Source: a bacterium (lineage in GTDB: Bacteria; Patescibacteriota; Gracilibacteria; UBA4473). Taken from it: DNA of 64,000 nucleotides. Shown here in pieces: positions 1 through 64,000 of the stretch. The translations under genes and the position numbers were made by a program. A model generated the notes under the pieces. The model ran no database searches. It was given only the letters and a program-made list of their open reading frames with translations, and was not told where the DNA came from. Numbering within the stretch: the first letter of the stretch is position 1; every line of letters begins with the position of its first letter. The DNA lies in the NCBI GenBank assembly GCA_009995455.1, contig JAACPJ010000002.1, positions 186,001-250,000 on the forward strand, written 5' to 3'.

Positions 1-1494
1 GCCCGAGAATCTTTACAGATATATGTACCAGTCGCCGATCGACTTGGGATTCACGAGTTCAAAACCCAAATGGAAGATTTGTGTTTTAAGAATCTAAATC
101 CGGAAGAATATGAAATGCTTTCGAATCAGATTAAACAGTCTAAAAAAGTTCGTGAAAAATTTATCAATGCGGCGGAAAAAGAAATCCGAAAATTACTGAC
201 TAAAGCCGAAGTGGAATTTGTAACGGTTGGTGGTCGAGACAAAAATTTGTATTCAGTGAGTGAGAAACTCAAAAAGAAAAACTGCAATCATGTCTCTGAA
301 ATTCATGACTTGCTCGGACTTCGCGTGATTGTGAATGAACACTCAGACTGTTATCGAGTACTGGGTTTGATCCACTCACATTGGAAACCAATGCCTGGCC
401 GATTTAAAGATTACATCGCCGTTCCAAAAGCCAATGGCTACCAAAGTTTACACACCACCGTTCTCGGTTTGGCCCAAAGTAAAGTACCGACTGAAATTCA
501 AATCCGCACCAAAGCCATGCATTTAGATGCTGAATATGGTCCGGCTGCGCATTGGGCATATAAACAAACTTCAAATGCTCGATTTGATGAAGATTACCTA
601 GAAAAAACGAGCTGGATTCCAGAAGATTTAGCTGAAATTACTCAGATTAAATCCTCCGAACATTTCTTCCGTTCGATTTCAGAATCTTTATCGGCTAAAA
701 GAATTCACGTCTTAACCCCTAAAGGTGATGTTAAAAATTTACCCGCTCATTCCACGCCTATAGATTTTGCCTACGCGATTCATACCGATATCGGAAACCA
801 GTGTTTTGGAGCTAAAGTAAATGGAATTATCAAACCTTTAAATCATGAACTGAGTGCTGGTGATGTGGTGGATATTATGACCAAAGCCGGTCGGGTGCCA
901 AACCCTGAATGGCTTAAGTTTGTTAAATCTGCCAGTGCGCGACACAAAATTCAAGCCTCAATAAATAGCCATACTAAAGAAGACGAAAAACCACTCGATA
1001 ATTCACCTAGAGTCAAAACTCAGATTCGGACGACTCCACTCGGAGCTGCACCCGTTCGAGAAGCCGGCTTTAACAGTGATCATTCTATTATTATCGGAAA
1101 CGAAAGTGGCCTTGGGCATCATTTCCCAAAATGCTGTAGCCCCTTACCACATCAAGAAATTGTGGCCTATAACACCCGTGGCCGTGATTTTGTAATTCAT
1201 CAAAAGGATTGTAAAATTTTGGCAAAACTAGAGGATGAAAGAAAACTTGAGGCCCAAGTCGTCATGCAAAAAAAATTCACTATTACCGCCAAAGACCGTG
1301 TGGGATTAATGCGTGACTATTCAGCGATTTTAAGTGAACGAGATATTTTTATTTGGGATGTGAAGTTTAAAAAACCAAAGAACGAAACCCTCATAGGAAC
1401 TTTCACGGTGCACATTCCCGACAGTAAAACTTTTCGCGAGGCCATGCAGGCCTTGCAAGGCGTTGATAACGTGAAAGAGGTTCAAGTAATTTGA
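1..1494 (+). CDS. relA: RelA/SpoT family (p)ppGpp synthetase, 5' end outside window
   Basis: Makes, and perhaps degrades, the stringent-response alarmone (p)ppGpp from ATP and GDP/GTP in the cytoplasm. The frame is open from base 1 and begins inside the helix before the synthetase domain (YVPVADRLGIHEFK), so the N-terminal HD hydrolase region and the start lie upstream; the ATG at 70 is internal. Visible in order: synthetase domain with GRFKDYIAVPKANGYQSLHT and the EIQIRT motif, TGS domain (IHVLTPKGDVKNLP), Cys-rich insert (HHFPKCCSPLP...VHQ-type KDC), and a C-terminal ACT domain (FTITAKDRVGLMRDYSAIL). This is the long Rel architecture. Whether it is bifunctional cannot be judged without the HD domain. 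It ends with TGA, which is evidence that TGA is a stop codon in this organism. Confidence 0.93.
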   Translation, partial: ARESLQIYVPVADRLGIHEFKTQMEDLCFKNLNPEEYEMLSNQIKQSKKVREKFINAAEKEIRKLLTKAEVEFVTVGGRDKNLYSVSEKLKKKNCNHVSEIHDLLGLRVIVNEHSDCYRVLGLIHSHWKPMPGRFKDYIAVPKANGYQSLHTTVLGLAQSKVPTEIQIRTKAMHLDAEYGPAAHWAYKQTSNARFDEDYLEKTSWIPEDLAEITQIKSSEHFFRSISESLSAKRIHVLTPKGDVKNLPAHSTPIDFAYAIHTDIGNQCFGAKVNGIIKPLNHELSAGDVVDIMTKAGRVPNPEWLKFVKSASARHKIQASINSHTKEDEKPLDNSPRVKTQIRTTPLGAAPVREAGFNSDHSIIIGNESGLGHHFPKCCSPLPHQEIVAYNTRGRDFVIHQKDCKILAKLEDERKLEAQVVMQKKFTITAKDRVGLMRDYSAILSERDIFIWDVKFKKPKNETLIGTFTVHIPDSKTFREAMQALQGVDNVKEVQVI

Positions 1495-1537
1495 GATTGG
1501 CTGATTGCTATAAATTTTTAAATCATTAAAATAAAAG

Positions 1538-1567
1538 TCCTTAACAATTTAAGGATTGATCTTTTTG
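1538..1567 (+). terminator. Possible weak terminator after relA
   Basis: A 7-bp perfect stem TCCTTAA/TTAAGGA with a 4-base loop is followed by an interrupted T run (TTGATCTTTTT). It lies between relA and tmRNA. The stem is AT-rich, so termination efficiency is doubtful. Confidence 0.35.
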
Positions 1568-1572
1568 GTAAC

Positions 1573-1999
1573 GGGGGTGCACTGGCTTCGACGGAGTGAA
1601 TCGAAGCTCTGTACGGGCGTTTTCGGTTGGCACAGCGTACCGGTTATCCACGATGTGCAATTCTAAGTGCAACAGCATTTACAAGTAAGTTCAACCAACT
1701 TCGTCAAACTGCAGCTCGAGCTTTAGCTCCTGCTCCAGTATTTGCTTAGTTTTTTGGCTTCTAGGATAAACCCTAGTTGAGCCAACGCTCCTAGGTGATG
1801 TCTCGCTTTACCACGCAGCGTTTCATCAAACTCAGTGGTGTAGAATTTAAAATTTGATCGACTTTAAATTTGAATCTCAGATCACCTTTTCAAGTCTTTT
1901 GTCTGCTTTAAAGCTTGAATCGTAAACAAACAGACTACAAACGTAGAACGTGCATTGTTTCCACTGCGGACGCGGGATCGATACCCGCCACCTCCACCA
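1573..1999 (+). ncRNA. ssrA: tmRNA (one-piece)
   Basis: Rescues stalled ribosomes by trans-translation. The 5' end GGGGGTG pairs over seven bases (one G-U) with CACCTCC just before the 3' ACCA. The 5' segment has the usual GGCTTCGACG tmRNA signature, and the 3' part has a tRNA-like T arm (GCGGG/CCCGC). The tag frame closes at TAG 1747-1749 and ends ...ALAPAPVFA. The resume codon is probably GCA near 1669 (26-residue tag) or GCA at 1674, so the tag start is uncertain. Pseudoknot-forming segments follow the tag. Length of 427 nt is at the longer end for one-piece tmRNAs. Confidence 0.93.
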
Positions 2000-2062
2000 A
2001 TTGTCATTTCAGACTTCATTAGTTTTAAATCTATTTCACAGATTTTTCACATTATTACGTCT

Positions 2063-2120
2063 AAAATTCCTCTTTTCAAAAAAACCTAAAACTCCCGCCT
2101 TCGCAGGGCTATTTGAATGC
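2063..2120 (+). repeat. Copy 1 of a ~70-bp intergenic repeat (near tmRNA)
   Basis: Contains the core CCGCCTTCGC(A/G)GGGCT followed by TATTTGAATGC. It aligns with copies at 3840-3914 and 6863-6935, with similar T/C-rich sequence and AAACCT just before the core. The core CCCGCCTTCGCAGGG can fold as a small hairpin. All three copies have the same orientation on the + strand and lie close to RNA genes. Confidence 0.5.
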
Positions 2121-2148
2121 AGTGAAAAGTACTTTAAAGTGAGTCTAG

Positions 2149-2406
2149 ATGAGTTTTTACTTTTACTTAGCCCGATGCAGTGATGACAGTTTATATGCTG
2201 GTTATTGTAAAAATTTAACCGAGCGTGAAGCGACTCATAACAATGGCACTGGCGCTAAATACACTCGCGCCAAAGGACCGATTGAAATGGTTTATTCTGA
2301 AAGCTTTGAAACAAAATCAGAAGCCATGAAACGAGAATACGCCGTGAAAAAAATGACGAAAGAGCAAAAAGAAAGCTTGATTACTCTTGACTCTGAGGCT
2401 TCTTAA
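2149..2406 (+). CDS. GIY-YIG domain protein (UPF0213/YhbQ-like)
   Basis: Small single-domain GIY-YIG nuclease-superfamily protein of 85 aa, the usual size for the stand-alone YhbQ/UPF0213 group. Visible signatures: YFYLARCSDDSLYAGYCKNL (the GIY...YIG strands, here FYL...YAGY), then R near residue 26, HNNGTGAKYTR, and the REYAVKKMTKEQK tail. Members of this group are thought to act on DNA, but the cellular role is unsettled. The start ATG has no clear Shine-Dalgarno. Its 3' end overlaps the convergent DUF2062-like gene by 26 bases. Confidence 0.85.
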   Translation: MSFYFYLARCSDDSLYAGYCKNLTEREATHNNGTGAKYTRAKGPIEMVYSESFETKSEAMKREYAVKKMTKEQKESLITLDSEAS

Positions 2407-2815
2407 AAACTCTAAACCAAAGAAAAAACACGACGTAACCAGTGGCAAAGTGAAGCGGCGTTAATACCGCCCAGCCGGTAATGGCATGACCAATTGATGG
2501 TAACAAGGCCATGACTGAGCCAAATGGATCGGTGGATACATAATCCCACATTTGCGAAAAATTATAGTTCAGTCTTTCGGCCTTCCAGATCCATTCCCCT
2601 AAACGAAGGTGGGGGAAATAGAGTAAAAAAAACGGCACCATAGCGAAGTAATTGGTAATCAAAGCGACGCTTTGTGGCATCTTGAAAATCCAAAAAAAAA
2701 CGATCGCCATTAAATGACGAACGCCAATCATCGGCCAAAGGGCCCACATCCATCCCCAAGCATATACTTTTACAGAGGCTTGGGGCTTTAAATTTTTAAG
2801 GTTAAACTTCTTCAC
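2381..2815 (-). CDS. DUF2062-like small membrane protein
   Basis: A 144-aa protein with about three hydrophobic segments (near residues 30-45, 50-66 and 108-134). The RHLMAIVFFWIFKMPQSVALITNYF stretch, given here only by position 33-57, resembles the DUF2062 pattern of an amphipathic helix before a membrane pair. It is probably an inner-membrane protein of unknown role. Its start overlaps the end of the upstream lipoprotein gene by 14 bases, suggesting the two are co-transcribed and translationally coupled. Confidence 0.6.
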   Translation of the reverse strand: MKKFNLKNLKPQASVKVYAWGWMWALWPMIGVRHLMAIVFFWIFKMPQSVALITNYFAMVPFFLLYFPHLRLGEWIWKAERLNYNFSQMWDYVSTDPFGSVMALLPSIGHAITGWAVLTPLHFATGYVVFFLWFRVFKKPQSQE

Positions 2816-3608
2816 AGTTTTGGTATAAGTTTTCTTCCCCCTGCATTACCATCGCGGTAGTGCCTTTGCTCCAAAAAATCATTCCTCCATCTGATTGGTA
2901 TTTTTCACCTGAGGCCGCTACAGTTCGGTTCATCACTGTCGCGGTTCTGGTTTGTGTATCAGAGAACATAACTTGCTCTGGTTGTAATTTCATAATAGAA
3001 TCACCCGAAACATATTCCCCAAAAGAAACCATAAATTTGTTACCTTCATCGCATTGGTAAGAAACCTTTTTGCCACGACTTGGCGCGGTAATTTCTTCTG
3101 GGTTCATAGCTTGAGAGTCTAAACAAACCGGTTTTTGATATTCCATACAAAACATTTCCGTACAAGTCTCCATATCTGAACCATCGGCTCGGCTACACGT
3201 ATTACAACCATCAAAAAATGATCTACAACTTTCGTCTACAATTGTTTTCCAACTGTTTTCATTATAAGCGTTTTTTTTTGGCATCTCCGCTTCTTCTTCG
3301 CCTTCAACGCTATAACTGGTTACAACGCCATTTTCAACGACCGCATTAACCCGCCCCACCCGGTAATCCATTGTAACCGCAAAAGGTTCACCATCAGCCA
3401 TCGCAATTCTAAAAGGAACGCCTTCTGCTTTCGCTTTCGCTTGTGCCTGAGGCACCGACATACCCACGTAATCACCGCTTAAATTTTGGGTTTGAGTGGT
3501 TGGATTATTATCAGTATTTTCTGGATTTGAATTATCATTCGCGTCTGAACAAGCCGTTAAAGTTAAAGTGATTAAACTAAGCAGCAAAATAATCGTTGAG
3601 TTTTTCAT
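2802..3608 (-). CDS. Lipoprotein joining I78-inhibitor-like, Cys-rich and MliC-like domains
   Basis: A 268-aa lipoprotein. The signal peptide ends with the lipobox LTAC at residues 17-20. Residues about 45-105 (YVGMSVPQAQAKAKAEGVPF then GEPFAVTMDYRVGRVNAVVE) match the peptidase-inhibitor I78 pattern. Residues about 115-170 hold a Cys-rich segment (ESCRSFFDGCNTCSRADGSD, then TCTEMFC). Residues about 180-268 match the MliC lysozyme-inhibitor fold: VSYQCDEGNKFMVSF, ASGEKYQSDGGMIFW, a KG-T motif and a final Cys. Both inhibitor assignments are by pattern. The combination suggests a surface-anchored protein guarding against foreign proteases and lysozymes, which is an inference. It leads a two-gene unit with the DUF2062-like gene. 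Confidence 0.75.
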   Translation of the reverse strand: MKNSTIILLLSLITLTLTACSDANDNSNPENTDNNPTTQTQNLSGDYVGMSVPQAQAKAKAEGVPFRIAMADGEPFAVTMDYRVGRVNAVVENGVVTSYSVEGEEEAEMPKKNAYNENSWKTIVDESCRSFFDGCNTCSRADGSDMETCTEMFCMEYQKPVCLDSQAMNPEEITAPSRGKKVSYQCDEGNKFMVSFGEYVSGDSIMKLQPEQVMFSDTQTRTATVMNRTVAASGEKYQSDGGMIFWSKGTTAMVMQGEENLYQNCEEV

Positions 3609-3643
3609 AGTATAAAAAAGGTTTAAATAATTTTTTCAAAATC

Positions 3644-3719
3644 TGGTCGGGATGACAGGACTTGAACCTGCGACCACATGACCCCCAGCCATGTACTCTA
3701 CCAACTGAGCTACATCCCG
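3644..3719 (-). tRNA. tRNA-Pro(GGG)
   Basis: Reads on the minus strand as a complete cloverleaf: acceptor CGGGATG paired with CATCCCG, discriminator A and encoded CCA. The D arm is GCTC...GAGT. The anticodon stem CATGG/TCATG carries loop CTGGGGG, so the anticodon is GGG. The T arm contains GGTTCAAGTCC. The C1-G72 pair and A73 are typical of tRNA-Pro. Confidence 0.93.
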
Positions 3720-3738
3720 CATGTTGATATTCTCTGCT

Positions 3739-3805
3739 TGGTTCAAGAACCTGTGTCCTCATAACCCTCGCAGCCGGGGTACTCTACCAACGGAGCTACA
3801 TCCCG
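3739..3805 (-). pseudogene. Decayed tRNA(Pro-like) copy
   Basis: Immediately upstream of tRNA-Pro. The minus strand begins CGGGATGTAGCTC then GTTGGTAGAGTAC, nearly identical to the first third of the tRNA-Pro gene. The anticodon arm then diverges and pairs poorly. The T region is GGTTCTTGAACC, and no 3' acceptor strand or CCA follows. It cannot form a normal acceptor stem, so it is probably a degenerate duplicate or a recombination remnant. Confidence 0.7.
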
Positions 3806-3839
3806 TCGTCGGCACTCACTAATGTCGTTTGGATAAGCC

Positions 3840-3914
3840 AAAAACTCGTGCCTTTGTGTGTCATCTCGTCTTCCTCGTAAATCCTTAATCCGACTTCACG
3901 GGGTTTTATTCGGC
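3840..3914 (+). repeat. Copy 2 of the ~70-bp intergenic repeat
   Basis: Starts AAAACTCGTG and ends CTTCACGGGGTTTTATTCGG. It aligns base for base over much of its length with 6863-6935, including the AAA-CCTTAA before the core. It lies just upstream (in minus-strand terms) of the decayed tRNA copy. Confidence 0.5.
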
Positions 3915-3950
3915 AGACTTAAGCTTATGATATCAATGGCTTTAAGGCTA

Positions 3951-4619
3951 TCAAGCAATATCAGGCCAACCTTTTAACGGTTTAGAAATTAAAGGACCAT
4001 GGCCGGGTAAAATATAGTCTGGGTTTTCAGAGAGCAAAGCGTTCGCACTTTGGCGATAGAGCTGGTCGTTATAAGTATAAGGCAATTTTTTTCCTTCTGA
4101 ATCAACAACAGCTTGGTTTAAAGCATCGCCACTGATACACAATTTTTTGCCTTCAAGATTTATAACGTCTTTATTATATAACGTTAATGTTTCGGCGTTT
4201 GTGACAAAAAAAGAATTCATACATTCATCGTGTCCAGGGGCTTTCAAAGCCATTATATGTGGAATAATTTCTGGTAAGCCAGACTGATTGAGATCTTTCA
4301 CTAACTCTTTAGTCACGGTTTGAGACCATTCATGCGCCCAAGCAAACACACGCGCCTTTGTAAAATGGGACACATTAAAACTGTGGTCTAAATGTAAGTG
4401 AGTTAGAAAAACATAATCAACGTCATCCGGCAGAACGCCTAAGTTTGCTAGATTGGTTTTCACTTCAGGCCAAGCGGCCCGACTGCCGGTATCGATTAAA
4501 ACTTTTCCTTCTGACGCGTGAATTAAAGTCACGCTGCCCGTATGTTGCGGAAATTCTTTTAACCCAGCTTTATTAATTACCTGATCATGTCGACCTTCAA
4601 GTACTTGGTAGACTTTCAT
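3951..4619 (-). CDS. Metallo-beta-lactamase-fold hydrolase
   Basis: A 222-aa zinc hydrolase of the MBL superfamily. The metal-binding motif THLHLDH is near residues 73-79. A downstream GHDE, the SGDA metal-bridging Asp (about residue 164) and the late PGHGPLI histidine (about residue 207) complete the site. No signal peptide is visible, so it is probably cytoplasmic. The pattern resembles lactonase or glyoxalase-type family members, but the substrate cannot be assigned. Its start directly abuts the stop of the upstream small membrane protein gene, implying an operon. Confidence 0.85.
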   Translation of the reverse strand: MKVYQVLEGRHDQVINKAGLKEFPQHTGSVTLIHASEGKVLIDTGSRAAWPEVKTNLANLGVLPDDVDYVFLTHLHLDHSFNVSHFTKARVFAWAHEWSQTVTKELVKDLNQSGLPEIIPHIMALKAPGHDECMNSFFVTNAETLTLYNKDVINLEGKKLCISGDALNQAVVDSEGKKLPYTYNDQLYRQSANALLSENPDYILPGHGPLISKPLKGWPDIA

Positions 4620-4841
4620 TTACTTCTCGTCGCTTTTATTAGTCCATAAATCGTTGTATTGCACCACAATCATATAGAAACCAGCGGCAACTAAAAAGAA
4701 AGGCCAGTTTTGCCCCAGGTTTAGCAAGGCGATTAAATCAAATTCTGGGTAGTAATTTCCAATCCAAAAACCAAGTCCAAGCACACATAAAATTACTCCT
4801 AAGACCATAGTCGCGCCCGTGTTGTATCGTAAAGATTTCAT
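4620..4841 (-). CDS. Small two-TM membrane protein (LiaF-N/DUF5668-like)
   Basis: A 73-aa protein with hydrophobic segments at about residues 9-27 and 45-62 separated by a short loop with Tyr, Pro and Asn. The layout resembles the small LiaI/LiaF-type membrane module; identity is weak. It sits between the DUF155 gene and the MBL hydrolase gene on the same strand with short spacers. Confidence 0.6.
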   Translation of the reverse strand: MKSLRYNTGATMVLGVILCVLGLGFWIGNYYPEFDLIALLNLGQNWPFFLVAAGFYMIVVQYNDLWTNKSDEK

Positions 4842-4869
4842 TTTAAAGAAGGTTTAAATCCTCTCTATA

Positions 4870-5634
4870 TTAATGCTTTAAGACAAACTGTTCAAAAAAG
4901 AAAATCAGAATCTCAAATACGATTAACAGCACAATAATGGCCTCTAAAATCAAAGCTTTACGGCTTTCAATAAAACCAAGAATTAATTCGGTGTCTTGGT
5001 AAAAGGTACTCAGTTTGTGGTCTAAGGTTTTATACCGAGCTTCAATCTCAAATTCTTCGTTTAAAGTAATGTACAAGTCATACAGTTCTCGGTCTTCCCA
5101 AGTGGCATCTGGCGCACTCAGTAAATCCATAGCGTGAATCACCTTATGGCGAATCTGCATGGCAGAAGCGATTTTTTTAAATAAATCTTTGGTCGAAAGT
5201 TTACTCGCGCCCCGTTCTTTAAACTCAGCAATAATAGATTCAAATTCATCAAAAGATTCCCCTACTGATTTTTCGTGTGTTTCTAGTGCCAGCGATCGCC
5301 CCAGCACCATCGCCATTAAACCGACTTTAGCCGCATCTAAGGTTTTAACGTGCAACGCTCCTGCCACCATCCCTTCTTTTTCTTGGTTTATTTTGAGCGG
5401 CATGGTTTCACTTAAACGAGTCGTGCCTTCAAAAAACTCACTTAAATCAACGACCTCAGCAATATTTTTATTCGTGCCAATATAAACAAACACGCCGTAT
5501 TCTAAAAACACATAATACGCATTATCATCTAAAGCCACCACCAGGGGTGACTTCTGCACAATTTTATCGCCAAAGGTGGCTCTAATATTTTTAAGTTTAT
5601 AGTTTCGTCCGGCTTTGAGCGCGTAGATATGCAT
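4870..5634 (-). CDS. DUF155 (RMND1/Sif2 family) membrane-anchored protein
   Basis: A 254-aa protein matching the DUF155 family known from yeast Sif2/Sif3, human RMND1 and scattered bacteria. Signatures: DDNAYYVFLEYGVFVYIG (about 36-53), GRSLALETHEKSV (about 132-144), the LLSAPDATWEDRELYDLY stretch (about 173-190), and a C-terminal membrane helix after ESRKALILEAIIVLLIVFE. The protein should therefore be tail-anchored with its main domain in the cytoplasm. The eukaryotic relatives support mitochondrial translation; the bacterial role is unknown. It probably heads the unit containing the next two minus-strand genes. Confidence 0.85.
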   Translation of the reverse strand: MHIYALKAGRNYKLKNIRATFGDKIVQKSPLVVALDDNAYYVFLEYGVFVYIGTNKNIAEVVDLSEFFEGTTRLSETMPLKINQEKEGMVAGALHVKTLDAAKVGLMAMVLGRSLALETHEKSVGESFDEFESIIAEFKERGASKLSTKDLFKKIASAMQIRHKVIHAMDLLSAPDATWEDRELYDLYITLNEEFEIEARYKTLDHKLSTFYQDTELILGFIESRKALILEAIIVLLIVFEILIFFFEQFVLKH

Positions 5635-5749
5635 TGTAAGAGTTATTCAAATTCAAAAACAATCTATTGAGAGAATAAATTTTGGCAATCTGGTTTAAAA
5701 TCTTCATCAAAACTTAATATAATTCAGTGAATCAGTAGCATCATTGGGT

Positions 5750-6367
5750 ATGAATAAAAAATTAATTGCGGCTGGCTTAGGCGTTGTAGGGCTGATTGGC
5801 GCCAGCTTGTCAGACATTAAGGACAATCCGACTTCTCAAGTAGATTTAAAAGCCAGTGTTTTAGCGATTAATCCTTCTTCAGAAGTAGTTGAAATCCAAG
5901 AAATAGTTGAGCCGGTTAAAAACATTGAAGAACCGGTTAATGAGACATTCGTGAATGAACCTATTTCAAATGAAGAACCGCCGATTGAGAATGTTGAAAT
6001 TGAAATTCCACCAGAAGTACTTCCCGTTACCGAAGTCTTTAGGGCTGCCGAAATAGAAATACCAGCTGAGACCGTTGAAGTGATTGAAGCGCCGATTTCA
6101 GAACCTACGGTTTCTGTGCAAACGGTTTTGCCGGTTGTCTCGGTTGAACCTGAAACGATAACGCCGGAAGTTAGAGTTGAAGAAAACCAAACAGCAAATT
6201 GTGACCCGAATTATTCGGGTTGTATTCCTTTAGGTATATTTGACGCTGATTGTGCTAGTGGCAGCGGTAATGGGCCCTATTATGTTGATTACCGAGTGCA
6301 GGTATTTGGTGATGACCCGCATGATCTTGACCGTGATGGAAATGGCTGGGGTTGTGAAAATGAGTAA
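5750..6367 (+). CDS. Secreted protein with Glu/Pro/Val repeats and a C-terminal excalibur-like domain
   Basis: About 205 aa from ATG 5750; a TTG two codons upstream is a less likely start. The N-terminus MNKKLIAAGLGVVGLIGA looks like a signal or anchor segment. Residues about 40-145 are a low-complexity Glu/Pro/Val linker of repeated EEP/IEIP units. The C-terminal 55 residues (NCDPNYSGCIPLGIFDADC... GNGPYY ... DPHDLDRDGNGWGCE) match a small Cys- and Asp-rich calcium-binding-like module of the excalibur kind. It is probably displayed on the cell surface. It is divergent from the DUF155 gene with a short shared promoter region. Confidence 0.7.
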   Translation: MNKKLIAAGLGVVGLIGASLSDIKDNPTSQVDLKASVLAINPSSEVVEIQEIVEPVKNIEEPVNETFVNEPISNEEPPIENVEIEIPPEVLPVTEVFRAAEIEIPAETVEVIEAPISEPTVSVQTVLPVVSVEPETITPEVRVEENQTANCDPNYSGCIPLGIFDADCASGSGNGPYYVDYRVQVFGDDPHDLDRDGNGWGCENE

Positions 6368-6571
6368 AAAAAATCATAGCTCATAAAACACAATTCAATT
6401 GAATGAGATATTTTAAAACACAATTTTGAATCTGCGATTGAGTTAAATTTTTAATAATTAATCGATAAACATTTCTTAAAAATATTCGCAATAGCATTCA
6501 TGGTGAAGCCTCTTGTAGGTTTAAAAAAAGCAGAAATAATGGGGGCTAGTATTTCCTAATTATAAAATACC

Positions 6572-6679
6572 ATGGGAGACAAAAACCCAAAAGCCGCTCC
6601 AAAAAAAGGCGCCGGAAAAGTTACCGGGAAAGGCGCTCCTAAAGCCGCACCAAAAAAAGTGGTTAAAGGCAAGAAGTAA
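6572..6679 (+). CDS. 35-aa basic Lys/Ala/Pro peptide (histone-tail-like)
   Basis: ATG at 6572 to TAA at 6677-6679. It encodes MGDKNPKAAPKKGAG followed by KVTGKGAPKAAPKKVVKGKK, with the KAAPKK unit present twice. The composition (about 12 Lys, no acidic residue after position 3) resembles histone H1 tails. A strong intrinsic terminator follows 25 bases later, which supports a real transcription unit. Below usual gene-calling length. Function unknown; nucleic-acid binding is an inference from charge. Confidence 0.5.
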   Translation: MGDKNPKAAPKKGAGKVTGKGAPKAAPKKVVKGKK

Positions 6680-6704
6680 GCTAAAACTTAATTTCGTAAA
6701 AACG

Positions 6705-6737
6705 AAAAAAGCTTTTCTGCAGAGAAAGGCTTTTTTT
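6705..6737 (+). terminator. Intrinsic terminator after the 35-aa basic peptide
   Basis: AAAAAAGCTTTTCT and AGAGAAAGGCTTTTTTT form a long A/T-flanked hairpin ending in seven T residues. It could act in both directions and separates the small ORF from tRNA-Asp. Confidence 0.7.
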
Positions 6738-6748
6738 AAGGGTTTAAA

Positions 6749-6825
6749 TGGCGGGACCGACGAGACTCGAACTCGCAACCTCCGCCGTGACAGGGCGGCG
6801 CTCTAACCAATTGAGCTACGATCCC
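6749..6825 (-). tRNA. tRNA-Asp(GTC)
   Basis: The minus strand gives a 77-nt cloverleaf: acceptor GGGATCG pairs with CGGTCCC, discriminator G and encoded CCA. The anticodon stem CCGCC/GGCGG carries loop CTGTCAC, so the anticodon is GTC. The T arm reads GAGTTCGAGTCTC. All arms pair well. Confidence 0.95.
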
Positions 6826-6862
6826 GCGTCAATGAAAGCTTTGCTGACTCCGTTTTAAAATT

Positions 6863-6935
6863 AAAACTTCGTGGCTTCGTTTCCATTTCCTTTTCTCATA
6901 AAACCTTTAACCGCCTTCGCGGGGCTTTATTCGAG
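6863..6935 (+). repeat. Copy 3 of the ~70-bp intergenic repeat (upstream of tRNA-Asp)
   Basis: Starts AAAACTTCGTGGCTTCG and ends with the core CCGCCTTCGCGGGGC followed by TTTATTCGAG. It is the best match to copy 2 (3840-3914) and a partial match to copy 1. It occupies the gap between purE and tRNA-Asp. Confidence 0.5.
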
Positions 6936-6996
6936 CGGGGCTTGTTAAGCCGGAAGATATTAAGGCAAAACGAAAAGACGTCAATTTTTTTTTAGC

Positions 6997-7476
6997 CTAT
7001 AGATTCTTAGCGCTTTCAAGCACTTTCGCTTCCATAGATTCTTTATAGTTGTCGAGAGCTTTTGCCACCGTTTCGTCACTACTGCCTACAATTTGGGCCG
7101 CTAAAAGACCCGCATTTTGGGCCCCATTTATCGCAACGGTTGCCACTGGAACTCCACCAGGCATTTGCACAATTGAAAGCAGTGAATCAATGCCTTCAAT
7201 TGAGTTGTGTGATTTAACCGGAACCCCGATGACGGGTAAAGAAGTGTAAGCCGCTGTCATTCCTGGTAGATGAGCCGCTCCACCAGCCCCAGCAATAATA
7301 ACTTTTAAACCTCGTTCCCGAGCCGTTTTAGCGTACTCAGCCATGCGGTCTGGCGTCCGGTGAGCGGAAACAATTTCTATTTCGTAAGAAACCCCAATTT
7401 CGTCTAAAACATCCGCCGCTTGTTGCATAACGCTTAAGTCTGACTGGCTGCCCATAATGATTCCGACAAGTGGCAT
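6997..7476 (-). CDS. purE: N5-carboxyaminoimidazole ribonucleotide mutase
   Basis: Converts N5-CAIR to CAIR in de novo purine synthesis. The start is placed at ATG 7476, giving [20 protein letters not shown]; an upstream frame extension adds 14 residues without family similarity. Class I PurE signatures are complete: GSQSDL near the start, SAHRTPDRM (about 40-48), [13 protein letters not shown], and PVIGVPV followed by the [14 protein letters not shown] stretch. The 160-aa length is typical. PurK lies 490 bases upstream on the same strand, so the two-step bacterial PurK/PurE route is used. Confidence 0.95.
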
Positions 7477-7543
7477 AGTGTTTAAAATTAAGTGATTTAG
7501 TTTTAACCCAAAACCCAATAGAAATCAAATTGCTCTAAGGGGG

Positions 7544-7903
7544 CTATAAATCTTTTAAGGCTTGTAGAACGGTTCTGACACGATTTCGAATAGTATCTGT
7601 AAGTTGATACCCCTCCACGCTAAACCCACCTTCTGTCATCAAGGTTTGTGGCTCAGTATTTGGTGTTCTGCCTTCTGATACAGCTAAACGATGAGCGATG
7701 GCGGCCTGCTGATTTTCAACGTCTTGTTTAGTTTTGGTTTCTAAAACCGTTCCCGCTAGTCGCATGGCTTGGCTTTTAAAATCTAGAGCGTTAGGATCTT
7801 GCACTAATTCAGGGCAATTCTGTGCAATAAAATCCGCTAACCGTCGTTGTAAATCGATCTCTAATTCAGAATTACCGTTTGCTCTTAAAGGTTTCTCAGG
7901 CAT
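7544..7903 (-). CDS. Hypothetical protein between purK and purE
   Basis: About 119 aa from ATG 7903 (MPEKPLRANGNSELEIDLQ); a TTG at 7954 would add 17 residues. Mostly helical-looking, charged and soluble, with no Cys pair and no membrane segment. It sits in the same direction between purK and purE with short gaps, so it is likely co-transcribed with them. I do not recognise the family, and the purine context is the only hint of a role. Confidence 0.55.
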   Translation of the reverse strand: MPEKPLRANGNSELEIDLQRRLADFIAQNCPELVQDPNALDFKSQAMRLAGTVLETKTKQDVENQQAAIAHRLAVSEGRTPNTEPQTLMTEGGFSVEGYQLTDTIRNRVRTVLQALKDL

Positions 7904-7965
7904 TTTTAATAATATTTTCAAGCCTGCTTTTAAACATTGCGTCTCTACCGTCAATCAAAGAATTA

Positions 7966-9078
7966 TTAAGCGATAACTTTTAAATCAATATCAATCTCGT
8001 CTGCAATAGATTTTGCCTCTTCCACAGTATTTCTTAAAACCGTTACATGCGCCATTTTTCGCCCTGGCCGAGTTGTTTTTTTCCCATACCAATGAAGATA
8101 GACTTCTGGAAGTGCCAGCACGTCTGTTTCACTCCAAAGTTCGGCTTCGCCTTCGTATCCCATTTCCCCCAATAGGTTTAACATCACACTTGGCTTCGTA
8201 ACCGAAACCGGTGGTAAAGGAAAACCCATCACCGAGCGAATATGCATTTCAAATTGCGAAATACTGGTGCCTTCAATCGTTAAGTGTCCAGAATTATGAA
8301 CTCTCGGGGCGCACTCATTTACTAACACTTCCCCCGATTTGGTGACAAATAATTCTACGGCCATTATACCAACTAGCTCAAACTTGTGCGCAATTGAGTT
8401 CGCCATTTGAATACATTTTTTATTCAGCTCTTCACTAATTTGTGCTGGACAAACCACGTATTTAACCAAGTTTAATTCTGGGTCAAAATCCATGGAAACC
8501 GGTGGAAAAGCCTGCACCTCACCTTGTGCATTTCTGGCCACCATCACCCCAATCTCCATTCGCAAATCAACCAAGTCTTCCAACACCGAAGGCGCATCAA
8601 ACGCTTTATCAAAATCCGTCGCTGATTTTAAAATCTGCACCCCTTGACCATCGTAACCGCCTTTTCTCATTTTCTGAACAATCGGAAAATCGGTAATAGA
8701 AGCCTTATGTTTTATCAGTCTAAAGTCTGGACTGGGAATATTTTGATTTTGGTAGAACTCTTTCTGCAGCCCCTTGTCTTGAATGGTTCTTAAAACCTGA
8801 CTTGAAGGGTTAACGGCTTTGCCTTCCTTTTCCAATTTTTCAAGCGCCTCAACATTTACGTGTTCAATTTCGACGGTAATTACATCTACCGTTCGTCCGA
8901 AGTTCAGCACCGTTTCGTAATCATTAAAATCCCCTACCGTTAAATGCGCCGTAAATTCAGACACACTACATTCAGGGTTTGGATCGAGGAAATAAACCTC
9001 TACGCCTAAATCGATACAAGGCGTAATCATCATTCGCCCTAATTGTCCGCCGCCCAAGATACCTAGTTTTTTTTCCAT
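7966..9078 (-). CDS. purK: 5-(carboxyamino)imidazole ribonucleotide synthase
   Basis: ATP-grasp enzyme that carboxylates AIR to N5-CAIR for PurE. The start is ATG 9078; a TTG directly before it is not preferred. The N-terminus KLGILGGGQLGRMM is the PurK signature. EIEHVNVEALE, the ATP-grasp lysine region (FPIVQKMRKGGYDGQG), and the metal-binding NECAPRVHNSGHLTIEG motif near residue 255-271 are all present. The 371-aa length is normal. It leads the minus-strand purK-hypothetical-purE unit. Confidence 0.95.
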   Translation of the reverse strand: MEKKLGILGGGQLGRMMITPCIDLGVEVYFLDPNPECSVSEFTAHLTVGDFNDYETVLNFGRTVDVITVEIEHVNVEALEKLEKEGKAVNPSSQVLRTIQDKGLQKEFYQNQNIPSPDFRLIKHKASITDFPIVQKMRKGGYDGQGVQILKSATDFDKAFDAPSVLEDLVDLRMEIGVMVARNAQGEVQAFPPVSMDFDPELNLVKYVVCPAQISEELNKKCIQMANSIAHKFELVGIMAVELFVTKSGEVLVNECAPRVHNSGHLTIEGTSISQFEMHIRSVMGFPLPPVSVTKPSVMLNLLGEMGYEGEAELWSETDVLALPEVYLHWYGKKTTRPGRKMAHVTVLRNTVEEAKSIADEIDIDLKVIA

Positions 9079-9165
9079 CAAAGTAATGCTAGTTAATTCT
9101 CTTCTTCATACAAATTTAGAGATTTTTCTCGCCCAAAGAAATTTTATTTTTATAAAGTATTGTGA

Positions 9166-9558
9166 ATGAAACCTCTAAGGCACCTGGCCACATTCACCCC
9201 AAAAGCAATGACGATTGCCTGTCTTTCTGTAGGCCCCCCCAGTGCGGGTGCAGAAGAACTTAATTGGCAGCAACAACTAAAAACTCTTGAATCGCAATTT
9301 GCCAATGAATGCCAGTCACAGCAAATTACAGGTGAGGTAAATCTCGATCGTAATATCAATTTAGCCACTATCAATAATCAAATTGAAGCGGTGTTAAAAG
9401 CCGCTGGAGTTGAAGTGGTCCGCATTAATAATGGCCAAAGGTTTTATGTTACCGATCAGGTTTATAAAACCGGTGCTGATGTCGATCTAGTCATTAACGA
9501 CAAAGTCGCTAAACGTTTTCCCAGTTGCTCTCGATCACACAAATTTGTGTCTAATTAA
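9166..9558 (+). CDS. Hypothetical exported protein, 130 aa
   Basis: The N-terminus (MKPLRHLATFTPKAMTIACL then SVGPPSAGAEE) looks like a weak signal peptide with an AGA cleavage-like site, so the mature part would start near residue 30. The rest is soluble, with two Cys (about 49 and 120). No family was recognised. It is divergent from purK, and its 3' end overlaps the convergent epimerase gene by 24 bases. Confidence 0.5.
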   Translation: MKPLRHLATFTPKAMTIACLSVGPPSAGAEELNWQQQLKTLESQFANECQSQQITGEVNLDRNINLATINNQIEAVLKAAGVEVVRINNGQRFYVTDQVYKTGADVDLVINDKVAKRFPSCSRSHKFVSN

Positions 9559-10515
9559 ATCTGAACTCGTTTCTTTGATTTTGGTCTTATCCAGATTCTT
9601 CACTAAAGCCTCGATCCCCTCTTCAAGCTCAATTTTTGGGTCAAACCCCAACTCTTTTTGAATTAAATCAATATCGGCATATTGCCCGCGAACGTAACCT
9701 TCTTTAACCGGGTTTGGAATATAAATCGGTGCTACTGATTTGTCTAAAGCGGTATTAATGGTTTTAAAAATATCATTAAAAGAAGTGCCATCACCCCGAC
9801 CAATATTATAAACTTTATTTCCAAAACCTTCTGGCGTGTTGATCGCTAAATTCATCGCCTGAACAATGTCGGCTACATTGGTGAAATCACGAAACTGTTC
9901 ACCATCTCCGTAAATGACAGGTGGCAAATCACGGGCAATATCCCACAAAAATTGCGAAATCATATTAGCAAACTGCCCCTTCGCTTCTTCATTTGGCCCA
10001 TAAACAGACATAAATCTAAAACCAAAAATATCCATTTCAGGGTACACCTGATAAAAACACTTCGCGCAGTGTTCGTAACAAAATTTTGTCGCCGCGTAGT
10101 GATTGAGCGGGGTAACGGTTTGTGTTTCCACTAAAGGTAGAGGGTTATTCCCATAAAGAGATGAAGTGGAGGCATAGATAAATTTTTTCACTCCCGCTTT
10201 ACGAGCAAATTCGATCGTGCGCACAAAACTGGCTACTGAATTAATATAGCCCTCCGCCATTCCGTCATCCATAAACATGGGCGCCGAACTGGTACCGGCT
10301 AAATGAATGACGACATCAAATTTTTCACCACAACTTTCAAGATCAGATTTTTGGCAGGCATCCCCTTCAATAAAAGTAGTCCCTTCGTTTAAATTTCTTG
10401 GATCCCCCAAAAACAAATTATCTAAAGCGACAATTTCATATTGATTATTATTTAGGTTACAGAAATTTGATCCAATAAAACCTGCTCCGCCGGTAACTAA
10501 AACTCTTTTCTTCAT
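9535..10515 (-). CDS. NAD-dependent sugar epimerase/dehydratase (extended SDR)
   Basis: A 326-aa extended short-chain dehydrogenase from ATG 10515; a GTG sits directly before it. Residues 3-14 (RVLVTGGAGFIGSN) form the NAD-binding GxxGxxG loop. Catalytic residues are the STSSLYG serine/threonine (about 118-124) and YAATK (about 143-147). The late RGDGTSFNDIF and the YVRGQYADID substrate-side motif fit UDP-glucose 4-epimerase-like or related nucleotide-sugar enzymes. Probably supplies sugars for surface glycans. Exact substrate is unassigned. Confidence 0.85.
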   Translation of the reverse strand: MKKRVLVTGGAGFIGSNFCNLNNNQYEIVALDNLFLGDPRNLNEGTTFIEGDACQKSDLESCGEKFDVVIHLAGTSSAPMFMDDGMAEGYINSVASFVRTIEFARKAGVKKFIYASTSSLYGNNPLPLVETQTVTPLNHYAATKFCYEHCAKCFYQVYPEMDIFGFRFMSVYGPNEEAKGQFANMISQFLWDIARDLPPVIYGDGEQFRDFTNVADIVQAMNLAINTPEGFGNKVYNIGRGDGTSFNDIFKTINTALDKSVAPIYIPNPVKEGYVRGQYADIDLIQKELGFDPKIELEEGIEALVKNLDKTKIKETSSDLIRHKFV

Positions 10516-10532
10516 CACGGCGAATTCTAGAG

Positions 10533-10567
10533 TAAAAAAAAACGACTGTCACGAATGACCGTCGTTT
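10533..10567 (-). terminator. Intrinsic terminator of the YtxH-like gene
   Basis: On the minus strand AAACGACGGTCA and TGACAGTCGTTT pair around a TTCG-type loop and are followed by a T9 run. It ends transcription of the YtxH-like gene before the epimerase gene, which must therefore have its own promoter or rely on readthrough. Confidence 0.8.
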
Positions 10568-10591
10568 CTTAAAGCCAAAAGTTAATTTAAA

Positions 10592-11113
10592 TTAACTTTT
10601 GGTTACTTTCTCTACTTTTTTATTCACGGTTTTTTTAGCCGCTGTGGCTTTTTTATTCACTGTTTTGGCCGCTTTATCCACTTTTTTTGAGGCCGTGGCT
10701 TTCGCTTTGTTAATCGTTTTAGTCGCTGATTTAGTACCACGATTTAACTTATTTGTCGCTGAAGTTTTCAACTCTTGTGCCGCTTTAGTTGCGTTAGCCG
10801 CTACTTCTTCTAATTTTTTTTGCGCTTCTTTTCTCGCATCGTCTGTCATTTCTTTACCAGCGGCTACAACCGCGTTAAATTGATCTTTTCCAGAAGTCAT
10901 TACTTTTTGTAATTCTTCGGAATTTTTAGCCCATTGGATAGCGGCATCGCGCGCTTCTTTGTCGGCTTTAATGCCTTCATTAAATAAAGTCTTTAACGGA
11001 TTATCAGACTTAGCCAGTTCTGAACGAAGCTTTTTACCTGGTTTTTGTGCAAATAGTAAACCATATGTAGCTCCTATTACGACCCCTCCGATTAGTTTTG
11101 TTAAACCTTTCAT
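10592..11113 (-). CDS. YtxH-like protein with a lysine/alanine-rich histone-like tail
   Basis: About 173 aa from ATG 11113 (MKGLTKLIGGVVIGATYGLL); another possible start at 11146 adds 11 residues. An N-terminal glycine-rich membrane segment followed by FAQKPGKKLRSEL is the YtxH signature. The central part is a long helical region (about 45-115). The last 60 residues are nearly all Lys, Ala, Thr and Val (KATASKKVDKAAKTVNKK), resembling histone H1 tails. It may be membrane-anchored and bind nucleic acid or acidic polymer; this is inference. A clear terminator follows. Confidence 0.7.
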   Translation of the reverse strand: MKGLTKLIGGVVIGATYGLLFAQKPGKKLRSELAKSDNPLKTLFNEGIKADKEARDAAIQWAKNSEELQKVMTSGKDQFNAVVAAGKEMTDDARKEAQKKLEEVAANATKAAQELKTSATNKLNRGTKSATKTINKAKATASKKVDKAAKTVNKKATAAKKTVNKKVEKVTKS

Positions 11114-11287
11114 ATTATTAAAATTAGTTCCTCTTGGTTCTATCATTTAAAACGCCATTTGCAAGCATTTCCCCTTGCTATTTTGACCAAATTCAACTAC
11201 ACATAAAACCAGTGTTTGGTCAGTCTCCACTGTTATTTAAATCTGACCGAGCAAACTTAGTGCTAACAGATCTCAATTATTTTTCAC

Positions 11288-12601
11288 ATGGCTAAACATT
11301 TTAAAGCTCCAACAGGTACCGTTGATTTTTTGCCAGATTATCACGACTATTTCACCTTTGTTAAAAAGGTTATACGTCACCGATTTAGACAATCTGGATT
11401 TAGAAGAACTTCAACGCCCATGTTTGAAGAAACCGAAGTATTTTTAAGAGCTTTAGGTGAAACCAATGATATTACCGCTCGTGAGCTTTACAGTTTTAAA
11501 GATCGTCAAGATCGTGAATACACCCTTAGACCCGAAATTACGACGGGAATAGTGCGTTCATTTATTGAGCACGAAATGCAACTAGAAGCGCTGCCAAAAG
11601 AACTTTATTACATTGAGCCTTGTTTTCGGTTTGAAAGACCAAATTCAAGAACTAAACGTCAATTTTGGCAATTTGGAGCTGAAGTTTTAGGGGAATCTGA
11701 TCCATCGATTGATGCGCAAATGATGTATTTAGGGCATAGAATTTTAAAAGATTTGGGCTTAGACGATATCTGTGAATTAAAAATAAACACAATTGGAAGT
11801 CCGGCTGATAGAAAAGAATTTTTTGAAGCCTTAGCAAATTTTTACAGCGGTAAAGAACGAACACTTACGCCTGAGTCTCAAGAAAAATTAGCCCAAAAGA
11901 AATATCTAGAATTACTGGATCCTAAAAGTGAAGACGAAGAAATTTTAGTCCAAATGGCCCCTAAAATCACCGACTTCCTGAGTAAAGATTCACGACAGTT
12001 TTTTGATGATGTGCAAGAGTACCTTAACAGTTTCGGTATCAAATACACGATTGATTATAGCCTCGTTCGTCCGCTTGATTACTACACAAACACTGTTTTT
12101 GAATTTCATGAAGTGGGCAACAAAAATAAAGTACTAGTGGGCGGCCGTTACAACGGACTGATAGAAAAAATGGGTGGACCAAACTTAGGAGGTGCTGGTT
12201 TTGCGGCAGGAGTTGACCGCATTATTAGCCTTATGAAAACCGAAGGCATTGAAGTTCCACAAAAGGATGAGCTGCAAATTTTCTTAGCCGCCACTGGACC
12301 AGTCGCTAAAAAACACGCCTTACCGATTTTAATTAAACTAAGAGAACATGGTTACCATGCCGTTGGAGTTCTTGGTCGAACTTCTATGCAAGAGCAACTT
12401 GAACGAGCCCAAAGATTTAACGTGCCTTATACGTTGCTTATGGGAGACTTAGAAGTGAAAAAGAAACAGTTAATCGTCCGAGATATGGAGACGGGTAAGC
12501 AAGTTTGGATTGATCAAGACAAAGTGCTTGAACACATGGATGGATTGCTCGGAGCGCAAGTGAACCTAGATACCACGACTGATTTTTTAGGGCATAACTA
12601 A
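11288..12601 (+). CDS. hisS: Histidyl-tRNA synthetase
   Basis: Class II aminoacyl-tRNA synthetase charging tRNA-His. Motif 2 (CFRFERPNSRTKRQFWQFGAEVLG, residues about 110-133), the His-specific LVRPLDYYTNTVFEF (about 260-274), VLVGGRYNGLIEKMGG and motif 3 (GFAAGVDRI) are present. The C-terminal anticodon-binding domain follows (IFLAATGP...). The 437-aa length is standard. It starts an upstream-to-downstream pair with recR and has a free-standing promoter region of about 140 bases. Confidence 0.96.
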   Translation: MAKHFKAPTGTVDFLPDYHDYFTFVKKVIRHRFRQSGFRRTSTPMFEETEVFLRALGETNDITARELYSFKDRQDREYTLRPEITTGIVRSFIEHEMQLEALPKELYYIEPCFRFERPNSRTKRQFWQFGAEVLGESDPSIDAQMMYLGHRILKDLGLDDICELKINTIGSPADRKEFFEALANFYSGKERTLTPESQEKLAQKKYLELLDPKSEDEEILVQMAPKITDFLSKDSRQFFDDVQEYLNSFGIKYTIDYSLVRPLDYYTNTVFEFHEVGNKNKVLVGGRYNGLIEKMGGPNLGGAGFAAGVDRIISLMKTEGIEVPQKDELQIFLAATGPVAKKHALPILIKLREHGYHAVGVLGRTSMQEQLERAQRFNVPYTLLMGDLEVKKKQLIVRDMETGKQVWIDQDKVLEHMDGLLGAQVNLDTTTDFLGHN

Positions 12602-12653
12602 GAAGCTCAAACTAAGGCTAGTTTTTCTTTTAAAAGCTTCTAAAATTTAGGGG

Positions 12654-13259
12654 ATGCAAAATCTGCCCCAATCGATTCAAAACGCTATTGATGCTTTATC
12701 GGATTTACCCGGTATAGGTTCACGAAGTGCTGAACGCTTAGTTTTTAATTTATTGCGCAACGAAAGCGGCCTTGACCAAAAATTAGCCCTCGCCGTTGGA
12801 GCTTTAAAAGAAAACGTGCGAGAATGCCCGATATCGTTTAATTATTGCGATGGTGAGTATTGCCCGCTAGCGATTAGCCCAAATCGCAATGACCGCGTTT
12901 TATGTATCGTTGAAACCCCTATGGATTTACTAGCCGTTGAAAGAACCAGTGAATACAAAGGCCGGTATCATGTTTTGCATGGTGCTTTATCGCCTTTAAA
13001 CAAAATTGGACCCGAAAAATTAAGAATTTCCCAGTTGATTAAACGAGTGAATCAATCAAACGAAATTGAAGAAGTTATTCTTGCCTTGTCTGGTAATGTG
13101 GAAGGTGACGCGACGGCTTATTATATAATGGATAAACTGGCCGAAAGTTTTAAAGGCCGAGTCACAAGGCTCGCCCGAGGGATCCCAACGGGCGGTGATT
13201 TAGATTATTTAGATGCTGGTACTTTAAGCCGAGCGCTAATGGATCGTCGAGAATTTTAA
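12654..13259 (+). CDS. recR: Recombination mediator RecR with a degenerate zinc finger
   Basis: Works with RecO/RecF in loading RecA at gaps. The helix-hairpin-helix LPGIGSRSAERLVFNLL (about 18-34) and the TOPRIM domain (ICIVE-type LCIVETPMDLLAVE, HGALSPL, SGNVEGDATA, LARGIPTGGDLDYLD) are intact. The C4 zinc finger is altered: the region reads ECPISFNYCDGEYCPLA, so canonical Cys 1 and 3 remain, Cys 2 is Ser and Cys 4 is Ala, with one extra Cys between. Length is normal. It meets the glycosyltransferase gene end to end. Confidence 0.93.
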   Translation: MQNLPQSIQNAIDALSDLPGIGSRSAERLVFNLLRNESGLDQKLALAVGALKENVRECPISFNYCDGEYCPLAISPNRNDRVLCIVETPMDLLAVERTSEYKGRYHVLHGALSPLNKIGPEKLRISQLIKRVNQSNEIEEVILALSGNVEGDATAYYIMDKLAESFKGRVTRLARGIPTGGDLDYLDAGTLSRALMDRREF

Positions 13260-14090
13260 TTAAAGCCCAAGCCACGCTTTTTTCCAGGCCCGCCACCAGC
13301 GCACTTGCGGAATAAATTTAAACAATCCGGCCCAAACTATGATTTCTTTTAAAAGGGCTTTTTTAAAACCCACCGGCACAATTTTCACTTCTGGATGCAG
13401 GGCTTCAAAAATAAAAGCGTTTTGTCTGGCAGATTTAGTTTGATCAATCATCCGCCCGATATTTTGTTTGTCATCGTGGTACACTTTAATTGACGGCTCA
13501 TAATATATATTCAAACCATGCTGCTGTAATTGATATCCAAATTCGGCATCTTCAAATCCCCAACCACTAAATTTATCTGAGAAACGCAGCGTTCCAATAA
13601 TTGATTTTTTAAGCGAAATGTTAGCAGTATAAAAGTGACGCCAATCTGGTGTTCGCCCTTTGTCTAAATTTTTGAAATCAAACTGAGCGTGCGATTCAAG
13701 CCATTGGTGAAATGGATCATCGGCTAAACTTTTAGCCCAAAAAATTCTTCCTAGTAAAGCGTCTTGAGCGGCTGGGTATTGTTGGTGCCAAGCAAAAGTA
13801 AAACTTAACCAATGAGGATCCACGATCGTGTCATCGCCTAAAAAAGCGACAATGTTACCCGTGGCTTTATCGAGCCCTAAATTACGGGCACCACTGGCAA
13901 ACTGCTTGCTACCGGTTTCTAAAATTTTTACCCGAGAGTCATTGACGAAAAACCGGTCGGGCTTTTTCCCATCAAAGATAATCAAAATTTCTATATCATA
14001 TTGAACAATATTTTTGCTCATAAATAAAGACTCCAAAACGGGCTTCAATGTAGATCTACCGAGTGTTGGGATAATAATTGAGAGCTTCAT
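13260..14090 (-). CDS. Family 2 glycosyltransferase
   Basis: A 276-aa GT-A fold enzyme. SIIIPTLGRSTLKPVLESL opens the domain, ILIIFDG marks the nucleotide-binding strand, and the DXD-like GDDTIVDP (about 89-96) is the metal site. The later GWGFEDAEFGYQL matches the catalytic ED region of GT2 enzymes. No membrane segment. Likely adds a sugar to a surface polysaccharide or protein; donor and acceptor unknown. It lies 8 bases after a secreted-protein gene and probably shares its transcript. Confidence 0.85.
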   Translation of the reverse strand: MKLSIIIPTLGRSTLKPVLESLFMSKNIVQYDIEILIIFDGKKPDRFFVNDSRVKILETGSKQFASGARNLGLDKATGNIVAFLGDDTIVDPHWLSFTFAWHQQYPAAQDALLGRIFWAKSLADDPFHQWLESHAQFDFKNLDKGRTPDWRHFYTANISLKKSIIGTLRFSDKFSGWGFEDAEFGYQLQQHGLNIYYEPSIKVYHDDKQNIGRMIDQTKSARQNAFIFEALHPEVKIVPVGFKKALLKEIIVWAGLFKFIPQVRWWRAWKKAWLGL

Positions 14091-14098
14091 AATTCGGA

Positions 14099-15496
14099 TT
14101 ACTCACGAATAATAATAGGCCGAGAGTTTAAGTCTAAATTCCAACCAGAACGCCAGTCTTGTCTATTGCCCGCAATAACCGCACCCGAAAAATCAGTCCA
14201 AACCCAATCGGCTTGCTCTAGCTGACTTAAAGGATACTTAGAACCATTTTGAAAACTTTCCTGACGTAATTGAATCGCCGCTCCGTCATCATCCGCTTCA
14301 TTGGCACTGTCGTTTACTAAATTAGCAATTTGTAATTCCAAACCTCTTGAATCATTTGGTGGAACGACAAAGTCCGCTAACTCGATTTGAATTGAAAGTG
14401 CCTGGCTGCTGTTCCGGTTATCTTGCACGACAAAAATTTGCGAAGTAGGAACGCCAATTGGATTTGTGTCTGGCCCAATTTCTACCACTTTAAAATCGGA
14501 AGGAGCCAACATAGCCCCATTCTGTTTTTCTAATCCCATAACGCGCATTTCTAAGGTGGCTCTTCTTAATTGAGCTTTATTTTTGGACGATATATTTTCC
14601 ACACGCATTCGATAAAAAGGTTGTGGAGATAACGAAGGACTGGCAATTGCCACTTGCGGGTTTAGATGTGAAATTTTAAGCCCGGATAAACCGCGGGAAA
14701 AAACGTTAGTTCTAGAGGGATAAACTAAAATCTCGCCATAAGCTAAAGTGCCTTTACCATTTTTTGCCTGGACACCTTTTGAACCTAGTGCTGGATTTAA
14801 GACCCAACGAATACTACTGTTTCCGGCTGACGCGAGGTTCGCTTTTGGCTTAGCCGCGATTCCTACATTTAACTCTTCGGTTGAAATCGTTATTGGATTG
14901 GCTGATAAATCAAAATAAAGCTTTCCATCATTTGTGGTAACACCCGAAACGAGCTCGGAACTTGGCCCGACTAAGGTGTATTCATATTGGCTGGCAGCCT
15001 GCTCCTCCATTTGGGTTAGGCCCTCAATTTCATCCACATTATTCACAAAATACAACTCTGTCACTTCGACCGGATTATTCGTCCCACTTTTAAACAAATA
15101 ATGGGTAATAAACTTAAAATCATCTCCGTCTACAAGCGTCTGGCTTGTATCCACTTTTCTTTGTTCAATAATTAATTGGGGCACAATACCGCTCACTACA
15201 TTGCTACAAAAAGGAGCCACCTTCGCTTCGTTACAATCAAACAACTGATATCGAATAATGTTCTGGGCACAATAAAAAGCCACATATTTATTTCTTGAAA
15301 CCGAATAGGCGTCGGTAAAAACACGGTTAAAAATTTTTTCGTTGTTCTTAACCCAAGTGAATTGAGTTTTCCCGGCTGGAGTTACCACTAAAGGTCCCAT
15401 ATCTGAATCTTCACAAAAAAATTCGTGCACATCTTTTGCGCCTGCTTGAGACAGCATTACAAAGAAAGCCATTAAGCACCATAAAACTTTTTTCAT
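14099..15496 (-). CDS. Secreted protein, paralogue A (Cys-rich N-domain)
   Basis: A 465-aa protein with a signal peptide (MKKVLWCLMAFFVMLSQAGA). The N-domain has the pattern FCEDSDMG ... DAYSVSRNKYVAFYC ... FDCNE ... FC, shared with the 17191-18594 protein (CTDSDKG ... SGSRNRYLEFYC ... CPNE ... C). The rest is beta-rich with no recognised catalytic motif. It could be a surface adhesion or structural protein. No family name is recognised; the paralogy is seen directly. Confidence 0.65.
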   Translation of the reverse strand: MKKVLWCLMAFFVMLSQAGAKDVHEFFCEDSDMGPLVVTPAGKTQFTWVKNNEKIFNRVFTDAYSVSRNKYVAFYCAQNIIRYQLFDCNEAKVAPFCSNVVSGIVPQLIIEQRKVDTSQTLVDGDDFKFITHYLFKSGTNNPVEVTELYFVNNVDEIEGLTQMEEQAASQYEYTLVGPSSELVSGVTTNDGKLYFDLSANPITISTEELNVGIAAKPKANLASAGNSSIRWVLNPALGSKGVQAKNGKGTLAYGEILVYPSRTNVFSRGLSGLKISHLNPQVAIASPSLSPQPFYRMRVENISSKNKAQLRRATLEMRVMGLEKQNGAMLAPSDFKVVEIGPDTNPIGVPTSQIFVVQDNRNSSQALSIQIELADFVVPPNDSRGLELQIANLVNDSANEADDDGAAIQLRQESFQNGSKYPLSQLEQADWVWTDFSGAVIAGNRQDWRSGWNLDLNSRPIIIRE

Positions 15497-15534
15497 ACCC
15501 CACTAATTTAGTTTATTTACCGGCAAATCAAAAT

Positions 15535-16554
15535 CTAAATGACATTAACTTCAGCCGCTAGCTCAATCGAGAACCTGTCAGAAACCGACTGCATTATGTT
15601 TTTGGCCAGTTCCCAAATCTCTAAACCAGTGGCGCCTCCGTAGTTTACCAGTACTAACGCCTGATCTTTGTGCACTCCAAAGGTACCAAAAGTCTTACCT
15701 TTCCAACCCCCTTTTTCAATTAACCAGCCAGCTGGAACTTTAAAATGTGAATCAGACACCGCAAAATTAGGGATTTCTGGATGTTCTTTTTTCAGCTTTT
15801 CTAAAGCGGCTTTTGTAATAATAGGATTTTTAAAAAAACTACCGGCGCTCCCGAGTGTTTTTGGATCTGGTAGTTTTGCTTGCCGAATAGCCGTGACCGC
15901 TTGGCTTACCTGCAGAGGCGTTGGGGACGTAATATTGTGCGCCTCAAGCACGGACTTAATGGTGCCGTACTCAATTTTAACCGCCGGCATTTTAGACAGT
16001 TTAAAAGTCACAAAAACCACAATCCACTTTCCCTTCTCGGCATTCTTAAAAACTGAATCACGATACCCAAAAGCACATTCTTGTGCCGTAAAAACCTTTA
16101 ATTCGCCTGTTTGAATATTTAAAGCTTCAAGCTGCTGAAAAACATCTTTAATTTCGACGCCATAAGCTCCGATATTTTGCAAGGGAGAGGCGCCTACTGA
16201 ACCAGGAATAAGTGATAAATTTTCTAAGCCATAGTAACCTTGGCTAAGGGTATAAAGCACGAAATCATGCCAATTTTCCCCTGCGCTAGACTTCACTAAA
16301 ACCTCATCACCGACTTCAACAACAACTGGCTTTTCTAATAAGCTTAGCTTTAAAACCAATCCGGGCCAATCTTGCGTGAACAGCAAATTACTGCCGCCAC
16401 CTAAAATGAGTAATGGCAAATTTGGTTGCGATCGATACCAAGTAAGGATGGTATCTAAATCAGCCAGAGTTTGGACATCGGCAAAATATCGCGTATGGGC
16501 TTCTACCCCAAAAGTATTATAGGGTTTAAGCGAAACATTTTCTTGGGCAATCAT
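15535..16554 (-). CDS. murB: UDP-N-acetylenolpyruvoylglucosamine reductase
   Basis: FAD enzyme that completes UDP-MurNAc for peptidoglycan. FAD-binding signatures: NTFGVEA at the start, LILGGGSNLLF (about 49-59), and LSLIPGSVGASPLQNIGAYG (about 121-140). The catalytic YRDSVFK, the SAGSFFKNP serine, and a C-terminal Glu (ELAAEVNVI) are in place. It is of the long (type I) form at 339 aa. Its presence shows that the cell makes its own peptidoglycan precursors. Confidence 0.95.
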   Translation of the reverse strand: MIAQENVSLKPYNTFGVEAHTRYFADVQTLADLDTILTWYRSQPNLPLLILGGGSNLLFTQDWPGLVLKLSLLEKPVVVEVGDEVLVKSSAGENWHDFVLYTLSQGYYGLENLSLIPGSVGASPLQNIGAYGVEIKDVFQQLEALNIQTGELKVFTAQECAFGYRDSVFKNAEKGKWIVVFVTFKLSKMPAVKIEYGTIKSVLEAHNITSPTPLQVSQAVTAIRQAKLPDPKTLGSAGSFFKNPIITKAALEKLKKEHPEIPNFAVSDSHFKVPAGWLIEKGGWKGKTFGTFGVHKDQALVLVNYGGATGLEIWELAKNIMQSVSDRFSIELAAEVNVI

Positions 16555-16621
16555 ACGGCGTCATTTTAGTGAATGTTAAGTCAGTTGCAATAAAGGCACT
16601 CAGGTTGAGTTCCCTAAAAAG

Positions 16622-17191
16622 CTAATTCTTATAGCTTTCACAATAACAAAAACAATCGGTGGTGTGATCGATTACTAAACCCATCGATTGCAAATAAGCA
16701 TACACAATCGTAGACCCCATAAATTTAAAACCTCGAGCTTTTAGATCCTTAGCCAAAGCATCTGAAAGTTCTGTTCGCGCTGGCACTTCGGCTAAGGTTT
16801 TTGGATGATTTACTTGGGGTTCATTTCCTACCCAATCCCATAGATATTTGGAAAAAGACCCAAATTCTTTCTGTACCGCTAAAAAAGCTAAGGCATTAGT
16901 TCTCATGGAATATACCTTTAAGCGATTGCGAATAATGCCAGAGTCAGTCAGGGTTGCCTCAAGCTCATCATCAGACATAGCGGCTACTTTTTTAGGGCTC
17001 AAATCATTAAAAAGTTCAAAATAACGCGGCCGCTTTTTTAAAACTGTAATCCAACTCAGTCCGGCTTGAGCGCCCTCTAAACAAAGTTTTGCAAACAACT
17101 TATCGTCATCATAAACGGGTCTCCCCCACTCTTCATCATGATATTTTATATATATCAAATCTTCTGTTACCCATGCACATCTTGTTTTCAT
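16622..17191 (-). CDS. tag: DNA-3-methyladenine glycosylase I
   Basis: Removes 3-methyladenine from alkylated DNA. The zinc site is complete: RCAW with Cys at residue 5, YHDEEWG with its His near 18, and DHTTDCFCY near the C-terminus. The active-site EGAQAGLSWITVLKKR (about 40-55) is conserved. Length of 189 aa is typical. The start codon overlaps the stop of the upstream secreted protein by one base (TAATG), implying translational coupling with a gene of apparently unrelated function. Confidence 0.95.
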   Translation of the reverse strand: MKTRCAWVTEDLIYIKYHDEEWGRPVYDDDKLFAKLCLEGAQAGLSWITVLKKRPRYFELFNDLSPKKVAAMSDDELEATLTDSGIIRNRLKVYSMRTNALAFLAVQKEFGSFSKYLWDWVGNEPQVNHPKTLAEVPARTELSDALAKDLKARGFKFMGSTIVYAYLQSMGLVIDHTTDCFCYCESYKN

Positions 17192-18594
17192 TAATCTATA
17201 AAAGCTCTAGCGGCCGCTTCAATGGGCACTAAAAATCCACGCATGAACCGATTGGTTTCAGAAATACCGGGTAAATCAGACCAAACAATATTTGAGGCAG
17301 TTTTTAAAAGTCGTGCCTCTCTGGTGGTGCTTTTTCTGTCGTCACTTAAAATGGTAAATGCATAAGAATCATCCGCTGGACCCCCTGTGTCAACGGTTCG
17401 ATTTAAAAACAAGGCGTAGGTATTAGTTCTGCCGGCCAGAATTAATTGGTCTTTAAAATCTACACGAACCATGGCCTTTCGCTTCGTACTATCTAGCATT
17501 TCTACCTTAACATTATCTACCACTGGTTTGGTGAAATCGGGCATCCCTTCTTCGTCTACGACAAAAACTCGGCCCTCAACTTCACCCGAAAATTGCATGC
17601 CTTCCAGCAAAACTTCAAGCGTCAATTGCTCTATTTCGGCTGGTCCAGCCGAGTCCGCTTCAACCGTAAAGTGATAAAACTCCTGACCTCTTAAAGCGGC
17701 CGTTACTTTCTCTGGCTGCGCCCTTGCATGACCTAAACTAATTTTAGTGGCGGCGTTAATAAAAAGCTCTGTACTCGGCCAAGCTCCAATTTGCCCCAAC
17801 ACGACTTGTTCTACAAAATTTAAACTTTCAGCACCGATAGCCTGAATGCCACTGCCTTCATAACTTTTATCTAAACTTAATTTGAACCACTGCCAAGATT
17901 CATCAATGGTATCGACTAATGGCAAATCAACTTTTACGGTAAAATTTTCACTTCCTGAAAGCATAAACTCAGACGACGTAAAATCGAAATAAACACGGCC
18001 AGCCGAACTTTTGGTTTGAGCGACTAAACGATCATCGGAATCGTAAAGCTTATAGTTATAAAGTTTAGCGGTTTTAGTTTCTCGTAATGAAATAGAGGCA
18101 GTAGTGTTTGTTTCTGGTGCTTCTAGTACAAAGTGAAGACCTTGCAAAATGACGTCACCATCATAGGCATTGAGACTGAAATTAAGAACGGGTAATTCTT
18201 GAGTTCTTGGTGTAATGATTTGTGAAAACACAGGGCTCAAACTTTTCACTTCAATCTTGGGTTCAGCCGCTAAAGCTTCTATTACCGGACAATTTTTGCC
18301 GAGTTCTTCATTTGGGCAAGCCACAATTTCGTAAGCCGGCTGATTTCCATTACAGTAAAATTCTAAGTAACGATTTCGACTGCCCGAAAAAAAATCTTCG
18401 TAGGCTTGTTCTTTCACCAGTTTTCGATCTTGGTAAAATTTCAGATTCAGTTCTCCTTTTAAAGCTAAATTTTTCCCTTTATCAGAATCAGTACACACAA
18501 TGTTTACTTGTGCCAGAGCACTAGCGTTAAACAGAAAACTGCTGCCCATAATCATGGGCAGCAGCCAAAGCAAAGACCGCCATTTAAATTCCAT
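17191..18594 (-). CDS. Secreted protein, paralogue B
   Basis: A 467-aa protein from ATG 18594 with a signal peptide ending near SALA. The N-terminal Cys pattern (VCTDSDKGKN, SRNRYLEFYC, CPNE, NCP) matches the 14099-15496 protein. The remaining 350 residues look like repeated beta domains (FSLNAYDGDVILQGLHFVLE and similar) resembling cell-surface repeats. It sits upstream of tag and downstream of the coiled-coil protein, all on the minus strand. Unknown function. Confidence 0.65.
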   Translation of the reverse strand: MEFKWRSLLWLLPMIMGSSFLFNASALAQVNIVCTDSDKGKNLALKGELNLKFYQDRKLVKEQAYEDFFSGSRNRYLEFYCNGNQPAYEIVACPNEELGKNCPVIEALAAEPKIEVKSLSPVFSQIITPRTQELPVLNFSLNAYDGDVILQGLHFVLEAPETNTTASISLRETKTAKLYNYKLYDSDDRLVAQTKSSAGRVYFDFTSSEFMLSGSENFTVKVDLPLVDTIDESWQWFKLSLDKSYEGSGIQAIGAESLNFVEQVVLGQIGAWPSTELFINAATKISLGHARAQPEKVTAALRGQEFYHFTVEADSAGPAEIEQLTLEVLLEGMQFSGEVEGRVFVVDEEGMPDFTKPVVDNVKVEMLDSTKRKAMVRVDFKDQLILAGRTNTYALFLNRTVDTGGPADDSYAFTILSDDRKSTTREARLLKTASNIVWSDLPGISETNRFMRGFLVPIEAAARAFID

Positions 18595-18612
18595 CAATTT
18601 TTGTTTTTTATT

Positions 18613-19548
18613 TTAGTCTAGTAAGCCGTCCAGAAACTCATCAATTTCAGAAAAGTCATCGCCTACACTATATTTTTCTTTCCATTCGTTAAGTGTTTTA
18701 TCTAGATAATCGACCATCTTGATACGGACGGTTTTACCACTTTCCCACTCATAGAATCTTTTTTGAATCGCTTCAATACGCTCAATTTTTTGCACGTTCG
18801 TTAAGCTTGATTCCTCTAAACGCGACTGAAAGTTCTCAAGCCAAGCATCCAGTTTTACGTATAGTTTTGCGTAAAGCTCCGCTTGTCGGTCTTCCATCAT
18901 TTTTTTTCGTTCCGCATCTTGTTCGGGTTTTTTCTCACTTTTCTTCACCTCTTTCTTTTCTTCCATTTCTTTCTTTTTGGTCTCCATTTCAACTTTTTTC
19001 TCGGCTATACGTTTTTTTGCTTCGTTTTGCTTTTCGTTCCACTCTTTTCGCTCTTTCTCTTTTTGCTCTTTTTCATTTTCGCCATCTTCACATTCCCCAG
19101 TGCTTGAAAAATTTTTACAAGTGGGTTTAGCTTCCATTTTCTCTAGCTCGATCCACACCACATTACTACAGTGTCGGCCATTTACGTCAGTGATAGCACA
19201 AATGCGGTAGTAAGCACTTCTTTCGGCTTTTTCATCCGCGTGTCGCAAATCACCAATCTTATCTTTTACCGCAATGGCGGTTTCTTCTGGGTAAACCGGA
19301 TTCGGGTTCGAATAAGAACGTATTACTTTATAATACATAAATTTTTCATCGTTGAAGCCTTTGTAAGCCGTCCAGTTCATACTGACTTTGTTTGGGCCAC
19401 TTTGTTGGGCCTTAAATTCAAGACTGTCGTATTTAGGCGTTCGGTAATCAGATTTTTGATTCGTTGAATCCGTTTCAGCATATGCCGTCGGCATCATGAT
19501 AAAACCTAAAGCCCAACTCAAAATGTAAGAGAAAACAATTTTTCGCAT
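18613..19548 (-). CDS. Secreted protein with an FN3-like domain and a long charged coiled coil
   Basis: A 311-aa protein with a signal peptide (ending PTAYA). Residues about 38-133 look like an FN3-type beta domain (VSMNWTAYKG, YYKVIRSYSN, AYYRICAITDVNGRHCSN). Residues about 155-225 are an almost uninterrupted Lys/Glu coiled coil. A helical tail ends with an acidic segment. Four Cys suggest disulfides outside the cell. It opens the minus-strand run of secreted proteins, 18 bases before paralogue B. Confidence 0.65.
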   Translation of the reverse strand: MRKIVFSYILSWALGFIMMPTAYAETDSTNQKSDYRTPKYDSLEFKAQQSGPNKVSMNWTAYKGFNDEKFMYYKVIRSYSNPNPVYPEETAIAVKDKIGDLRHADEKAERSAYYRICAITDVNGRHCSNVVWIELEKMEAKPTCKNFSSTGECEDGENEKEQKEKERKEWNEKQNEAKKRIAEKKVEMETKKKEMEEKKEVKKSEKKPEQDAERKKMMEDRQAELYAKLYVKLDAWLENFQSRLEESSLTNVQKIERIEAIQKRFYEWESGKTVRIKMVDYLDKTLNEWKEKYSVGDDFSEIDEFLDGLLD

Positions 19549-19678
19549 GGAATATGTGTATTAGTTTTTCTTGGTTTTAGCACAAGTTAGGGTTTGTGAT
19601 CAAGTATTTTATTCTTAAAAAACAGAGAACCCTCACCATTTAAGGTTGTCTCCACTAAAAATGAAAACGGAAACCCCG

Positions 19679-19837
19679 TTAGTGCTTATGGCTGCAAATC
19701 GCCCAAGCAATTACCAAAAAGCCAATCCCCGTAATAGCGGGTGGTGTTAGTGGTAAACCTTCAACGGCGCCCGTACCAACCAAAATCATTAAGAGCCCTA
19801 AGGCCGCGACGAGGCTAGCGGTGATCTTTTTATTCAT
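19679..19837 (-). CDS. Small two-TM membrane protein
   Basis: A 52-aa protein from ATG 19837 (MNKKITASLVAALGLLMILV), with two hydrophobic segments (about 6-22 and 30-45) and a basic His-Lys-His end. No family recognised. It has the same strand as leuS but is separated from it by a terminator and a large inverted repeat, so it is probably transcribed separately. Confidence 0.5.
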   Translation of the reverse strand: MNKKITASLVAALGLLMILVGTGAVEGLPLTPPAITGIGFLVIAWAICSHKH

Positions 19838-19908
19838 GTTCTCAAAGGTAAAGGGTCTGGAAGTTTTTGGCAAATCATGGACTTCAGGAGGCTAATAATA
19901 CCGGTCTC

Positions 19909-19931
19909 AAAAAAATAAAAGGTGCCTCACC
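19909..19931 (-). terminator. Terminator downstream of leuS
   Basis: On the minus strand GGTGAGGCACC (stem GGTG/CACC) is followed by TTTTATTTTTTT. It lies 95 bases after the leuS stop, immediately after the large inverted repeat. Confidence 0.6.
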
Positions 19932-19975
19932 AATCCCGGGATCTAATTACAAATAAACTTGTAGATCCCGGGATT
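19932..19975. repeat. Perfect 14-bp inverted repeat downstream of leuS
   Basis: AATCCCGGGATCTA (19932-19945) and TAGATCCCGGGATT (19962-19975) are exact reverse complements around a 16-base spacer. Four further pairs ACAA/TTGT are possible inside. There is no T run directly after either arm, so it is not itself a textbook terminator. Each arm also contains the self-complementary CCCGGG. Confidence 0.8.
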
Positions 19976-20025
19976 TGATGCTTTTAAAATATTGAAGATC
20001 CTGAAGTAAATTCTGGATGAAACAC

Positions 20026-22479
20026 TTATTTAACCACAAACCCCACAATTTTCCCTGGGACAAAAATTTCTTTCATTACCTCACCTTCACTTAACCACTT
20101 CGCCACGTTTTCAATATCTTTCGCGGCGGCGATGGCGGCGTCTTTTGAAGTGTCGGCCGGCAGCGGCATTTCGGCGCGCAGTTTTCCGTTCACTTGCACG
20201 GCGTAAGTCACGGTATCTTCGACTAAATATTGTTCGTCGTAGATCGGCCAAGTAACGTAGGTTAATCCATCTTCATGCCCAAGATTGGCGTATAGTTCTT
20301 CGGCTAAATGCGGCGCAAATGGTGACAAAATCACGGCAAATTTTTCAAGCACGTCAGTTGGCACTTTATCAATGGCCGTTAATTCGTTCGTCAGCACCAT
20401 CATTTGTGATACCGCGGTATTGAATTTAAATTCTTCAATATTTTCGCCCACTTGCTTAATCGTTTTATGCATCGTCGATAAAACCTTTTTATCAATGGTG
20501 GCGTTAGCCTCCTCTTTTTCAAACACACGCGTCACTCGTTCCAGCCATTTTCTGATCCCTCCTACCGAGCCCATGCTCCAGGCTTTGCCTTGTTCAAACG
20601 GGCCCATAAACATTTCGTAACAACGCAGCGTATCGGCGCCGTATTCAGCAATCACGTCGTCGGGATTAATGACATTCCCTAAAGACTTAGACATTTTTCG
20701 TCCGTCTTCTGCCGCAATCATGCCTTGATTGACCAAGGCTTTAAACGGTTCTATGGTCGAAACTAACCCAAGATCAAATAACACTTTGTGCCAAAACCGA
20801 CCGTATAAAAGATGTAAAACCGCGTGCTCCGCTCCACCAACATATAAATCAACGGGCCCCCAGTATTGTTCTTTTTCTTTTGAACAAAATTCTTGTTCGT
20901 TGTGCGGATCCATAAACCGCAACCAATACCAACTACTCCCCGCCCAGTTTGGCATGGTAGAAGTTTCACGGGTAAAGCGTTTTAAACTCCCCCTTGTTAA
21001 AGGGGGCTGGGGGGATTTCTCATCCTCCACAATAACTACCGTCCCCGACTCCGTTTCATAACCAATGACGTTCACCCATTCTTCAATTTTAGCCAGCGGA
21101 GATTGCCCGTCAGCAGATGGTTCATAATTAGGCGTTTCTGGTAATTCAAGCGGCAATTGTGAATCATCAAGCGCGTAAACTTTACCGTTTTCATCAAACA
21201 CTAAGGGAATTGGTTCGCCCCAGTAACGCTGACGGGTAAAAATCCAATCACGTAACTTGTAATTGGTTTTCTTGGTTCCTTTACCATTATCTTCTAACCA
21301 TTGAATCATGGTTGGAATCGATTCTTCAACCGTAAGTCCATCTAAGAATTCTGAATTCACTAATTTCCCCCCAGATTTCTGGAAAGGATCGTCTAAACCA
21401 GAAACCACTTCTGTGATTTGCAGACCAAATTTTTCGGCAAACTCCAGGTCCCGTTCATCATGCGCGGGCACGGCCATAATGGCGCCGGTTCCATAACTCA
21501 TTAACACGTAGTCAGCAATCCAGACAGGAATTGGCTGATTGGTAGCCGGGTTAATGGTAAACGCGCCCGTAAAAACGCCCGATTTATCTTTATTGAGTTC
21601 AGTTCGCTCTAAATCAGATTTAGCCGCCACTTCGGCTTTATAAGCTTGAACCGCAGCTTGTTGTTCCTCCGTGGTAATTTCATCCACAAGTGGATGTTCA
21701 GGCGACATAACAAAATAAGTCGCGCCAAACAGAGTGTCAGGCCGCGTGGTGTACACGCTCACTTTCTCACCCTTAATTTCAAAATCGACTTCCGCGCCTT
21801 CAGATTTTCCAATCCAGTTGCGCTGCATGGCTTTAATTTTTTCCGGCCACTCGGTTAATTCTTCTAAATCATTGAGCAATCTTTCGGCGTAATCGGTAAT
21901 CCGAAACATCCACTGTTTAAGGTTTCGTTTTTCCACAGGACTGCCACAGCGTTCGTGCATCCCCTGTTCCACTTCTTCATTGGCGGCCACAATTTTACAT
22001 TTTGGGCACCAGTTCATCGCTTTGGCTTCTTCATAGGCCAACCCTTTTTTGAAAAGTTGTAGAAAAATCCACTGTGACCATTTGTAATAATCAGGGTCGG
22101 TGGTAGAAAAACAGCGTTCCCAATCGTAACTAAAACCCAGGGCTTGAATTTGACGCTTAAAGTTAGCTTCATTTTCGGCTGTAGAAATTTTTGGGTGCAC
22201 ACCGGTTTTAATGGCGTAGTTTTCAGCGGGCAACCCAAACGCATCCCACCCCATTGGATGTAAGACGTTAAAGCCTTTATGACGTTTATAACGACTCATA
22301 ATATCGGTGGCCGTGTAACCCAATGGATGCCCTACATGTAACCCGGCCCCACTTGGATAAGGAAACATATCAAGCGCGTAATATTTTGGTTTATCCGAAA
22401 TATCTTCGGCTCTAAATTTTTTATGGCTTTCCCAAAATTGCTGCCATTTGGGTTCGATCGCTTTATGGTCGTATTTCAT
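20026..22479 (-). CDS. leuS: Leucyl-tRNA synthetase with an in-frame palindromic insert
   Basis: Class I synthetase charging tRNA-Leu. HIGH motif is HVGH in PSGAGLHVGHPLGYTATD; KMSKS is intact (KMSKSLGNVINPDDVIAEYG). The CP1 editing domain has TTRPDTLFGATYF and VPAHDERDLEFA. Between WVNVIGYETESG and KRFTRETSTMPNWAGSSWYW the protein carries about 20 extra residues, including SPQPPLTRGSL, encoded by a palindromic repeat. Bacterial LeuRS usually has only a short linker there. 817 aa overall. No frame disruption, so the insert appears tolerated. Confidence 0.96.
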   Translation of the reverse strand: MKYDHKAIEPKWQQFWESHKKFRAEDISDKPKYYALDMFPYPSGAGLHVGHPLGYTATDIMSRYKRHKGFNVLHPMGWDAFGLPAENYAIKTGVHPKISTAENEANFKRQIQALGFSYDWERCFSTTDPDYYKWSQWIFLQLFKKGLAYEEAKAMNWCPKCKIVAANEEVEQGMHERCGSPVEKRNLKQWMFRITDYAERLLNDLEELTEWPEKIKAMQRNWIGKSEGAEVDFEIKGEKVSVYTTRPDTLFGATYFVMSPEHPLVDEITTEEQQAAVQAYKAEVAAKSDLERTELNKDKSGVFTGAFTINPATNQPIPVWIADYVLMSYGTGAIMAVPAHDERDLEFAEKFGLQITEVVSGLDDPFQKSGGKLVNSEFLDGLTVEESIPTMIQWLEDNGKGTKKTNYKLRDWIFTRQRYWGEPIPLVFDENGKVYALDDSQLPLELPETPNYEPSADGQSPLAKIEEWVNVIGYETESGTVVIVEDEKSPQPPLTRGSLKRFTRETSTMPNWAGSSWYWLRFMDPHNEQEFCSKEKEQYWGPVDLYVGGAEHAVLHLLYGRFWHKVLFDLGLVSTIEPFKALVNQGMIAAEDGRKMSKSLGNVINPDDVIAEYGADTLRCYEMFMGPFEQGKAWSMGSVGGIRKWLERVTRVFEKEEANATIDKKVLSTMHKTIKQVGENIEEFKFNTAVSQMMVLTNELTAIDKVPTDVLEKFAVILSPFAPHLAEELYANLGHEDGLTYVTWPIYDEQYLVEDTVTYAVQVNGKLRAEMPLPADTSKDAAIAAAKDIENVAKWLSEGEVMKEIFVPGKIVGFVVK
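20985..21019 (-). repeat. Palindromic CCCCCTT..AAGGGGG repeat inside leuS
   Basis: The + strand reads CCCCCTT GTTA AAGGGGG, followed by CTGGGGGGATTT. The minus strand matches the widespread AATCCCCCC-AGCCCCCTTT-AACAAGGGGG type repeat known from many unrelated bacterial genomes. It is read in frame as SPQPPLTRG. Confidence 0.75.
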
Positions 22480-22558
22480 AGTGGGCCAATTCTATGTCAG
22501 AGCGCTTAAAACTCAATCTAATTTACAGTTCAAATAAGATTACCTAGGCTTAGTAGTA

Positions 22559-23407
22559 ATGAAATATTTTGCCTTTACCGTTCTCGCTTTAATTATAGCG
22601 GGCTGCCAGGTGCAAGCCCCAGACAGGCCTGAAGGAGTTACAATTGAGCCCGCAATGCTAAGTGAAGAAGAAGCCACCGCGCGCTTTAATGATTTTACAG
22701 GACTGCCACAGTTTGCCGAAGTTAGCACCGAAACCGTGACGTATTACACCAACGTTGAAGGAGCCGCAGTAGAAGGTTATTTAGCCATGCCAGAAGGCGA
22801 TGGCCCGTTTCCAGCTTTAGTTTTGATTCATGAATGGTGGGGTTTAAACGACAACATTCGTGATTTAGCCGAACAATATGCAGCCGCTGGCTACGTCGCT
22901 TTAGCGGTTGATTTATACGACGGTCAAACTGCTGCCACACCACAAGAAGCGGGGGCTTTAGCGGGAGCCGTTCGAGAAAATACCGAAGGGGCTTTTGCTA
23001 ATTTAGACGCCGCTTTAGCCTATTTAAAAGAGCAACCGACTGTGGATAATAATCGCCTTGGAAGTGTGGGCTGGTGTTTTGGCGGGCAGTGGAGTTACAA
23101 AATGGCCAAGAATAATTTGGGCACCAAAGTTTCGGTTATGTACTACGGTCGCTTTAGTATGGAAGATGATTTAAGCATGATGAAAGCGCAAATTCTAGGA
23201 CACTTTGGAGAAGAAGATACGGGTATTTTAGTGGATGACGTAGAGCAATTTAAAGCGAAACTTAATACGCTTGAAGGCGAACACGCCGTTTATATTTATC
23301 CAAACGCGGGTCACGCTTTTGCGAATGAAGACAGCGACGCTTACGTCGAAGAAGCCGCCGAAAAAGCTTGGGAAAGAACCATCGATTTTTTAGAAACAAA
23401 CCTGTAG
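22559..23407 (+). CDS. Dienelactone hydrolase family lipoprotein
   Basis: An alpha/beta hydrolase of 282 aa with a lipoprotein signal (LALIIAGC, Cys at about 16). The DLH domain starts near residue 60: EGYLAMPEGDGPFPALVLIH, EWWGLNDNIRDLAEQYAAAGY, the nucleophile elbow GWCFGGQWS (Cys nucleophile as in DLH) and the catalytic His in PNAGHAF. It probably hydrolyses an ester or lactone outside the membrane. Stand-alone unit with a strong terminator. Confidence 0.9.
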   Translation: MKYFAFTVLALIIAGCQVQAPDRPEGVTIEPAMLSEEEATARFNDFTGLPQFAEVSTETVTYYTNVEGAAVEGYLAMPEGDGPFPALVLIHEWWGLNDNIRDLAEQYAAAGYVALAVDLYDGQTAATPQEAGALAGAVRENTEGAFANLDAALAYLKEQPTVDNNRLGSVGWCFGGQWSYKMAKNNLGTKVSVMYYGRFSMEDDLSMMKAQILGHFGEEDTGILVDDVEQFKAKLNTLEGEHAVYIYPNAGHAFANEDSDAYVEEAAEKAWERTIDFLETNL

Positions 23408-23445
23408 CAAAATATTAATTTGCGCGTTTCTAAATTAAGCCTAAA

Positions 23446-23471
23446 AGATCAGCGTTCGCGCTGATTTTTTA
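23446..23471 (+). terminator. Intrinsic terminator after the DLH lipoprotein
   Basis: ATCAGCG-TTCG-CGCTGAT: seven perfect pairs with a TTCG tetraloop followed by T6. Confidence 0.9.
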
Positions 23472-23510
23472 GTTTTACGAAAGAAAAGCGGTAAATGACA
23501 AAACAATAAA

Positions 23511-24629
23511 ATGCGACTCGGTAATTTAGAATTAAAAAATACATCTCAAGCCCCACAAAGAATCGCCCAAATTTTAGCGACTTGTGCGGTTTTAACTTAT
23601 CCAGAGAGATTACAAATTGAATCCGGAATTCAAATTTGGATACCAGCGGTTGAGGGCTTTTCTCAATCGGTAAGCCGGCAAGTAGAAATAGCTATTCTTT
23701 TACCAAACGTGGCATCATCTGAAGAAATTTTTCCGCCTATCGATTCGCCAAAACGGCCTCAAGAACCAGTAAGTGATGAGCTTCCAACTGAGATTTTTGA
23801 GCCAATCTTGCAGCCCCCATATCCCATAGAAGTCGTGGAGGCAGAAGCGACCGAGATGAACGCACGCTTTGAGTCTGTGCTTAATGATCCCGAACGGTTA
23901 GCCCTATTTGAAAGCCTGCGTGCTGACCCACGGTTTTCCCCAGTAGTGGCTTTGCTCGGTGTGATTGAATCAAATCTTGAACCTGGCGCTAAATCTGAAT
24001 CTGGAGCGATAGGACCATTTCAAGACATGGGCGGTTTACAAGGGGCTTATGGGGATCTTGAAACCGTTGAATTACTGGCGGCCAACGATTTGTTACCCGT
24101 TATACAAAACGATGAGTACAACCAAATTCTAAGCCATTTAAATAATGGTGTGCGCATGGACCGGGGCACGCTTTTAACTTTTTTAATTAACCAAAGAAAT
24201 GCTAATTCTGCCTTTTGGCAAAACTTTGTAACCCAACAAACATCTCTCCTCACAACACCCGAAACCGCCGCTGAAATTGCTTATCTTTACCTAAGCGTTT
24301 TAGACGCCAAAGTGCGTGATGAATTTGAAATTGAAGACCCGCTTGAAGCCCAAAATATGGCGATTATGGCTTATAATTCTGGCTTTGGGAACATGCGTGA
24401 TTTGCATCGTGTTATGGAAGCCAGCGGAGAAACAGAGTTCAACACTCATTCTGTATTAACTTTTATAGAAAGAGGCCGAATGCAAACTCCACACGAACAA
24501 GCTCAAGAGTATTTAGCTCGCTTTATCGCACTTCAAACGGCAATTAAAACCATGTTAGAGCTTAAAGTTTCTAAAATAGAGACTTCAATGCATTTTACAA
24601 ATACAACAAATTCAGCTAAAATAATATAA
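23511..24629 (+). CDS. Lytic-transglycosylase-like protein, tandem copy 1
   Basis: A 372-aa protein. An SLT-like core lies at about residues 140-300: LLGVIESNLEPGAKSESGAI with the probable catalytic Glu in IES, then GPFQDMGG, and later MAYNSGFGNM, matching the MAYNxGxG element of lytic transglycosylases. A short hydrophobic segment (ILATCAVL) near residue 20 may be an anchor. It probably cleaves peptidoglycan. The stop overlaps the start of copy 2 by one base. Confidence 0.75.
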   Translation: MRLGNLELKNTSQAPQRIAQILATCAVLTYPERLQIESGIQIWIPAVEGFSQSVSRQVEIAILLPNVASSEEIFPPIDSPKRPQEPVSDELPTEIFEPILQPPYPIEVVEAEATEMNARFESVLNDPERLALFESLRADPRFSPVVALLGVIESNLEPGAKSESGAIGPFQDMGGLQGAYGDLETVELLAANDLLPVIQNDEYNQILSHLNNGVRMDRGTLLTFLINQRNANSAFWQNFVTQQTSLLTTPETAAEIAYLYLSVLDAKVRDEFEIEDPLEAQNMAIMAYNSGFGNMRDLHRVMEASGETEFNTHSVLTFIERGRMQTPHEQAQEYLARFIALQTAIKTMLELKVSKIETSMHFTNTTNSAKII

Positions 24630-26143
24630 TGCCTTTAGATGGAATTGAGGAACCAGGACGCCAATCTATTAAATTTTTAAAAAATTTAGAAGGTCGGCTC
24701 GAACCTGGGTTTAATGAGATTTCTCAAAGCTTGTTCTATCTAGACGCTTTAGCCGGCCAAGCTGATTTTGAGGATTCTGACGTTCAAGACTTTGATCAAA
24801 ACCTTTTTGATGTGGCGTTCAAACTTCAGCAAGCCCACCTTTTAGGTGAAATTAATTTGAATCCAGACAGGTTTTTAGAACTGTTTTTAGAAGAAGTTGA
24901 AACCTTGTTTAACGCTATGCCAAAAAGCTTGCAAGCCATGCACAACGAAACGCTTCGCAATTTAAACGAAGTTATCGAAACGCCTGAAATTCCACAAATA
25001 GAAGCTCAAGCTGAAGAAATCGCGGTGCTGCCCGCGAAAGAAAAAATTCAATTAAAGAAAATCTTAGCGTTATTAAAAGAGTCATCTGTGGTGACGCCAA
25101 AAAGGCTGATTAAAGTGCTAGCGGCCTGTGCCGCCTTAAGCGTATCATCTGATAAATTAAACTTACCAGAAGCCCCAGACACTTTTGCAGTCGATATTAA
25201 TACTCTTTCTGCGCCCGTGACGGAGGCGGTATCACAAGTGCTCGTACCAACCACGGTACCACCAGAAAGAATGGTGTCGCCAAATACGCTAAGTGCACCC
25301 AGCCCAGAAGATTCATTCCAAGCCTCAGGCACTATTGCCTACCCAGTGGAAATTGTAGCCGCAGAAGCAGCAGGCATGGCCAGTCGATTAGCGTTTGTTC
25401 TGCGTCAACCAGAGCGCGCCGAGATTTTTGAAACACTTCACGGAAACCCTAAGTTAAGACCGGTAGTGGCATTGCTGGGCGTTATTGAATCAAATCTTGA
25501 TGCTGGAGCGATTTCACCCTCTGGGGCGCGGGGTTTATTTCAAGACATGGGCGGTTTGCAAGGCGCCTTTGGTGACCCAGATGGAATTGATAATCTAGCA
25601 GTCGATGATTTGTTGCCCCAAATAACTAATACCGAATACAACCGCATTATTAATAACTTAAAAAATGGGGTTTCAATGGATCGTGGGACTTTACTCGAAT
25701 TTTTAAAAGACCAACGCGACGCCAATACCGACTTTTGGCAGGAGTTCTTAACCGAACAAAGAACTTTGATTACCTCGATTGAAACCTCTCCAGATATTGC
25801 TTTTCACTATATAGAAAGTTTGCAAGACCGAGCCTTAGCGACGCTCCATTTATCCGACCCAGCCCAATCGCTTAACTTTGCCATCATGAGTTACAATTTG
25901 GGCATGGGTCACTTGCACACGCTGCGACGTATCATGAACCAAAATGGAGTTTCGAGCTTTAACACCGATACCGTTTTAAGATTTATTGATAGAGAAGATT
26001 TCCACCAAATTTTGCGCAACAACAATTTGGGTGATTTACATAATAACTATGAAGAAGCCCAGCAGTATTTAGCGCGCTACATTGCCTTGGATGAAATTGT
26101 GCGACACAATAATTCTAAAGCTTTGGATTCCACATTAGGATAA
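24629..26143 (+). CDS. Lytic-transglycosylase-like protein, tandem copy 2
   Basis: A 504-aa paralogue of the preceding protein with an extra N-terminal helical domain of about 150 residues. Shared landmarks: KVLAACAALSV, YPVEIVAAEA, LLGVIESNLDAGAISPSGAR, GLFQDMGGLQGAFGD, MDRGTLLEFL, MSYNLGMGHL. The catalytic Glu is kept in IES. Translationally coupled to copy 1 through a TAATG junction. The convergent 26115 gene overlaps its last 29 bases. Confidence 0.75.
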   Translation: MPLDGIEEPGRQSIKFLKNLEGRLEPGFNEISQSLFYLDALAGQADFEDSDVQDFDQNLFDVAFKLQQAHLLGEINLNPDRFLELFLEEVETLFNAMPKSLQAMHNETLRNLNEVIETPEIPQIEAQAEEIAVLPAKEKIQLKKILALLKESSVVTPKRLIKVLAACAALSVSSDKLNLPEAPDTFAVDINTLSAPVTEAVSQVLVPTTVPPERMVSPNTLSAPSPEDSFQASGTIAYPVEIVAAEAAGMASRLAFVLRQPERAEIFETLHGNPKLRPVVALLGVIESNLDAGAISPSGARGLFQDMGGLQGAFGDPDGIDNLAVDDLLPQITNTEYNRIINNLKNGVSMDRGTLLEFLKDQRDANTDFWQEFLTEQRTLITSIETSPDIAFHYIESLQDRALATLHLSDPAQSLNFAIMSYNLGMGHLHTLRRIMNQNGVSSFNTDTVLRFIDREDFHQILRNNNLGDLHNNYEEAQQYLARYIALDEIVRHNNSKALDSTLG

Positions 26144-26435
26144 CCACCGCCAATAAAATTACTAATGCGGCGGCGTATTGAAGGCTACTAATGCGCTCGC
26201 CAAAAACATAATAACCGGCGATTAAGCTTAAAGTTATGGCGAGTGAAGGCATGACGAGTAAGGCCATGGTGAGCGAGTCTTCTTTGATAGCCAAAAACAT
26301 TAAGGCCCCGCCTGCAGAATAAAGAATAAGTCCCACAATAAAATAAGATAATTTGTCGTTCAGGGCCCAATACTTTCCCAGTATATCACCGCCAGTATAA
26401 AGGAGCGCCCCCATAACCGAATAAATGAGAAACAT
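26115..26435 (-). CDS. Small four-TM protein (SMR/EamA half-transporter-like)
   Basis: A 106-aa protein from ATG 26435 (MFLIYSVMGALLYTGGD). Four hydrophobic helices with GGALMFLAIKEDSLTMALLV and GYYVFGERISSLQYAA, the EamA/SMR-type pattern where the last helix follows an E-R-I-S motif. Such half-size proteins usually dimerise. Substrate unknown. The start overlaps the stop of the upstream lipoprotein gene (TAATG), so the two are probably expressed together. Confidence 0.7.
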   Translation of the reverse strand: MFLIYSVMGALLYTGGDILGKYWALNDKLSYFIVGLILYSAGGALMFLAIKEDSLTMALLVMPSLAITLSLIAGYYVFGERISSLQYAAALVILLAVVILMWNPKL

Positions 26436-27784
26436 TACTGTACGATTGAGTCGGCGATGCTCCACAAAGTGTCTCTGAACTCAACGGGGCCAGTAATTTC
26501 AAAGACCGTGCTTTCATCACGCTTTTTAATGAGTGTTACCCCATTACCGGTAATAAGTTCGGTTGTACCGTTGGCTGGCTGATTTTTGGAAAGCACTTTC
26601 ACCCAAAGTTTTACGTCACTTGGCGTTTCCACGGGATTATTAGCGACACCAACACTGGCAATTGAACCCTCAATATCTCGAAAGCTTCTAAACCAATTTC
26701 CGTAAGGCACTTTTAAGCTAAAGCCCAAATCACTTTCATAACTGTACGCTCGGTCATCAATTAAATTTGTGTAATCTGTGTTTTGTACCACGGTTGGAGC
26801 TGGATCGACCCAATCAGTAGAATTAATTGGCATTTGATCAACTTCCGTTGAATCAAGCTCATTTTCTTCATCATCCTTACCCGAAAGCAGACCACTAATT
26901 AAACCTTTCGCTTTATCAACCGCTGATTCTTCATCTTCAGCCGCAATTTCGGCCTCTTCATTCTCTAGAGCTTCTGCTTCCGCTTCTAAAGCTTTTGCTT
27001 CTGCAAGTCTTTGGCTTTCTGCATCGGCTTTAGCTTTTTGTTCGGCTATTACCACTGCTTGCACGGCTTCCTCACCTTCTACAAAAGATTGCAATACATC
27101 AAAAACCGCTTTTTTGGTTTCAAAATCATCAAAGAAGTAAGTCGCAGTAAAGAGGTATTTTTTATTATCAATATTTGAATAAAGCGTAATAATTTCTCGT
27201 TCTTTACCGTTATCATCTGTTTCCGTTTTTTTAAATCCAGTAAAACCATTCATGGCAATATTGGTTTCAATTTCTCCAGACTCAGGCGAATAATCTTCTA
27301 CCGAAAAAGTTAAGAATACTCGACGAGCTGGATCTTCTTTATTCAGGAAATACGCCACTCCATTTGGTGCTAAGCTATAGTCCCAATTATTAGGAAGCTG
27401 CATGGTAAAGCGCTTAGTGGTAAATCTTTGTGGGCCATCATCTTCTTCTGCCATATCGGCTAAAGATGAAACTTTAATACTTTCGACCCAAAATATTTGT
27501 CGCATTTTTTCATTTCGCCAAATCCCTTGTAGCATAACGTCTTGCCCTTCAAATTCAGCCAGTTGAACTAAGTCTGAAGCCAGGTAACCGACTAATTTGC
27601 CATCACGCTCTAAACGGTGCGTTGCCCGCGTAGAAACCGAAACTGAAAAAGGAAATAACTTCCCTTCTATGGTTTCTAAGTTTTCTTCTGGCAGTCGCTC
27701 AAACGGATCTTCTTGCTCGGGCAGCACACATGCCGTGAGTGTTAGCAGCGCGGCAACAAGACCGAATAGAAAGGTTTTTTTCAT
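26435..27784 (-). CDS. Large lipoprotein of unknown function
   Basis: A 449-aa protein with lipobox LTAC (residues 16-19). An N-domain at about 40-105 could be a small OB-like beta fold (GKLFPFSVSVSTRATHRLER, VMLQGIW). A second domain runs to about residue 235. An Ala/Glu coiled-coil linker (about 240-300) leads to a C-terminal domain that resembles the second one (SDLGFSLKVPYGNWF compared with FTMQLPNNWDYSL). The two beta domains may be an internal duplication. No enzyme motif seen. Confidence 0.6.
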   Translation of the reverse strand: MKKTFLFGLVAALLTLTACVLPEQEDPFERLPEENLETIEGKLFPFSVSVSTRATHRLERDGKLVGYLASDLVQLAEFEGQDVMLQGIWRNEKMRQIFWVESIKVSSLADMAEEDDGPQRFTTKRFTMQLPNNWDYSLAPNGVAYFLNKEDPARRVFLTFSVEDYSPESGEIETNIAMNGFTGFKKTETDDNGKEREIITLYSNIDNKKYLFTATYFFDDFETKKAVFDVLQSFVEGEEAVQAVVIAEQKAKADAESQRLAEAKALEAEAEALENEEAEIAAEDEESAVDKAKGLISGLLSGKDDEENELDSTEVDQMPINSTDWVDPAPTVVQNTDYTNLIDDRAYSYESDLGFSLKVPYGNWFRSFRDIEGSIASVGVANNPVETPSDVKLWVKVLSKNQPANGTTELITGNGVTLIKKRDESTVFEITGPVEFRDTLWSIADSIVQ

Positions 27785-27918
27785 GAGTTGATTTTATGTT
27801 GATCCATTGATCATTATTAAAATTCTTACTTAAAAATCAAATAAGAACAAATATTTTGAACATTATAAAATTTCTATTTGGTTTAACGATCGAGCCTTTT
27901 TAAACGTGACTGAGCTCA

Positions 27919-29415
27919 TTAAAATTCTAAGCTATTTTTGAATTCCTCACTCATTTTTTGGTAGTTCCCTTTCTTCTCATCATCCATTTTATTTGCCATC
28001 GCCACCATCATGCTCCAACGGTGATTTTGTTTTAGTTCCTCTGAATTTTTTAAAATCCAATTCCAGTACAGCGCGTCCCAAATATCGGCCCACCCACCCG
28101 TTTGGTAATGGCTCATTTTTTTAATGTAGTTTGAGCCGGAGAAATAAGGTTTAGTGGTTATCAGTCCCCCATCGGCATTTTGGCTCATCGCATACACGTT
28201 CGGAACCATTACCCAATCATAACTGTCGATAAACATTTCCATAAACCACGTGTAGATTTCATCGGGATCAATTTCACACAAAAACATAAAGCCCCCCAAA
28301 ACCATTAAGCGCTCAATGTGATGACAATAACCCGTTTCTAAAATTCTTTTAATCGTATCATCGATTGGGGTTATCCCGGTTTCAGCGGTATAAAAAGCCG
28401 TTGGCATTTTGTTGCGGTGCTGCCAATGGTTTGTGGTTCTCATTTTTACCCCAAAGGTTTCATAGCTCAGGCGCATAAATTCTCGCCAGCCAATAATTTG
28501 GCGGATAAACCCTTCAACACTGGCAATAGGAACATTATGCATTTCAGCGTATTCCAAAGCTTCATTCACCACTTGCTCTGGCGTTAAAAGCCCAATGTTA
28601 AGCATTGGGGTCAGTACACTGTGGTACAACCAATTCTGCCCTTCTTCGATAGCGTCTTCATAAGGGCCAAATTCCTTGAACCGTTCACTCAAAAATAATT
28701 GCAGCCAACTTTCGGCTTGTTCGTGATTAATTGGATAGAGAAAGGTTTCCAGCGAACCAGGATTATTTTTATAGTGTTTTTCAACATATTTTTTAGCTTC
28801 ACTAACGGCTTCCGTTTCTGGGGGAAATGACAACAAAGGTAAATCGTTAATTTTGGTCTTTGGTAGTTTTTTTCGATTCTCTTCATCAAAACTCCATTGC
28901 CCGCCCTGTGGTTCAGCCTCATTCATTAAAATTTTTAGTCTTTCTCTCTGCTGTTTATAAAATTCAGCCATTAATAACTTCTTCTTTCCTATCTGATAAT
29001 CGTGGTTAACTTCAGATGAATTTAAAAACAAGGGAGACTCCAACCAGTTAATTTCCATGTTATGCACAGAAGCGAGCCTTTTGAGCCTTTTTTCTAATAT
29101 AAAATCAGTTACTTCACAGACACTTATGACTTTGTAAGATTCAATTTCAAGCTGTTCAAATATTTTACTCAACTTTGATTTTTCTTCAGCCATTTCAAAG
29201 TAATGCACATTTTTTCCACTTTTGGTTAACTCATCCTTGTAAGAATGAAGACTTGCGCGGTGCAAAACTAACTTTTGTTTATGAAATTTTAGAGGATATT
29301 TTTGGTCACCAAAAAACAATGAATCTTCTATTAAACAGATTAAATCAGGCTTTGAAGCTAAACCTGGGTGAGTTTTAAACAATTGATGTGGAAAAATAAA
29401 TAAAGCTGTTTTCAT
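27919..29415 (-). CDS. Cryptochrome/photolyase-related protein (FeS-BCP-like) lacking cluster cysteines
   Basis: A 498-aa protein with an N-terminal Rossmann domain (ALFIFPHQLF, LIEDSLFF) and the C-terminal FAD-binding helical domain: GFIRQIIGWREFMRLSYE, CHHIERLMVLGGFMFL, DWVMVPNVYAMSQNADGG, TKPYFSGSNYIKKMS. This is the PhrB/FeS-BCP branch of prokaryotic (6-4) photolyases. In known members the segment after the last motif holds a Cys-x-x-Cys and a third Cys that bind a 4Fe-4S cluster; here it reads MSHYQTGGWADIWDALYW with none. The cluster is therefore probably absent. Divergent with the next gene over only 21 bases. Confidence 0.85.
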   Translation of the reverse strand: MKTALFIFPHQLFKTHPGLASKPDLICLIEDSLFFGDQKYPLKFHKQKLVLHRASLHSYKDELTKSGKNVHYFEMAEEKSKLSKIFEQLEIESYKVISVCEVTDFILEKRLKRLASVHNMEINWLESPLFLNSSEVNHDYQIGKKKLLMAEFYKQQRERLKILMNEAEPQGGQWSFDEENRKKLPKTKINDLPLLSFPPETEAVSEAKKYVEKHYKNNPGSLETFLYPINHEQAESWLQLFLSERFKEFGPYEDAIEEGQNWLYHSVLTPMLNIGLLTPEQVVNEALEYAEMHNVPIASVEGFIRQIIGWREFMRLSYETFGVKMRTTNHWQHRNKMPTAFYTAETGITPIDDTIKRILETGYCHHIERLMVLGGFMFLCEIDPDEIYTWFMEMFIDSYDWVMVPNVYAMSQNADGGLITTKPYFSGSNYIKKMSHYQTGGWADIWDALYWNWILKNSEELKQNHRWSMMVAMANKMDDEKKGNYQKMSEEFKNSLEF

Positions 29416-29436
29416 GGATTTAGATTTTACGATACT

Positions 29437-30591
29437 ATGAGTTTCCTGACCATGAATCCTCCTAATTTTTACACCGATTACGAAACTATTCTAAAACGGA
29501 TTCGAGCTATCGACCCAATTAAATATGCCAAAACGAGAAACTTTGTTAACGGTGAAGTGTCGTACCTAAGCCCTTATGTGACGCACGGCATTATTTCAAC
29601 GAAAACGATTGCCGAAATTGTGCTTGAAAAATACAGCGTCAAAGAGTCCGAAAAACTTCTGGCAGAACTGGGCTGGCGAGAATTTTTTCATCGAGTTTGG
29701 CAGGCTGAAGGCGATAAAATTTTTAACGATTTACGATACGATCAAGCTCAAGTTACTTCAGGTATTACACCAAACGCTATTATTGAAGCCCAAACCCAAA
29801 TTAAGGCACTTGACCATAATATTTCACGCCTAAAAGAAACGGGATATATGCACAATCACGCTCGCATGTGGACGGCTAGTGTGAGCGGCAACGTGGCCAA
29901 AACCCACTGGTATCAACCCGCTCGGTGGATGTATTACCATTTACTCGATGGTGATTTAGCCAGCAATACGCTCAGTTGGCAGTGGATTGTGGGTAGTTTT
30001 AGCCATAAAAAATACTACACGAACCAAGAAAACTTGAACAAATATAGTGATCAAAAAGAGCGGCAAACTTGGCTCGATGTGCCTTACGAAGCTTTTGAAG
30101 CTATGAGTATTCCAGCGGTACTAGAACCAAGAACCGAACTAAAACTTGAAAACGAGTTTCCAGTTTCTACCGCAAGCCCGATAGAAGAAGCCGATAAAAC
30201 CATCCTGCTATATTCTATTTGGAATTTAGACCCACTTTGGCGCCAAGACGAAGAGGGACTTCGATTACTTTGGATTGAACCAGAGATGCATAAAGATTTT
30301 GCCCTCAGCCCAAAAAGATGGAAATTCATCACTCATTGGGCCTCTCAAATAGAAGGTTTAAAAATTTTTGTCGGCACAAAGGATCATCTTTTCAAAATAA
30401 ACGCCTCAGAATTAAAGATTTTTACTCGCGAATACCCGGCAACTCAATCCTGGCCTGGAAAAAGAGACTCTCGGTATTGGTTATATCCAGAAACAAGTGG
30501 TTATTACAAAAACTTTTTCAGCTATTGGAAAGACGCTCACAAAGAAATTGAAGGTTTAAAAAAATTACATCAACCTCACAAAAGTTCATGA
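29437..30591 (+). CDS. Photolyase-like protein: FAD-binding domain first, Rossmann-like region last
   Basis: 384 aa from ATG 29437 (29452 is also possible). It starts almost directly with the FAD-binding helical domain: SYLSPYVTHGIIS, ELGWREFFHRVW, TGYMHNHARMWTAS, and ASNTLSWQW, with the Asn four residues before Trp that contacts FAD N5 in photolyases. The usual N-terminal antenna domain is missing. After residue 260 comes an alpha/beta segment (TILLYSIWNLDP, GLRLLWIEPEMHKDFALSP, GLKIFVGT) that recalls that domain. Similar proteins occur in Bacteroidota, to my recollection. Its stop overlaps the DUF2256 start (ATGA). Confidence 0.8.
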   Translation: MSFLTMNPPNFYTDYETILKRIRAIDPIKYAKTRNFVNGEVSYLSPYVTHGIISTKTIAEIVLEKYSVKESEKLLAELGWREFFHRVWQAEGDKIFNDLRYDQAQVTSGITPNAIIEAQTQIKALDHNISRLKETGYMHNHARMWTASVSGNVAKTHWYQPARWMYYHLLDGDLASNTLSWQWIVGSFSHKKYYTNQENLNKYSDQKERQTWLDVPYEAFEAMSIPAVLEPRTELKLENEFPVSTASPIEEADKTILLYSIWNLDPLWRQDEEGLRLLWIEPEMHKDFALSPKRWKFITHWASQIEGLKIFVGTKDHLFKINASELKIFTREYPATQSWPGKRDSRYWLYPETSGYYKNFFSYWKDAHKEIEGLKKLHQPHKSS

Positions 30592-30734
30592 ATCTGAAAG
30601 CCCAAACAAAAATCTGCCTGGTTTGTCACAGACCTTTTAACAATCGAAAAAAATGGGAGAGCCGTGGTCTTTGGCCAGAGATAAAATACTGTTCTGAAAA
30701 ATGTCGCCAACAAACAAAACATGAAAAAACTTAA
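30588..30734 (+). CDS. DUF2256 zinc-binding mini-protein
   Basis: A 48-aa protein too short for usual calling. Four Cys: KICLVCHRPF (Cys 10 and 13) and YCSEKCR (Cys 35 and 39), with NNRKKWESRGLWPEIKYCS between them, the DUF2256 pattern. The family often lies next to, or is fused with, photolyase-related proteins. Start ATG overlaps the photolyase-like stop (ATGA), and the next gene begins 14 bases before its stop, so all three should be translated together. A zinc-stabilised accessory role is inferred. Confidence 0.85.
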   Translation: MNLKAQTKICLVCHRPFNNRKKWESRGLWPEIKYCSEKCRQQTKHEKT

Positions 30735-31050
30735 AGAAAAACACGTCGAGCGTTTGATTAAAGGCAAAAAATCCGGAGTTCATCTAGGTTCTCGGCAAGT
30801 GCCACATCACTTGTATGCTTATGAACAGAAACAATTTGACTTAGCCATTAAATACGGGTTTTTAAGTCTCAAAGAAAAACACCGGGTAAACCTGCTAAAT
30901 GTGTGGGAAAAATATTGCGCCGCGCAAGAACGGCCCATGCTTGTTTTAAAAAAATATCAAAACGGGAAAGCTGAAGTATGGATTGATTATGAGATTCTAA
31001 ATTTTGATGGCGCCACCCAAGCTCGAAATAAAATTTCAGAAATAACTTAA
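30721..31050 (+). CDS. Unknown 109-aa protein, third gene of the photolyase operon
   Basis: A basic, soluble, mixed helix/strand protein. Notable stretches: GVHLGSRQVPHHLYAYEQ, YGFLSLKEKHRVNLLNVW, EKYCAAQERPMLVLKK and GKAEVWIDYEI. No family recognised. The overlap of 14 bases with the DUF2256 gene and the 4-base overlap with the convergent transporter show dense packing. Its operon position suggests a job linked to the photolyase-like protein, possibly in DNA repair. Confidence 0.7.
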   Translation: MKKLKEKHVERLIKGKKSGVHLGSRQVPHHLYAYEQKQFDLAIKYGFLSLKEKHRVNLLNVWEKYCAAQERPMLVLKKYQNGKAEVWIDYEILNFDGATQARNKISEIT

Positions 31051-32315
31051 ATATTTTTTTCAATAATTACCGACTCGGCTTCAAGTTCAACATCAAGTAC
31101 AGTTCGGCCAACTTCTGATATTTTTTGCGTCCACCATAAAGACATGGAGGCCAATACAAACACTGAAATAAAGACCACACTTACCGAAGTGATGTAGTAC
31201 AAAAGCAAGGTTACAATTGCAAAAGTAAACAAATAAACCCCTTGGGCCAAAAAGACTCTAATATGGGCCCGCTCAAGGGTGTTTCCGGCGTGAATCCATT
31301 TATAAAATTGCATATCATAGGGCACCTTCATAGTTTGATCATTCACTTTATTTAAGCTGTCGATTATCCCAATGGTGATAGGCTCCCACCAAACACCACG
31401 AATCAAATTTAGGGCTATAGAACGATAGGCGCCTTGTCTTAAAGTCGTCTCAGGACCTTTTTTCCCACTATCCATTCTTTTACCTATCCAGAACGCGACC
31501 GCCATCGCCACCCCAGAAGAAATTCCGGCGACTAAACCGATACTTGTCATATTTGTCAGCACGATGATTAAGAAAAGCGGCCAAGCCACAAACATCACGC
31601 CATCAAAAAACACACGCCCAAACTCGGCTTGTAAAAGCGATTTTGGGGTTTCTTTTTTCAAATCTAAAATAAATTTTTGCGGCGAATACGGAAAATTAAA
31701 TTTTTCATCTGGCGTTATCATAAGCACCCCAGCGGCCAGTAAAAAGAAACCTAAACCAATATACGTGGTATAAACAAAACCAAATTGGTCGGTAATAATA
31801 CCGCCCATTATAGGCGCTAATATGGTGCCCACCATAATTGCAATCTGCAGGTAAGCCAAAGATTGCCCGCGACTTTGTTTGTTTAGATGATGCGACAAAA
31901 AAATGTCATAAGCCATATTTGAAGTAGCCCCAAACAGGCCTCTTATAAAAAACAAAGGCAATAAATAAAGCATCGTTTGACCAAAGTTTTCACTTAAAAG
32001 TAAGGGCAATAGTAACCAAAACACAAATAAGGCTATGGCTCGAGAAGCTATAGAATGTTTAACTCCAATTAGCTTGATAATCGGCCCGACTAAGGGCACA
32101 GGCAGTACCCAAAAAATTTGCCCAATCAAAAAATACGCGGCGATTTGCCACAGTTCATAGCTTAAATTGACATACATATGGTAAGCCAAACTGAGCACCA
32201 CTAAGTTACGACCTAAGTAAAAGAAAAGTTGGAACAAACCCACTTCTAACATCTCTTTATCAAACTTAAGTTGAAACAGGTTATGAAAATCTGCGTTTAT
32301 CGCTCGGTGAGTCAT
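31047..32315 (-). CDS. MFS-type transporter
   Basis: A 422-aa integral membrane protein with roughly 11-12 hydrophobic segments. Typical MFS landmarks: a charged loop SRAIALF, FFIRGLFGATSNMAYDIFLS, and HHLNKQSRGQSLAYLQIAI near mid-protein. It retains a long soluble loop (about 205-235, DEKFNFPYSPQKFILDLKKE) between the halves. Substrate unknown. It heads a minus-strand group, but its 3' end overlaps the 109-aa gene by 4 bases. Confidence 0.75.
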   Translation of the reverse strand: MTHRAINADFHNLFQLKFDKEMLEVGLFQLFFYLGRNLVVLSLAYHMYVNLSYELWQIAAYFLIGQIFWVLPVPLVGPIIKLIGVKHSIASRAIALFVFWLLLPLLLSENFGQTMLYLLPLFFIRGLFGATSNMAYDIFLSHHLNKQSRGQSLAYLQIAIMVGTILAPIMGGIITDQFGFVYTTYIGLGFFLLAAGVLMITPDEKFNFPYSPQKFILDLKKETPKSLLQAEFGRVFFDGVMFVAWPLFLIIVLTNMTSIGLVAGISSGVAMAVAFWIGKRMDSGKKGPETTLRQGAYRSIALNLIRGVWWEPITIGIIDSLNKVNDQTMKVPYDMQFYKWIHAGNTLERAHIRVFLAQGVYLFTFAIVTLLLYYITSVSVVFISVFVLASMSLWWTQKISEVGRTVLDVELEAESVIIEKNI

Positions 32316-32318
32316 GGT

Positions 32319-32660
32319 TTAGATAAAGTAACACCAAGCTGTATAACCAAGTGAAGTAAGTAAAATAGTCAGCTTTAAACCGTCTTGTTTAACCGTTTTA
32401 ACGAGTAACGAAGTCAGCAAACCACTGAGGCGGAAAAAAGAAGTTTTTTCGATAAAGTGCAAAGCCTGCATGATTTTTTTTAGTCCTTTTTCAAGACCTT
32501 CATTAACTTTGAAAAGTAGTTTAACCAGTGGCTTTTTAGCTATCGCCTTAACTTTCTTCATCAGCTTAGTGTAACAAGCTCTCTGAGCGCGTTCGGCTTT
32601 TGCCAGCAAGATATTTCCCGCTTGAGAAAACGTAAGTGATTTGGTTAGAGTAAAAGTCAT
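32319..32660 (-). CDS. Hypothetical basic protein with C-terminal hydrophobic segment
   Basis: A 113-aa, strongly basic protein (AKAERAQRACYTKLMKKVKA) with a likely C-terminal membrane segment (LTILLTSLGYTAWCYFI). The start overlaps the stop of the 3D-domain gene (ATGA), so the two are translationally coupled. No family recognised. Confidence 0.55.
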   Translation of the reverse strand: MTFTLTKSLTFSQAGNILLAKAERAQRACYTKLMKKVKAIAKKPLVKLLFKVNEGLEKGLKKIMQALHFIEKTSFFRLSGLLTSLLVKTVKQDGLKLTILLTSLGYTAWCYFI

Positions 32661-33820
32661 TTTTTAGCGATTAAATTTGAAATTGGGCCAACGTTTAAGC
32701 CAGCCAGTAACAGTAATTCATTTTTTTGATTCATAAAAGCCAGCTGCGCTTGTTGATCCGCGGCTTGCTGCTCGTTTTCCGCGACTAGTAATTCATTTAG
32801 AAGTTCTCGAGTTTTTGGTCCCACGCTGCCCGCTCCAGCTGAAGTTGCCGTTTCAATTAGGCCTTCGGCCAGTTGAAATTCAATCAAAGCTTCTTTAGTT
32901 AGATTTCCAAAATAGCCCGTTGGTTGATGATCGAGTAGTTCGCGTTGCACTAAAATCTCTTGCAGTTTTAGAACCGACTCGTCACGTTTTCCTTTAGATA
33001 AATTATCTTCAAAATTAAAGTCACTCCATCTTTCAATTAACGCCTTTTGCGTTTCGTATTTATTTAGAGCGGCACTTAAAGCGGCTTGAGTTTTGGGTCC
33101 AAAACCACCCGCTCCGGCTTCGGTTTCTGAATCAATCACTAAGTTAGTTAATTGAAAGTTTAAAACCGCTTGTTCAAGTTCAGCCTCAAATTTTCCGTTA
33201 ATGGTTCCAATGTAAAAACCTAAGGTTTGCAGGGCTTTTTGAAGTTCTTCAACTTCTTTGCCTTGAGACCCTTTATAGAGTTTCTCTACAAACTGTTTTG
33301 CCGCTGGAATGTTAAGTAACCGAGCAATTGGAGTTACCGCCTTAAAGTTTACCGCTATATCAATACCGGCCGCTTCAGAAGGTTCGTATAAAGTTCCTTG
33401 CGTATGCCAAAGACCAAGATCTAAGGCTCTAGCGAGACCTTCATCTCCGTATCCCATCCATAAATCTAAACGATCATGCCGAGCAATATTTCGACCGCCC
33501 GCTTCAACGATAGCCCCTCCACGATCATGCACCGAACCACAACCAAAATCTGGTAAACAAACCACCGTTCCAAAAGCATATGAAGACGGGGCCGCAATCA
33601 TTCCTGGGAAAACAGGGGTGCCATCCGCTCCTTGAATACCGTGACCATTAAGTCTTTTCTCGGCTTCGTAACTACCCGTTACATAATAATCTTGGTTTGG
33701 AAGTGGTGAATAATAACCCGTAACGGTAAACTCACGAGCTTCGCCAGTGGCTGCTTGAGCATTTAATCCAACCACCGTTTGGGCCGCTAGAGCTATTGCC
33801 AGACTGAGTATTCGTTTCAT
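32657..33820 (-). CDS. 3D-domain cell-wall protein with two peptidoglycan-binding domains
   Basis: A 387-aa exported protein (signal peptide ending NAQA). Residues about 30-150 form a 3D/MltA-like domain: FTVTGYYSPLPNQDYYVTG, GMIAAPSSYAFGTVVCLPDF, and the Asp signature HDRGGAIVEAGGR, RHDRLDLWMGYGDEGLARAL. Two PG_binding_1 domains follow (KGSQGKEVEELQKALQTLGF, about 185-250; KGKRDESVLKLQEILV, about 275-340). This arrangement fits a secreted wall-remodelling enzyme. Residues around the C-terminus are less conserved. Confidence 0.85.
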   Translation of the reverse strand: MKRILSLAIALAAQTVVGLNAQAATGEAREFTVTGYYSPLPNQDYYVTGSYEAEKRLNGHGIQGADGTPVFPGMIAAPSSYAFGTVVCLPDFGCGSVHDRGGAIVEAGGRNIARHDRLDLWMGYGDEGLARALDLGLWHTQGTLYEPSEAAGIDIAVNFKAVTPIARLLNIPAAKQFVEKLYKGSQGKEVEELQKALQTLGFYIGTINGKFEAELEQAVLNFQLTNLVIDSETEAGAGGFGPKTQAALSAALNKYETQKALIERWSDFNFEDNLSKGKRDESVLKLQEILVQRELLDHQPTGYFGNLTKEALIEFQLAEGLIETATSAGAGSVGPKTRELLNELLVAENEQQAADQQAQLAFMNQKNELLLLAGLNVGPISNLIAKK

Positions 33821-34120
33821 TTAGAGTGAATAAATCAGGCTATTGTAGTACTTTTAAAAAGACTTAGCAATCCACATTGATCGACAAGTCATAAGGAAAG
33901 ACGTTTTTTAATAATTTATTAATCGTCTTCATTTTCGGATTTTTGCGCCGCTAAATTAAGTTTACGGTGCTCTATTTCCGTTTCGTTTAGGGGAAATTTT
34001 TTTTACCAAAAGACCCAACAGTGACTAGCGATTAATAGAGCGAATAAATAATTATTTATCTTTTTTAATTTTAAAAAAATATGTCAATAGACCTTTGCCA
34101 GACTTTTCTGTACAAAAAAA
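33821..34120. other. Intergenic AT-rich stretch with a hairpin
   Basis: No credible ORF. A hairpin AAGACG (33898-33903) with CGTCTT (33924-33929) encloses a second palindrome TTAATAA/TTATTAA. It may be a bidirectional element, but it is not followed by a T run. A strong promoter for the SLH gene lies just downstream. Confidence 0.5.
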
Positions 34121-34149
34121 TTGACCACAGATAGAACACAAATTATATT
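34121..34149 (+). promoter_or_regulatory. Sigma-70-type promoter for the SLH protein
   Basis: TTGACC (34121-34126) and TATATT (34144-34149) with a 17-base spacer. The transcript should start near 34156, only a couple of bases before ATG 34158 or 55 bases before ATG 34212. Confidence 0.75.
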
Positions 34150-34211
34150 CAGTTTTGATGATGAACTTGGCGCTCTTTTCTTCCACGTTTTACCAACCAA
34201 ACAAGAAATCA

Positions 34212-35207
34212 ATGCGCCTCTTTCTTCTCACCTGCTTATTAGGACTCTTAGGCCTTTCTCAAACGAGTTTGGCTTTTACTGATGTATCACCTGATGATAG
34301 TAGTTACGCTATTTTTGCGCATTTAAACGATGTAAACATAATGAACAGCCGTAACGGGGCTTTTCAACCAGACCTTATGGTTACCCGCGCCGAAGCGTTA
34401 ACCGTTTCTTTAAGAGCCGGTGGAATTAGCGTTCCAGCTAACTTTGACGGAACCATGCATTTTGCCGATGTAGATCCAAATCAATGGTATGCACCTGTGG
34501 TTAATCGAGCCGTTGAAACAAAAGTTTTAAGTGTTAATGCGACAAATTTTAGACCTGACGAATTGGTTGATAAAGCTGAATTTTTAACCATGCTTTTCCG
34601 AGCCAGCCAAGTAAATCTGACCCCTTTTTATTCGGCTAGAAACGTGGCCAATGATATTCCAAATGACAGCTGGATGCAGCCCTATTTTGCTTACGCCAAA
34701 CGATACCAAATCGCCCACTTACCAGCAGATGGTTATTACTTACCCAGTAAAAATTTAACGCGACGTGAAGTGGCGTTAATGACCTACCGACAATTAAGAG
34801 TTTTTCACGGGAGCACCGAAACAAAATTGCTGGTTGAACTCCAAGGTTCTATTCAACAGTTTCTTGAGTTAATTAGACATGGGAATACGGCTGAAGCGGA
34901 GTTTCAAGTTCACAGCATTATGTCTTTGAATGATAAAATCATGAGAAGTCACAACAACGAAGATGCTGTCGCGGCTATGTCGATTTCGAGATCCATGGAA
35001 CATTTAAGTGATAGTCTGCGATACTTTAAATACGGTAAAAACCTACGAGGCATTTCTGAATTACACCTCGCCCTAAAACAAGCCGAACGTGCCGAAACAA
35101 AATCAGTCAATATGGCGCCTTTTGCAAATGAGTTAGCTCAAATTATTGGTGAAAGTCTGCAAGCCTACACTGAACCGAGCTTGGGAACTTTCACCCTCAA
35201 TCAGTAA
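34212..35207 (+). CDS. SLH-domain (S-layer homology) protein
   Basis: A 331-aa exported protein. Start chosen at ATG 34212 because MRLFLLTCLLGLLGLSQTSLA is a clean signal peptide; ATG 34158/34161 upstream is also possible and would suit a leaderless transcript. The mature protein starts FTDVSPDDSSYAIFAHLND, then FADVDPNQWYAPVVNRAVE and PNDSWMQPYFAYAKRYQIA, three SLH-type repeats with the F-x-D-V and R-x-E-x-L (TRAEALT, TRREVALM) signatures. A helical C-terminal domain follows. It likely attaches to the cell wall. Confidence 0.85.
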   Translation: MRLFLLTCLLGLLGLSQTSLAFTDVSPDDSSYAIFAHLNDVNIMNSRNGAFQPDLMVTRAEALTVSLRAGGISVPANFDGTMHFADVDPNQWYAPVVNRAVETKVLSVNATNFRPDELVDKAEFLTMLFRASQVNLTPFYSARNVANDIPNDSWMQPYFAYAKRYQIAHLPADGYYLPSKNLTRREVALMTYRQLRVFHGSTETKLLVELQGSIQQFLELIRHGNTAEAEFQVHSIMSLNDKIMRSHNNEDAVAAMSISRSMEHLSDSLRYFKYGKNLRGISELHLALKQAERAETKSVNMAPFANELAQIIGESLQAYTEPSLGTFTLNQ

Positions 35208-35248
35208 AATTTGACTTAAAAACACTTTAACCTAAGTTAGATACACAG

Positions 35249-35296
35249 ATGCAAAATTTGTTTTTAGTTCCCGCTCCCCGTCGCCCGCTTAATTAG
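35249..35296 (+). CDS. Leader peptide of the first attenuator (Pro/Arg-rich)
   Basis: ATG 35249 to TAG 35294-35296, 15 aa MQNLFLVPAPRRPLN. Codons 8-13 are Pro, Ala, Pro, Arg, Arg, Pro (CCC GCT CCC CGT CGC CCG). The stop codon overlaps the 5' edge of an antiterminator arm. It precedes a glutamate-5-kinase-like gene, so a Pro (or Pro/Arg) sensing leader is plausible. The leader-stem-terminator arrangement is seen in sequence; the sensing function is inferred. Confidence 0.7.
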   Translation: MQNLFLVPAPRRPLN

Positions 35297-35372
35297 CGAG
35301 TGATTTTTGCGTATTAACTAAAAACAGAAATTAACTTCACTCGCTCTAAATAAATATAGATCGGGGTTTTTT
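35260..35372 (+). promoter_or_regulatory. Transcription attenuator 1 (before the amino acid kinase)
   Basis: Competing structures: a pause-type hairpin CGCT(35286-35289)/AGCG(35295-35298); an antiterminator AGCGAGTGA(35295-35303)/TCACTCGCT(35337-35345); and a terminator CTCGCTCTA(35340-35348)/TAGATCGGG(35357-35365) with one mismatch, an 8-base loop and T6 at 35367-35372. A further 10-bp pairing GTTTTTAGTT(35260-35269)/AACTAAAAAC(35316-35325) can hold the region together. This is the trp-type four-segment layout. Confidence 0.75.
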
Positions 35373-35383
35373 ATGTAAACATT

Positions 35384-36214
35384 ATGGAAAAAGAAAGAAT
35401 CGGTACCGTCGTTAAAGTAGGCTCATCATCGCTTTACTGCCCTGAGACTTATCAACCTTATCTTGAAAGTTTTGGCAGAATGGCCGCACAGCTAAGACAA
35501 GTTGGAAATAGTAGCCTTATTTCTTCAGGAGCCTACCTAGCCGGTAAAAAATTAGACCCAGAAGAAAATGATACGGGCTATTTGACTAGTATTGGATGGA
35601 AACAATTACTCGATCAGTGGGAGTCGGCTTTTGGTGAACCAATGCCTTCTGTTCTAGCCGAAGAAATACATTTTCATCAAGCCGTATCCGATAACGGTGA
35701 CTATCAACCCGCTCGATTTCAACATATAGTAAAAACATTTGTAAAAGCCTGGGAAAAAAAGAAAACACTCATCACCAATCAGAATGATCCTGTTTCAAAA
35801 GTTGGTTTAGCGCCTGAAATTTTAGATTTTGAAGAAGGCCTGCCTAGCTTTCACGGCGACAATGATCTTTACGCATCAGAAATCACTAGGGCTCTTTTAA
35901 AGCAGAAAACCTTAGATAGAGTCAACTTTATAATTTTATCTGGTGGATTAAACGGTATTACCGATGAACAAGGAAAAACAATTCCAGAAGTGTCAGTCCG
36001 AACAATTAATGAAATGATGCAAAATCCTGGTGCAGCGAGCCGTGAAGGCGCCAATGGATTCCGAACAAAAGGCACGGCGCTATTAAGAGCCCATGAAGCT
36101 GGCGCAGAAGCTTACTTAGGCTCAAGCCAATCAAAGAGTTGTATTCTGGAGGCCGCTGGCCTGAAAACACAAACGCAAGTCACCAAAGTTATTTCTAACC
36201 TCACAGAAGTTTAA
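35384..36214 (+). CDS. proB: Amino acid kinase family protein, glutamate 5-kinase-like
   Basis: 276 aa of the amino acid kinase fold. RIGTVVKVGSSSLY, SSLISSGAYLAGKKL (matching VSSGAIAAG), GDNDLYASEITRALL (matching GDNDxLSAxVA), ILSGGLNGITDE and the late GANGFRTKGTALLRAHEAGAEAYL (matching GTGGMxTKxxAAxxAxxxG) are the landmarks of gamma-glutamyl kinase rather than N-acetylglutamate kinase. No PUA domain. It phosphorylates glutamate for proline synthesis if the assignment is right. It lies directly after the Pro/Arg leader attenuator and just before the arginine attenuator. Symbol is tentative. Confidence 0.6.
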   Translation: MEKERIGTVVKVGSSSLYCPETYQPYLESFGRMAAQLRQVGNSSLISSGAYLAGKKLDPEENDTGYLTSIGWKQLLDQWESAFGEPMPSVLAEEIHFHQAVSDNGDYQPARFQHIVKTFVKAWEKKKTLITNQNDPVSKVGLAPEILDFEEGLPSFHGDNDLYASEITRALLKQKTLDRVNFIILSGGLNGITDEQGKTIPEVSVRTINEMMQNPGAASREGANGFRTKGTALLRAHEAGAEAYLGSSQSKSCILEAAGLKTQTQVTKVISNLTEV

Positions 36215-36217
36215 GCT

Positions 36218-36274
36218 ATGATTTACTCTAAATATTTCCTTCACGCTCGTCGTCGCCGCTACCGTCGGAGGTGA
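36218..36274 (+). CDS. Arginine leader peptide of the second attenuator
   Basis: ATG 36218 to TGA 36272-36274, 18 aa MIYSKYFLHARRRRYRRR. Seven of the last eight sense codons are Arg (CGT, CGT, CGC, CGC, then CGT, CGG, AGG around one Tyr). It starts 3 bases after the amino-acid-kinase stop. The stop codon lies within the antiterminator arm. This is the composition expected of an arginine-sensing leader peptide and is hard to explain otherwise. Confidence 0.85.
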   Translation: MIYSKYFLHARRRRYRRR

Positions 36275-36338
36275 TTTTTTGTACAATTTTTTTATTCATA
36301 AATCACTTCTATACCTCTGTACTAGAAGTGATTTTTTT
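36267..36338 (+). promoter_or_regulatory. Transcription attenuator 2 (arginine) before the arg operon
   Basis: Antiterminator: GGAGGTGATTT (36267-36277, spanning the leader stop) pairs with AAATCACTTCT (36300-36310), 11 pairs including two G-U. Terminator: AAATCACTTCTA (36300-36311) pairs perfectly over 12 bases with TAGAAGTGATTT (36323-36334), followed by T7 (36332-36338). A ribosome finishing the leader would cover the first arm and let the terminator form. One stalled at Arg codons would leave the arm free. Downstream are the 59-aa ORF, GNAT, argG, argH and argS genes. Confidence 0.85.
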
Positions 36339-36349
36339 AATGCAAAACC

Positions 36350-36529
36350 ATGAAAATTTTTAATGCCGGCGACACCCTTTCACTTTATGGCGAAACCGTA
36401 GCTATAAGCAAAGTAGAACAGCTTGTAGATACACAGCTTATTTATTGGCACAGCCAAAACAGTCCCCTGTGTGGGCTAAAAATCCTCACAGAAAAATCCG
36501 AAAAAAACATAACCTTTAATTTAAAATGA
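36350..36529 (+). CDS. Small 59-aa protein, first gene after the arginine attenuator
   Basis: ATG 36350 to TGA 36527-36529. Starts MKIFNAGDTLSLYGETVAIS and contains a WHSQNSPLCGLK stretch. Predicted soluble. Unknown family. The ATGA overlap with the GNAT gene indicates translational coupling, and its position as the first gene under arginine control suggests a small regulator or enzyme partner (inference). Confidence 0.65.
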   Translation: MKIFNAGDTLSLYGETVAISKVEQLVDTQLIYWHSQNSPLCGLKILTEKSEKNITFNLK

Positions 36530-36951
36530 AAATATCTGAATCACTCGCTGACCACATGGCGGATGCTATAGCGCCCCTTTCGGGGGAAGGCATTTTGATG
36601 CCCAAAACTGCCGCCGAGATTTTTGCCAATCAAGATCAATGGTTTCCAAAATTTGGTCCTGATGGAAAGTTACTTGGTTTTTTTGAATTCAGAACTCATC
36701 AAGACACGGCTCTCGCTGAAATGGGCAGCGTGCTAGTTTTAAAGCCAAGGATGGGCGTAGGGCAATGCTTACTGCAAATTTTTAACACTCAGCGTGATAT
36801 TCAAACTGCTAGTGGTGGCTTTGCAGTCACCAAAGATTTCAAAACCGCTTACGGATTTTTTGGCGAGCAAACTCAGGGTGATGTAACAACGCAATTTCCA
36901 GACTGGTTTGAAAGAGAAAAATCTGACCGATATTTCATTCAGTGGAAATAA
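36526..36951 (+). CDS. GNAT acetyltransferase, possibly N-acetylglutamate synthase-like
   Basis: 141 aa. ADAIAPLSGEGILMPKTAAEI at the N-terminus resembles the start of the GNAT half of ArgA (PL-x-x-x-GIL-x-x-x-T/S). The acetyl-CoA binding region is AEMGSVLVLKPRMGVGQCLLQIF (residues about 67-89 by position; R/Q-x-x-G-x-G/A type loop). It lies in the arginine operon between the 59-aa ORF and argG, which favours a role in the first, acetyl-CoA-using step. The family match is loose, so other amino-acid acetylation remains possible. Confidence 0.55.
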   Translation: MKISESLADHMADAIAPLSGEGILMPKTAAEIFANQDQWFPKFGPDGKLLGFFEFRTHQDTALAEMGSVLVLKPRMGVGQCLLQIFNTQRDIQTASGGFAVTKDFKTAYGFFGEQTQGDVTTQFPDWFEREKSDRYFIQWK

Positions 36952-36979
36952 AAAAACTTAATTAATAACTATTTTTATC

Positions 36980-38254
36980 ATGCAATCTAAAAACACTTAC
37001 ACCAAAACCGCGAGCCATGAAGCCATAAAAGGTTCGTTCGATACTTGCTTACTGCTCTATTCAGGAGGACTAGATACCTCAACAATGTTGAAATGGATTC
37101 AAGACGAATACCAGTGCCAAGTCATCACTTTAACTATAAATCTCGGTCAAACGGCTGACGATTTAAAAGCGATTCAAAAAAAAGCTTTAGACCTCGGTGC
37201 AAAAGACGCATTTGTTTATGACGCCCAAGAGGAATTTGCCGACACAATCATTACAGAAGCCATTAAAGCAAACGCTGACTATCAAGGTGGATACGCCCTT
37301 TCAACGCCACTTGGGAGAGTCATGATTGCCAAAGTAGCCGTTAATATTTGCGAACAATATAATTGTTCGGTTGTGGCTCATGGTTGTACTGGTAAAGGTA
37401 ATGATCAAGTTCGTTTTGAAGGCTATATAACGACGCTTAACCCAAACCTTAAAACCATCGCACCGGTCAGAGAATGGAGCATGGGGCGAGACGAGCAAAT
37501 TGAGTTTTGTAAAATCCACAATATCCCGGTTAAACAAACCAAAGATAAGCCCTATTCATATGATGAAAACATGTGGGGCAATACCGGTGAAGGCGGCGAA
37601 ATTGAAAACCCAGAACTTGAACCCAAATTACATCAAATTCTGCAATGGTGCCAAACACCTGAGCAGGCACCAGACGAGCCAGCTTTTGTCGAAGTAGAAT
37701 TCTTTAAAGGGATTCCAATAGCTATAAATGGCCACAAAGATAAATTAATGAATCTTATCGCAGATCTTAATAAAATTGGCTCATTACACGCTATCGGCAT
37801 CTTCCCTTTAATTGAAGATAGATTTGTCGGATTAAAAGTCCGAGGCGTGTATGAAAACCCTGGGGCAACAATTTTAATTGAAGCCCACAAGAAGCTTGAA
37901 AAATTAGTTTCTACCCGAGAAGAAAATGAGCTTAAAAGTTTTATCGATACCAAGTGGGCCTATTTATGTTACGCCGCCAAATGGTATGACCCGGTGATGT
38001 ACCATATAAATGCCTTTATTAACAGTATGAATAAAAAAGTTTCGGGAAACGTAAAAGTAAAACTTTATAAGGGGCAAGCGACGGTTGTTAGCCTGAGCTC
38101 TCCTCATTCATTGTTTGATGAAAATTTATCCACCTTTAATAAATCAGGTGGCTTTAACCAGAACGCAGCGGCTGGTTTTATAGAACTGTGGAACCTGCCT
38201 CAAAAGACTGCTTACGGTATGTACAACTGGGAATCAGAACTTAATAAAAACTAA
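36980..38254 (+). CDS. argG: Argininosuccinate synthase
   Basis: Joins citrulline and aspartate using ATP. The PP-loop LLYSGGLDTSTMLKWI (about 24-39), the STPLGRVMIAKVAV region, GCTGKGNDQVRFEGY (about 137-151) and APVREWSMGRDEQIEF are all present. 424 aa, a normal length for the type with an N-terminal extension. The second step, argH, starts three bases after its stop. It is the third protein-coding gene after the arginine attenuator. Confidence 0.96.
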   Translation: MQSKNTYTKTASHEAIKGSFDTCLLLYSGGLDTSTMLKWIQDEYQCQVITLTINLGQTADDLKAIQKKALDLGAKDAFVYDAQEEFADTIITEAIKANADYQGGYALSTPLGRVMIAKVAVNICEQYNCSVVAHGCTGKGNDQVRFEGYITTLNPNLKTIAPVREWSMGRDEQIEFCKIHNIPVKQTKDKPYSYDENMWGNTGEGGEIENPELEPKLHQILQWCQTPEQAPDEPAFVEVEFFKGIPIAINGHKDKLMNLIADLNKIGSLHAIGIFPLIEDRFVGLKVRGVYENPGATILIEAHKKLEKLVSTREENELKSFIDTKWAYLCYAAKWYDPVMYHINAFINSMNKKVSGNVKVKLYKGQATVVSLSSPHSLFDENLSTFNKSGGFNQNAAAGFIELWNLPQKTAYGMYNWESELNKN

Positions 38255-38256
38255 AC

Positions 38257-39561
38257 ATGACACTCTGGAAAACCGATTCCATTGAAAACAACACGCTGCA
38301 AAACCTGATTGAAAAATTTACCGTTGGGAATGACCCCCAATTGGATCAGACGTTAGTCCCCTACGACGTAGACGCTTCAATCGCTCACGCCGAAGGTTTA
38401 GCTTCAATACACATTTTAAACGTCTTAGAACTAAAAAAAATTATTCAAGCTTTGGAAGATATCAAAGCGCTACACGCTAAAAGTCACTTCCCCATTACCC
38501 AAGCCCAAGAGGATTGTCACACGGCGATTGAAGATTTCTTAGTGGAAAAACTAGGCGATACCGGCAAAAAAATTCATACTGGCCGGTCAAGAAATGATCA
38601 AGTATTAGTCGCAATGAGACTGTGGGAAAGAGATACAATTGATCAAATAATTTATTCAACAAAAGAGTTAGCACTTGTTTTTATAAGCTTTGCTAGCAAG
38701 TATGAATTTATGCCCATGCCTGGATTTACCCATACTCAAATAGCCATGCCCAGCAGTATTGGTATGTGGGCTGGCAGCATATCGGAAATGTTACTGCTAA
38801 ATATAGAGGCGCTCACAGACTTTCGAAAAACGCTAAACCGCTCCCCTCTTGGGTCAGCGGCCGGATTCGGAGTCGGATTTAATTTACCAAGAGAAGAAAT
38901 GGCGCAATCGCTTGGATTTGATGGCTGCTTGCAAGTGGCTCTGACGTCCCAAAATATGAGAGGGAAAATTGAAGCTGACTTTGTCAGCCAACTTGTAAGC
39001 CTTAGTGCGACTTTAGCTCATTTTGCGAATGACTTAGTTTGGTTTAGCAGTTCCCCGTTTCAATTTTTTGATGTTGCCCCAGAGTTAACGACGGGATCTT
39101 CCATCATGCCGCAGAAAAGAAATTTAGACCCAGCAGAGCTACTAAGAGGCTCGCACTCTCATATGCTTGGGCACGAATGTTCCCTCAGAAATTTAAGTAG
39201 TCATTTAATTTCTGGCTATCACCGAGACTTACAACTCAGTAAAGAACCAACCATGAAAGCGGTAAACTTAATACAATCTATGTTAGAAATCGCACAGGCT
39301 CTAATAGAAAATATAATGCCTAACGAAGAAGCTCTAATTAAAGCTTTTACACCCGAAATATTTGCCGCCGATAAAGCCAACACCTTAGTGAAAAAAGGCG
39401 TGCCATTTAGAAAGGCTTATCTTCAGGTCAAAAAAGATCTGAGTGATATAAAACCGATGACTAAAGCTGAAATTTTAGAAAACCTAAAATGCAAAACTCA
39501 CTTAGGTGCCTCAGGAAATTTAGGCCTCGATTTATTAAGGCAGCGCTTAACTAATTCGTAA
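38257..39561 (+). CDS. argH: Argininosuccinate lyase
   Basis: Splits argininosuccinate into arginine and fumarate. Fumarase/aspartase superfamily: HTGRSRNDQVLVAMRLW (about 107-122), FTHTQIAMPSS (about 161-171), and the loop signature GSSIMPQKRNLDPAEL (about 281-296). 434 aa. Only two bases separate it from argG, and 29 bases from argS. Confidence 0.97.
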   Translation: MTLWKTDSIENNTLQNLIEKFTVGNDPQLDQTLVPYDVDASIAHAEGLASIHILNVLELKKIIQALEDIKALHAKSHFPITQAQEDCHTAIEDFLVEKLGDTGKKIHTGRSRNDQVLVAMRLWERDTIDQIIYSTKELALVFISFASKYEFMPMPGFTHTQIAMPSSIGMWAGSISEMLLLNIEALTDFRKTLNRSPLGSAAGFGVGFNLPREEMAQSLGFDGCLQVALTSQNMRGKIEADFVSQLVSLSATLAHFANDLVWFSSSPFQFFDVAPELTTGSSIMPQKRNLDPAELLRGSHSHMLGHECSLRNLSSHLISGYHRDLQLSKEPTMKAVNLIQSMLEIAQALIENIMPNEEALIKAFTPEIFAADKANTLVKKGVPFRKAYLQVKKDLSDIKPMTKAEILENLKCKTHLGASGNLGLDLLRQRLTNS

Positions 39562-39590
39562 TTTCAAAAAACCTTTCTATAATCGCACCG

Positions 39591-41276
39591 ATGCAACAAC
39601 AAGTCATAGATTATCTTTCAAAAAATTGGAGTGCTGATAACGCCGCAAAAATTGCTTTTTCACCCGTTCCAAAAGGGCAATCTGGCGATCTGGCTATGCA
39701 ATTTTTTGCGCTTACCAAAGAGCTCAAACAGTCTCCGATGCAAATAGGCGCTGAAGTCGCTGGAGTTTTAAAAAATTTCTCTTTGGTCGAAAAAACTGAA
39801 ATGTCGGGGCCCTACTTAAACTTATTTTTTAGTCAGACCGCCTTTTTTGAAAATGTGTTTCAAACACCGTTAACTACCAGTCTCTTTAATGGAGAAAAAG
39901 TCGTGTTGGAATATTCTTCACCGAACACTAATAAACCACTGCATTTAGGGCACATGCGAAATCATGCTTTGGGAATTTCCGTGGGAAACTTGCTCGAAGC
40001 CGTTGGGGCTGAAGTAATTCGCACCGCGATTGTGAATGACCGTGGCATTCATATTTGCAAATCAATGCTGGCTTACCAGTTATTTGGTAACGGGGAAACG
40101 CCAGAGTCTACCGGTGAAAAACCAGATCAATTCGTCGGCCGATATTATGTCAAATTCGGGGCTGAAGTTAAAAAAGACGAATCTTTAAATGAGCAAGCGC
40201 AAGCCTTGCTCAGACTTTGGGAAGAAGGCGATGGCGCCACAAAGCAACTCTGGAAGCAAATGAACGAGTGGACCTACGAAGGCCATAACGCCACTTACGC
40301 TCGGCAGGGAGTGGTGTTTGATAAAAAATATTTTGAATCGCAAACCTATGAACAAGGCCGAGAGTTTGCTTTAAAGGGATTAGAGGATGGCGTGTTTTAT
40401 AAAAAAGATGGTGCGGTCTGGATTGATTTAACCGATCAAGGTTTAGACGAAAAAATTATTATTCGGTCTGATGGAACAACCGTTTACGTGACGCAAGATT
40501 TAGCCACCACCTACCAACGAGTTCAAGACTTTCATTTTGATCAACATATCTGGGTGGTCGCTGATGAACAAAACTATCACTTCCAAGTACTAATTGCGTG
40601 TCTTGATAAACTCGGTCTGGCCGAAAAAGAAAAACTGCATCATTTAAATTACGGTTTAGTAAATCTGCCGGAAGGCCGCATGAAATCACGCGAAGGCACG
40701 GTGGTTGATGCAGACCCACTTATGGACGAGCTACAACGCCTAGTCACCGTAAAAATGCAAGAAACCCATAAAGATGATGATTTATCGGATGTCGAAATTG
40801 AGACGATTTCCGACCAAGTCCAAAACGCCGCCTGGAAGTTTTACCTGCTGAAAACTTCTCCCAATAAAACAATTACCTTTGAAGCCGAAAAATCGATTGA
40901 TTTTCATGGCGCTACCGGACCCTACCTGCAATACGCTGGCGTGCGAATTAAATCCATTCTAGCCAAAGCGAAAGTAGCTGGTTTAAAACCAGATAATACG
41001 GGGGCTTTAGGCGAAGCGGAAAAAGCCTTAGGGGTGAAAATTCTAGAATGGCCTGGCACACTTAACCGAGCTGCAGAAACCAAAAACCCAACCTACGTGG
41101 TGACGTTTTTACTCGAATTAACTCAAGCCTGGTCAAGCTTTTACGCCGAAAACTCAGTGCTTAATGCCGACCACGACGACCTCAAAAAGGCGCGTCTCGC
41201 TCTAGCTTCTAAAGTGCTAGAAGTACTTGAAGCCGGTTTAAATATTTTAGGCATTGAAGTGCCAGAAAGAATGTAA
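39591..41276 (+). CDS. argS: Arginyl-tRNA synthetase
   Basis: Class I synthetase for tRNA-Arg, 561 aa. HIGH is LGHMRNH in EYSSPNTNKPLHLGHMRNHA (about 107-126). The KMSKS-equivalent is RMKSREGTVVDADPL (about 363-377), near the KFYLLKTSPNKTITF stretch typical of ArgRS. A C-terminal DALR-type anticodon domain is present (WPGTLNRAAETKNPTYVVTF). It follows argH by 29 bases without a terminator, so it is probably also under arginine attenuation, an unusual gene arrangement. Confidence 0.96.
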   Translation: MQQQVIDYLSKNWSADNAAKIAFSPVPKGQSGDLAMQFFALTKELKQSPMQIGAEVAGVLKNFSLVEKTEMSGPYLNLFFSQTAFFENVFQTPLTTSLFNGEKVVLEYSSPNTNKPLHLGHMRNHALGISVGNLLEAVGAEVIRTAIVNDRGIHICKSMLAYQLFGNGETPESTGEKPDQFVGRYYVKFGAEVKKDESLNEQAQALLRLWEEGDGATKQLWKQMNEWTYEGHNATYARQGVVFDKKYFESQTYEQGREFALKGLEDGVFYKKDGAVWIDLTDQGLDEKIIIRSDGTTVYVTQDLATTYQRVQDFHFDQHIWVVADEQNYHFQVLIACLDKLGLAEKEKLHHLNYGLVNLPEGRMKSREGTVVDADPLMDELQRLVTVKMQETHKDDDLSDVEIETISDQVQNAAWKFYLLKTSPNKTITFEAEKSIDFHGATGPYLQYAGVRIKSILAKAKVAGLKPDNTGALGEAEKALGVKILEWPGTLNRAAETKNPTYVVTFLLELTQAWSSFYAENSVLNADHDDLKKARLALASKVLEVLEAGLNILGIEVPERM

Positions 41277-41329
41277 TTTTTATACCACAGCCATAGTCTG
41301 CTACAATCTAAGCTAATTAATCCCTACTC

Positions 41330-41881
41330 ATGACTCCTCTCTTAGTTATTGGCGGTGCCGTTGTCGCGCTCATTGCTTTTCTGGCTGGTTACTACAATCG
41401 ATTTATCCAACTGACCAACAAGGTTCAATCGGCTTGGTCTGATATTGATACCCACCTAAAAAAACGATACGACCTGATTCCAAATTTGGTAAACATCATC
41501 AAAGGCTACGCTTCGCACGAACAAGAAACTTTTGAAAACGTGGTTAAACTCAGAAATCAAGCCCAACAGGCGTCTGGAACCAAAGATCAAGCAAATGCCG
41601 AAACTATGTTAACGGGCGCTTTAAAAAGTATGTTTGCCTTATCTGAGGCTTACCCAGACTTAAAAGCCAACACAAACTTTTTAGATCTTCAAGAAACCCT
41701 AAAAAAAGTCGAAGACGATATCAATTTAGCTCGTCGTTATTACAACGGGGCGGTTCAAGCCTACAACACGGCCATTCAAATGTTTCCGGCTAATATCTTA
41801 GCCAATATTTTTGGTTTTAAAGACGCCGACTTTTTTGAAGCTGAAGTGGGTGAACGGGAAAACGTTAGTACCGAATTCTAG
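41330..41881 (+). CDS. lemA: LemA family membrane protein
   Basis: 183 aa. N-terminal membrane helix (LLVIGGAVVALIAFLAGYY), then NKVQSAWSDIDTHLKKRYDLIPNLVNI, a helical hairpin, and the LemA tail (FPANILANIFGFKDADFFE). N-terminus outside, helical part inside is the usual model. The family commonly precedes a DUF2207/YciQ-type protein, as here. Spacing from argS is 53 bases. Confidence 0.95.
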   Translation: MTPLLVIGGAVVALIAFLAGYYNRFIQLTNKVQSAWSDIDTHLKKRYDLIPNLVNIIKGYASHEQETFENVVKLRNQAQQASGTKDQANAETMLTGALKSMFALSEAYPDLKANTNFLDLQETLKKVEDDINLARRYYNGAVQAYNTAIQMFPANILANIFGFKDADFFEAEVGERENVSTEF

Positions 41882-41882
41882 C

Positions 41883-43577
41883 ATGAATAAATTATTTGTT
41901 CGCTATTTTTTTTTGATTCCCCTATTTTTTGCGAACCAAACCTTTGCTTGGACGATTGAAGAGTTTAATCTTTTCGCTGACATTCAAGCTGATGGAACGG
42001 TTCAAATCAAAGAAACCATTCAAGCTGATTTCACGAACGAAACTTATAAGCATGGTATATTCAGAGATATCCCCGCTGAATATAAAGATGAAAACGGAAA
42101 AACTTTTAAGACTCCAATTCAAAATATTACCGTTACTGATGTCGACGGTAATAGACGAAATTTTACCCAATCGATGGAGGGTTCTCACTTATCGCTTAAA
42201 ATCGGCGATGCAGATAAAACCGTCAGCGAAAAAGAAACCTACGTCATAAAATATACGGTTAGTGGTGTCATAAACGCTTTCGAGGAACACGATGAATTTT
42301 TTTGGAACGTAACGGGAAACCAGTGGGACTCACCGATTGAAAAGGTAGCGGTTGTAGTTGGCATCCCTGAGGTCTCCAATACTTACCCAATGGAATGTTT
42401 TACCGGAACGGAAGGCTCAACCGAGCAAAACTGTAGTTCCCAATTAGGAGAAAGTATGGATATTGCTTTTTTTAGAACCACCGAGCCGTTAGCTGTTGGG
42501 GAAGGCTTTACAATTGTTTTTGGATGGGATAAGGGTTTAGTGGCAATCCCAGAAAGAATTTATACCTTTGATTTTCAGTATTGGGCTAAACGCCTGCAGT
42601 ATTTATTTTTGTTCTTTCCGTTATGGGCGACTTATCGTAATTTTAGAATTAGAAAAGAACTAAAACCACAAAAAGCGCTGATCCCCCTCTATCATCCGCC
42701 TGAAAATATGGGCGTGGGGCTGATTGGTTTTTTTGATAGAGGCAAATCAAACACTCGAGACCTAACGGCGGTACTAACCCAATTGTGTGTTAAAGGTATT
42801 TTAAAGATTAAAGAAATTCCCGCATCTGGTGCCTTTGGTAAAGAAAGCTACGAGTTTACGGTTTTAAAAGCACCAGACCTACCCCTCGATAAAGAAGAGC
42901 AATACGTTTACGACCATTTAACGCTTCCCCCTGGTAAGTCTGCGACGCTTAAAGAACTCACTAAAGCCAGTGGTTCAATTTTTAAATACGGACAATACCA
43001 AGGCTTGGTAAATCAAATTCGGCTTGAAGTCAGTCATTACTTTCGAAATTCGTCAGTCACGCCTCTTAAATTTTTGGGGCTGACGTTTGTTTTCTTCTGG
43101 GCGTTCTTCTTTGGCATTGTAGGTTCTGCAATTGCAAACAGCCTCATCCCCACTCTTTCATTAGTCGGCGGAATTATCGCTTTAGTGGCCTTACCAATGT
43201 TTGGTGCTAAAGGACAAGCGCTCAAACACGATGTCGAAGGCTATAAATTATTCTTAACCACGGCCGATAAAGACCGTATTAATTGGAGTGAAGCGCAAAA
43301 TATTTTTGAAAAAAATCTGCCCTATGCCATTGCCTTGGATTTAACGGATAAATGGGCTCAAGTTTTTGGCGACAAAATTCAGCCACCCGAGTGGTATGAA
43401 AGCCCAAATAATTCGATGAATTTCGGACAGTTACAGCGAAATATTACGACTTCTGCGGCCAGCTCCATCACTCGCTCTACACCTCGTACAACTTCAAGTT
43501 CCAGTGGCAGCAGTGGCTTTGGTGGCGGCGGTAGTTCTGGTGGCGGCTTTGGTGGTGGCGGTGGTAGATCTTGGTAA
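41883..43577 (+). CDS. DUF2207 (YciQ-like) membrane protein
   Basis: 564 aa from ATG 41883, two bases after lemA; the longer frame start inside lemA is rejected because MNKLFVRYFFLIPLFFANQTFA is a clean signal peptide. The extracellular domain (WTIEEFNLFADIQADGTVQI, HGIFRDIPAEY, WDSPIEKVAV) is the DUF2207 beta domain. A helix near residue 240, a winged-helix-like soluble domain, two helices near 395-440, and a Gly/Ser tail (GSSGGGFGGGGGRSW) follow. Unknown function, partner of LemA. Confidence 0.9.
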   Translation: MNKLFVRYFFLIPLFFANQTFAWTIEEFNLFADIQADGTVQIKETIQADFTNETYKHGIFRDIPAEYKDENGKTFKTPIQNITVTDVDGNRRNFTQSMEGSHLSLKIGDADKTVSEKETYVIKYTVSGVINAFEEHDEFFWNVTGNQWDSPIEKVAVVVGIPEVSNTYPMECFTGTEGSTEQNCSSQLGESMDIAFFRTTEPLAVGEGFTIVFGWDKGLVAIPERIYTFDFQYWAKRLQYLFLFFPLWATYRNFRIRKELKPQKALIPLYHPPENMGVGLIGFFDRGKSNTRDLTAVLTQLCVKGILKIKEIPASGAFGKESYEFTVLKAPDLPLDKEEQYVYDHLTLPPGKSATLKELTKASGSIFKYGQYQGLVNQIRLEVSHYFRNSSVTPLKFLGLTFVFFWAFFFGIVGSAIANSLIPTLSLVGGIIALVALPMFGAKGQALKHDVEGYKLFLTTADKDRINWSEAQNIFEKNLPYAIALDLTDKWAQVFGDKIQPPEWYESPNNSMNFGQLQRNITTSAASSITRSTPRTTSSSSGSSGFGGGGSSGGGFGGGGGRSW

Positions 43578-43602
43578 ATTGCCAACGTAAAATAATTACT
43601 TG

Positions 43603-44274
43603 ATGAAAATTGGGGTGTTTGATTCTGGATTGGGCGGACATTTCACTTTAGACAAGTGTAAGCCGTTAATGCCGGAGCATGAATTTATAGGTTTTTTTGA
43701 TCAAACCAATGCGCCGTATGGTGATAAATCGCAAGCGGAGATACTACAACTCACAGAAAGCGGTGTTAACGAACTGTTTGCTGAGGATTGTGACCTCGTT
43801 TTGATTGCTTGTAATACTGCCTGCACACAAGCCCTTAGACGCTTACAAGAAAAGTACCCAGATCGTAAAATCCTTGGGTGTCTAATTCCGGCAGCGGAAA
43901 TGGCGGTAGATAGTGAAGCTATTTCAATTGGACTGATTGGAACCAGCCGCACCATTGAAAGCAAAAAATACGAACGTGAAACTTTTAAAATTAACCCTCG
44001 AGCTAAAATTCATGGTTTAGCCACGCCCAAATTAGTTCCTTTTATTGAAGCGGGAAATTCAGATGATTTAGAATGTGAAATCTATCTAAAAGAAAAGATT
44101 CAAATGCTAATCAATGAACACCAAATCAAAACCCTTATTTTAGGTTGCACCCATTACAGCGTGCTTAAAGCAAGAGTCACTAAACTTTTTCCAACACTAG
44201 AAGTTATTGATTCGGCTGAAGCACAAGCTCTTAAGTTGGTAGGTTATTTAATGAGACATCCAGAACTAAAGTAA
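43603..44274 (+). CDS. murI: Glutamate racemase
   Basis: Makes D-glutamate for peptidoglycan. FDSGLGGHFTLDK near the start, the first catalytic Cys in IACNTACTQALRRL (about 71-84) and the second in LGCTHYSVLK (about 181-190) are in place, with PYGDKSQAEI (about 45-54). Length 223 aa, on the short side for the family. The start is ATG 43603; a TTG three bases upstream is unlikely. It converges with the ATP-grasp gene with a 9-base overlap. Confidence 0.94.
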   Translation: MKIGVFDSGLGGHFTLDKCKPLMPEHEFIGFFDQTNAPYGDKSQAEILQLTESGVNELFAEDCDLVLIACNTACTQALRRLQEKYPDRKILGCLIPAAEMAVDSEAISIGLIGTSRTIESKKYERETFKINPRAKIHGLATPKLVPFIEAGNSDDLECEIYLKEKIQMLINEHQIKTLILGCTHYSVLKARVTKLFPTLEVIDSAEAQALKLVGYLMRHPELK

Positions 44275-46581
44275 CAACTTAGCGGGTCGAAGGCCGTCAA
44301 TTTTTTGAACGAGCGGTAAATCGGGCACGCTAATTTTACCGACGTACAAATCGGCTATGTCGCCGCCTTTTTCAATAAAGCGATCGACTTCACGCATCCC
44401 CATAAAATATAAAGCATCTTTGGTAAAAGCGCCTTTAGCCTCACTGTTGTCGTACCCACGTTTTGATTTTAAACTCAGTTTCCAAGCCAGTTCATCTGAT
44501 AAATCAAAGGTTGATTTAAGATAGTTAAATAAATCATGAAAACCCATTTTCTGAGCCATATACAAAGCCACAATTTGATAACCTGGCGTTAAGAATTTAT
44601 CCCCTAAAGCTAAGCCCAACTGATTTTGATTCCACACCGCTAAACCTTCCTCGGTTCGTAAATAGTTAGCGGTTCCCCGCTCTAAAATTCGAAGCGGTTG
44701 AGTTTTACCATTTTCATACCTAAAGACATGAGTTCCTATTTCATGAACGAGTAATGCTTTTAAACGATTGGAAGTAAATTTGGCGCCTTTTTTCACCAAA
44801 ATGGCTTCCCGTTTCGTTACTTGAATATCGGCCACAGAATCTTCTAAAATTTTAATCTGCCAATGTCCTAAGTTATGTTCCACTAAGAAGTCTTTCAAAA
44901 TTTCAACCGCTCTTTTAGTGTCTAATTCAGCGCTGGAATCTGGCGCTAAATTTGGTTCATTAAGTCGAATAAATTTAAGGGCTTCTTGATATAAATGGCG
45001 CGTAACGGTTCCAAAAACTTTTTGTGATAAATCTGAGTATTCACTTGAACCACGGGCCTCAAGCATCATTAATTTATATTCTAGCTCTTTAATTTTGGCA
45101 TTATACAAAGGGTATAAAGCATGATTAACGACTGGTATTTTTTTCAAATCATTTCGCATATGCGAAAAATCCAAGTCTAATTCTTTGTAAGAAAAACGAG
45201 GTGAAAAACCAGAGTTTGCTAAAAACAACGCTTTTTGCTCGTTGATATTTCGCGGATTGATATAACTGAGCAATTTAATTTGTGAGTCAATTTCACAAAC
45301 TTTTTTATCAATATTGCGAAGCATCCGTTCATCAACTGAAGCCGTTGAAGTTTCAGCCAGATTTTTTTGTTCAAATTTTTTGTTCGCATCGATGTAGAAA
45401 TCGGTTAAATACTTCCCCGCTAAAATTAAGTCGGCCTCAACTTTATTCCCCTTCATTTTTTCAATCGGTAACTTGAGGCGCTTGCCTTCTAAAGTAATGT
45501 CGAGCAGTTTTTCTTTCTCATCAAAATACTCGGCAGAGATTTGGTTCATCGAACTGTTTAAATCAATCTTAGCCACTAAACTTCTGGGGGGCACGGTATT
45601 TAGAAGTACGTTTTCGGTAATTCCTAAAATTGGTTTTGGAATAAAACTCGCCTCGTAAACTGATTTTTCGGCAAACAAAGTTTTGGCAATATCAACGCCT
45701 TCTTCTGGGGTCATCACTTTCAAATCAACCACTTTATCAAGTCGACGCTTCATGGGAACTTGATTGGCCACTTGGATTTTTAAACCCGGACGCGCATTAA
45801 CTTCAAGTACGGCAACTCCTGCCCGTGTTACTACTAGATCAACCCCTAAGAAACCAATTTTGGTCACTTGTTGAATCTTGGCGCACGAATAGAGAATCTC
45901 ATCCCAGTGTGGGATTTTAAATCCCTGGGCAGATTCTCCATTTGGCATTTTACGAATAAATTTCGATTTTTTAGCCGCGCCAGTGGTAATCCCAGAACCA
46001 AGATCAATTCCCATCGCAATCGCTCCCAGTTCCATATTCGCTTTTCCTTCAGATTCAATGGTTGGCACTCGCAGCATGGCCATAATTGGCACCATATTGA
46101 ATACAATCACTCTAATATCAGATAAACCCGTTTGAGTCAGCAAACGAAAATCTGGATGTGGATCGAGTTTTTCTTCCACTAGTATATCGTCGTGCGTTCC
46201 GGAAATTGAATACTTCCCTTCTAAAATATCAATGCACTGTAAGTACATTTGCTCTTCATCCAGCTTCTTACCAGAAATCGTTAGCCAGTGTTTTCCTTTT
46301 TTACCGACGATGACCAAAATACCTCCCCCCGCAAAACCACGGTTGGGTTTAATCACAAAGCTTTCTGGTAGCCCGGCAAAAAATTCGTGGGTTAACTGCC
46401 GTTGATTTTTCACAATTTGATAGAGCTTGGCCACGCCAACTCCACGCGATTCTAAAAATTGTTTGGTAAAAATTTTATCATCCGCAAATTTCTTACTCGC
46501 CGCTGAATTATAACGAGAAATATAAAGTAAATTACGGGCATTCATACCCAAGATGGCAGCCGAATCTTTTGAAAAAATCAT
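44266..46581 (-). CDS. ATP-grasp ligase fused to a DUF1704 (QEGLA) metallopeptidase-like domain
   Basis: 771 aa. N-terminal ATP-grasp domain (about 1-330): FVIKPNRGFAGGGILVIVGK, DILVEEKLDPHPDFRLL, LGVDLVVTRAGVAVLEVNAR (the Mg-binding NAR). C-terminal DUF1704 region (about 430-770): ALLVHEIGTHVFRYENGK (HExxTH zinc motif) and RTEEGLAVWNQ, the QEGLA-like motif with a second Glu. The family of gluzincin-like peptidases includes tubulin carboxypeptidases. The combination suggests adding and removing a peptide or amino acid on a target (inference). The partner 7TM gene starts three bases before it. Confidence 0.85.
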   Translation of the reverse strand: MIFSKDSAAILGMNARNLLYISRYNSAASKKFADDKIFTKQFLESRGVGVAKLYQIVKNQRQLTHEFFAGLPESFVIKPNRGFAGGGILVIVGKKGKHWLTISGKKLDEEQMYLQCIDILEGKYSISGTHDDILVEEKLDPHPDFRLLTQTGLSDIRVIVFNMVPIMAMLRVPTIESEGKANMELGAIAMGIDLGSGITTGAAKKSKFIRKMPNGESAQGFKIPHWDEILYSCAKIQQVTKIGFLGVDLVVTRAGVAVLEVNARPGLKIQVANQVPMKRRLDKVVDLKVMTPEEGVDIAKTLFAEKSVYEASFIPKPILGITENVLLNTVPPRSLVAKIDLNSSMNQISAEYFDEKEKLLDITLEGKRLKLPIEKMKGNKVEADLILAGKYLTDFYIDANKKFEQKNLAETSTASVDERMLRNIDKKVCEIDSQIKLLSYINPRNINEQKALFLANSGFSPRFSYKELDLDFSHMRNDLKKIPVVNHALYPLYNAKIKELEYKLMMLEARGSSEYSDLSQKVFGTVTRHLYQEALKFIRLNEPNLAPDSSAELDTKRAVEILKDFLVEHNLGHWQIKILEDSVADIQVTKREAILVKKGAKFTSNRLKALLVHEIGTHVFRYENGKTQPLRILERGTANYLRTEEGLAVWNQNQLGLALGDKFLTPGYQIVALYMAQKMGFHDLFNYLKSTFDLSDELAWKLSLKSKRGYDNSEAKGAFTKDALYFMGMREVDRFIEKGGDIADLYVGKISVPDLPLVQKIDGLRPAKLLL

Positions 46582-46584
46582 GGG

Positions 46585-48138
46585 TTATTCTTGAGAATCC
46601 TCACGCAGTAAACTGCGGAACTTAATGTATTCTGAGACTCTTAGCCCGGTAAATCGTCCCAGCCAAACCGTCCCCAGAATTGGCAGAATAATCAGTTCTG
46701 GCATTGCCAAAACGTTGTCTTTAATCAGCGCCCAATCAACAAAAGCATAGGCAATAAGTGAAACTAAAACGGTTTCTACAACTGCGATAAGTGCACTTCG
46801 AATCCCTTCAGCAGATTGAGAAGAAAGAAATTTTTCCGACATTGACGACATCACCATCATGGGGAAGATTGTCAGTGATAAATCGAGAGAGGCTTCAAAG
46901 TAAACGGCGAGCCCCAAAACTAAAAAGAATGACAACGCTAAACAACTCAGCAGCAAGGCGACTTTTGGAATATATAAAAGTTCTACTTTATCAAACAACA
47001 CGCGAATCGCCCAACTTACCAGCATTACCACCAGAAACACCGCCATTCCAAACTGCAGACCTAAAACCAAAAAGGCTAAAGAAAGCATTAAAGGCGCTAA
47101 AACACCGAAGGTAGAAACCCCAACAAATTGCCGAAAGAAAGCAATCATGAAAGCTAAAAATGGGACTGACAGTAAAAGATAAATTACCGTTTGTGAAAGC
47201 CCAGATGAAGAGAACAAGTTTAGCAAACGACTAAATGGCAAATACACCGGAATTCGACTTTTGGCATCCACTTGCCTAACTTCAATGCCTCGAAGCGAAA
47301 GTTCGTTTAAAACACCACTTATTTCAGCACGTGTAAAAATCGGATTCAAGGCTTCAGGACGGGTTAATACAATAAAATCCGGTTGAACAATTTCATACAC
47401 AGGTTGAATTAATTTAGCGTCTCTATCAAGTGAACTCGCCGAAATTTGCACCAGCAATTTACTTCTTAAAGCTTCTTGAGATTCAGCTGAAATAAGTTTC
47501 CAGAATTGGCCAAAGGCTTGCATGGTTTGCGTTGATGACGTGTAAAAAAGAATGGCCTCAGATCCCTTGAGCATTTCTAGATTTTCTTGAAATTTACGTA
47601 TAACACTGTCTTCGTTTGAAAGATCACTAGAGTCTTTGGGCACTTCGATCACATTCAGTAAAACGCCTTCATCAGCCGCTTCGGCGTCAACCGAGGCTAA
47701 GGTTTCTTTTAGCACATCGGTAATTAAAACCATCTGCTTGGTGTAAACCTGAATTGATTTTTCAATTGATTCACGTTCTGATCCTTGCTTGATATTCATT
47801 TTAACCGTGTAAATACCCGCTTCTTCGTAGGTGTACTTCACGACTTCTCCAAATTTAATATCCGAATCATCACCAAAATCCCATGAGTAATTTGGATTTC
47901 CATAATCAGACAAAGACATAATTTTTGAGGGGCTGGCGTCAAACACCATTTCCTCGCCAAGCCTTACCACATCAGGAATTTCTAGAGCAGGGCTTAAAAA
48001 AGCCTCTTCTTTTTCCAGCTCCGAAATTTGTGGATCTTCATCTTGGGTTTGCGGCTCAACATTTTCTTTCGTGCTTTCCGTCTGAGCTAGGGTTTGCATG
48101 CTAATCCCTAAAGCCAATATCAGTATTAATTTTTTCAT
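46585..48138 (-). CDS. Exported 7TM protein with PKD domain, partner of the ATP-grasp protein
   Basis: About 517 aa from ATG 48138, with a signal peptide (ending SMQTLAQ). Residues about 50-130 form a PKD-type beta domain (FDASPSKIMSLSDYGNPNYS, WDFGDDSDIKFGEVVKY). A helical/Rossmann-like domain (about 140-300) leads to about seven membrane helices (residues 310-500: VIYLLLSVPFLAFMIAFF, LGVLAPLMLSLAF-like). This is the 7TM family usually fused to an inactive transglutaminase and linked to ATP-grasp ligases. Here the transglutaminase-like part is replaced by PKD plus a middle domain. Confidence 0.75.
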   Translation of the reverse strand: MKKLILILALGISMQTLAQTESTKENVEPQTQDEDPQISELEKEEAFLSPALEIPDVVRLGEEMVFDASPSKIMSLSDYGNPNYSWDFGDDSDIKFGEVVKYTYEEAGIYTVKMNIKQGSERESIEKSIQVYTKQMVLITDVLKETLASVDAEAADEGVLLNVIEVPKDSSDLSNEDSVIRKFQENLEMLKGSEAILFYTSSTQTMQAFGQFWKLISAESQEALRSKLLVQISASSLDRDAKLIQPVYEIVQPDFIVLTRPEALNPIFTRAEISGVLNELSLRGIEVRQVDAKSRIPVYLPFSRLLNLFSSSGLSQTVIYLLLSVPFLAFMIAFFRQFVGVSTFGVLAPLMLSLAFLVLGLQFGMAVFLVVMLVSWAIRVLFDKVELLYIPKVALLLSCLALSFFLVLGLAVYFEASLDLSLTIFPMMVMSSMSEKFLSSQSAEGIRSALIAVVETVLVSLIAYAFVDWALIKDNVLAMPELIILPILGTVWLGRFTGLRVSEYIKFRSLLREDSQE

Positions 48139-48277
48139 CAAAGTTATTGTAGCGGTGACCTCTATAATGCAAAGACTAATTTGGACACTCTGGGCTTGAT
48201 AAAATAGTTCTAATAATTAACGAGTTTTAGATTAAATTTCTGGTGTCTTTTGAGTTTACTGTGTTTGCGCTATAGTG

Positions 48278-48718
48278 ATGGCGATGAAAGTTCAAATCCA
48301 CCGTTTAGATAAAGATTTGCCCCTACCAAAATACGAAACCAGTGGCAGTTTCGGTTTTGATTTTTTGGCCCGAGAAGACACGGTTATAGAACCAGGACAG
48401 ATTGGCTTAGTGCCTAGTAACGTTATTGTAAAATGCCCCGCCGAACTGGCCCTCTTGATTCTCCCCAGAAGCTCCACATATCGTAAAACCGGTTTAGTGT
48501 TTCCCCATTCTGTTGGGCTGGTTGACCAAGATTATTGCGGCCCAGAGGATGAAATTTTTATTCAGCTCGTTAATCCTCGTAATCACGACGTAGTGGTAAA
48601 ACGAGGCGACAAAATCGCCCAAGGCTTGTTCGTTCGTTCGCCTAAAGTTGACTTTGTGGAGGTAGAGCCTGAGTTTTTAGGAAAAGATTCACGAGGTGGT
48701 TTTGGTAGTACCGATTAA
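48278..48718 (+). CDS. dut: dUTPase
   Basis: Trimeric dUTP pyrophosphatase, 146 aa. Motif 1 is SGSFGFDFLARED, motif 2 LPRSSTYRKTGL (about 60-71), motif 3 GLVDQDYCGPEDEIFIQL (about 77-94), motif 5 DSRGGFGSTD at the end. Start ambiguous among GTG 48275, ATG 48278 and ATG 48284. A TATAGT box lies just before (48271-48276), which would suit a leaderless transcript starting around 48284. The CDS is followed after 11 bases by tilS. Confidence 0.93.
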   Translation: MAMKVQIHRLDKDLPLPKYETSGSFGFDFLAREDTVIEPGQIGLVPSNVIVKCPAELALLILPRSSTYRKTGLVFPHSVGLVDQDYCGPEDEIFIQLVNPRNHDVVVKRGDKIAQGLFVRSPKVDFVEVEPEFLGKDSRGGFGSTD

Positions 48719-48729
48719 ATCTATAAATT

Positions 48730-49635
48730 ATGAAGTCTCCCTCTCCGATTGAAGCTTTTAAAAGCTTTATTGAATCTAATAAACTTGAATCTCAGAAGCT
48801 AATTTTAATGGTTTCGGGTGGCGTTGATTCAATGGTGCTTTTAGACATTGCCGCTCAAGTAATTGATAAAAGCAAATTGGCAGTTTTTCACTTAAATCAT
48901 AACGCTCGTGCTGAAGCCAAAGCCGACCAAATTTTTGTACAAAATATTTGTACAAAATATAAAATTCAATTTTACACCGAAACCTTAAGCACCAACTTTC
49001 AAGCCTCAGAACGAAATTGGCGCAACGAAAGGATTAGACTCTCACAACTTGCAGCAGCCGATTTTGCGGCGACACGCATTTTAACAGCTCATCATGCTAC
49101 CGATTTAGTCGAAACGATGATTCATCGTTTAACCAAAGGCGCAGGCGCAGGCGGGCTATCCCCTTTTGATATTTCGACGAAACCTTTTTGGGAAATCTCA
49201 AAGTCTGAGTTAGTTGATTTTGCCAATGAAAATGGAATTGAGTGGCAAGAGGACTGCACAAATTTGAACACAAAATTTGAACGAAATTTAATTCGGGCGG
49301 AAGTTTTACCCGCCTTAAGAAGCATTACGCCTAATCTCGAAGCTGTCTTTGTACGTGAAGCAAAGACCTTTGCCGAACTGCAAAATTTTTTAGAAATGCA
49401 ATTACAAACCCAATTAAGTGAAGCCTTCAAAAAGCATTCACTTGATCTATCTAAATTCAGAGAAACTCACCCGGCCTTGCAGTCTGAATTTTTAAGAACG
49501 ATCGCCCTAAAAACCCCTAGCCAATCTGAGATTGAAGATTGCTTAAAGTGGTTACTTGGAAACCCTGAAGGCAACTCTAAAAAATCTATTGGTGGAACGG
49601 AAGTCAAACTTAAAGAGAATCAGCTTCGCTGGTAG
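48730..49635 (+). CDS. tilS: tRNA(Ile)-lysidine synthase
   Basis: Converts C34 of tRNA-Ile(CAU) to lysidine. PP-loop SGGVDSMVLLDIAAQ (about 29-43), FHLNHNARAEA (about 54-64), TAHHATDLVETMIHRLTKG (about 118-136), and WQEDCTNLNTKFERNLIRAEVLP. 301 aa, a short form lacking much of the C-terminal domain. It follows dut closely and overlaps the convergent 73-aa gene by 26 bases. Confidence 0.94.
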   Translation: MKSPSPIEAFKSFIESNKLESQKLILMVSGGVDSMVLLDIAAQVIDKSKLAVFHLNHNARAEAKADQIFVQNICTKYKIQFYTETLSTNFQASERNWRNERIRLSQLAAADFAATRILTAHHATDLVETMIHRLTKGAGAGGLSPFDISTKPFWEISKSELVDFANENGIEWQEDCTNLNTKFERNLIRAEVLPALRSITPNLEAVFVREAKTFAELQNFLEMQLQTQLSEAFKKHSLDLSKFRETHPALQSEFLRTIALKTPSQSEIEDCLKWLLGNPEGNSKKSIGGTEVKLKENQLRW

Positions 49636-49831
49636 GAGGGCAATTGTCATTTAAATCTTCGGCTAAACAAACCGCTTCAAAAACCTCAGAACGAGTCATA
49701 ACCAAAACCGCTTCAGCTCCATTTTGAGTCATGGTAACTGGCAATTTAGGAGTCTCATCTTGCCAAGTAAGATCTTCTTCAAGAGGATCGGAGGCTCTAA
49801 ATTTTGCTATAATGTCTGGTGAAAATTCCAT
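49610..49831 (-). CDS. Hypothetical 73-aa acidic protein
   Basis: MEFSPDIIAKFRASDPLEED then PVTMTQNGAEAVLVMTRSEV, loosely recalling the Phd/YefM antitoxin pattern (xxVxxNGxxxAVLxSxxE). No toxin gene lies next to it, so a toxin-antitoxin role is not supported. The start has no visible Shine-Dalgarno. Overlap of 26 bases with tilS. Confidence 0.45.
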   Translation of the reverse strand: MEFSPDIIAKFRASDPLEEDLTWQDETPKLPVTMTQNGAEAVLVMTRSEVFEAVCLAEDLNDNCPPTSEADSL

Positions 49832-49863
49832 CTAAAGGTTTTTATTGGAAAGTAAGATAATGT

Positions 49864-49890
49864 CAAAAAAACCCCGCTCGGGCGGGGTTT
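49864..49890 (-). terminator. Terminator of the DoxX gene
   Basis: AAACCCCGC/GCGGGGTTT, nine perfect pairs with a 4-base loop, flanked on the minus strand by T7. It follows the DoxX stop by 25 bases. Confidence 0.9.
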
Positions 49891-49915
49891 AATAGTTAAA
49901 GCTTAAAGTTTTTTA

Positions 49916-50332
49916 TTAATCCCAAGAATTTGATTTTGAAACCGCTAATCGACCGGCTCCAGTAAAAAACAAAGCCACCGCATTTAAAAGAAAGAAGAAT
50001 TGTAACTCAAGGGCGTATCCGCCATTTTGACCGACTGAGAATAGGTCTCCCATATGAACGAGACCAATTGCGACCAACATATTGAAGATAATGATCAACG
50101 CTGCGATTCGGGCTCTAAAACCAATCATCAACATAATTGGAGCGACCACTTCACCAATATACACACCGTAAGCGATAAAAGCCGGCAAACCGGCGCTTGT
50201 CAGCATTCCTTCAATAAAACCAACCCCGCCTAAAATTTTTGCTAAGCCGTGAATGAGCAGCAATCCCCCAAGGGTTAAGCGCATAATTAAAAGCCCGGCT
50301 TCTGGACATCGATGCATGCAAGTCGTTTTCAT
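49916..50332 (-). CDS. DoxX family membrane protein
   Basis: 138 aa with four hydrophobic helices. RLTLGGLLLIHGLAKILGG (about 18-36) and GVYIGEVVAPIMLMIGFRAR (about 56-75) are the DoxX signatures. Relatives occur in redox and membrane-stress settings. N-terminal Cys pair (TCMHRC) is unusual and might bind metal. Own terminator, 27 bases downstream of the aroA-Nudix gene, so the two may be co-transcribed. Confidence 0.9.
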   Translation of the reverse strand: MKTTCMHRCPEAGLLIMRLTLGGLLLIHGLAKILGGVGFIEGMLTSAGLPAFIAYGVYIGEVVAPIMLMIGFRARIAALIIIFNMLVAIGLVHMGDLFSVGQNGGYALELQFFFLLNAVALFFTGAGRLAVSKSNSWD

Positions 50333-50359
50333 GATTTTTATATTAATAACTAAGCCCTA

Positions 50360-52051
50360 CTATAGAAAATCTCGGACGGTATGCCAATATTCGGTTGAAA
50401 AATAACTTTCTAGCTCTTTTTCACTTACCCAGGCAAAGTCCACAATCTCGACTTGGTCGACTTCCACTTCACCTTCAACATAGTCGGCCGCAAAAAATTC
50501 AACCTTAGCGCCGATAATACGGGCATCATGCCGGTCAAAGTTTTTCGGAAAAACGTAGCGATATTCGCCCACGGGTCGTTCCCCTTTTATTTTTACGGTT
50601 AACGATTCTCCACATTCTTCGCGCAGTTCACGTACGGCCGCTTGGCGACCAGTTTCACCTTCATCAACGCCCCCTTGAGGAAATTGCCAAGCGTTGTCTT
50701 TCCGAGGTTTTTTTACAATTAAATATTTTTCATTATTCGTTAAAATCAAGGCACTAACGGGCCGAAGCTGGTTTTCCCAGTCGGCTAAATGCAGCCAAAA
50801 ATCAGGCCAAGTTTTAGCCACACATTCTGGCTCGGTAATTTTTACTCTCGATTTTTGGTGTGGATCAGCGCCTAAATCAATCGCCGCTTTTAAAACGCCA
50901 AAACACATGGCAATCCGATGGTCGTCATAAGAATTTATAGAAACCACGTCTTCCATAACTTTCACTGAATGGCTGCCGACAATTTCTACTTTATTGCCTT
51001 CAACCTTCATATCAACGTTGAGATGAGATAGTTGTTCCATCGCAAAAATACGATCACACTCTTTAACTCTTAAGCTTTCGAGCCCGGTAAATTTTGAACT
51101 ACCGGGGCAAAAAGAGGCTAATACCATCCCAGTCATACTGACGTCTGGCATAGATTCCCAGTTCCAGTCCCCCATCGGTGCTAAATCAAAGTTCGGTTCT
51201 ACTTTCAACTTCGCCCCATTACGAGTAATTTTAGCCCCAGTTTTTTCAATGACTTCTAAAAATTTTTCGTCGCCTTGCAGGGTATTAGTTCCAAAATTCT
51301 CGATACTAATTGGCGCGCCGCGCAACACGCTCCAAGCCAAAGGATAACTCGCTGAACTCATGTCTGACGGAATTTCATACACCGCCGGCGCGTTAAAACC
51401 TGGCTCAATTTTGAAACTCAAAAAATCATCTGAAACTTCAATTTTGGCGCCCCAAATACGCAGTATTTCCACCGTCATTTCAACATAAGGTCGACTGGGA
51501 ATACTGTCGTTAATTTGAATCGAAAGTCCGTGTGGTAAGGCTGGAGCCACTAACATTAATCCAGATAAAAACTGAGAAGAGACTTTGCCAGAAAGCTCTA
51601 CCGTTGGTGTCTTTGCAGCCTGAGACGAATGGCTTTTAAAGTCCGCCGGCAAATAACCTTCATTTTTCAAACACTTAATTTCACCCCCTAAATCTCGAAG
51701 TGCCTTAATTAAATCTTCTTGTGGGCGTTCATGCATTCGATCAACGCCGCTGAGTTTAAATTCTCCTTCAACCACTAAACTTAAAGCGCTTAAAAAGCGG
51801 GCAGCAGTGCCGGCATTGCCAATAAATAGTTCCGCTTGCTTGGCTTTTAAACTTTTGGGAGGCGTTATAAGCAAAACATTTTTACCTTGTCCTTTAATCT
51901 CAACGCCTAAAGTTTTTAATGCCGCTTGCATGTATTTTGAATCATCGGAATCCAATACATTTCTCAGCTCAATTGGTTTATGACTTAAGGCCGCCAGCAG
52001 TAAAGCTCGATTGGTGATTGATTTAGATCCGGGCACATAAACTTTTTTCAT
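50360..52051 (-). CDS. aroA: EPSP synthase (AroA) fused to a C-terminal Nudix hydrolase
   Basis: 563 aa from ATG 52051; an upstream TTG extension is ignored. Residues 1-about 425 are AroA: VPGSKSITNRALLLAALS with the PEP/shikimate-binding Lys, Ser and Arg, GNAGTAARFLSAL, SSQFLSGLMLVAP, RPYVEMT, PDVSMTGMVLASF, RVKECDR and YDDHRIAM. A Nudix domain follows without a gap (SALILTNNEKYLIVKK, AWQFPQGGVDEGE, then AVRELREECGE), complete with GX5EX7REUXEEXGU. The WQFPQGG start recalls RppH-type Nudix enzymes. No frame break joins the two, so it is a true fusion. Confidence 0.9.
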   Translation of the reverse strand: MKKVYVPGSKSITNRALLLAALSHKPIELRNVLDSDDSKYMQAALKTLGVEIKGQGKNVLLITPPKSLKAKQAELFIGNAGTAARFLSALSLVVEGEFKLSGVDRMHERPQEDLIKALRDLGGEIKCLKNEGYLPADFKSHSSQAAKTPTVELSGKVSSQFLSGLMLVAPALPHGLSIQINDSIPSRPYVEMTVEILRIWGAKIEVSDDFLSFKIEPGFNAPAVYEIPSDMSSASYPLAWSVLRGAPISIENFGTNTLQGDEKFLEVIEKTGAKITRNGAKLKVEPNFDLAPMGDWNWESMPDVSMTGMVLASFCPGSSKFTGLESLRVKECDRIFAMEQLSHLNVDMKVEGNKVEIVGSHSVKVMEDVVSINSYDDHRIAMCFGVLKAAIDLGADPHQKSRVKITEPECVAKTWPDFWLHLADWENQLRPVSALILTNNEKYLIVKKPRKDNAWQFPQGGVDEGETGRQAAVRELREECGESLTVKIKGERPVGEYRYVFPKNFDRHDARIIGAKVEFFAADYVEGEVEVDQVEIVDFAWVSEKELESYFSTEYWHTVRDFL

Positions 52052-52079
52052 TTTCACTAATATATCTAAAATTCGCACT

Positions 52080-52736
52080 ATGAACTCTAAATTAATTCTC
52101 GATTTTTTGCGACAATTAGAAGCCAATAATAACAAAGTTTGGTTTGATGAACACCGCGATGAGTACAGCGCGGCTCGTGAAGAATGGCTCGGGTTTACCC
52201 AGAAATTACTGGGCTATTTAGGGGATAAAAATCCTGAGTTTTTTCAAATGCAGCCCTACAAATGTATTTTCAGAATTAATCGTGATGTGCGGTTTAGTAA
52301 AAATAAACATCCTTATAAAAATAACTTTGGCGCTTTTTTTGTCCCAGGCGGCAAAACTTCTGGTAATGCCGGTTATTACGTGCACCTAGAGCCTGGCCGC
52401 TGCGCGATTGCGGGCGGAATGCATAGTCCGGAAAAAGAAAAATTAGATGCAATTCGTGAACGATTACTCCCAGACACCTCAGAATTACCAAGCATCATTA
52501 AGAACAAAAAATTTGTACAGTATTTTAATGATATTGAAAGAAATAATGCGCTCAAAAGACGACCAAATGGATTTGATGAAGACCATCCGCGTATTGATCT
52601 CATTCGCTTAAAAGGATATACTGTATGGAAACCTATCAGCGACGCGCAAACCAACAAACCTGATTTTTTCAAAGTGGTGTGTGATCATTTCGATGCCATG
52701 GGTGACTTTATAAATTGGCTTAATGAAAAAAACTAA
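52080..52736 (+). CDS. DUF2461 family protein
   Basis: 218 aa. LILDFLRQLEANNNKVWFDE, then RINRDVRFSKNKHPYKNNFG and GYYVHLEPGRCAIAGGMHSP, are the DUF2461 (TIGR02453) landmarks. The family has an uncharacterised enzyme-like fold. It is divergent from aroA-Nudix with a 28-base gap, and it overlaps the patatin gene by 14 bases. Confidence 0.9.
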   Translation: MNSKLILDFLRQLEANNNKVWFDEHRDEYSAAREEWLGFTQKLLGYLGDKNPEFFQMQPYKCIFRINRDVRFSKNKHPYKNNFGAFFVPGGKTSGNAGYYVHLEPGRCAIAGGMHSPEKEKLDAIRERLLPDTSELPSIIKNKKFVQYFNDIERNNALKRRPNGFDEDHPRIDLIRLKGYTVWKPISDAQTNKPDFFKVVCDHFDAMGDFINWLNEKN

Positions 52737-53505
52737 ATCAGCACTCGTGCTTTCTGGTGGTGGCGCCTTAGGGCTCGCACATATTGGAGTTTTAAAAAAA
52801 CTTGAAGAAACCTATGAGTTTGATTTTTTAGCGGGCGTTTCTGCTGGAGCAATTGTAGCTGCCGGTATTTCTACTGGCCAAAAAGCTGACGATATTTGGA
52901 AGGCGATTGGTTCCACAAACTTATTTAATTTAGCTTTTGAATTTTCTGGTAAAAATACCGGTCTTATTAAAGGCGATGCCATTTACCAAATTCTTGACGA
53001 AATCTTTGAAGGTAAAACTTTCGAAGACTTAGAAGTGCCTCTTTTTATTGGGACTACTGATTTTTCAACCGGTGAACGAGTAACCCTTTCAAGCGGTAAA
53101 ATTGCCAACGCGGTTCGTGCCTCTCTTTCGGTTCCGGTTATATTCGAACCTTATTTCCACGAAGAAAGTGGCCGGTATTTAGTCGATGGCGGTTTAACGC
53201 AAAATTTCCCACTCGATTTAGCTATTAATCAATACAAGGGTGAGAAAATAATTGGCGTCAATGTCGCTAATGTAAAAGACTTACCTGAAGATTTTCATAC
53301 CGATAAATTCTTTGGACGGAACAAAGACCTGTTTAGAAACCTGCAACGAACCTTTAAAATTTTCTTTCGGAGCCAACAAAATTTTGCGCTTGATGAACGA
53401 GTGCAAATTATTGAACCTGATTTAACCAATTTTTCTTCGGCGACGCTGAGTCGGTCTAAATTTCAAGAAATTCTAGATGCTGGCGAAAACGCCCTAAAAC
53501 TTTAG
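52723..53505 (+). CDS. Patatin-like phospholipase
   Basis: 260 aa. The oxyanion loop SGGGALGLAHIGVLKKLEE (about 9-27), the nucleophile elbow GVSAGAIVAAG (Ser about 40) and the catalytic Asp in VDGGLTQNFPLDLA (about 164-177) form the Ser/Asp dyad. No signal peptide. It may cleave membrane lipids. Its start lies within the end of the DUF2461 gene, so the pair is coupled. Confidence 0.93.
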   Translation: MKKTKSALVLSGGGALGLAHIGVLKKLEETYEFDFLAGVSAGAIVAAGISTGQKADDIWKAIGSTNLFNLAFEFSGKNTGLIKGDAIYQILDEIFEGKTFEDLEVPLFIGTTDFSTGERVTLSSGKIANAVRASLSVPVIFEPYFHEESGRYLVDGGLTQNFPLDLAINQYKGEKIIGVNVANVKDLPEDFHTDKFFGRNKDLFRNLQRTFKIFFRSQQNFALDERVQIIEPDLTNFSSATLSRSKFQEILDAGENALKL

Positions 53506-53544
53506 CACCAGGCCCGATTTGTATTTCTGTGGCTTTGATTCATA

Positions 53545-54231
53545 ATGAAAAAGATGCGATTTGATATTCTAACGCTTTTTCCTGAAGCCTTTACGAGCTT
53601 TAAAGAGACCTCCATTATTGGTCGGGCTATTAATTCAGGCCTGTTAGAGATTAACACTTTTGATATTCGTGATTTCGCTACTAACAAACACCGCAGCGTT
53701 GATGATGTGCCTTATGGCGGTGGAGCCGGCATGGTGATGAGCTGTCAGCCTTTGTTTGACTCTATCACGCATGTAAAAGGTTTAGCAAATGACCGAGCGC
53801 CCGTTATATTTTTTACGCCTCACGGTAAAAATTGGGAACAAACAGAAGCCGAAAATTATGCTAACAATCATTCTGTTAAAAGAGTGATTCTTTTATGCGG
53901 TCATTACGAAGGCATTGATCAACGCATTCGAGATCATCTAGTAGACCAAGAAATTAGTCTTGGTTCGTATGTTTTAACGGGTGGAGAGCTTCCCGCGCAA
54001 ATTTTTATGGATAGTGTTGGGCGTTTAGTCCCAGGTGTGATTGGTAAAGAAGCCAGCCACCAGGAGGAAAGTTTTTCTGAGAGTCTTGGTCGTAATACGG
54101 TTGAATACCCTCATTACACGCGCCCAGACGACTTTAACGGTTGGAAAGTACCTGAAGTCCTGCTCTCGGGTCATCACGCCAATATTGAAAAATGGAGAAA
54201 AGAACAGTGCCAAGATTCCGCCTCAAATTAG
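53545..54231 (+). CDS. trmD: tRNA (guanine-37-N1)-methyltransferase
   Basis: SPOUT methyltransferase of 228 aa. MRFDILTLFPEAF, DIRDFATNKHRSVDDVPYGGGAGM (spanning about 44-67), LCGHYEGIDQRI, and EISLGSYVLTGGELPAQ with the trefoil-knot SAM site are all canonical. It modifies G37 of tRNAs reading CNN and prevents frameshifting. It follows the patatin gene by 39 bases. Confidence 0.96.
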   Translation: MKKMRFDILTLFPEAFTSFKETSIIGRAINSGLLEINTFDIRDFATNKHRSVDDVPYGGGAGMVMSCQPLFDSITHVKGLANDRAPVIFFTPHGKNWEQTEAENYANNHSVKRVILLCGHYEGIDQRIRDHLVDQEISLGSYVLTGGELPAQIFMDSVGRLVPGVIGKEASHQEESFSESLGRNTVEYPHYTRPDDFNGWKVPEVLLSGHHANIEKWRKEQCQDSASN

Positions 54232-54324
54232 AAGTCGTTAGCGCTTATTACGACTTTGTTTTTAGACTTTTATAGGGTTGTATTTTGTGGTTTTTTCGGG
54301 TATAATAAACAGAATTTATTACGC

Positions 54325-55110
54325 ATGAACGAAAAACAACTGCTCGGCAAATTAACGCTCCCAAACGTTTTTGTGAACACCTTAGTCGGGTTTGCTTCTG
54401 GCTTACTGGGAACCATGGTTTTAGGGCTAATTTTATTACTCACCTGGTCTATTGTTGGCGAAGTCTTAGTGCCCACTAACCAACAAACCACCACTGAGTT
54501 TGGTGAGATTTTAAGCCATAAACAAAATACGCACCCACTCTTTCTAAGTGTGGTTATTTGGGGCGTCTTTATGGCGACGTTAGCCGCTAATATTTTACAA
54601 ACATTACTGGTTACTTCTATTGAAGAGCGCTACACCGCTCGAGCCACCTGTTTAACCCAAGTCGCGGTAGGAAATGTGGTTATTTTACTCATTATTATTC
54701 CTGTTTATATTATGGTGAGTAACCAATACGGCGCTAATGGAGTGGCCATTGCTGCCCTGATTCATTGTACTTTAAGTGTTATATTTTCAGCTTTAACGCT
54801 TGAGATTATTAATCTTAAAAAATACATTTTAGTAAGTATGTATGGCGTACTAGTGGGACTAATTTTCTTTTTTCTGAGCTTTATAATTTTTGGAAATAAT
54901 AGCCCGACCATTATGGCCTTTGTAGCACTGCCACTACTGTTAGGCATGATGGCCCTAGGAAAAGGGTTAACCCAGCTCATTTATTTCTGGTTTGCTGATG
55001 CGTATGGCAATGACTTTTTAGATATTGAAAAACGTTTCGGCACTGATTATGGACGCGAAGAAGTCGTTGAAGAAAAAGATGACTTTAGTGAAGAGTTTGG
55101 TGAATTCTAA
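54325..55110 (+). CDS. Multi-spanning membrane protein (YIP1-like)
   Basis: 261 aa from ATG 54325; the frame is open upstream to 54256 but without a fitting start. Five to six hydrophobic helices (about 20-42, 72-95, 110-135, 145-165, 175-195, 205-225), with an acidic tail (EEVVEEKDDFSEEFGEF). The helix pattern resembles YIP1-family proteins. Function unknown. It sits 94 bases after trmD. Confidence 0.65.
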   Translation: MNEKQLLGKLTLPNVFVNTLVGFASGLLGTMVLGLILLLTWSIVGEVLVPTNQQTTTEFGEILSHKQNTHPLFLSVVIWGVFMATLAANILQTLLVTSIEERYTARATCLTQVAVGNVVILLIIIPVYIMVSNQYGANGVAIAALIHCTLSVIFSALTLEIINLKKYILVSMYGVLVGLIFFFLSFIIFGNNSPTIMAFVALPLLLGMMALGKGLTQLIYFWFADAYGNDFLDIEKRFGTDYGREEVVEEKDDFSEEFGEF

Positions 55111-55183
55111 ATTATCGATAGCAAGAGTTGTTTATAGCCCGAAGAATCATTAAAGTAGGAGGTGAATTTTCATCCCCTTTAAA

Positions 55184-55783
55184 ATGATTTCTCAACATCA
55201 TCAGTACGCTGCCGAAGCTTTTGGCGCTTTTTGTATTACTTTGGCGGTTTACGCGACCTTGGTATCGGATTTACCAATTTCTACTCCCGTAGCGGCCGGT
55301 TTAACCCTCGGAATTCTGGTTTATACCATTGGTAAAATTAGTGGCGCTCATGTAAATCCGGCGGTAACAATTGCTTTAGCGTCTCGACAAAAAATTTCTT
55401 TGTTGGATGCTGGGTTTTACATCGTAGCGCAAATTCTGGGAGCACTTGGCGCCATGTTTTTGGGCGGTTGGTTGTTTGGCAGCGCGCCTGAAGTGGTCAT
55501 TAATAATAATATGACGGTGTTCGTAGCCGAAGCCCTTGGCGCCGGTCTACTCGCCTTTGGTGTGGCTACAGCCGTTCGTAACAATGATTACCAAAGTAGT
55601 GGCCTCATTGTAGGAGGAAGTTTGTTTTTAGGAATTACATTGGCTGCTGGAGCCTCAAATGCGATTTTAAATCCAGCGGTAGCGATTGGCTTAGGAGCCG
55701 CTTCCGCCACGCACATCATAGCGCCAATCGTAGGAGCTATTATAGCTGCATGGTTAAATGCTTGGCTTTACGCCGAAGTTTAA
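55184..55783 (+). CDS. MIP-family channel (aquaporin-like) lacking the ar/R arginine
   Basis: 199 aa, short for the family, with about six helices. The first NPA box is intact in GAHVNPAVTIALASRQ (about 54-69). The second is AILNPAVAIGLGAASA; aquaporins normally have NPARxxGP here, with the Arg of the selectivity filter. Here it is Val, so the pore may differ from classical water channels. An AGGAGGTGA Shine-Dalgarno-like box lies 17 bases from the ATG, farther than usual. A terminator follows. Confidence 0.85.
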   Translation: MISQHHQYAAEAFGAFCITLAVYATLVSDLPISTPVAAGLTLGILVYTIGKISGAHVNPAVTIALASRQKISLLDAGFYIVAQILGALGAMFLGGWLFGSAPEVVINNNMTVFVAEALGAGLLAFGVATAVRNNDYQSSGLIVGGSLFLGITLAAGASNAILNPAVAIGLGAASATHIIAPIVGAIIAAWLNAWLYAEV

Positions 55784-55803
55784 AAACTAAACCTTAAATA
55801 CGA

Positions 55804-55842
55804 TTTAAAAAGCGGCTTATCTTCAAGCCGCTTTTTTTAAAG
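55804..55842. terminator. Bidirectional terminator after the MIP gene
   Basis: AAAAAGCGGCTT and AAGCCGCTTTTTTT pair around a 6-base loop with A and T runs on each side. It can serve the + strand MIP gene and the convergent zinc-ribbon gene, whose stop lies inside the tail. Confidence 0.9.
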
Positions 55843-56097
55843 TCTAATGGCGCCTTGATTAATTTTAACAGCCGCATGCCCCGAAACCCGATCCACCGTG
55901 CCAATTCTTTTTTCACAATTAGGACACCTAATTTCAGTTTCCAAAGGGAGTGGTGGTTCATTTGCAAAAAGCTTCAGCGGATCTTCTTTAATACGCCCAA
56001 AATACATTTTTCGCAGCCGACCGCTTCCCCCCTTTAAATACACCGCTAAAAGTTGGCCACATTCACAAATTACCGGGAGCGATTTGAAACGTGTCAT
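55837..56097 (-). CDS. Small zinc-ribbon protein
   Basis: 86 aa with two Cys pairs: CECGQ (Cys 11 and 13) and CPNCEKRIGT (Cys about 58 and 61), the arrangement of a zinc ribbon with an unusual CxC first half. The middle is basic with hydrophobic turns. Unknown function. It faces rpsT with a shared promoter region of about 90 bases. Confidence 0.6.
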   Translation of the reverse strand: MTRFKSLPVICECGQLLAVYLKGGSGRLRKMYFGRIKEDPLKLFANEPPLPLETEIRCPNCEKRIGTVDRVSGHAAVKINQGAIRL

Positions 56098-56140
56098 TTA
56101 CGGTGTGTAGAATATTGGTTTAAAAGAATCGTGCAAAAGC

Positions 56141-56168
56141 TTGACGACACATTTCTTTTGTTTATATT
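56141..56168 (+). promoter_or_regulatory. Promoter for rpsT
   Basis: TTGACG (56141-56146), 16-base spacer, TATATT (56163-56168). The transcript should start about 17 bases before the ATG at 56192. Confidence 0.75.
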
Positions 56169-56191
56169 CGCGCGGCTTAAATTGCCCAAAT

Positions 56192-56512
56192 ATGCCTATT
56201 ATCAAGTCCGCTATCAAACGAGTTAGAGTAGAAGCTCGTCGTCAAAAACGAAATACTATTACTAAAAATCGTTATAAAGAACTGGTTAAAGAGTTCACTG
56301 CTTTAATTGGAAACGGAAAAACCGATGAAGCGGCAAAACTTTTCCCAATCGTTCAAAAGTCTCTCGACATGGCGGTTAAGAAAAACCTTCTTCACAAAAA
56401 TAATGTCGCTCGAAAAAAATCTAGTTTAGCTAAAATGCTTGGTAATAAACCAGCCGCTAACACTGAAACTAAGCCGGCGGCTAAAAAAGCACCAGCAAAA
56501 AAAGAAGCTTAA
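56192..56512 (+). CDS. rpsT: 30S ribosomal protein S20
   Basis: 106 aa from ATG 56192 (MPIIKSAIKRVRVEARRQKR); the 17-residue upstream extension of the frame is rejected because the promoter lies within it. NRYKELVKEF and the AAKLFPIVQKSLDMAVKKNLLHKNNVARKKS block, by position residues about 49-80, are canonical S20. An extra Ala/Lys/Pro tail (AAKKAPAKKEA) extends beyond the usual length of about 86. It has its own promoter and terminator. Confidence 0.93.
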   Translation: MPIIKSAIKRVRVEARRQKRNTITKNRYKELVKEFTALIGNGKTDEAAKLFPIVQKSLDMAVKKNLLHKNNVARKKSSLAKMLGNKPAANTETKPAAKKAPAKKEA

Positions 56513-56536
56513 TTTAAAACTTAAGATCAAATTATT

Positions 56537-56560
56537 AAACCGCCTCAGGGCGGTTTTTTT
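56537..56560 (+). terminator. Terminator of rpsT
   Basis: AAACCGCC-TCA-GGGCGGTTTTTTT: eight pairs including an unusual G step, then T7. Confidence 0.9.
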
Positions 56561-56617
56561 ATATTCAATAAATTCGTTTACTTTGCACTGGTCTAAATTT
56601 AGTTAAATTCATCAACA

Positions 56618-56700
56618 AGCTGAGCGTAAAAGTATGAACTGTTTGAGGCGAAGCCGAGTTTTCATAATTTAGCGAACGAGTTGAATGAATTTCTAAATTT
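56618..56700. repeat. Long imperfect inverted repeat between rpsT and lspA
   Basis: CATCAACAAGCTGAGCG...GTATGAACTGTTTGAGGC and its loosely paired partner GCCGAGTTTTCATAATTTAGCG...GAGTTGAATG fold around GAA. The outer ends are TTCATCAAC and GTTGAATGAA. The remainder of the gap to lspA shows no gene. Confidence 0.4.
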
Positions 56701-56748
56701 AAACACTGCAAAAAAGTTTTTGTCTCTTTTTTGAAAAGTGTGAGTCCT

Positions 56749-57213
56749 CTATCCACTCGTAACCTCATGCCAAATAAGTAACGCCACGCCCACACAAATA
56801 AAACTATCAGCAAAGTTAAAAACCGGGAAATTACCGACACTAATAAAATCGGTAACCGCACCAAGCCACAAACGATCAATCAAATTACCTAAGGCGCCAG
56901 CAATAATTAAAACATAACTCAAACGCATCGTGTAGGCGTAATTATTCACCCATAACTGATACCCGAGCCACAGGCTCACAATTACCGCAATAATACTCGA
57001 TAAACCGCCAGGCACGGGGAGAGAAAAGGCGACTCCTGTGTTCTCGACAAACACAATCTTAAACCAATCAGGTATAACCACGATGGGTAAATCAAACCAC
57101 TCACGAATCGCGTACTTGCTCAATTGATCCAAAATGATTAAGTCTACGATTAAGCCATACCAAAAAATTGGTTTTTGAAATAGGCTGACTGACTGTGTCG
57201 TTTCTTGATTCAT
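56749..57213 (-). CDS. lspA: Prolipoprotein signal peptidase II
   Basis: Cleaves lipoprotein signal peptides. 154 aa with four membrane helices. FVENTGVAFSLPVPGGLS (about 55-72), and the catalytic Asp pair in GNLIDRLWLGAVTDFI (about 109-124) and FPVFNFADSFI (about 127-138). Several predicted lipoproteins in this window (2802, 22559, 26435) are its likely substrates. Confidence 0.96.
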   Translation of the reverse strand: MNQETTQSVSLFQKPIFWYGLIVDLIILDQLSKYAIREWFDLPIVVIPDWFKIVFVENTGVAFSLPVPGGLSSIIAVIVSLWLGYQLWVNNYAYTMRLSYVLIIAGALGNLIDRLWLGAVTDFISVGNFPVFNFADSFICVGVALLIWHEVTSG

Positions 57214-57286
57214 TAACTAAATCATACCTATTTATAAAATTGGTTAAACATTGACTTTTAGGGCTATTTATTCTAAAAAAATATCA

Positions 57287-60200
57287 ATGAAAAGACGTGA
57301 GCAATTGGAAAAAACACGCGTTGAGTTTTCCGATTCTTTCAAAGAAGATTTGAAAGAGCCTTTTCGCTTAGTTTTTCCGACGGCTACAGCCGAAGCCATA
57401 TTGTTGCAAAGTGAAAAAATTGATCTACTAAAATACAGTTTTAATGAGGTAAATTGGCCAGAACCACTTACCGAAGAAAAAATAATTTTGTTTGTTGAAA
57501 CTAAATTTAGAGCCTACATAAATCTTTTACGTGAACACGCTCAAGCCAGAGAAATCGAAGGCTTTCGCCAAAGAGTTGAAAATGACCGACGCCACCAAGA
57601 CCTAGTTTTACTCTGTTGGGTGGCGGGAACCATAACCCCAATTCTTGATGGCGATTGGTCTATTGGTCGGGTAGCCGAAATTGAAGAAATTTTAGGCATT
57701 GATAGTTTTATTGAACTGCAAGAAGCTCTCACGCTTGAAAAAAATCTGCACTCCCCTAATTCAGATACAAAGAGCTTAGGTTCTTTTAATCATCTGCATC
57801 TAGGTCCTGGCGATGGTAGTTTTATGCAACATTTAAGAGACAAAGCCCCAGCAGAGATTTCTCGAGCCTGGAGAGAAATTGGTTTAGGTTATGCGCTGCA
57901 CCATGCACCGACTGAAATTCTTTCTCAATTTTTAAAAGACGGTCTTTCTTTGCAAGAAAGTGCGTTTGTAGAAGAAGTACTTATGCCAGGCTTACGTTCT
58001 GCCCTGCAAAAAAAATGGTTTGATCGCCATGGTGAACAATGGACACCAAAGCCCGGAGTTCGATTTGATAACAATGACATTTACAAAATTCTCACCCAAC
58101 CGGCCCAATGGCTTGATGCCGAAGCTCGAATTGTTGAAATTTCAACGGAGTATGAAAATGACGCTAAAACCCACATCACTCCAGAAGCTTATGAAACGGG
58201 GCTTCGCTATTTGGGGTTGTATAGCGATGCCCAGATTGCTAAAAAAAGACTTATTTTTGAAGCCAGCTATTGGGACTTTCGAGCGAGCGATAGTTGTTTA
58301 AGTGCTAATAGAATTAGTAAAAACCAACTGCACCATGAAAGACGAAGAATTAAAAGAGCTAAATCACAAGAAGATTTAAAAGATCTAACCATTACTCCAG
58401 AAGTATTTAAAGAAGATCCATTTCTAACTACGCTAAAAGACGATATTAAAAAGGTTAACCAAGCTTTAAACGAAGAACGTAAAAGCGCAGAACCTAGTGA
58501 AAAAAAGCTAGCAGAATATAGAGATCAGCTTAAAGATTTTGGAGAACAGGTGAAACACCGGCGAACTGAAGTTTTATCAAACTTACAGACTCAATTTTCT
58601 GTGGCTCAGTTGCAGTCACTTAGAACCCTTTTTAAACCTGAATTTATTATTGCACTCGAACAGTTTATGCAGAGTGATTCGAATAGGCTTAACTTAAATC
58701 GTTATATTAAAGCAAATCCTCACAATTTTGTAGCTGGAACTTTTGTGGATTTACCGGACCTTATTCCAGACTTACAATTCGATTTAATAACTGATATTCG
58801 TTCAGCCTCGCATGAAAATGACACTGATTTTGAACTAGATATTATAAATCGATGCATAAAAGCCGAGCCTGGTGCCATAATTTTTGGAGACGGATTTAAA
58901 CAGTCCTATTCAAGAGTTATGCGTCTAATACATATGCACCGAGGCATTGCTAGTGCCGAAGAAGATTTAAATAAAAAGTCTTTATTTAGAGCCTATGTCT
59001 GTATGGACGCGGAAACACATCGTCCAAAAAATGTGGTGATTCAAAAACAACATGAAGATGGCACTTTTACCATAGATAACCCTGAAAGCTTACTGAGGAG
59101 TCGCTTTGCTAATAGTGATACCTACTTAAAACCTTTAGATGATTTTGTAGCCCAAGAAAAAGATCCTATTGCAACCCAAGTCGAATTACTAAATTGGGCC
59201 AGAAGAGTTGCCTTAAGGCTCACCAAAGAAGGCCGAGAAAAAAACATTCTCAATGGTGAACATGATCGTATAAAAGAAATGGTGGCGGGACTCCTGCCAA
59301 ATTTAGAAGATTTTTCAAAAGATGAAATTTCTCTGCAAGAAGATTTATTACCCGCACAACTCCACGAATTACAACTCTTAGTCACCAAAGAAGTAGCCCG
59401 ATTAATGGATAAAAACAGACACCGAATTGGATGGGTTGTAGCCTTACCCAATGGTGGTTTGGAACTCTATGCCGGTAATAAGCTTGATTCGTACCCAAAT
59501 CCGGCACTCCAGCTTGATGCCAAAACTAATCGTCATTATGCGCTAAAAATGGAGGAAGTTCCTGACATGTCACATTTTGAAAGACCTGAAGTTGTAGAAG
59601 CCTTAGAGACGAAAAAAAGAAGACTAAAGGGATTATTACAACTCATTCAAAAAAGCGGCATAGATTCGCCGTTAGTGGTGGTTAATTTCTCCGACTGTGT
59701 TACCAACACCATTTTGTGGGAACGATTACAGGCATTAGTAGGCACAAACTTTGCCCAAGAAGCCGTGATTGACTTTAAAAGCGATGATCATTCAAAAGCC
59801 CAAGCGAAATTAAAAAGATATGAAGAAAACGGTGGTATTTTGGTCGGTGGTGGTAGTTGGGAAAATGTTGACGAGGCCGTTGGAGCTCAAGCCAAAAAAC
59901 TACTAATGCCACTTATGAAGCTGCTGTTAACAGCTAATAGTCGCCACACAGCGCTCGGAATCTGCTTTTCTTACCAAATAATGGCAGACTTAATTGGGAA
60001 AGAAATTTCGCCCACAACCATGAATTCAGTCAGCATTGAAGCGGGCATGTTTGAGTTTGGGGCGATTCCTATTAGCCGTGGAAAAGATCTACAAAACTCA
60101 TCCTTATATGCTGATTGCCCTCGGCATTTTAGCATTGCTCACACGCATGGACGACATCTAGTTGATCGAAGAGTCGGAAATCAATTTTCAAGCACCCAAC

Positions 60201-60568
60201 ACTTGCTGGCGCCAGCGGCCACCAGTCTTCTTACTAAGCAACCTGTAGGTTTTATATCAAATGTGCCCGGGATATTAAACCGAGGTAGTGTGACCAGTAT
60301 TATAGGATTTCAGGGACATCCTGAGGTGCGACTTAATACCCATGATGATACTAAACGTGTTGAAGCACAACTTGTACCCGCTGAACCGTGGCTTAGAGAT
60401 TCGTTTGGGATTGATATCAGAACCCTTAATAAAGGCTTTGATCAATTTACCGAGCGAGCGAAAAGACTTGGGCACACACAGGAAGCAGGCGACCATTTAT
60501 TGGTCAATTCTCTTATTATGTTGGCGGAAGGCTTACTCACAAAAATTAGAGTTTCTTCAACGCTTTAA
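57287..60568 (+). CDS. 1,093-aa protein: methyltransferase-like N-half, class I amidotransferase-like C-half
   Basis: Start at ATG 57287; a TTG at 57251 is in frame upstream. Near residue 170 is a nucleotide-binding-like motif LHLGPGDGSFMQHL (similar to SAM methyltransferase motif I). Its expected partners appear only near residues 485-540 (DLPDLIPDLQFDLITDIRSA and PGAIIFGDGF), so a domain may be split by a large helical insertion (coiled coil about 330-460). The C-half resembles class I glutamine amidotransferases: LGICFSYQIMADLIG (Cys about 893), HTHGRH (about 951) and IIGFQGHPEVR (about 1010). No known protein of this plan comes to mind. Confidence 0.55.
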   Translation: MKRREQLEKTRVEFSDSFKEDLKEPFRLVFPTATAEAILLQSEKIDLLKYSFNEVNWPEPLTEEKIILFVETKFRAYINLLREHAQAREIEGFRQRVENDRRHQDLVLLCWVAGTITPILDGDWSIGRVAEIEEILGIDSFIELQEALTLEKNLHSPNSDTKSLGSFNHLHLGPGDGSFMQHLRDKAPAEISRAWREIGLGYALHHAPTEILSQFLKDGLSLQESAFVEEVLMPGLRSALQKKWFDRHGEQWTPKPGVRFDNNDIYKILTQPAQWLDAEARIVEISTEYENDAKTHITPEAYETGLRYLGLYSDAQIAKKRLIFEASYWDFRASDSCLSANRISKNQLHHERRRIKRAKSQEDLKDLTITPEVFKEDPFLTTLKDDIKKVNQALNEERKSAEPSEKKLAEYRDQLKDFGEQVKHRRTEVLSNLQTQFSVAQLQSLRTLFKPEFIIALEQFMQSDSNRLNLNRYIKANPHNFVAGTFVDLPDLIPDLQFDLITDIRSASHENDTDFELDIINRCIKAEPGAIIFGDGFKQSYSRVMRLIHMHRGIASAEEDLNKKSLFRAYVCMDAETHRPKNVVIQKQHEDGTFTIDNPESLLRSRFANSDTYLKPLDDFVAQEKDPIATQVELLNWARRVALRLTKEGREKNILNGEHDRIKEMVAGLLPNLEDFSKDEISLQEDLLPAQLHELQLLVTKEVARLMDKNRHRIGWVVALPNGGLELYAGNKLDSYPNPALQLDAKTNRHYALKMEEVPDMSHFERPEVVEALETKKRRLKGLLQLIQKSGIDSPLVVVNFSDCVTNTILWERLQALVGTNFAQEAVIDFKSDDHSKAQAKLKRYEENGGILVGGGSWENVDEAVGAQAKKLLMPLMKLLLTANSRHTALGICFSYQIMADLIGKEISPTTMNSVSIEAGMFEFGAIPISRGKDLQNSSLYADCPRHFSIAHTHGRHLVDRRVGNQFSSTQHLLAPAATSLLTKQPVGFISNVPGILNRGSVTSIIGFQGHPEVRLNTHDDTKRVEAQLVPAEPWLRDSFGIDIRTLNKGFDQFTERAKRLGHTQEAGDHLLVNSLIMLAEGLLTKIRVSSTL

Positions 60569-62152
60569 AATTACAGCTGCCAAGCTGGCGTATTCTTCTA
60601 AAAAAGGGTTTTCAAATATTTCTAAGGTTTTTTCGGCTTTAGCGTAAAGTGAAATCGTTCCCACTTTAGTGTCGCCTATTTGCAAAGGAATTAACATCAG
60701 CGAAAATAAATTATTAGCCCTGGCCAATTGAATAGACTGATAACGGGCTTCTTGCCCAATATCCATCAAGCGCTGCGAGCTATTCTGACTAAAAGCTTTT
60801 TCAGCTAAACTACCTTTATAATTAATTATTGATTTACCCTGCCAACCTTCAACACAACCCACATAAGCGAGTAATTCTAACCCTTCACGCTTTTCATTAT
60901 ATTTACGAATTACACAGGCATCTACCCCAGAAAGCATTAACATCGCTTTCGTCACAAATTCAGCCAGATCGGTTTGGCTTAAGCCTTTTTTCGCCAACTT
61001 TAACAAATCTTGAACGTAGTCCATTTGGCGTCGTTGAATGCCCATTTCGGTGTAAACCTCTTGAATTCTTTGGTAGCGCTGTGAAAGCTCAAATTCAACT
61101 CTTGCTTGGTTGGTAATATCTTGTCCAATTAACAAGCAGTAAGCGATTTTATGATGATCTTCATCTTGAATTGGAGTGACCGTCGCTGAAATAGTCACTT
61201 TGTGTTTATTTTTATGTCGTCCCTCGAGCTGCATTTTTTGCATGCCCATTTGGTTGTCTGAGAATATTTTACTCAGCTCTTCGCCTTCAAACATTCCCTG
61301 CAAAGGGACGTTCAACATTTCTTCTTTTTTGTAGCCAAAAATTTGCCGGGCTCCAGCATTCCAGGTTTTTACTTTGCCTTCAGTATCAAAAATAATAATC
61401 GTATCTGAAGCCATTTCTATCGCTTTGTTAAGCGTTTGTTCCGCTTCTTGTTTGGCTTTTAACTCTCGTAAGTCCGTCATGATTCCAATGGTTCCGCCAT
61501 CGTCTAAAGGCGTTCCACTCAGCCACACAGGAATAATTTTTCCACTTTTACTTTTAAGTTTCCCCTCATAACTTGAAGACTCGCCTTTTTTACGTTTATG
61601 CTGATTAGCGTTGGCGACCTTCTTCGCGCTCTCATCATCCCAAAAATCATAAGAGGGTCGCCCCAGCATTTCCTCTAAACTCATTTCCATTAATTCGCAA
61701 AACTTCGGATTGGCGTACAAAGTAATCTCATTTGAGTCTCCCATCCAAACGGCTTCATTCATATTTTCTATCAAACGCGTATAACGAGTTTCATTCGCTC
61801 TTAGTTGTCTCAAATCAGTCATAATTCCGACGGTTCCCCCCCCAGGCAATGGCGAACCATTGAGTAATACAGGAATTTGTTTTTTTGATTTACTGAGCAG
61901 AACGCCTTCATAACTTGAAGCTACGCCTTCTTTTCTTTTTGTAGAGTTCACTTGCTTCACTTGCGAAGTACTTTTTTCATCCCAAAATTCGTAAGACTCC
62001 CAGCCTTTAATTTCCTCTAAACGATATTCTACCAATTCACAAAACTTAGGATTTGCATAGACCGTCCGCTCATTTTCATCTCCCACCCAAACGGCTTCGT
62101 TCATGTGTTCAATAAGTCTCTGAAACAATTCTAATGACTGATCTTTATTCAT
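60557..62152 (-). CDS. PAS-PAS-PAS-GAF sensor protein without output domain
   Basis: 531 aa. Two near-identical PAS domains (EHMNEAVWVGDENERTVYAN, about 13-32, and ENMNEAVWMGDSNEITLYAN, about 128-147) with PKFCEL and EFWD/DFWD, a third PAS (MASDTIIIFDTEGKVKTWNA, about 247-266, then NAGARQIFGY), a coiled coil (about 345-390) and a GAF domain (about 395-530). No histidine kinase, GGDEF or DNA-binding domain is present, so it must pass signals to a partner. Overlaps the giant gene by 12 bases at the 3' end. Confidence 0.85.
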   Translation of the reverse strand: MNKDQSLELFQRLIEHMNEAVWVGDENERTVYANPKFCELVEYRLEEIKGWESYEFWDEKSTSQVKQVNSTKRKEGVASSYEGVLLSKSKKQIPVLLNGSPLPGGGTVGIMTDLRQLRANETRYTRLIENMNEAVWMGDSNEITLYANPKFCELMEMSLEEMLGRPSYDFWDDESAKKVANANQHKRKKGESSSYEGKLKSKSGKIIPVWLSGTPLDDGGTIGIMTDLRELKAKQEAEQTLNKAIEMASDTIIIFDTEGKVKTWNAGARQIFGYKKEEMLNVPLQGMFEGEELSKIFSDNQMGMQKMQLEGRHKNKHKVTISATVTPIQDEDHHKIAYCLLIGQDITNQARVEFELSQRYQRIQEVYTEMGIQRRQMDYVQDLLKLAKKGLSQTDLAEFVTKAMLMLSGVDACVIRKYNEKREGLELLAYVGCVEGWQGKSIINYKGSLAEKAFSQNSSQRLMDIGQEARYQSIQLARANNLFSLMLIPLQIGDTKVGTISLYAKAEKTLEIFENPFLEEYASLAAVILKR

Positions 62153-62193
62153 AAATTTTCGGCAATTTTAGTACTTGTATCAAAACAATAGTT

Positions 62194-63297
62194 TTAGGGC
62201 AATAATTTAGGCTTTAAGCAATCTTTCAATACCTCCGCCTTCTGCAGGGTTTCAGACCATTCAGCCGATGGATCAGACTCGATTGTAATACCGGCTCCTA
62301 CTGGGAATTGCCAATTTTGCTCGGTTGGGTCTAAAAATAAAGTACGAATCAAAATATTAAAAATAGATTTTTCAGGGCTCAGGCGAACCCCAAAAGTGCC
62401 CGTATAAAAATTCCTATCAAAGCTTTCTACGTCTTTAAGGAGCGATAAAACTCTGGCTTTAGGAGCGCCTGAAATGGAACCAGCTGGCAACAATTTTTTG
62501 TATTGTGATTGCTTTAAAACCGAGTCGGGCAAAGTGCCATTAACTTCAGAACGAGCGTGGTAGAAGTTTTGTTCTTTGGTTAAATATCGTTCTCGCTCAA
62601 GCCAGACTTTGTCGCAAATCTGCCCCAAATCATTCCGCATTAGGTCTGTGATCATATGCAATTCAGCAATTTCTTTTTCTGAAAATCTAAGGGCTTCCTC
62701 TGTGCCCGTGCCTTTGATAGGAAAGGTTTGAAGCCGGTTTTCATTTTGCACAAGGAATATTTCCGGTGATAGTGAACAAAATATTTGTTCTTTTGTGATA
62801 ACCACTCCACCACAATGATTCTTACCGAGCTTTAAAAACTCATAGAAAGTTTTTAAAGCGAGTAAATGGGCATCCGCTTCTGGTGGTAAAGAGCCACCAA
62901 GAGCTTGAGTGAAATTGGCCACCCAAAACTCACCAGCCCGAGCTTGTGTTTGTAAAGCTTCGATTTTACTTACAAATGAAGTCTGTGTTTCAAAAGCTGA
63001 AGCGCCTAAATCAATTTCGCCTAACGGGCTTTTATAATGCTCGAGTATTTCGATTTCTATATCTGAGGCTTCAATTGAGGCTGTCTCAAAGCTTTCAAAG
63101 TTCCAGGCCAGATTTTTATTTCCTTTAAAGTCGGTAATAGAAAAAATCGGAAACGGCCCCTGATCAAAATCCGCGGCACTCTTTTTCCCCCAGCCATAAT
63201 AGACCTTATGCCCCACCACTTCGTTTTTAACGCTAAAAAAAATTCCTTCCTGTCCAGAAAGCACGTGTTTGACAAACGATTCGTATTCTAAGCTCAC
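62194..63297 (-). CDS. pabB: Chorismate-binding enzyme, aminodeoxychorismate synthase component I-like
   Basis: 367 aa, C-terminal chorismate-binding domain only. PIKGTGTEEALRFSEKEIAE (about 185-204), MITDLMRNDLGQIC (about 207-220), LLPAGSISGAPKARVLSLL (about 265-283) and VGAGITIESDPSAEWSETLQ (about 330-349) are the landmarks shared by PabB, TrpE and isochorismate synthases. The missing TrpE-like N-domain and the context favour PabB. GTG start at 63297; no upstream ATG. A PabA partner is not in this window. Confidence 0.8.
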   Translation of the reverse strand: MSLEYESFVKHVLSGQEGIFFSVKNEVVGHKVYYGWGKKSAADFDQGPFPIFSITDFKGNKNLAWNFESFETASIEASDIEIEILEHYKSPLGEIDLGASAFETQTSFVSKIEALQTQARAGEFWVANFTQALGGSLPPEADAHLLALKTFYEFLKLGKNHCGGVVITKEQIFCSLSPEIFLVQNENRLQTFPIKGTGTEEALRFSEKEIAELHMITDLMRNDLGQICDKVWLERERYLTKEQNFYHARSEVNGTLPDSVLKQSQYKKLLPAGSISGAPKARVLSLLKDVESFDRNFYTGTFGVRLSPEKSIFNILIRTLFLDPTEQNWQFPVGAGITIESDPSAEWSETLQKAEVLKDCLKPKLLP

Positions 63298-63346
63298 AAG
63301 CAGATTATAAAGCAGTGACTCATTTTAGTAACCCGGTTAGAGTTAT

Positions 63347-64000
63347 TTAGTTTGATTCCTTTTTTTCAAAGTTTGGGCTCCAGGTTTCTTTGGCGGTTAA
63401 GGCTTGCAGCGCGGCATCGGTTTGCGCTTCTTTTTTAGATTTACCCGAGCCTGTTCCAACCAAGGTTTCATCTAAATAAGCGCCCATTTTAAATTCTTTT
63501 TCGTGATCTTTCCCTACCGCTTCTAAAACTTCATAGGTGGGCGTAATACCGAATTCTCCTTGAGTGAATTCTTGAAAAGCTGACTTGGCGTCAATGTGTG
63601 CGCCTTCTTCTAAAATCTCATCTAATTCGACTAAAACAAACCGTCTGATAAATTCTTCGGCCACGGTCATTCCACCCGCTAAATATAAAGCCCCAATTAG
63701 AGCTTCTAAGGCATTGGCGAGTAAATAGTCTTTGCCACGTCCACCAGAACGATCTTCGCCGCGTGAAAGGCGTAATATTTCCCCTAATTCTAACTTTCGA
63801 GCCACGGTCGCTAAATTTTCACGTTTAACAAGAGCTGAGCGGTAATTGGTTAATACCCCTTCTGGGTCTGGAAACTTATGAAACAAGAATTCAGTCGTTA
63901 CCAGTTCTAGAACGGCATCTCCTAAAAACTCTAAACGTTCATTGTGTTCGTTTACTGTATTGCTGGTAATTGCCGATCGATGAGTAAAAGCTTCGGTGAA
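63347..64000 (-). CDS. rnc: Ribonuclease III, 5' end outside window
   Basis: Double-strand RNA endonuclease for rRNA and mRNA processing. The frame is open through base 64000, so the start lies beyond the edge. The RNase III signature HNERLEFLGDAVLELV is in the part upstream of the ATG at 63886. The second catalytic region is LLANALEALIGALYLAGG (about 90-107). A dsRNA-binding domain follows (DAKSAFQEFTQGEFGITPTY, GSGKSKKEAQTDAALQAL). About 218 residues are visible. Confidence 0.95.
   Translation of the reverse strand, partial: FTEAFTHRSAITSNTVNEHNERLEFLGDAVLELVTTEFLFHKFPDPEGVLTNYRSALVKRENLATVARKLELGEILRLSRGEDRSGGRGKDYLLANALEALIGALYLAGGMTVAEEFIRRFVLVELDEILEEGAHIDAKSAFQEFTQGEFGITPTYEVLEAVGKDHEKEFKMGAYLDETLVGTGSGKSKKEAQTDAALQALTAKETWSPNFEKKESN

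Follow-up and report, generated by a model that had tools for sequence, protein, structure and literature searches.

A putative arginine-sensing leader peptide attenuator upstream of argG, argH, and argS in a Gracilibacteria genome

The Arg-rich leader ORF, the antiterminator, and the overlapping terminator at positions 36218-36338 are real. We propose, with a probability of about 0.88 as judged from the sequence, that this region, denoted as A2, functions as a ribosome-mediated transcription attenuator whose signal is the charging state of tRNA-Arg, chiefly of the GCG isoacceptor (CGU/CGC). What is established directly for A2 is the ORF, the two structures that exclude each other, the conservation of these structures, and, in silico, the logic of ribosome position. 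All positions refer to the window, which is the whole stretch of 64,000 nucleotides that was analysed. The source assembly is 1.32 Mb and the nearest named relatives of its argG are MAGs of Candidatus Gracilibacteria. By class, the genome falls within Ca. Gracilibacteria (CPR).

Leader ORF and RNA structures of A2

The leader ORF of A2 (36218..36274, + strand), which was identified by sequence reading, encodes MIYSKYFLHARRRRYRRR followed by a stop codon. Its orthologues are MTYPKLYLHNRRRRYRRR (G001), MNFSRLYLHAHRRRYRRR (G002), and MDYTKLYLHARRRRYRCAG (G010). The ORF consists of 18 codons, and Arg accounts for seven of the last eight (CGT CGT CGC CGC TAC CGT CGG AGG TGA). The first regulatory Arg codons, CGT CGT CGC CGC (codons 11-14; 36248..36259, +), were assigned from the sequence and in-silico stalling. 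The antiterminator 5' arm GGAGGTGATTT (36267..36277, +) overlaps the last Arg codons and contains the TGA stop codon. This arm pairs with AAATCACTTCT (36300-36310) over 11 bp, two of which are G-U. The duplex has an energy of -13.0 kcal/mol (z = -4.8) that was equalled by 0/200 shuffles, and the folding z-score of the 125-nt A2 RNA is -2.79.

The intrinsic terminator (36300..36338, +; -13.9 kcal/mol) lies 12 nt upstream of the next start codon. Its stem AAATCACTTCTA/TAGAAGTGATTT (36300-36311/36323-36334) consists of 12 perfect base pairs and the T run that follows reaches 36338. An earlier note on this DNA had described the ORF composition, the TGA within the antiterminator arm, and the 12-bp stem, all of which were confirmed. 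It had also described a terminator run of seven T, which is present but begins within the stem and leaves four T beyond it. The stretch 36300-36310 is both the terminator 5' arm and the antiterminator 3' arm, and the two structures are mutually exclusive. Region 1 (36219..36246, +) is a possible protector that pairs with about 36261-36288 and masks the antiterminator arm. That duplex is weak (-10.6 kcal/mol, shuffle p = 0.04), and such a duplex is significant in only 16/49 leaders.

A2 starts one codon past the stop of a ProB-like kinase gene and is in frame with that stop. A consensus scan for a promoter beside the leader found none, therefore A2 depends on transcription from upstream.

We infer that A2 is translated, that ribosomes stall in it under arginine limitation, and that read-through ensues. 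When Arg-tRNA is sufficient, the ribosome would reach the UGA at 36272 and sit over the antiterminator arm (36267-36277), whereupon transcription would end at the terminator 36300-36338. When Arg-tRNA is short, the ribosome would stall at codons 11-13 and leave the antiterminator arm free to pair with 36300-36310 as that stretch is synthesised. The RNA polymerase would then read through into the 59-aa ORF, the 141-aa gene, argG, argH, and argS.

Folding with the ribosome at different positions

The ribosome-position test consists of folding the RNA downstream of a ribosome that is placed at the first Arg codon or at the stop codon. In the window, the terminator 5' arm is sequestered with a value of 0.76 when the ribosome is at the first Arg codon versus 0.03 when it is at the stop. 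In silico, the antiterminator arm stays available when the ribosome halts at codons 11-13 but not when it halts at codons 16-18, which are the last three Arg codons. The mean arm sequestration over leaders is 0.79 for a ribosome placed on the first Arg codon versus 0.18 at the stop, and spacer shuffles give 0.47. The expected direction of switching was found in 44/49 leaders and the reversed direction in 0. The partition-function test of the G010, G009, and G014 leaders was no better than that of shuffled spacers (duplex p = 0.02, 0.01, and 0.07). Among 52 leaders, the segment at the ORF end that is complementary to the terminator 5' arm has p<=0.05 in 37. In the equilibrium fold of the complete window RNA, the terminator probability is 0.92-0.97 whatever the ribosome state. 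The switching must therefore be kinetic, that is, co-transcriptional.

Downstream genes and argS as a probable target

Of the genes behind A2, argG, argH, and argS belong to the amino acid that it would sense. The 59-aa ORF (36350..36529, +) has no family match; a similar ORF occupies the same position in G001, between the leader and argS. It is followed by a gene of a 141-aa protein (36526..36951, +), by argG for argininosuccinate synthase (36980..38254, +; TIGR00032 and NF001770 above cut-off), by argH for argininosuccinate lyase (38257..39561, +; TIGR00838 above cut-off), and by argS for arginyl-tRNA synthetase (39591..41276, +). This is the gene order that had been given in the earlier note, in which the 141-aa protein was labelled as GNAT. 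That label was not confirmed, as the protein has no Pfam or NCBIfam match. The protein is conserved in the Arg loci of G002, G009, and G014 (37% and 29% identity in two other Arg loci). The sole PF00185 match of the genome, tried as a candidate argF, adjoins pyrC and looks like PyrB. Hence argF seems to be missing, and the A2 operon may make arginine from imported citrulline.

The suggestion that argS might be a target gained support from the genus. G001 and G002, which are without argG, retain the leader, the terminator, and the switch, with a small ORF or the 141-aa gene after the leader and then argS. The argS gene is thus kept downstream in all three genomes of the genus and is the constant target there. 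G001 also exhibits an additional arginine leader, MLTQTVVSNRRRRPS, directly upstream. A leader before argS was considered as a class-wide rule and rejected, because its occurrence was confined to the genus and to loci with argS behind argG/argH. Among other family members, argS is downstream of argG in some and alone and leaderless in others, and stand-alone argS genes of other families had no leader where they were scanned.

The orthologues also bear on translational control, in which stalling within the leader would expose or mask a ribosome-binding site, similar to S. aureus rbfL. The sequence GGAGGTGAT matches the Shine-Dalgarno sequence perfectly, with a TTG coming next; GGAGGTGATTTTTTG occurs in G001 as well as in the window, where the TTG frame runs to the start codon of the 59-aa ORF. 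However, the Shine-Dalgarno-like motif is lost in G010 and altered in G002, while the window, G001, G002, and G010 all retain the terminator and its U tract. The short TTG ORF from the Shine-Dalgarno-like arm was rejected as a feature, as its frame is not conserved. Translational control is therefore quite improbable, and transcription attenuation is preferred.

Arginine leaders in the class

The argG gene is present in 73/353 class genomes. Under strict criteria (a short ORF that starts with ATG and has three or more Arg within five codons, plus a terminator of <= -8 kcal/mol), an Arg leader with a terminator was identified at 24/47 argG starts versus 5/256 control starts, some of which may be true arg leaders. 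Dinucleotide shuffles of the 47 upstream regions (5 replicates) gave no Arg-rich leader with a terminator. Under relaxed criteria and inspection by hand, with operons headed by argF or GNAT counted, 42/47 argG loci have a leader; the leaders were selected by Arg content and terminator, so this set shows enrichment and not universality, and its related sequences are not independent. The remaining five loci (G269, G336, G168, G185, and G229) have none, which goes in part against the earlier note, where relatives with arg genes but without a leader were named as contrary evidence. The predictions of that note that could be computed otherwise held. Other genomes of the class likewise have Arg-codon leaders ahead of their arg genes, and the exclusivity of antiterminator and terminator is kept though the arms differ completely between genera. 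Between the window and G010, the DNA of the Arg-codon stretch is almost identical and the antiterminator and terminator arms have been replaced together. The stem hardly varies within the genus.

The leader shifts to the operon head where argF or a 144/154-aa GNAT-like gene is first (G180, G275, G033, G270, G009, G014, G295, G296, and G312). In G029, an Arg leader lies ahead of a gene of the AA-kinase family. A pair of TTGACA-like and TATAAT-like boxes was found at about 17/52 leaders, with the -10 box ending 6-11 nt ahead of the ATG. A -10 box so close to the ATG suggests that these leader mRNAs are leaderless. A2 in the window has no such close promoter, and the leaders of G010 and G002 likewise abut an upstream stop. 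Argininosuccinate synthase loci sampled outside the class mostly lack the leader.

One alternative is that the hairpin merely terminates the ProB-like kinase transcript at its 3' end and that the Arg-rich ORF is a chance frame. The position of A2 directly behind the kinase stop, with no promoter found beside it, agrees with this. However, with the terminator only 12 nt from the next ORF, argG, argH, and argS can be expressed only by transcription across it, unless the operon has internal promoters. In addition, the leader is conserved behind differing upstream genes and where argG is absent, and both the enrichment of Arg leaders and their codon bias are far above chance. There is only a slim chance that this alternative is correct.

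Several loci carry more than one leader. Tandem Arg leaders were found upstream of argG or argS in G242, G316, G317, G090, and G001 (L114, L119, L123, L132, and L235). G033 (L122) has four Arg-rich leaders in one locus; two of them precede argF, and others precede a LysE-family exporter or lie close to an ADI-family gene.

Codon choice

The codons CGU and CGC make up 139/204 Arg codons in leaders versus 41/315 in argG genes (Fisher p = 1e-38). The genome of the window has tRNA-Arg GCG, TCG, and TCT, and ACG is missing among its 30 best tRNA matches. This agrees with a published account in which CPR bacteria are without tRNA-Arg ACG and decode CGU/CGC by GCG (PMC8629427). UGA is a stop codon in this genome, where argG is without in-frame stops and 2/10 checked genes end in TGA. 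By contrast, families f10, f14, and f21 exhibit many in-frame TGA in argG or other genes. The leaders of f14 and f10 use AGA/AGG only (L101, L104, L105, and L132). The codon choice of the leaders seems to track the codon usage of the family.

Other arginine regulators

ArgR is the usual arginine regulator in bacteria, but it is even less credible than the alternatives above that an ArgR operator, a T-box, or a riboswitch is the sensor here with the leader being secondary: the search for ArgR that the earlier note had proposed found it absent from this genome and above cut-off in 0/353 class genomes, the T-box covariance model had no match in the window or its genome and was above cut-off in 0/192 genomes, and Rfam in the window gave tmRNA and tRNA only.

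In G267 and G309 (L233 and L234), which belong to other families, sub-threshold T-box matches of 81 and 70.6 bits lie immediately ahead of divergent argG-like genes. An Arg leader is also present beside the match in G267. Genes with 63-69% identity to the argG of the window occur in MAGs labelled as Calditrichia and in Francisella (L052, L054, L066, L068, and L094), where horizontal transfer or binning errors are possible.

Comparison with known leader peptide systems

Ribosome-mediated attenuators of the trp/his/leu type are well established, with pheM-pheST as an example in a synthetase operon. A2 is similar to this type in its leader ORF with regulatory codons, a stop codon within or close to the antiterminator arm, the exclusive terminator, and the targets for the same amino acid. 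A2 differs from this type as it would sense arginine, occurs in a CPR host, and lies within an operon behind a proline leader, and the leaders of many relatives look leaderless.

The leader peptides of cysS and hisS (PMC8632094, PMC2965389) share with A2 a short ORF that carries codons for the amino acid and precedes the gene of the cognate synthetase. However, they use Cys or His and are found in Rhodobacterales or Bacillus. The orf34 of Salmonella speF (PMC6386406) is a uORF with consecutive Arg codons that sense arginine, but it controls ornithine decarboxylase via Rho, RBS masking, and RNase G without an intrinsic terminator. The rbfL of S. aureus (PMC13009471) is an arginine-responsive leader peptide with Arg codons, but it acts by translational RBS occlusion of a biofilm regulator and uses the rare codons AGA/AGG. 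A2 has a terminator and therefore falls outside speF/rbfL-type control, which works without an intrinsic one. Many leaders of the class resemble the leaderless leader peptide mRNA of Sinorhizobium trpL (PMC10117765), which senses tryptophan and for which the leaderless start has been demonstrated, whereas it is only inferred for the class.

No leader peptide attenuator that controls arginine biosynthesis or ArgRS, and none from CPR/Patescibacteria, was found described in the open-access literature that was searched. Judging from the sequence features, A2 is very probably trp/his-type attenuation with a new specificity, arginine, of which no description was found in this lineage within that literature. 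If this is true, it would show how arginine can still be sensed by reduced genomes that have no ArgR. Testable predictions then concern the leader ORF, the isoacceptor-specific codon choice, and the control of argS by the charging of its own tRNA.

A second leader upstream of the ProB-like kinase

A second leader ORF, A1 (35249..35296, +), encodes the Pro-rich MQNLFLVPAPRRPLN before its stop codon and has its own antiterminator and terminator. The antiterminator 5' arm AGCGAGTGA (35295..35303, +) pairs with TCACTCGCT (35337-35345), and the terminator with its T run (35340..35372, +) has an energy of -5.4 kcal/mol. A candidate promoter, TTGACT-N16-TAAGTT (35211..35238, +), was identified by eye and ends 10 nt before the ATG of A1. 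Its -10 box is weak and the consensus scan did not list it. Downstream of A1 is the ProB-like amino-acid kinase gene (35384..36214, +), which matches TIGR01027 with E = 1e-8, below the cut-off (34.8 of 186 bits). Its counterparts in G001 and G002 score 91 and 97 bits.

The A1 counterpart of G001, MQMQTTVLVSTPQPPLS, has Pro codons and no Arg codons and precedes genes that resemble proB, proC, and proA; the ProA match exceeds its cut-off. G002 has MRNISLVPTPRRPLN in the A1 position, and G007 has a Pro-containing leader ahead of its kinase homologue. The Pro codons of A1 are thus kept in G001, G002, and G007, while its Arg codons are not kept in G001. In silico, A1 switches clearly in the window and in G001, but there is no switch in G002 (0.27 versus 0.26). 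These features suggest that A1 is probably a proline-sensing attenuator.

A broader picture, which we put forward tentatively and hold as possible, is that Arg and Pro leader attenuators, often leaderless and sometimes in tandem, replace repressors for amino-acid and synthetase genes in Gracilibacteria. The Arg leaders would read one isoacceptor, tRNA-Arg(GCG), through codons that the genes avoid. In the window, the Pro and Arg attenuators would act in series, where argG, argH, and argS would be read only if both permit. As a side observation, the argG match of G007 (L011) holds one in-frame TAA, which is possibly due to a pseudogene or an assembly error.
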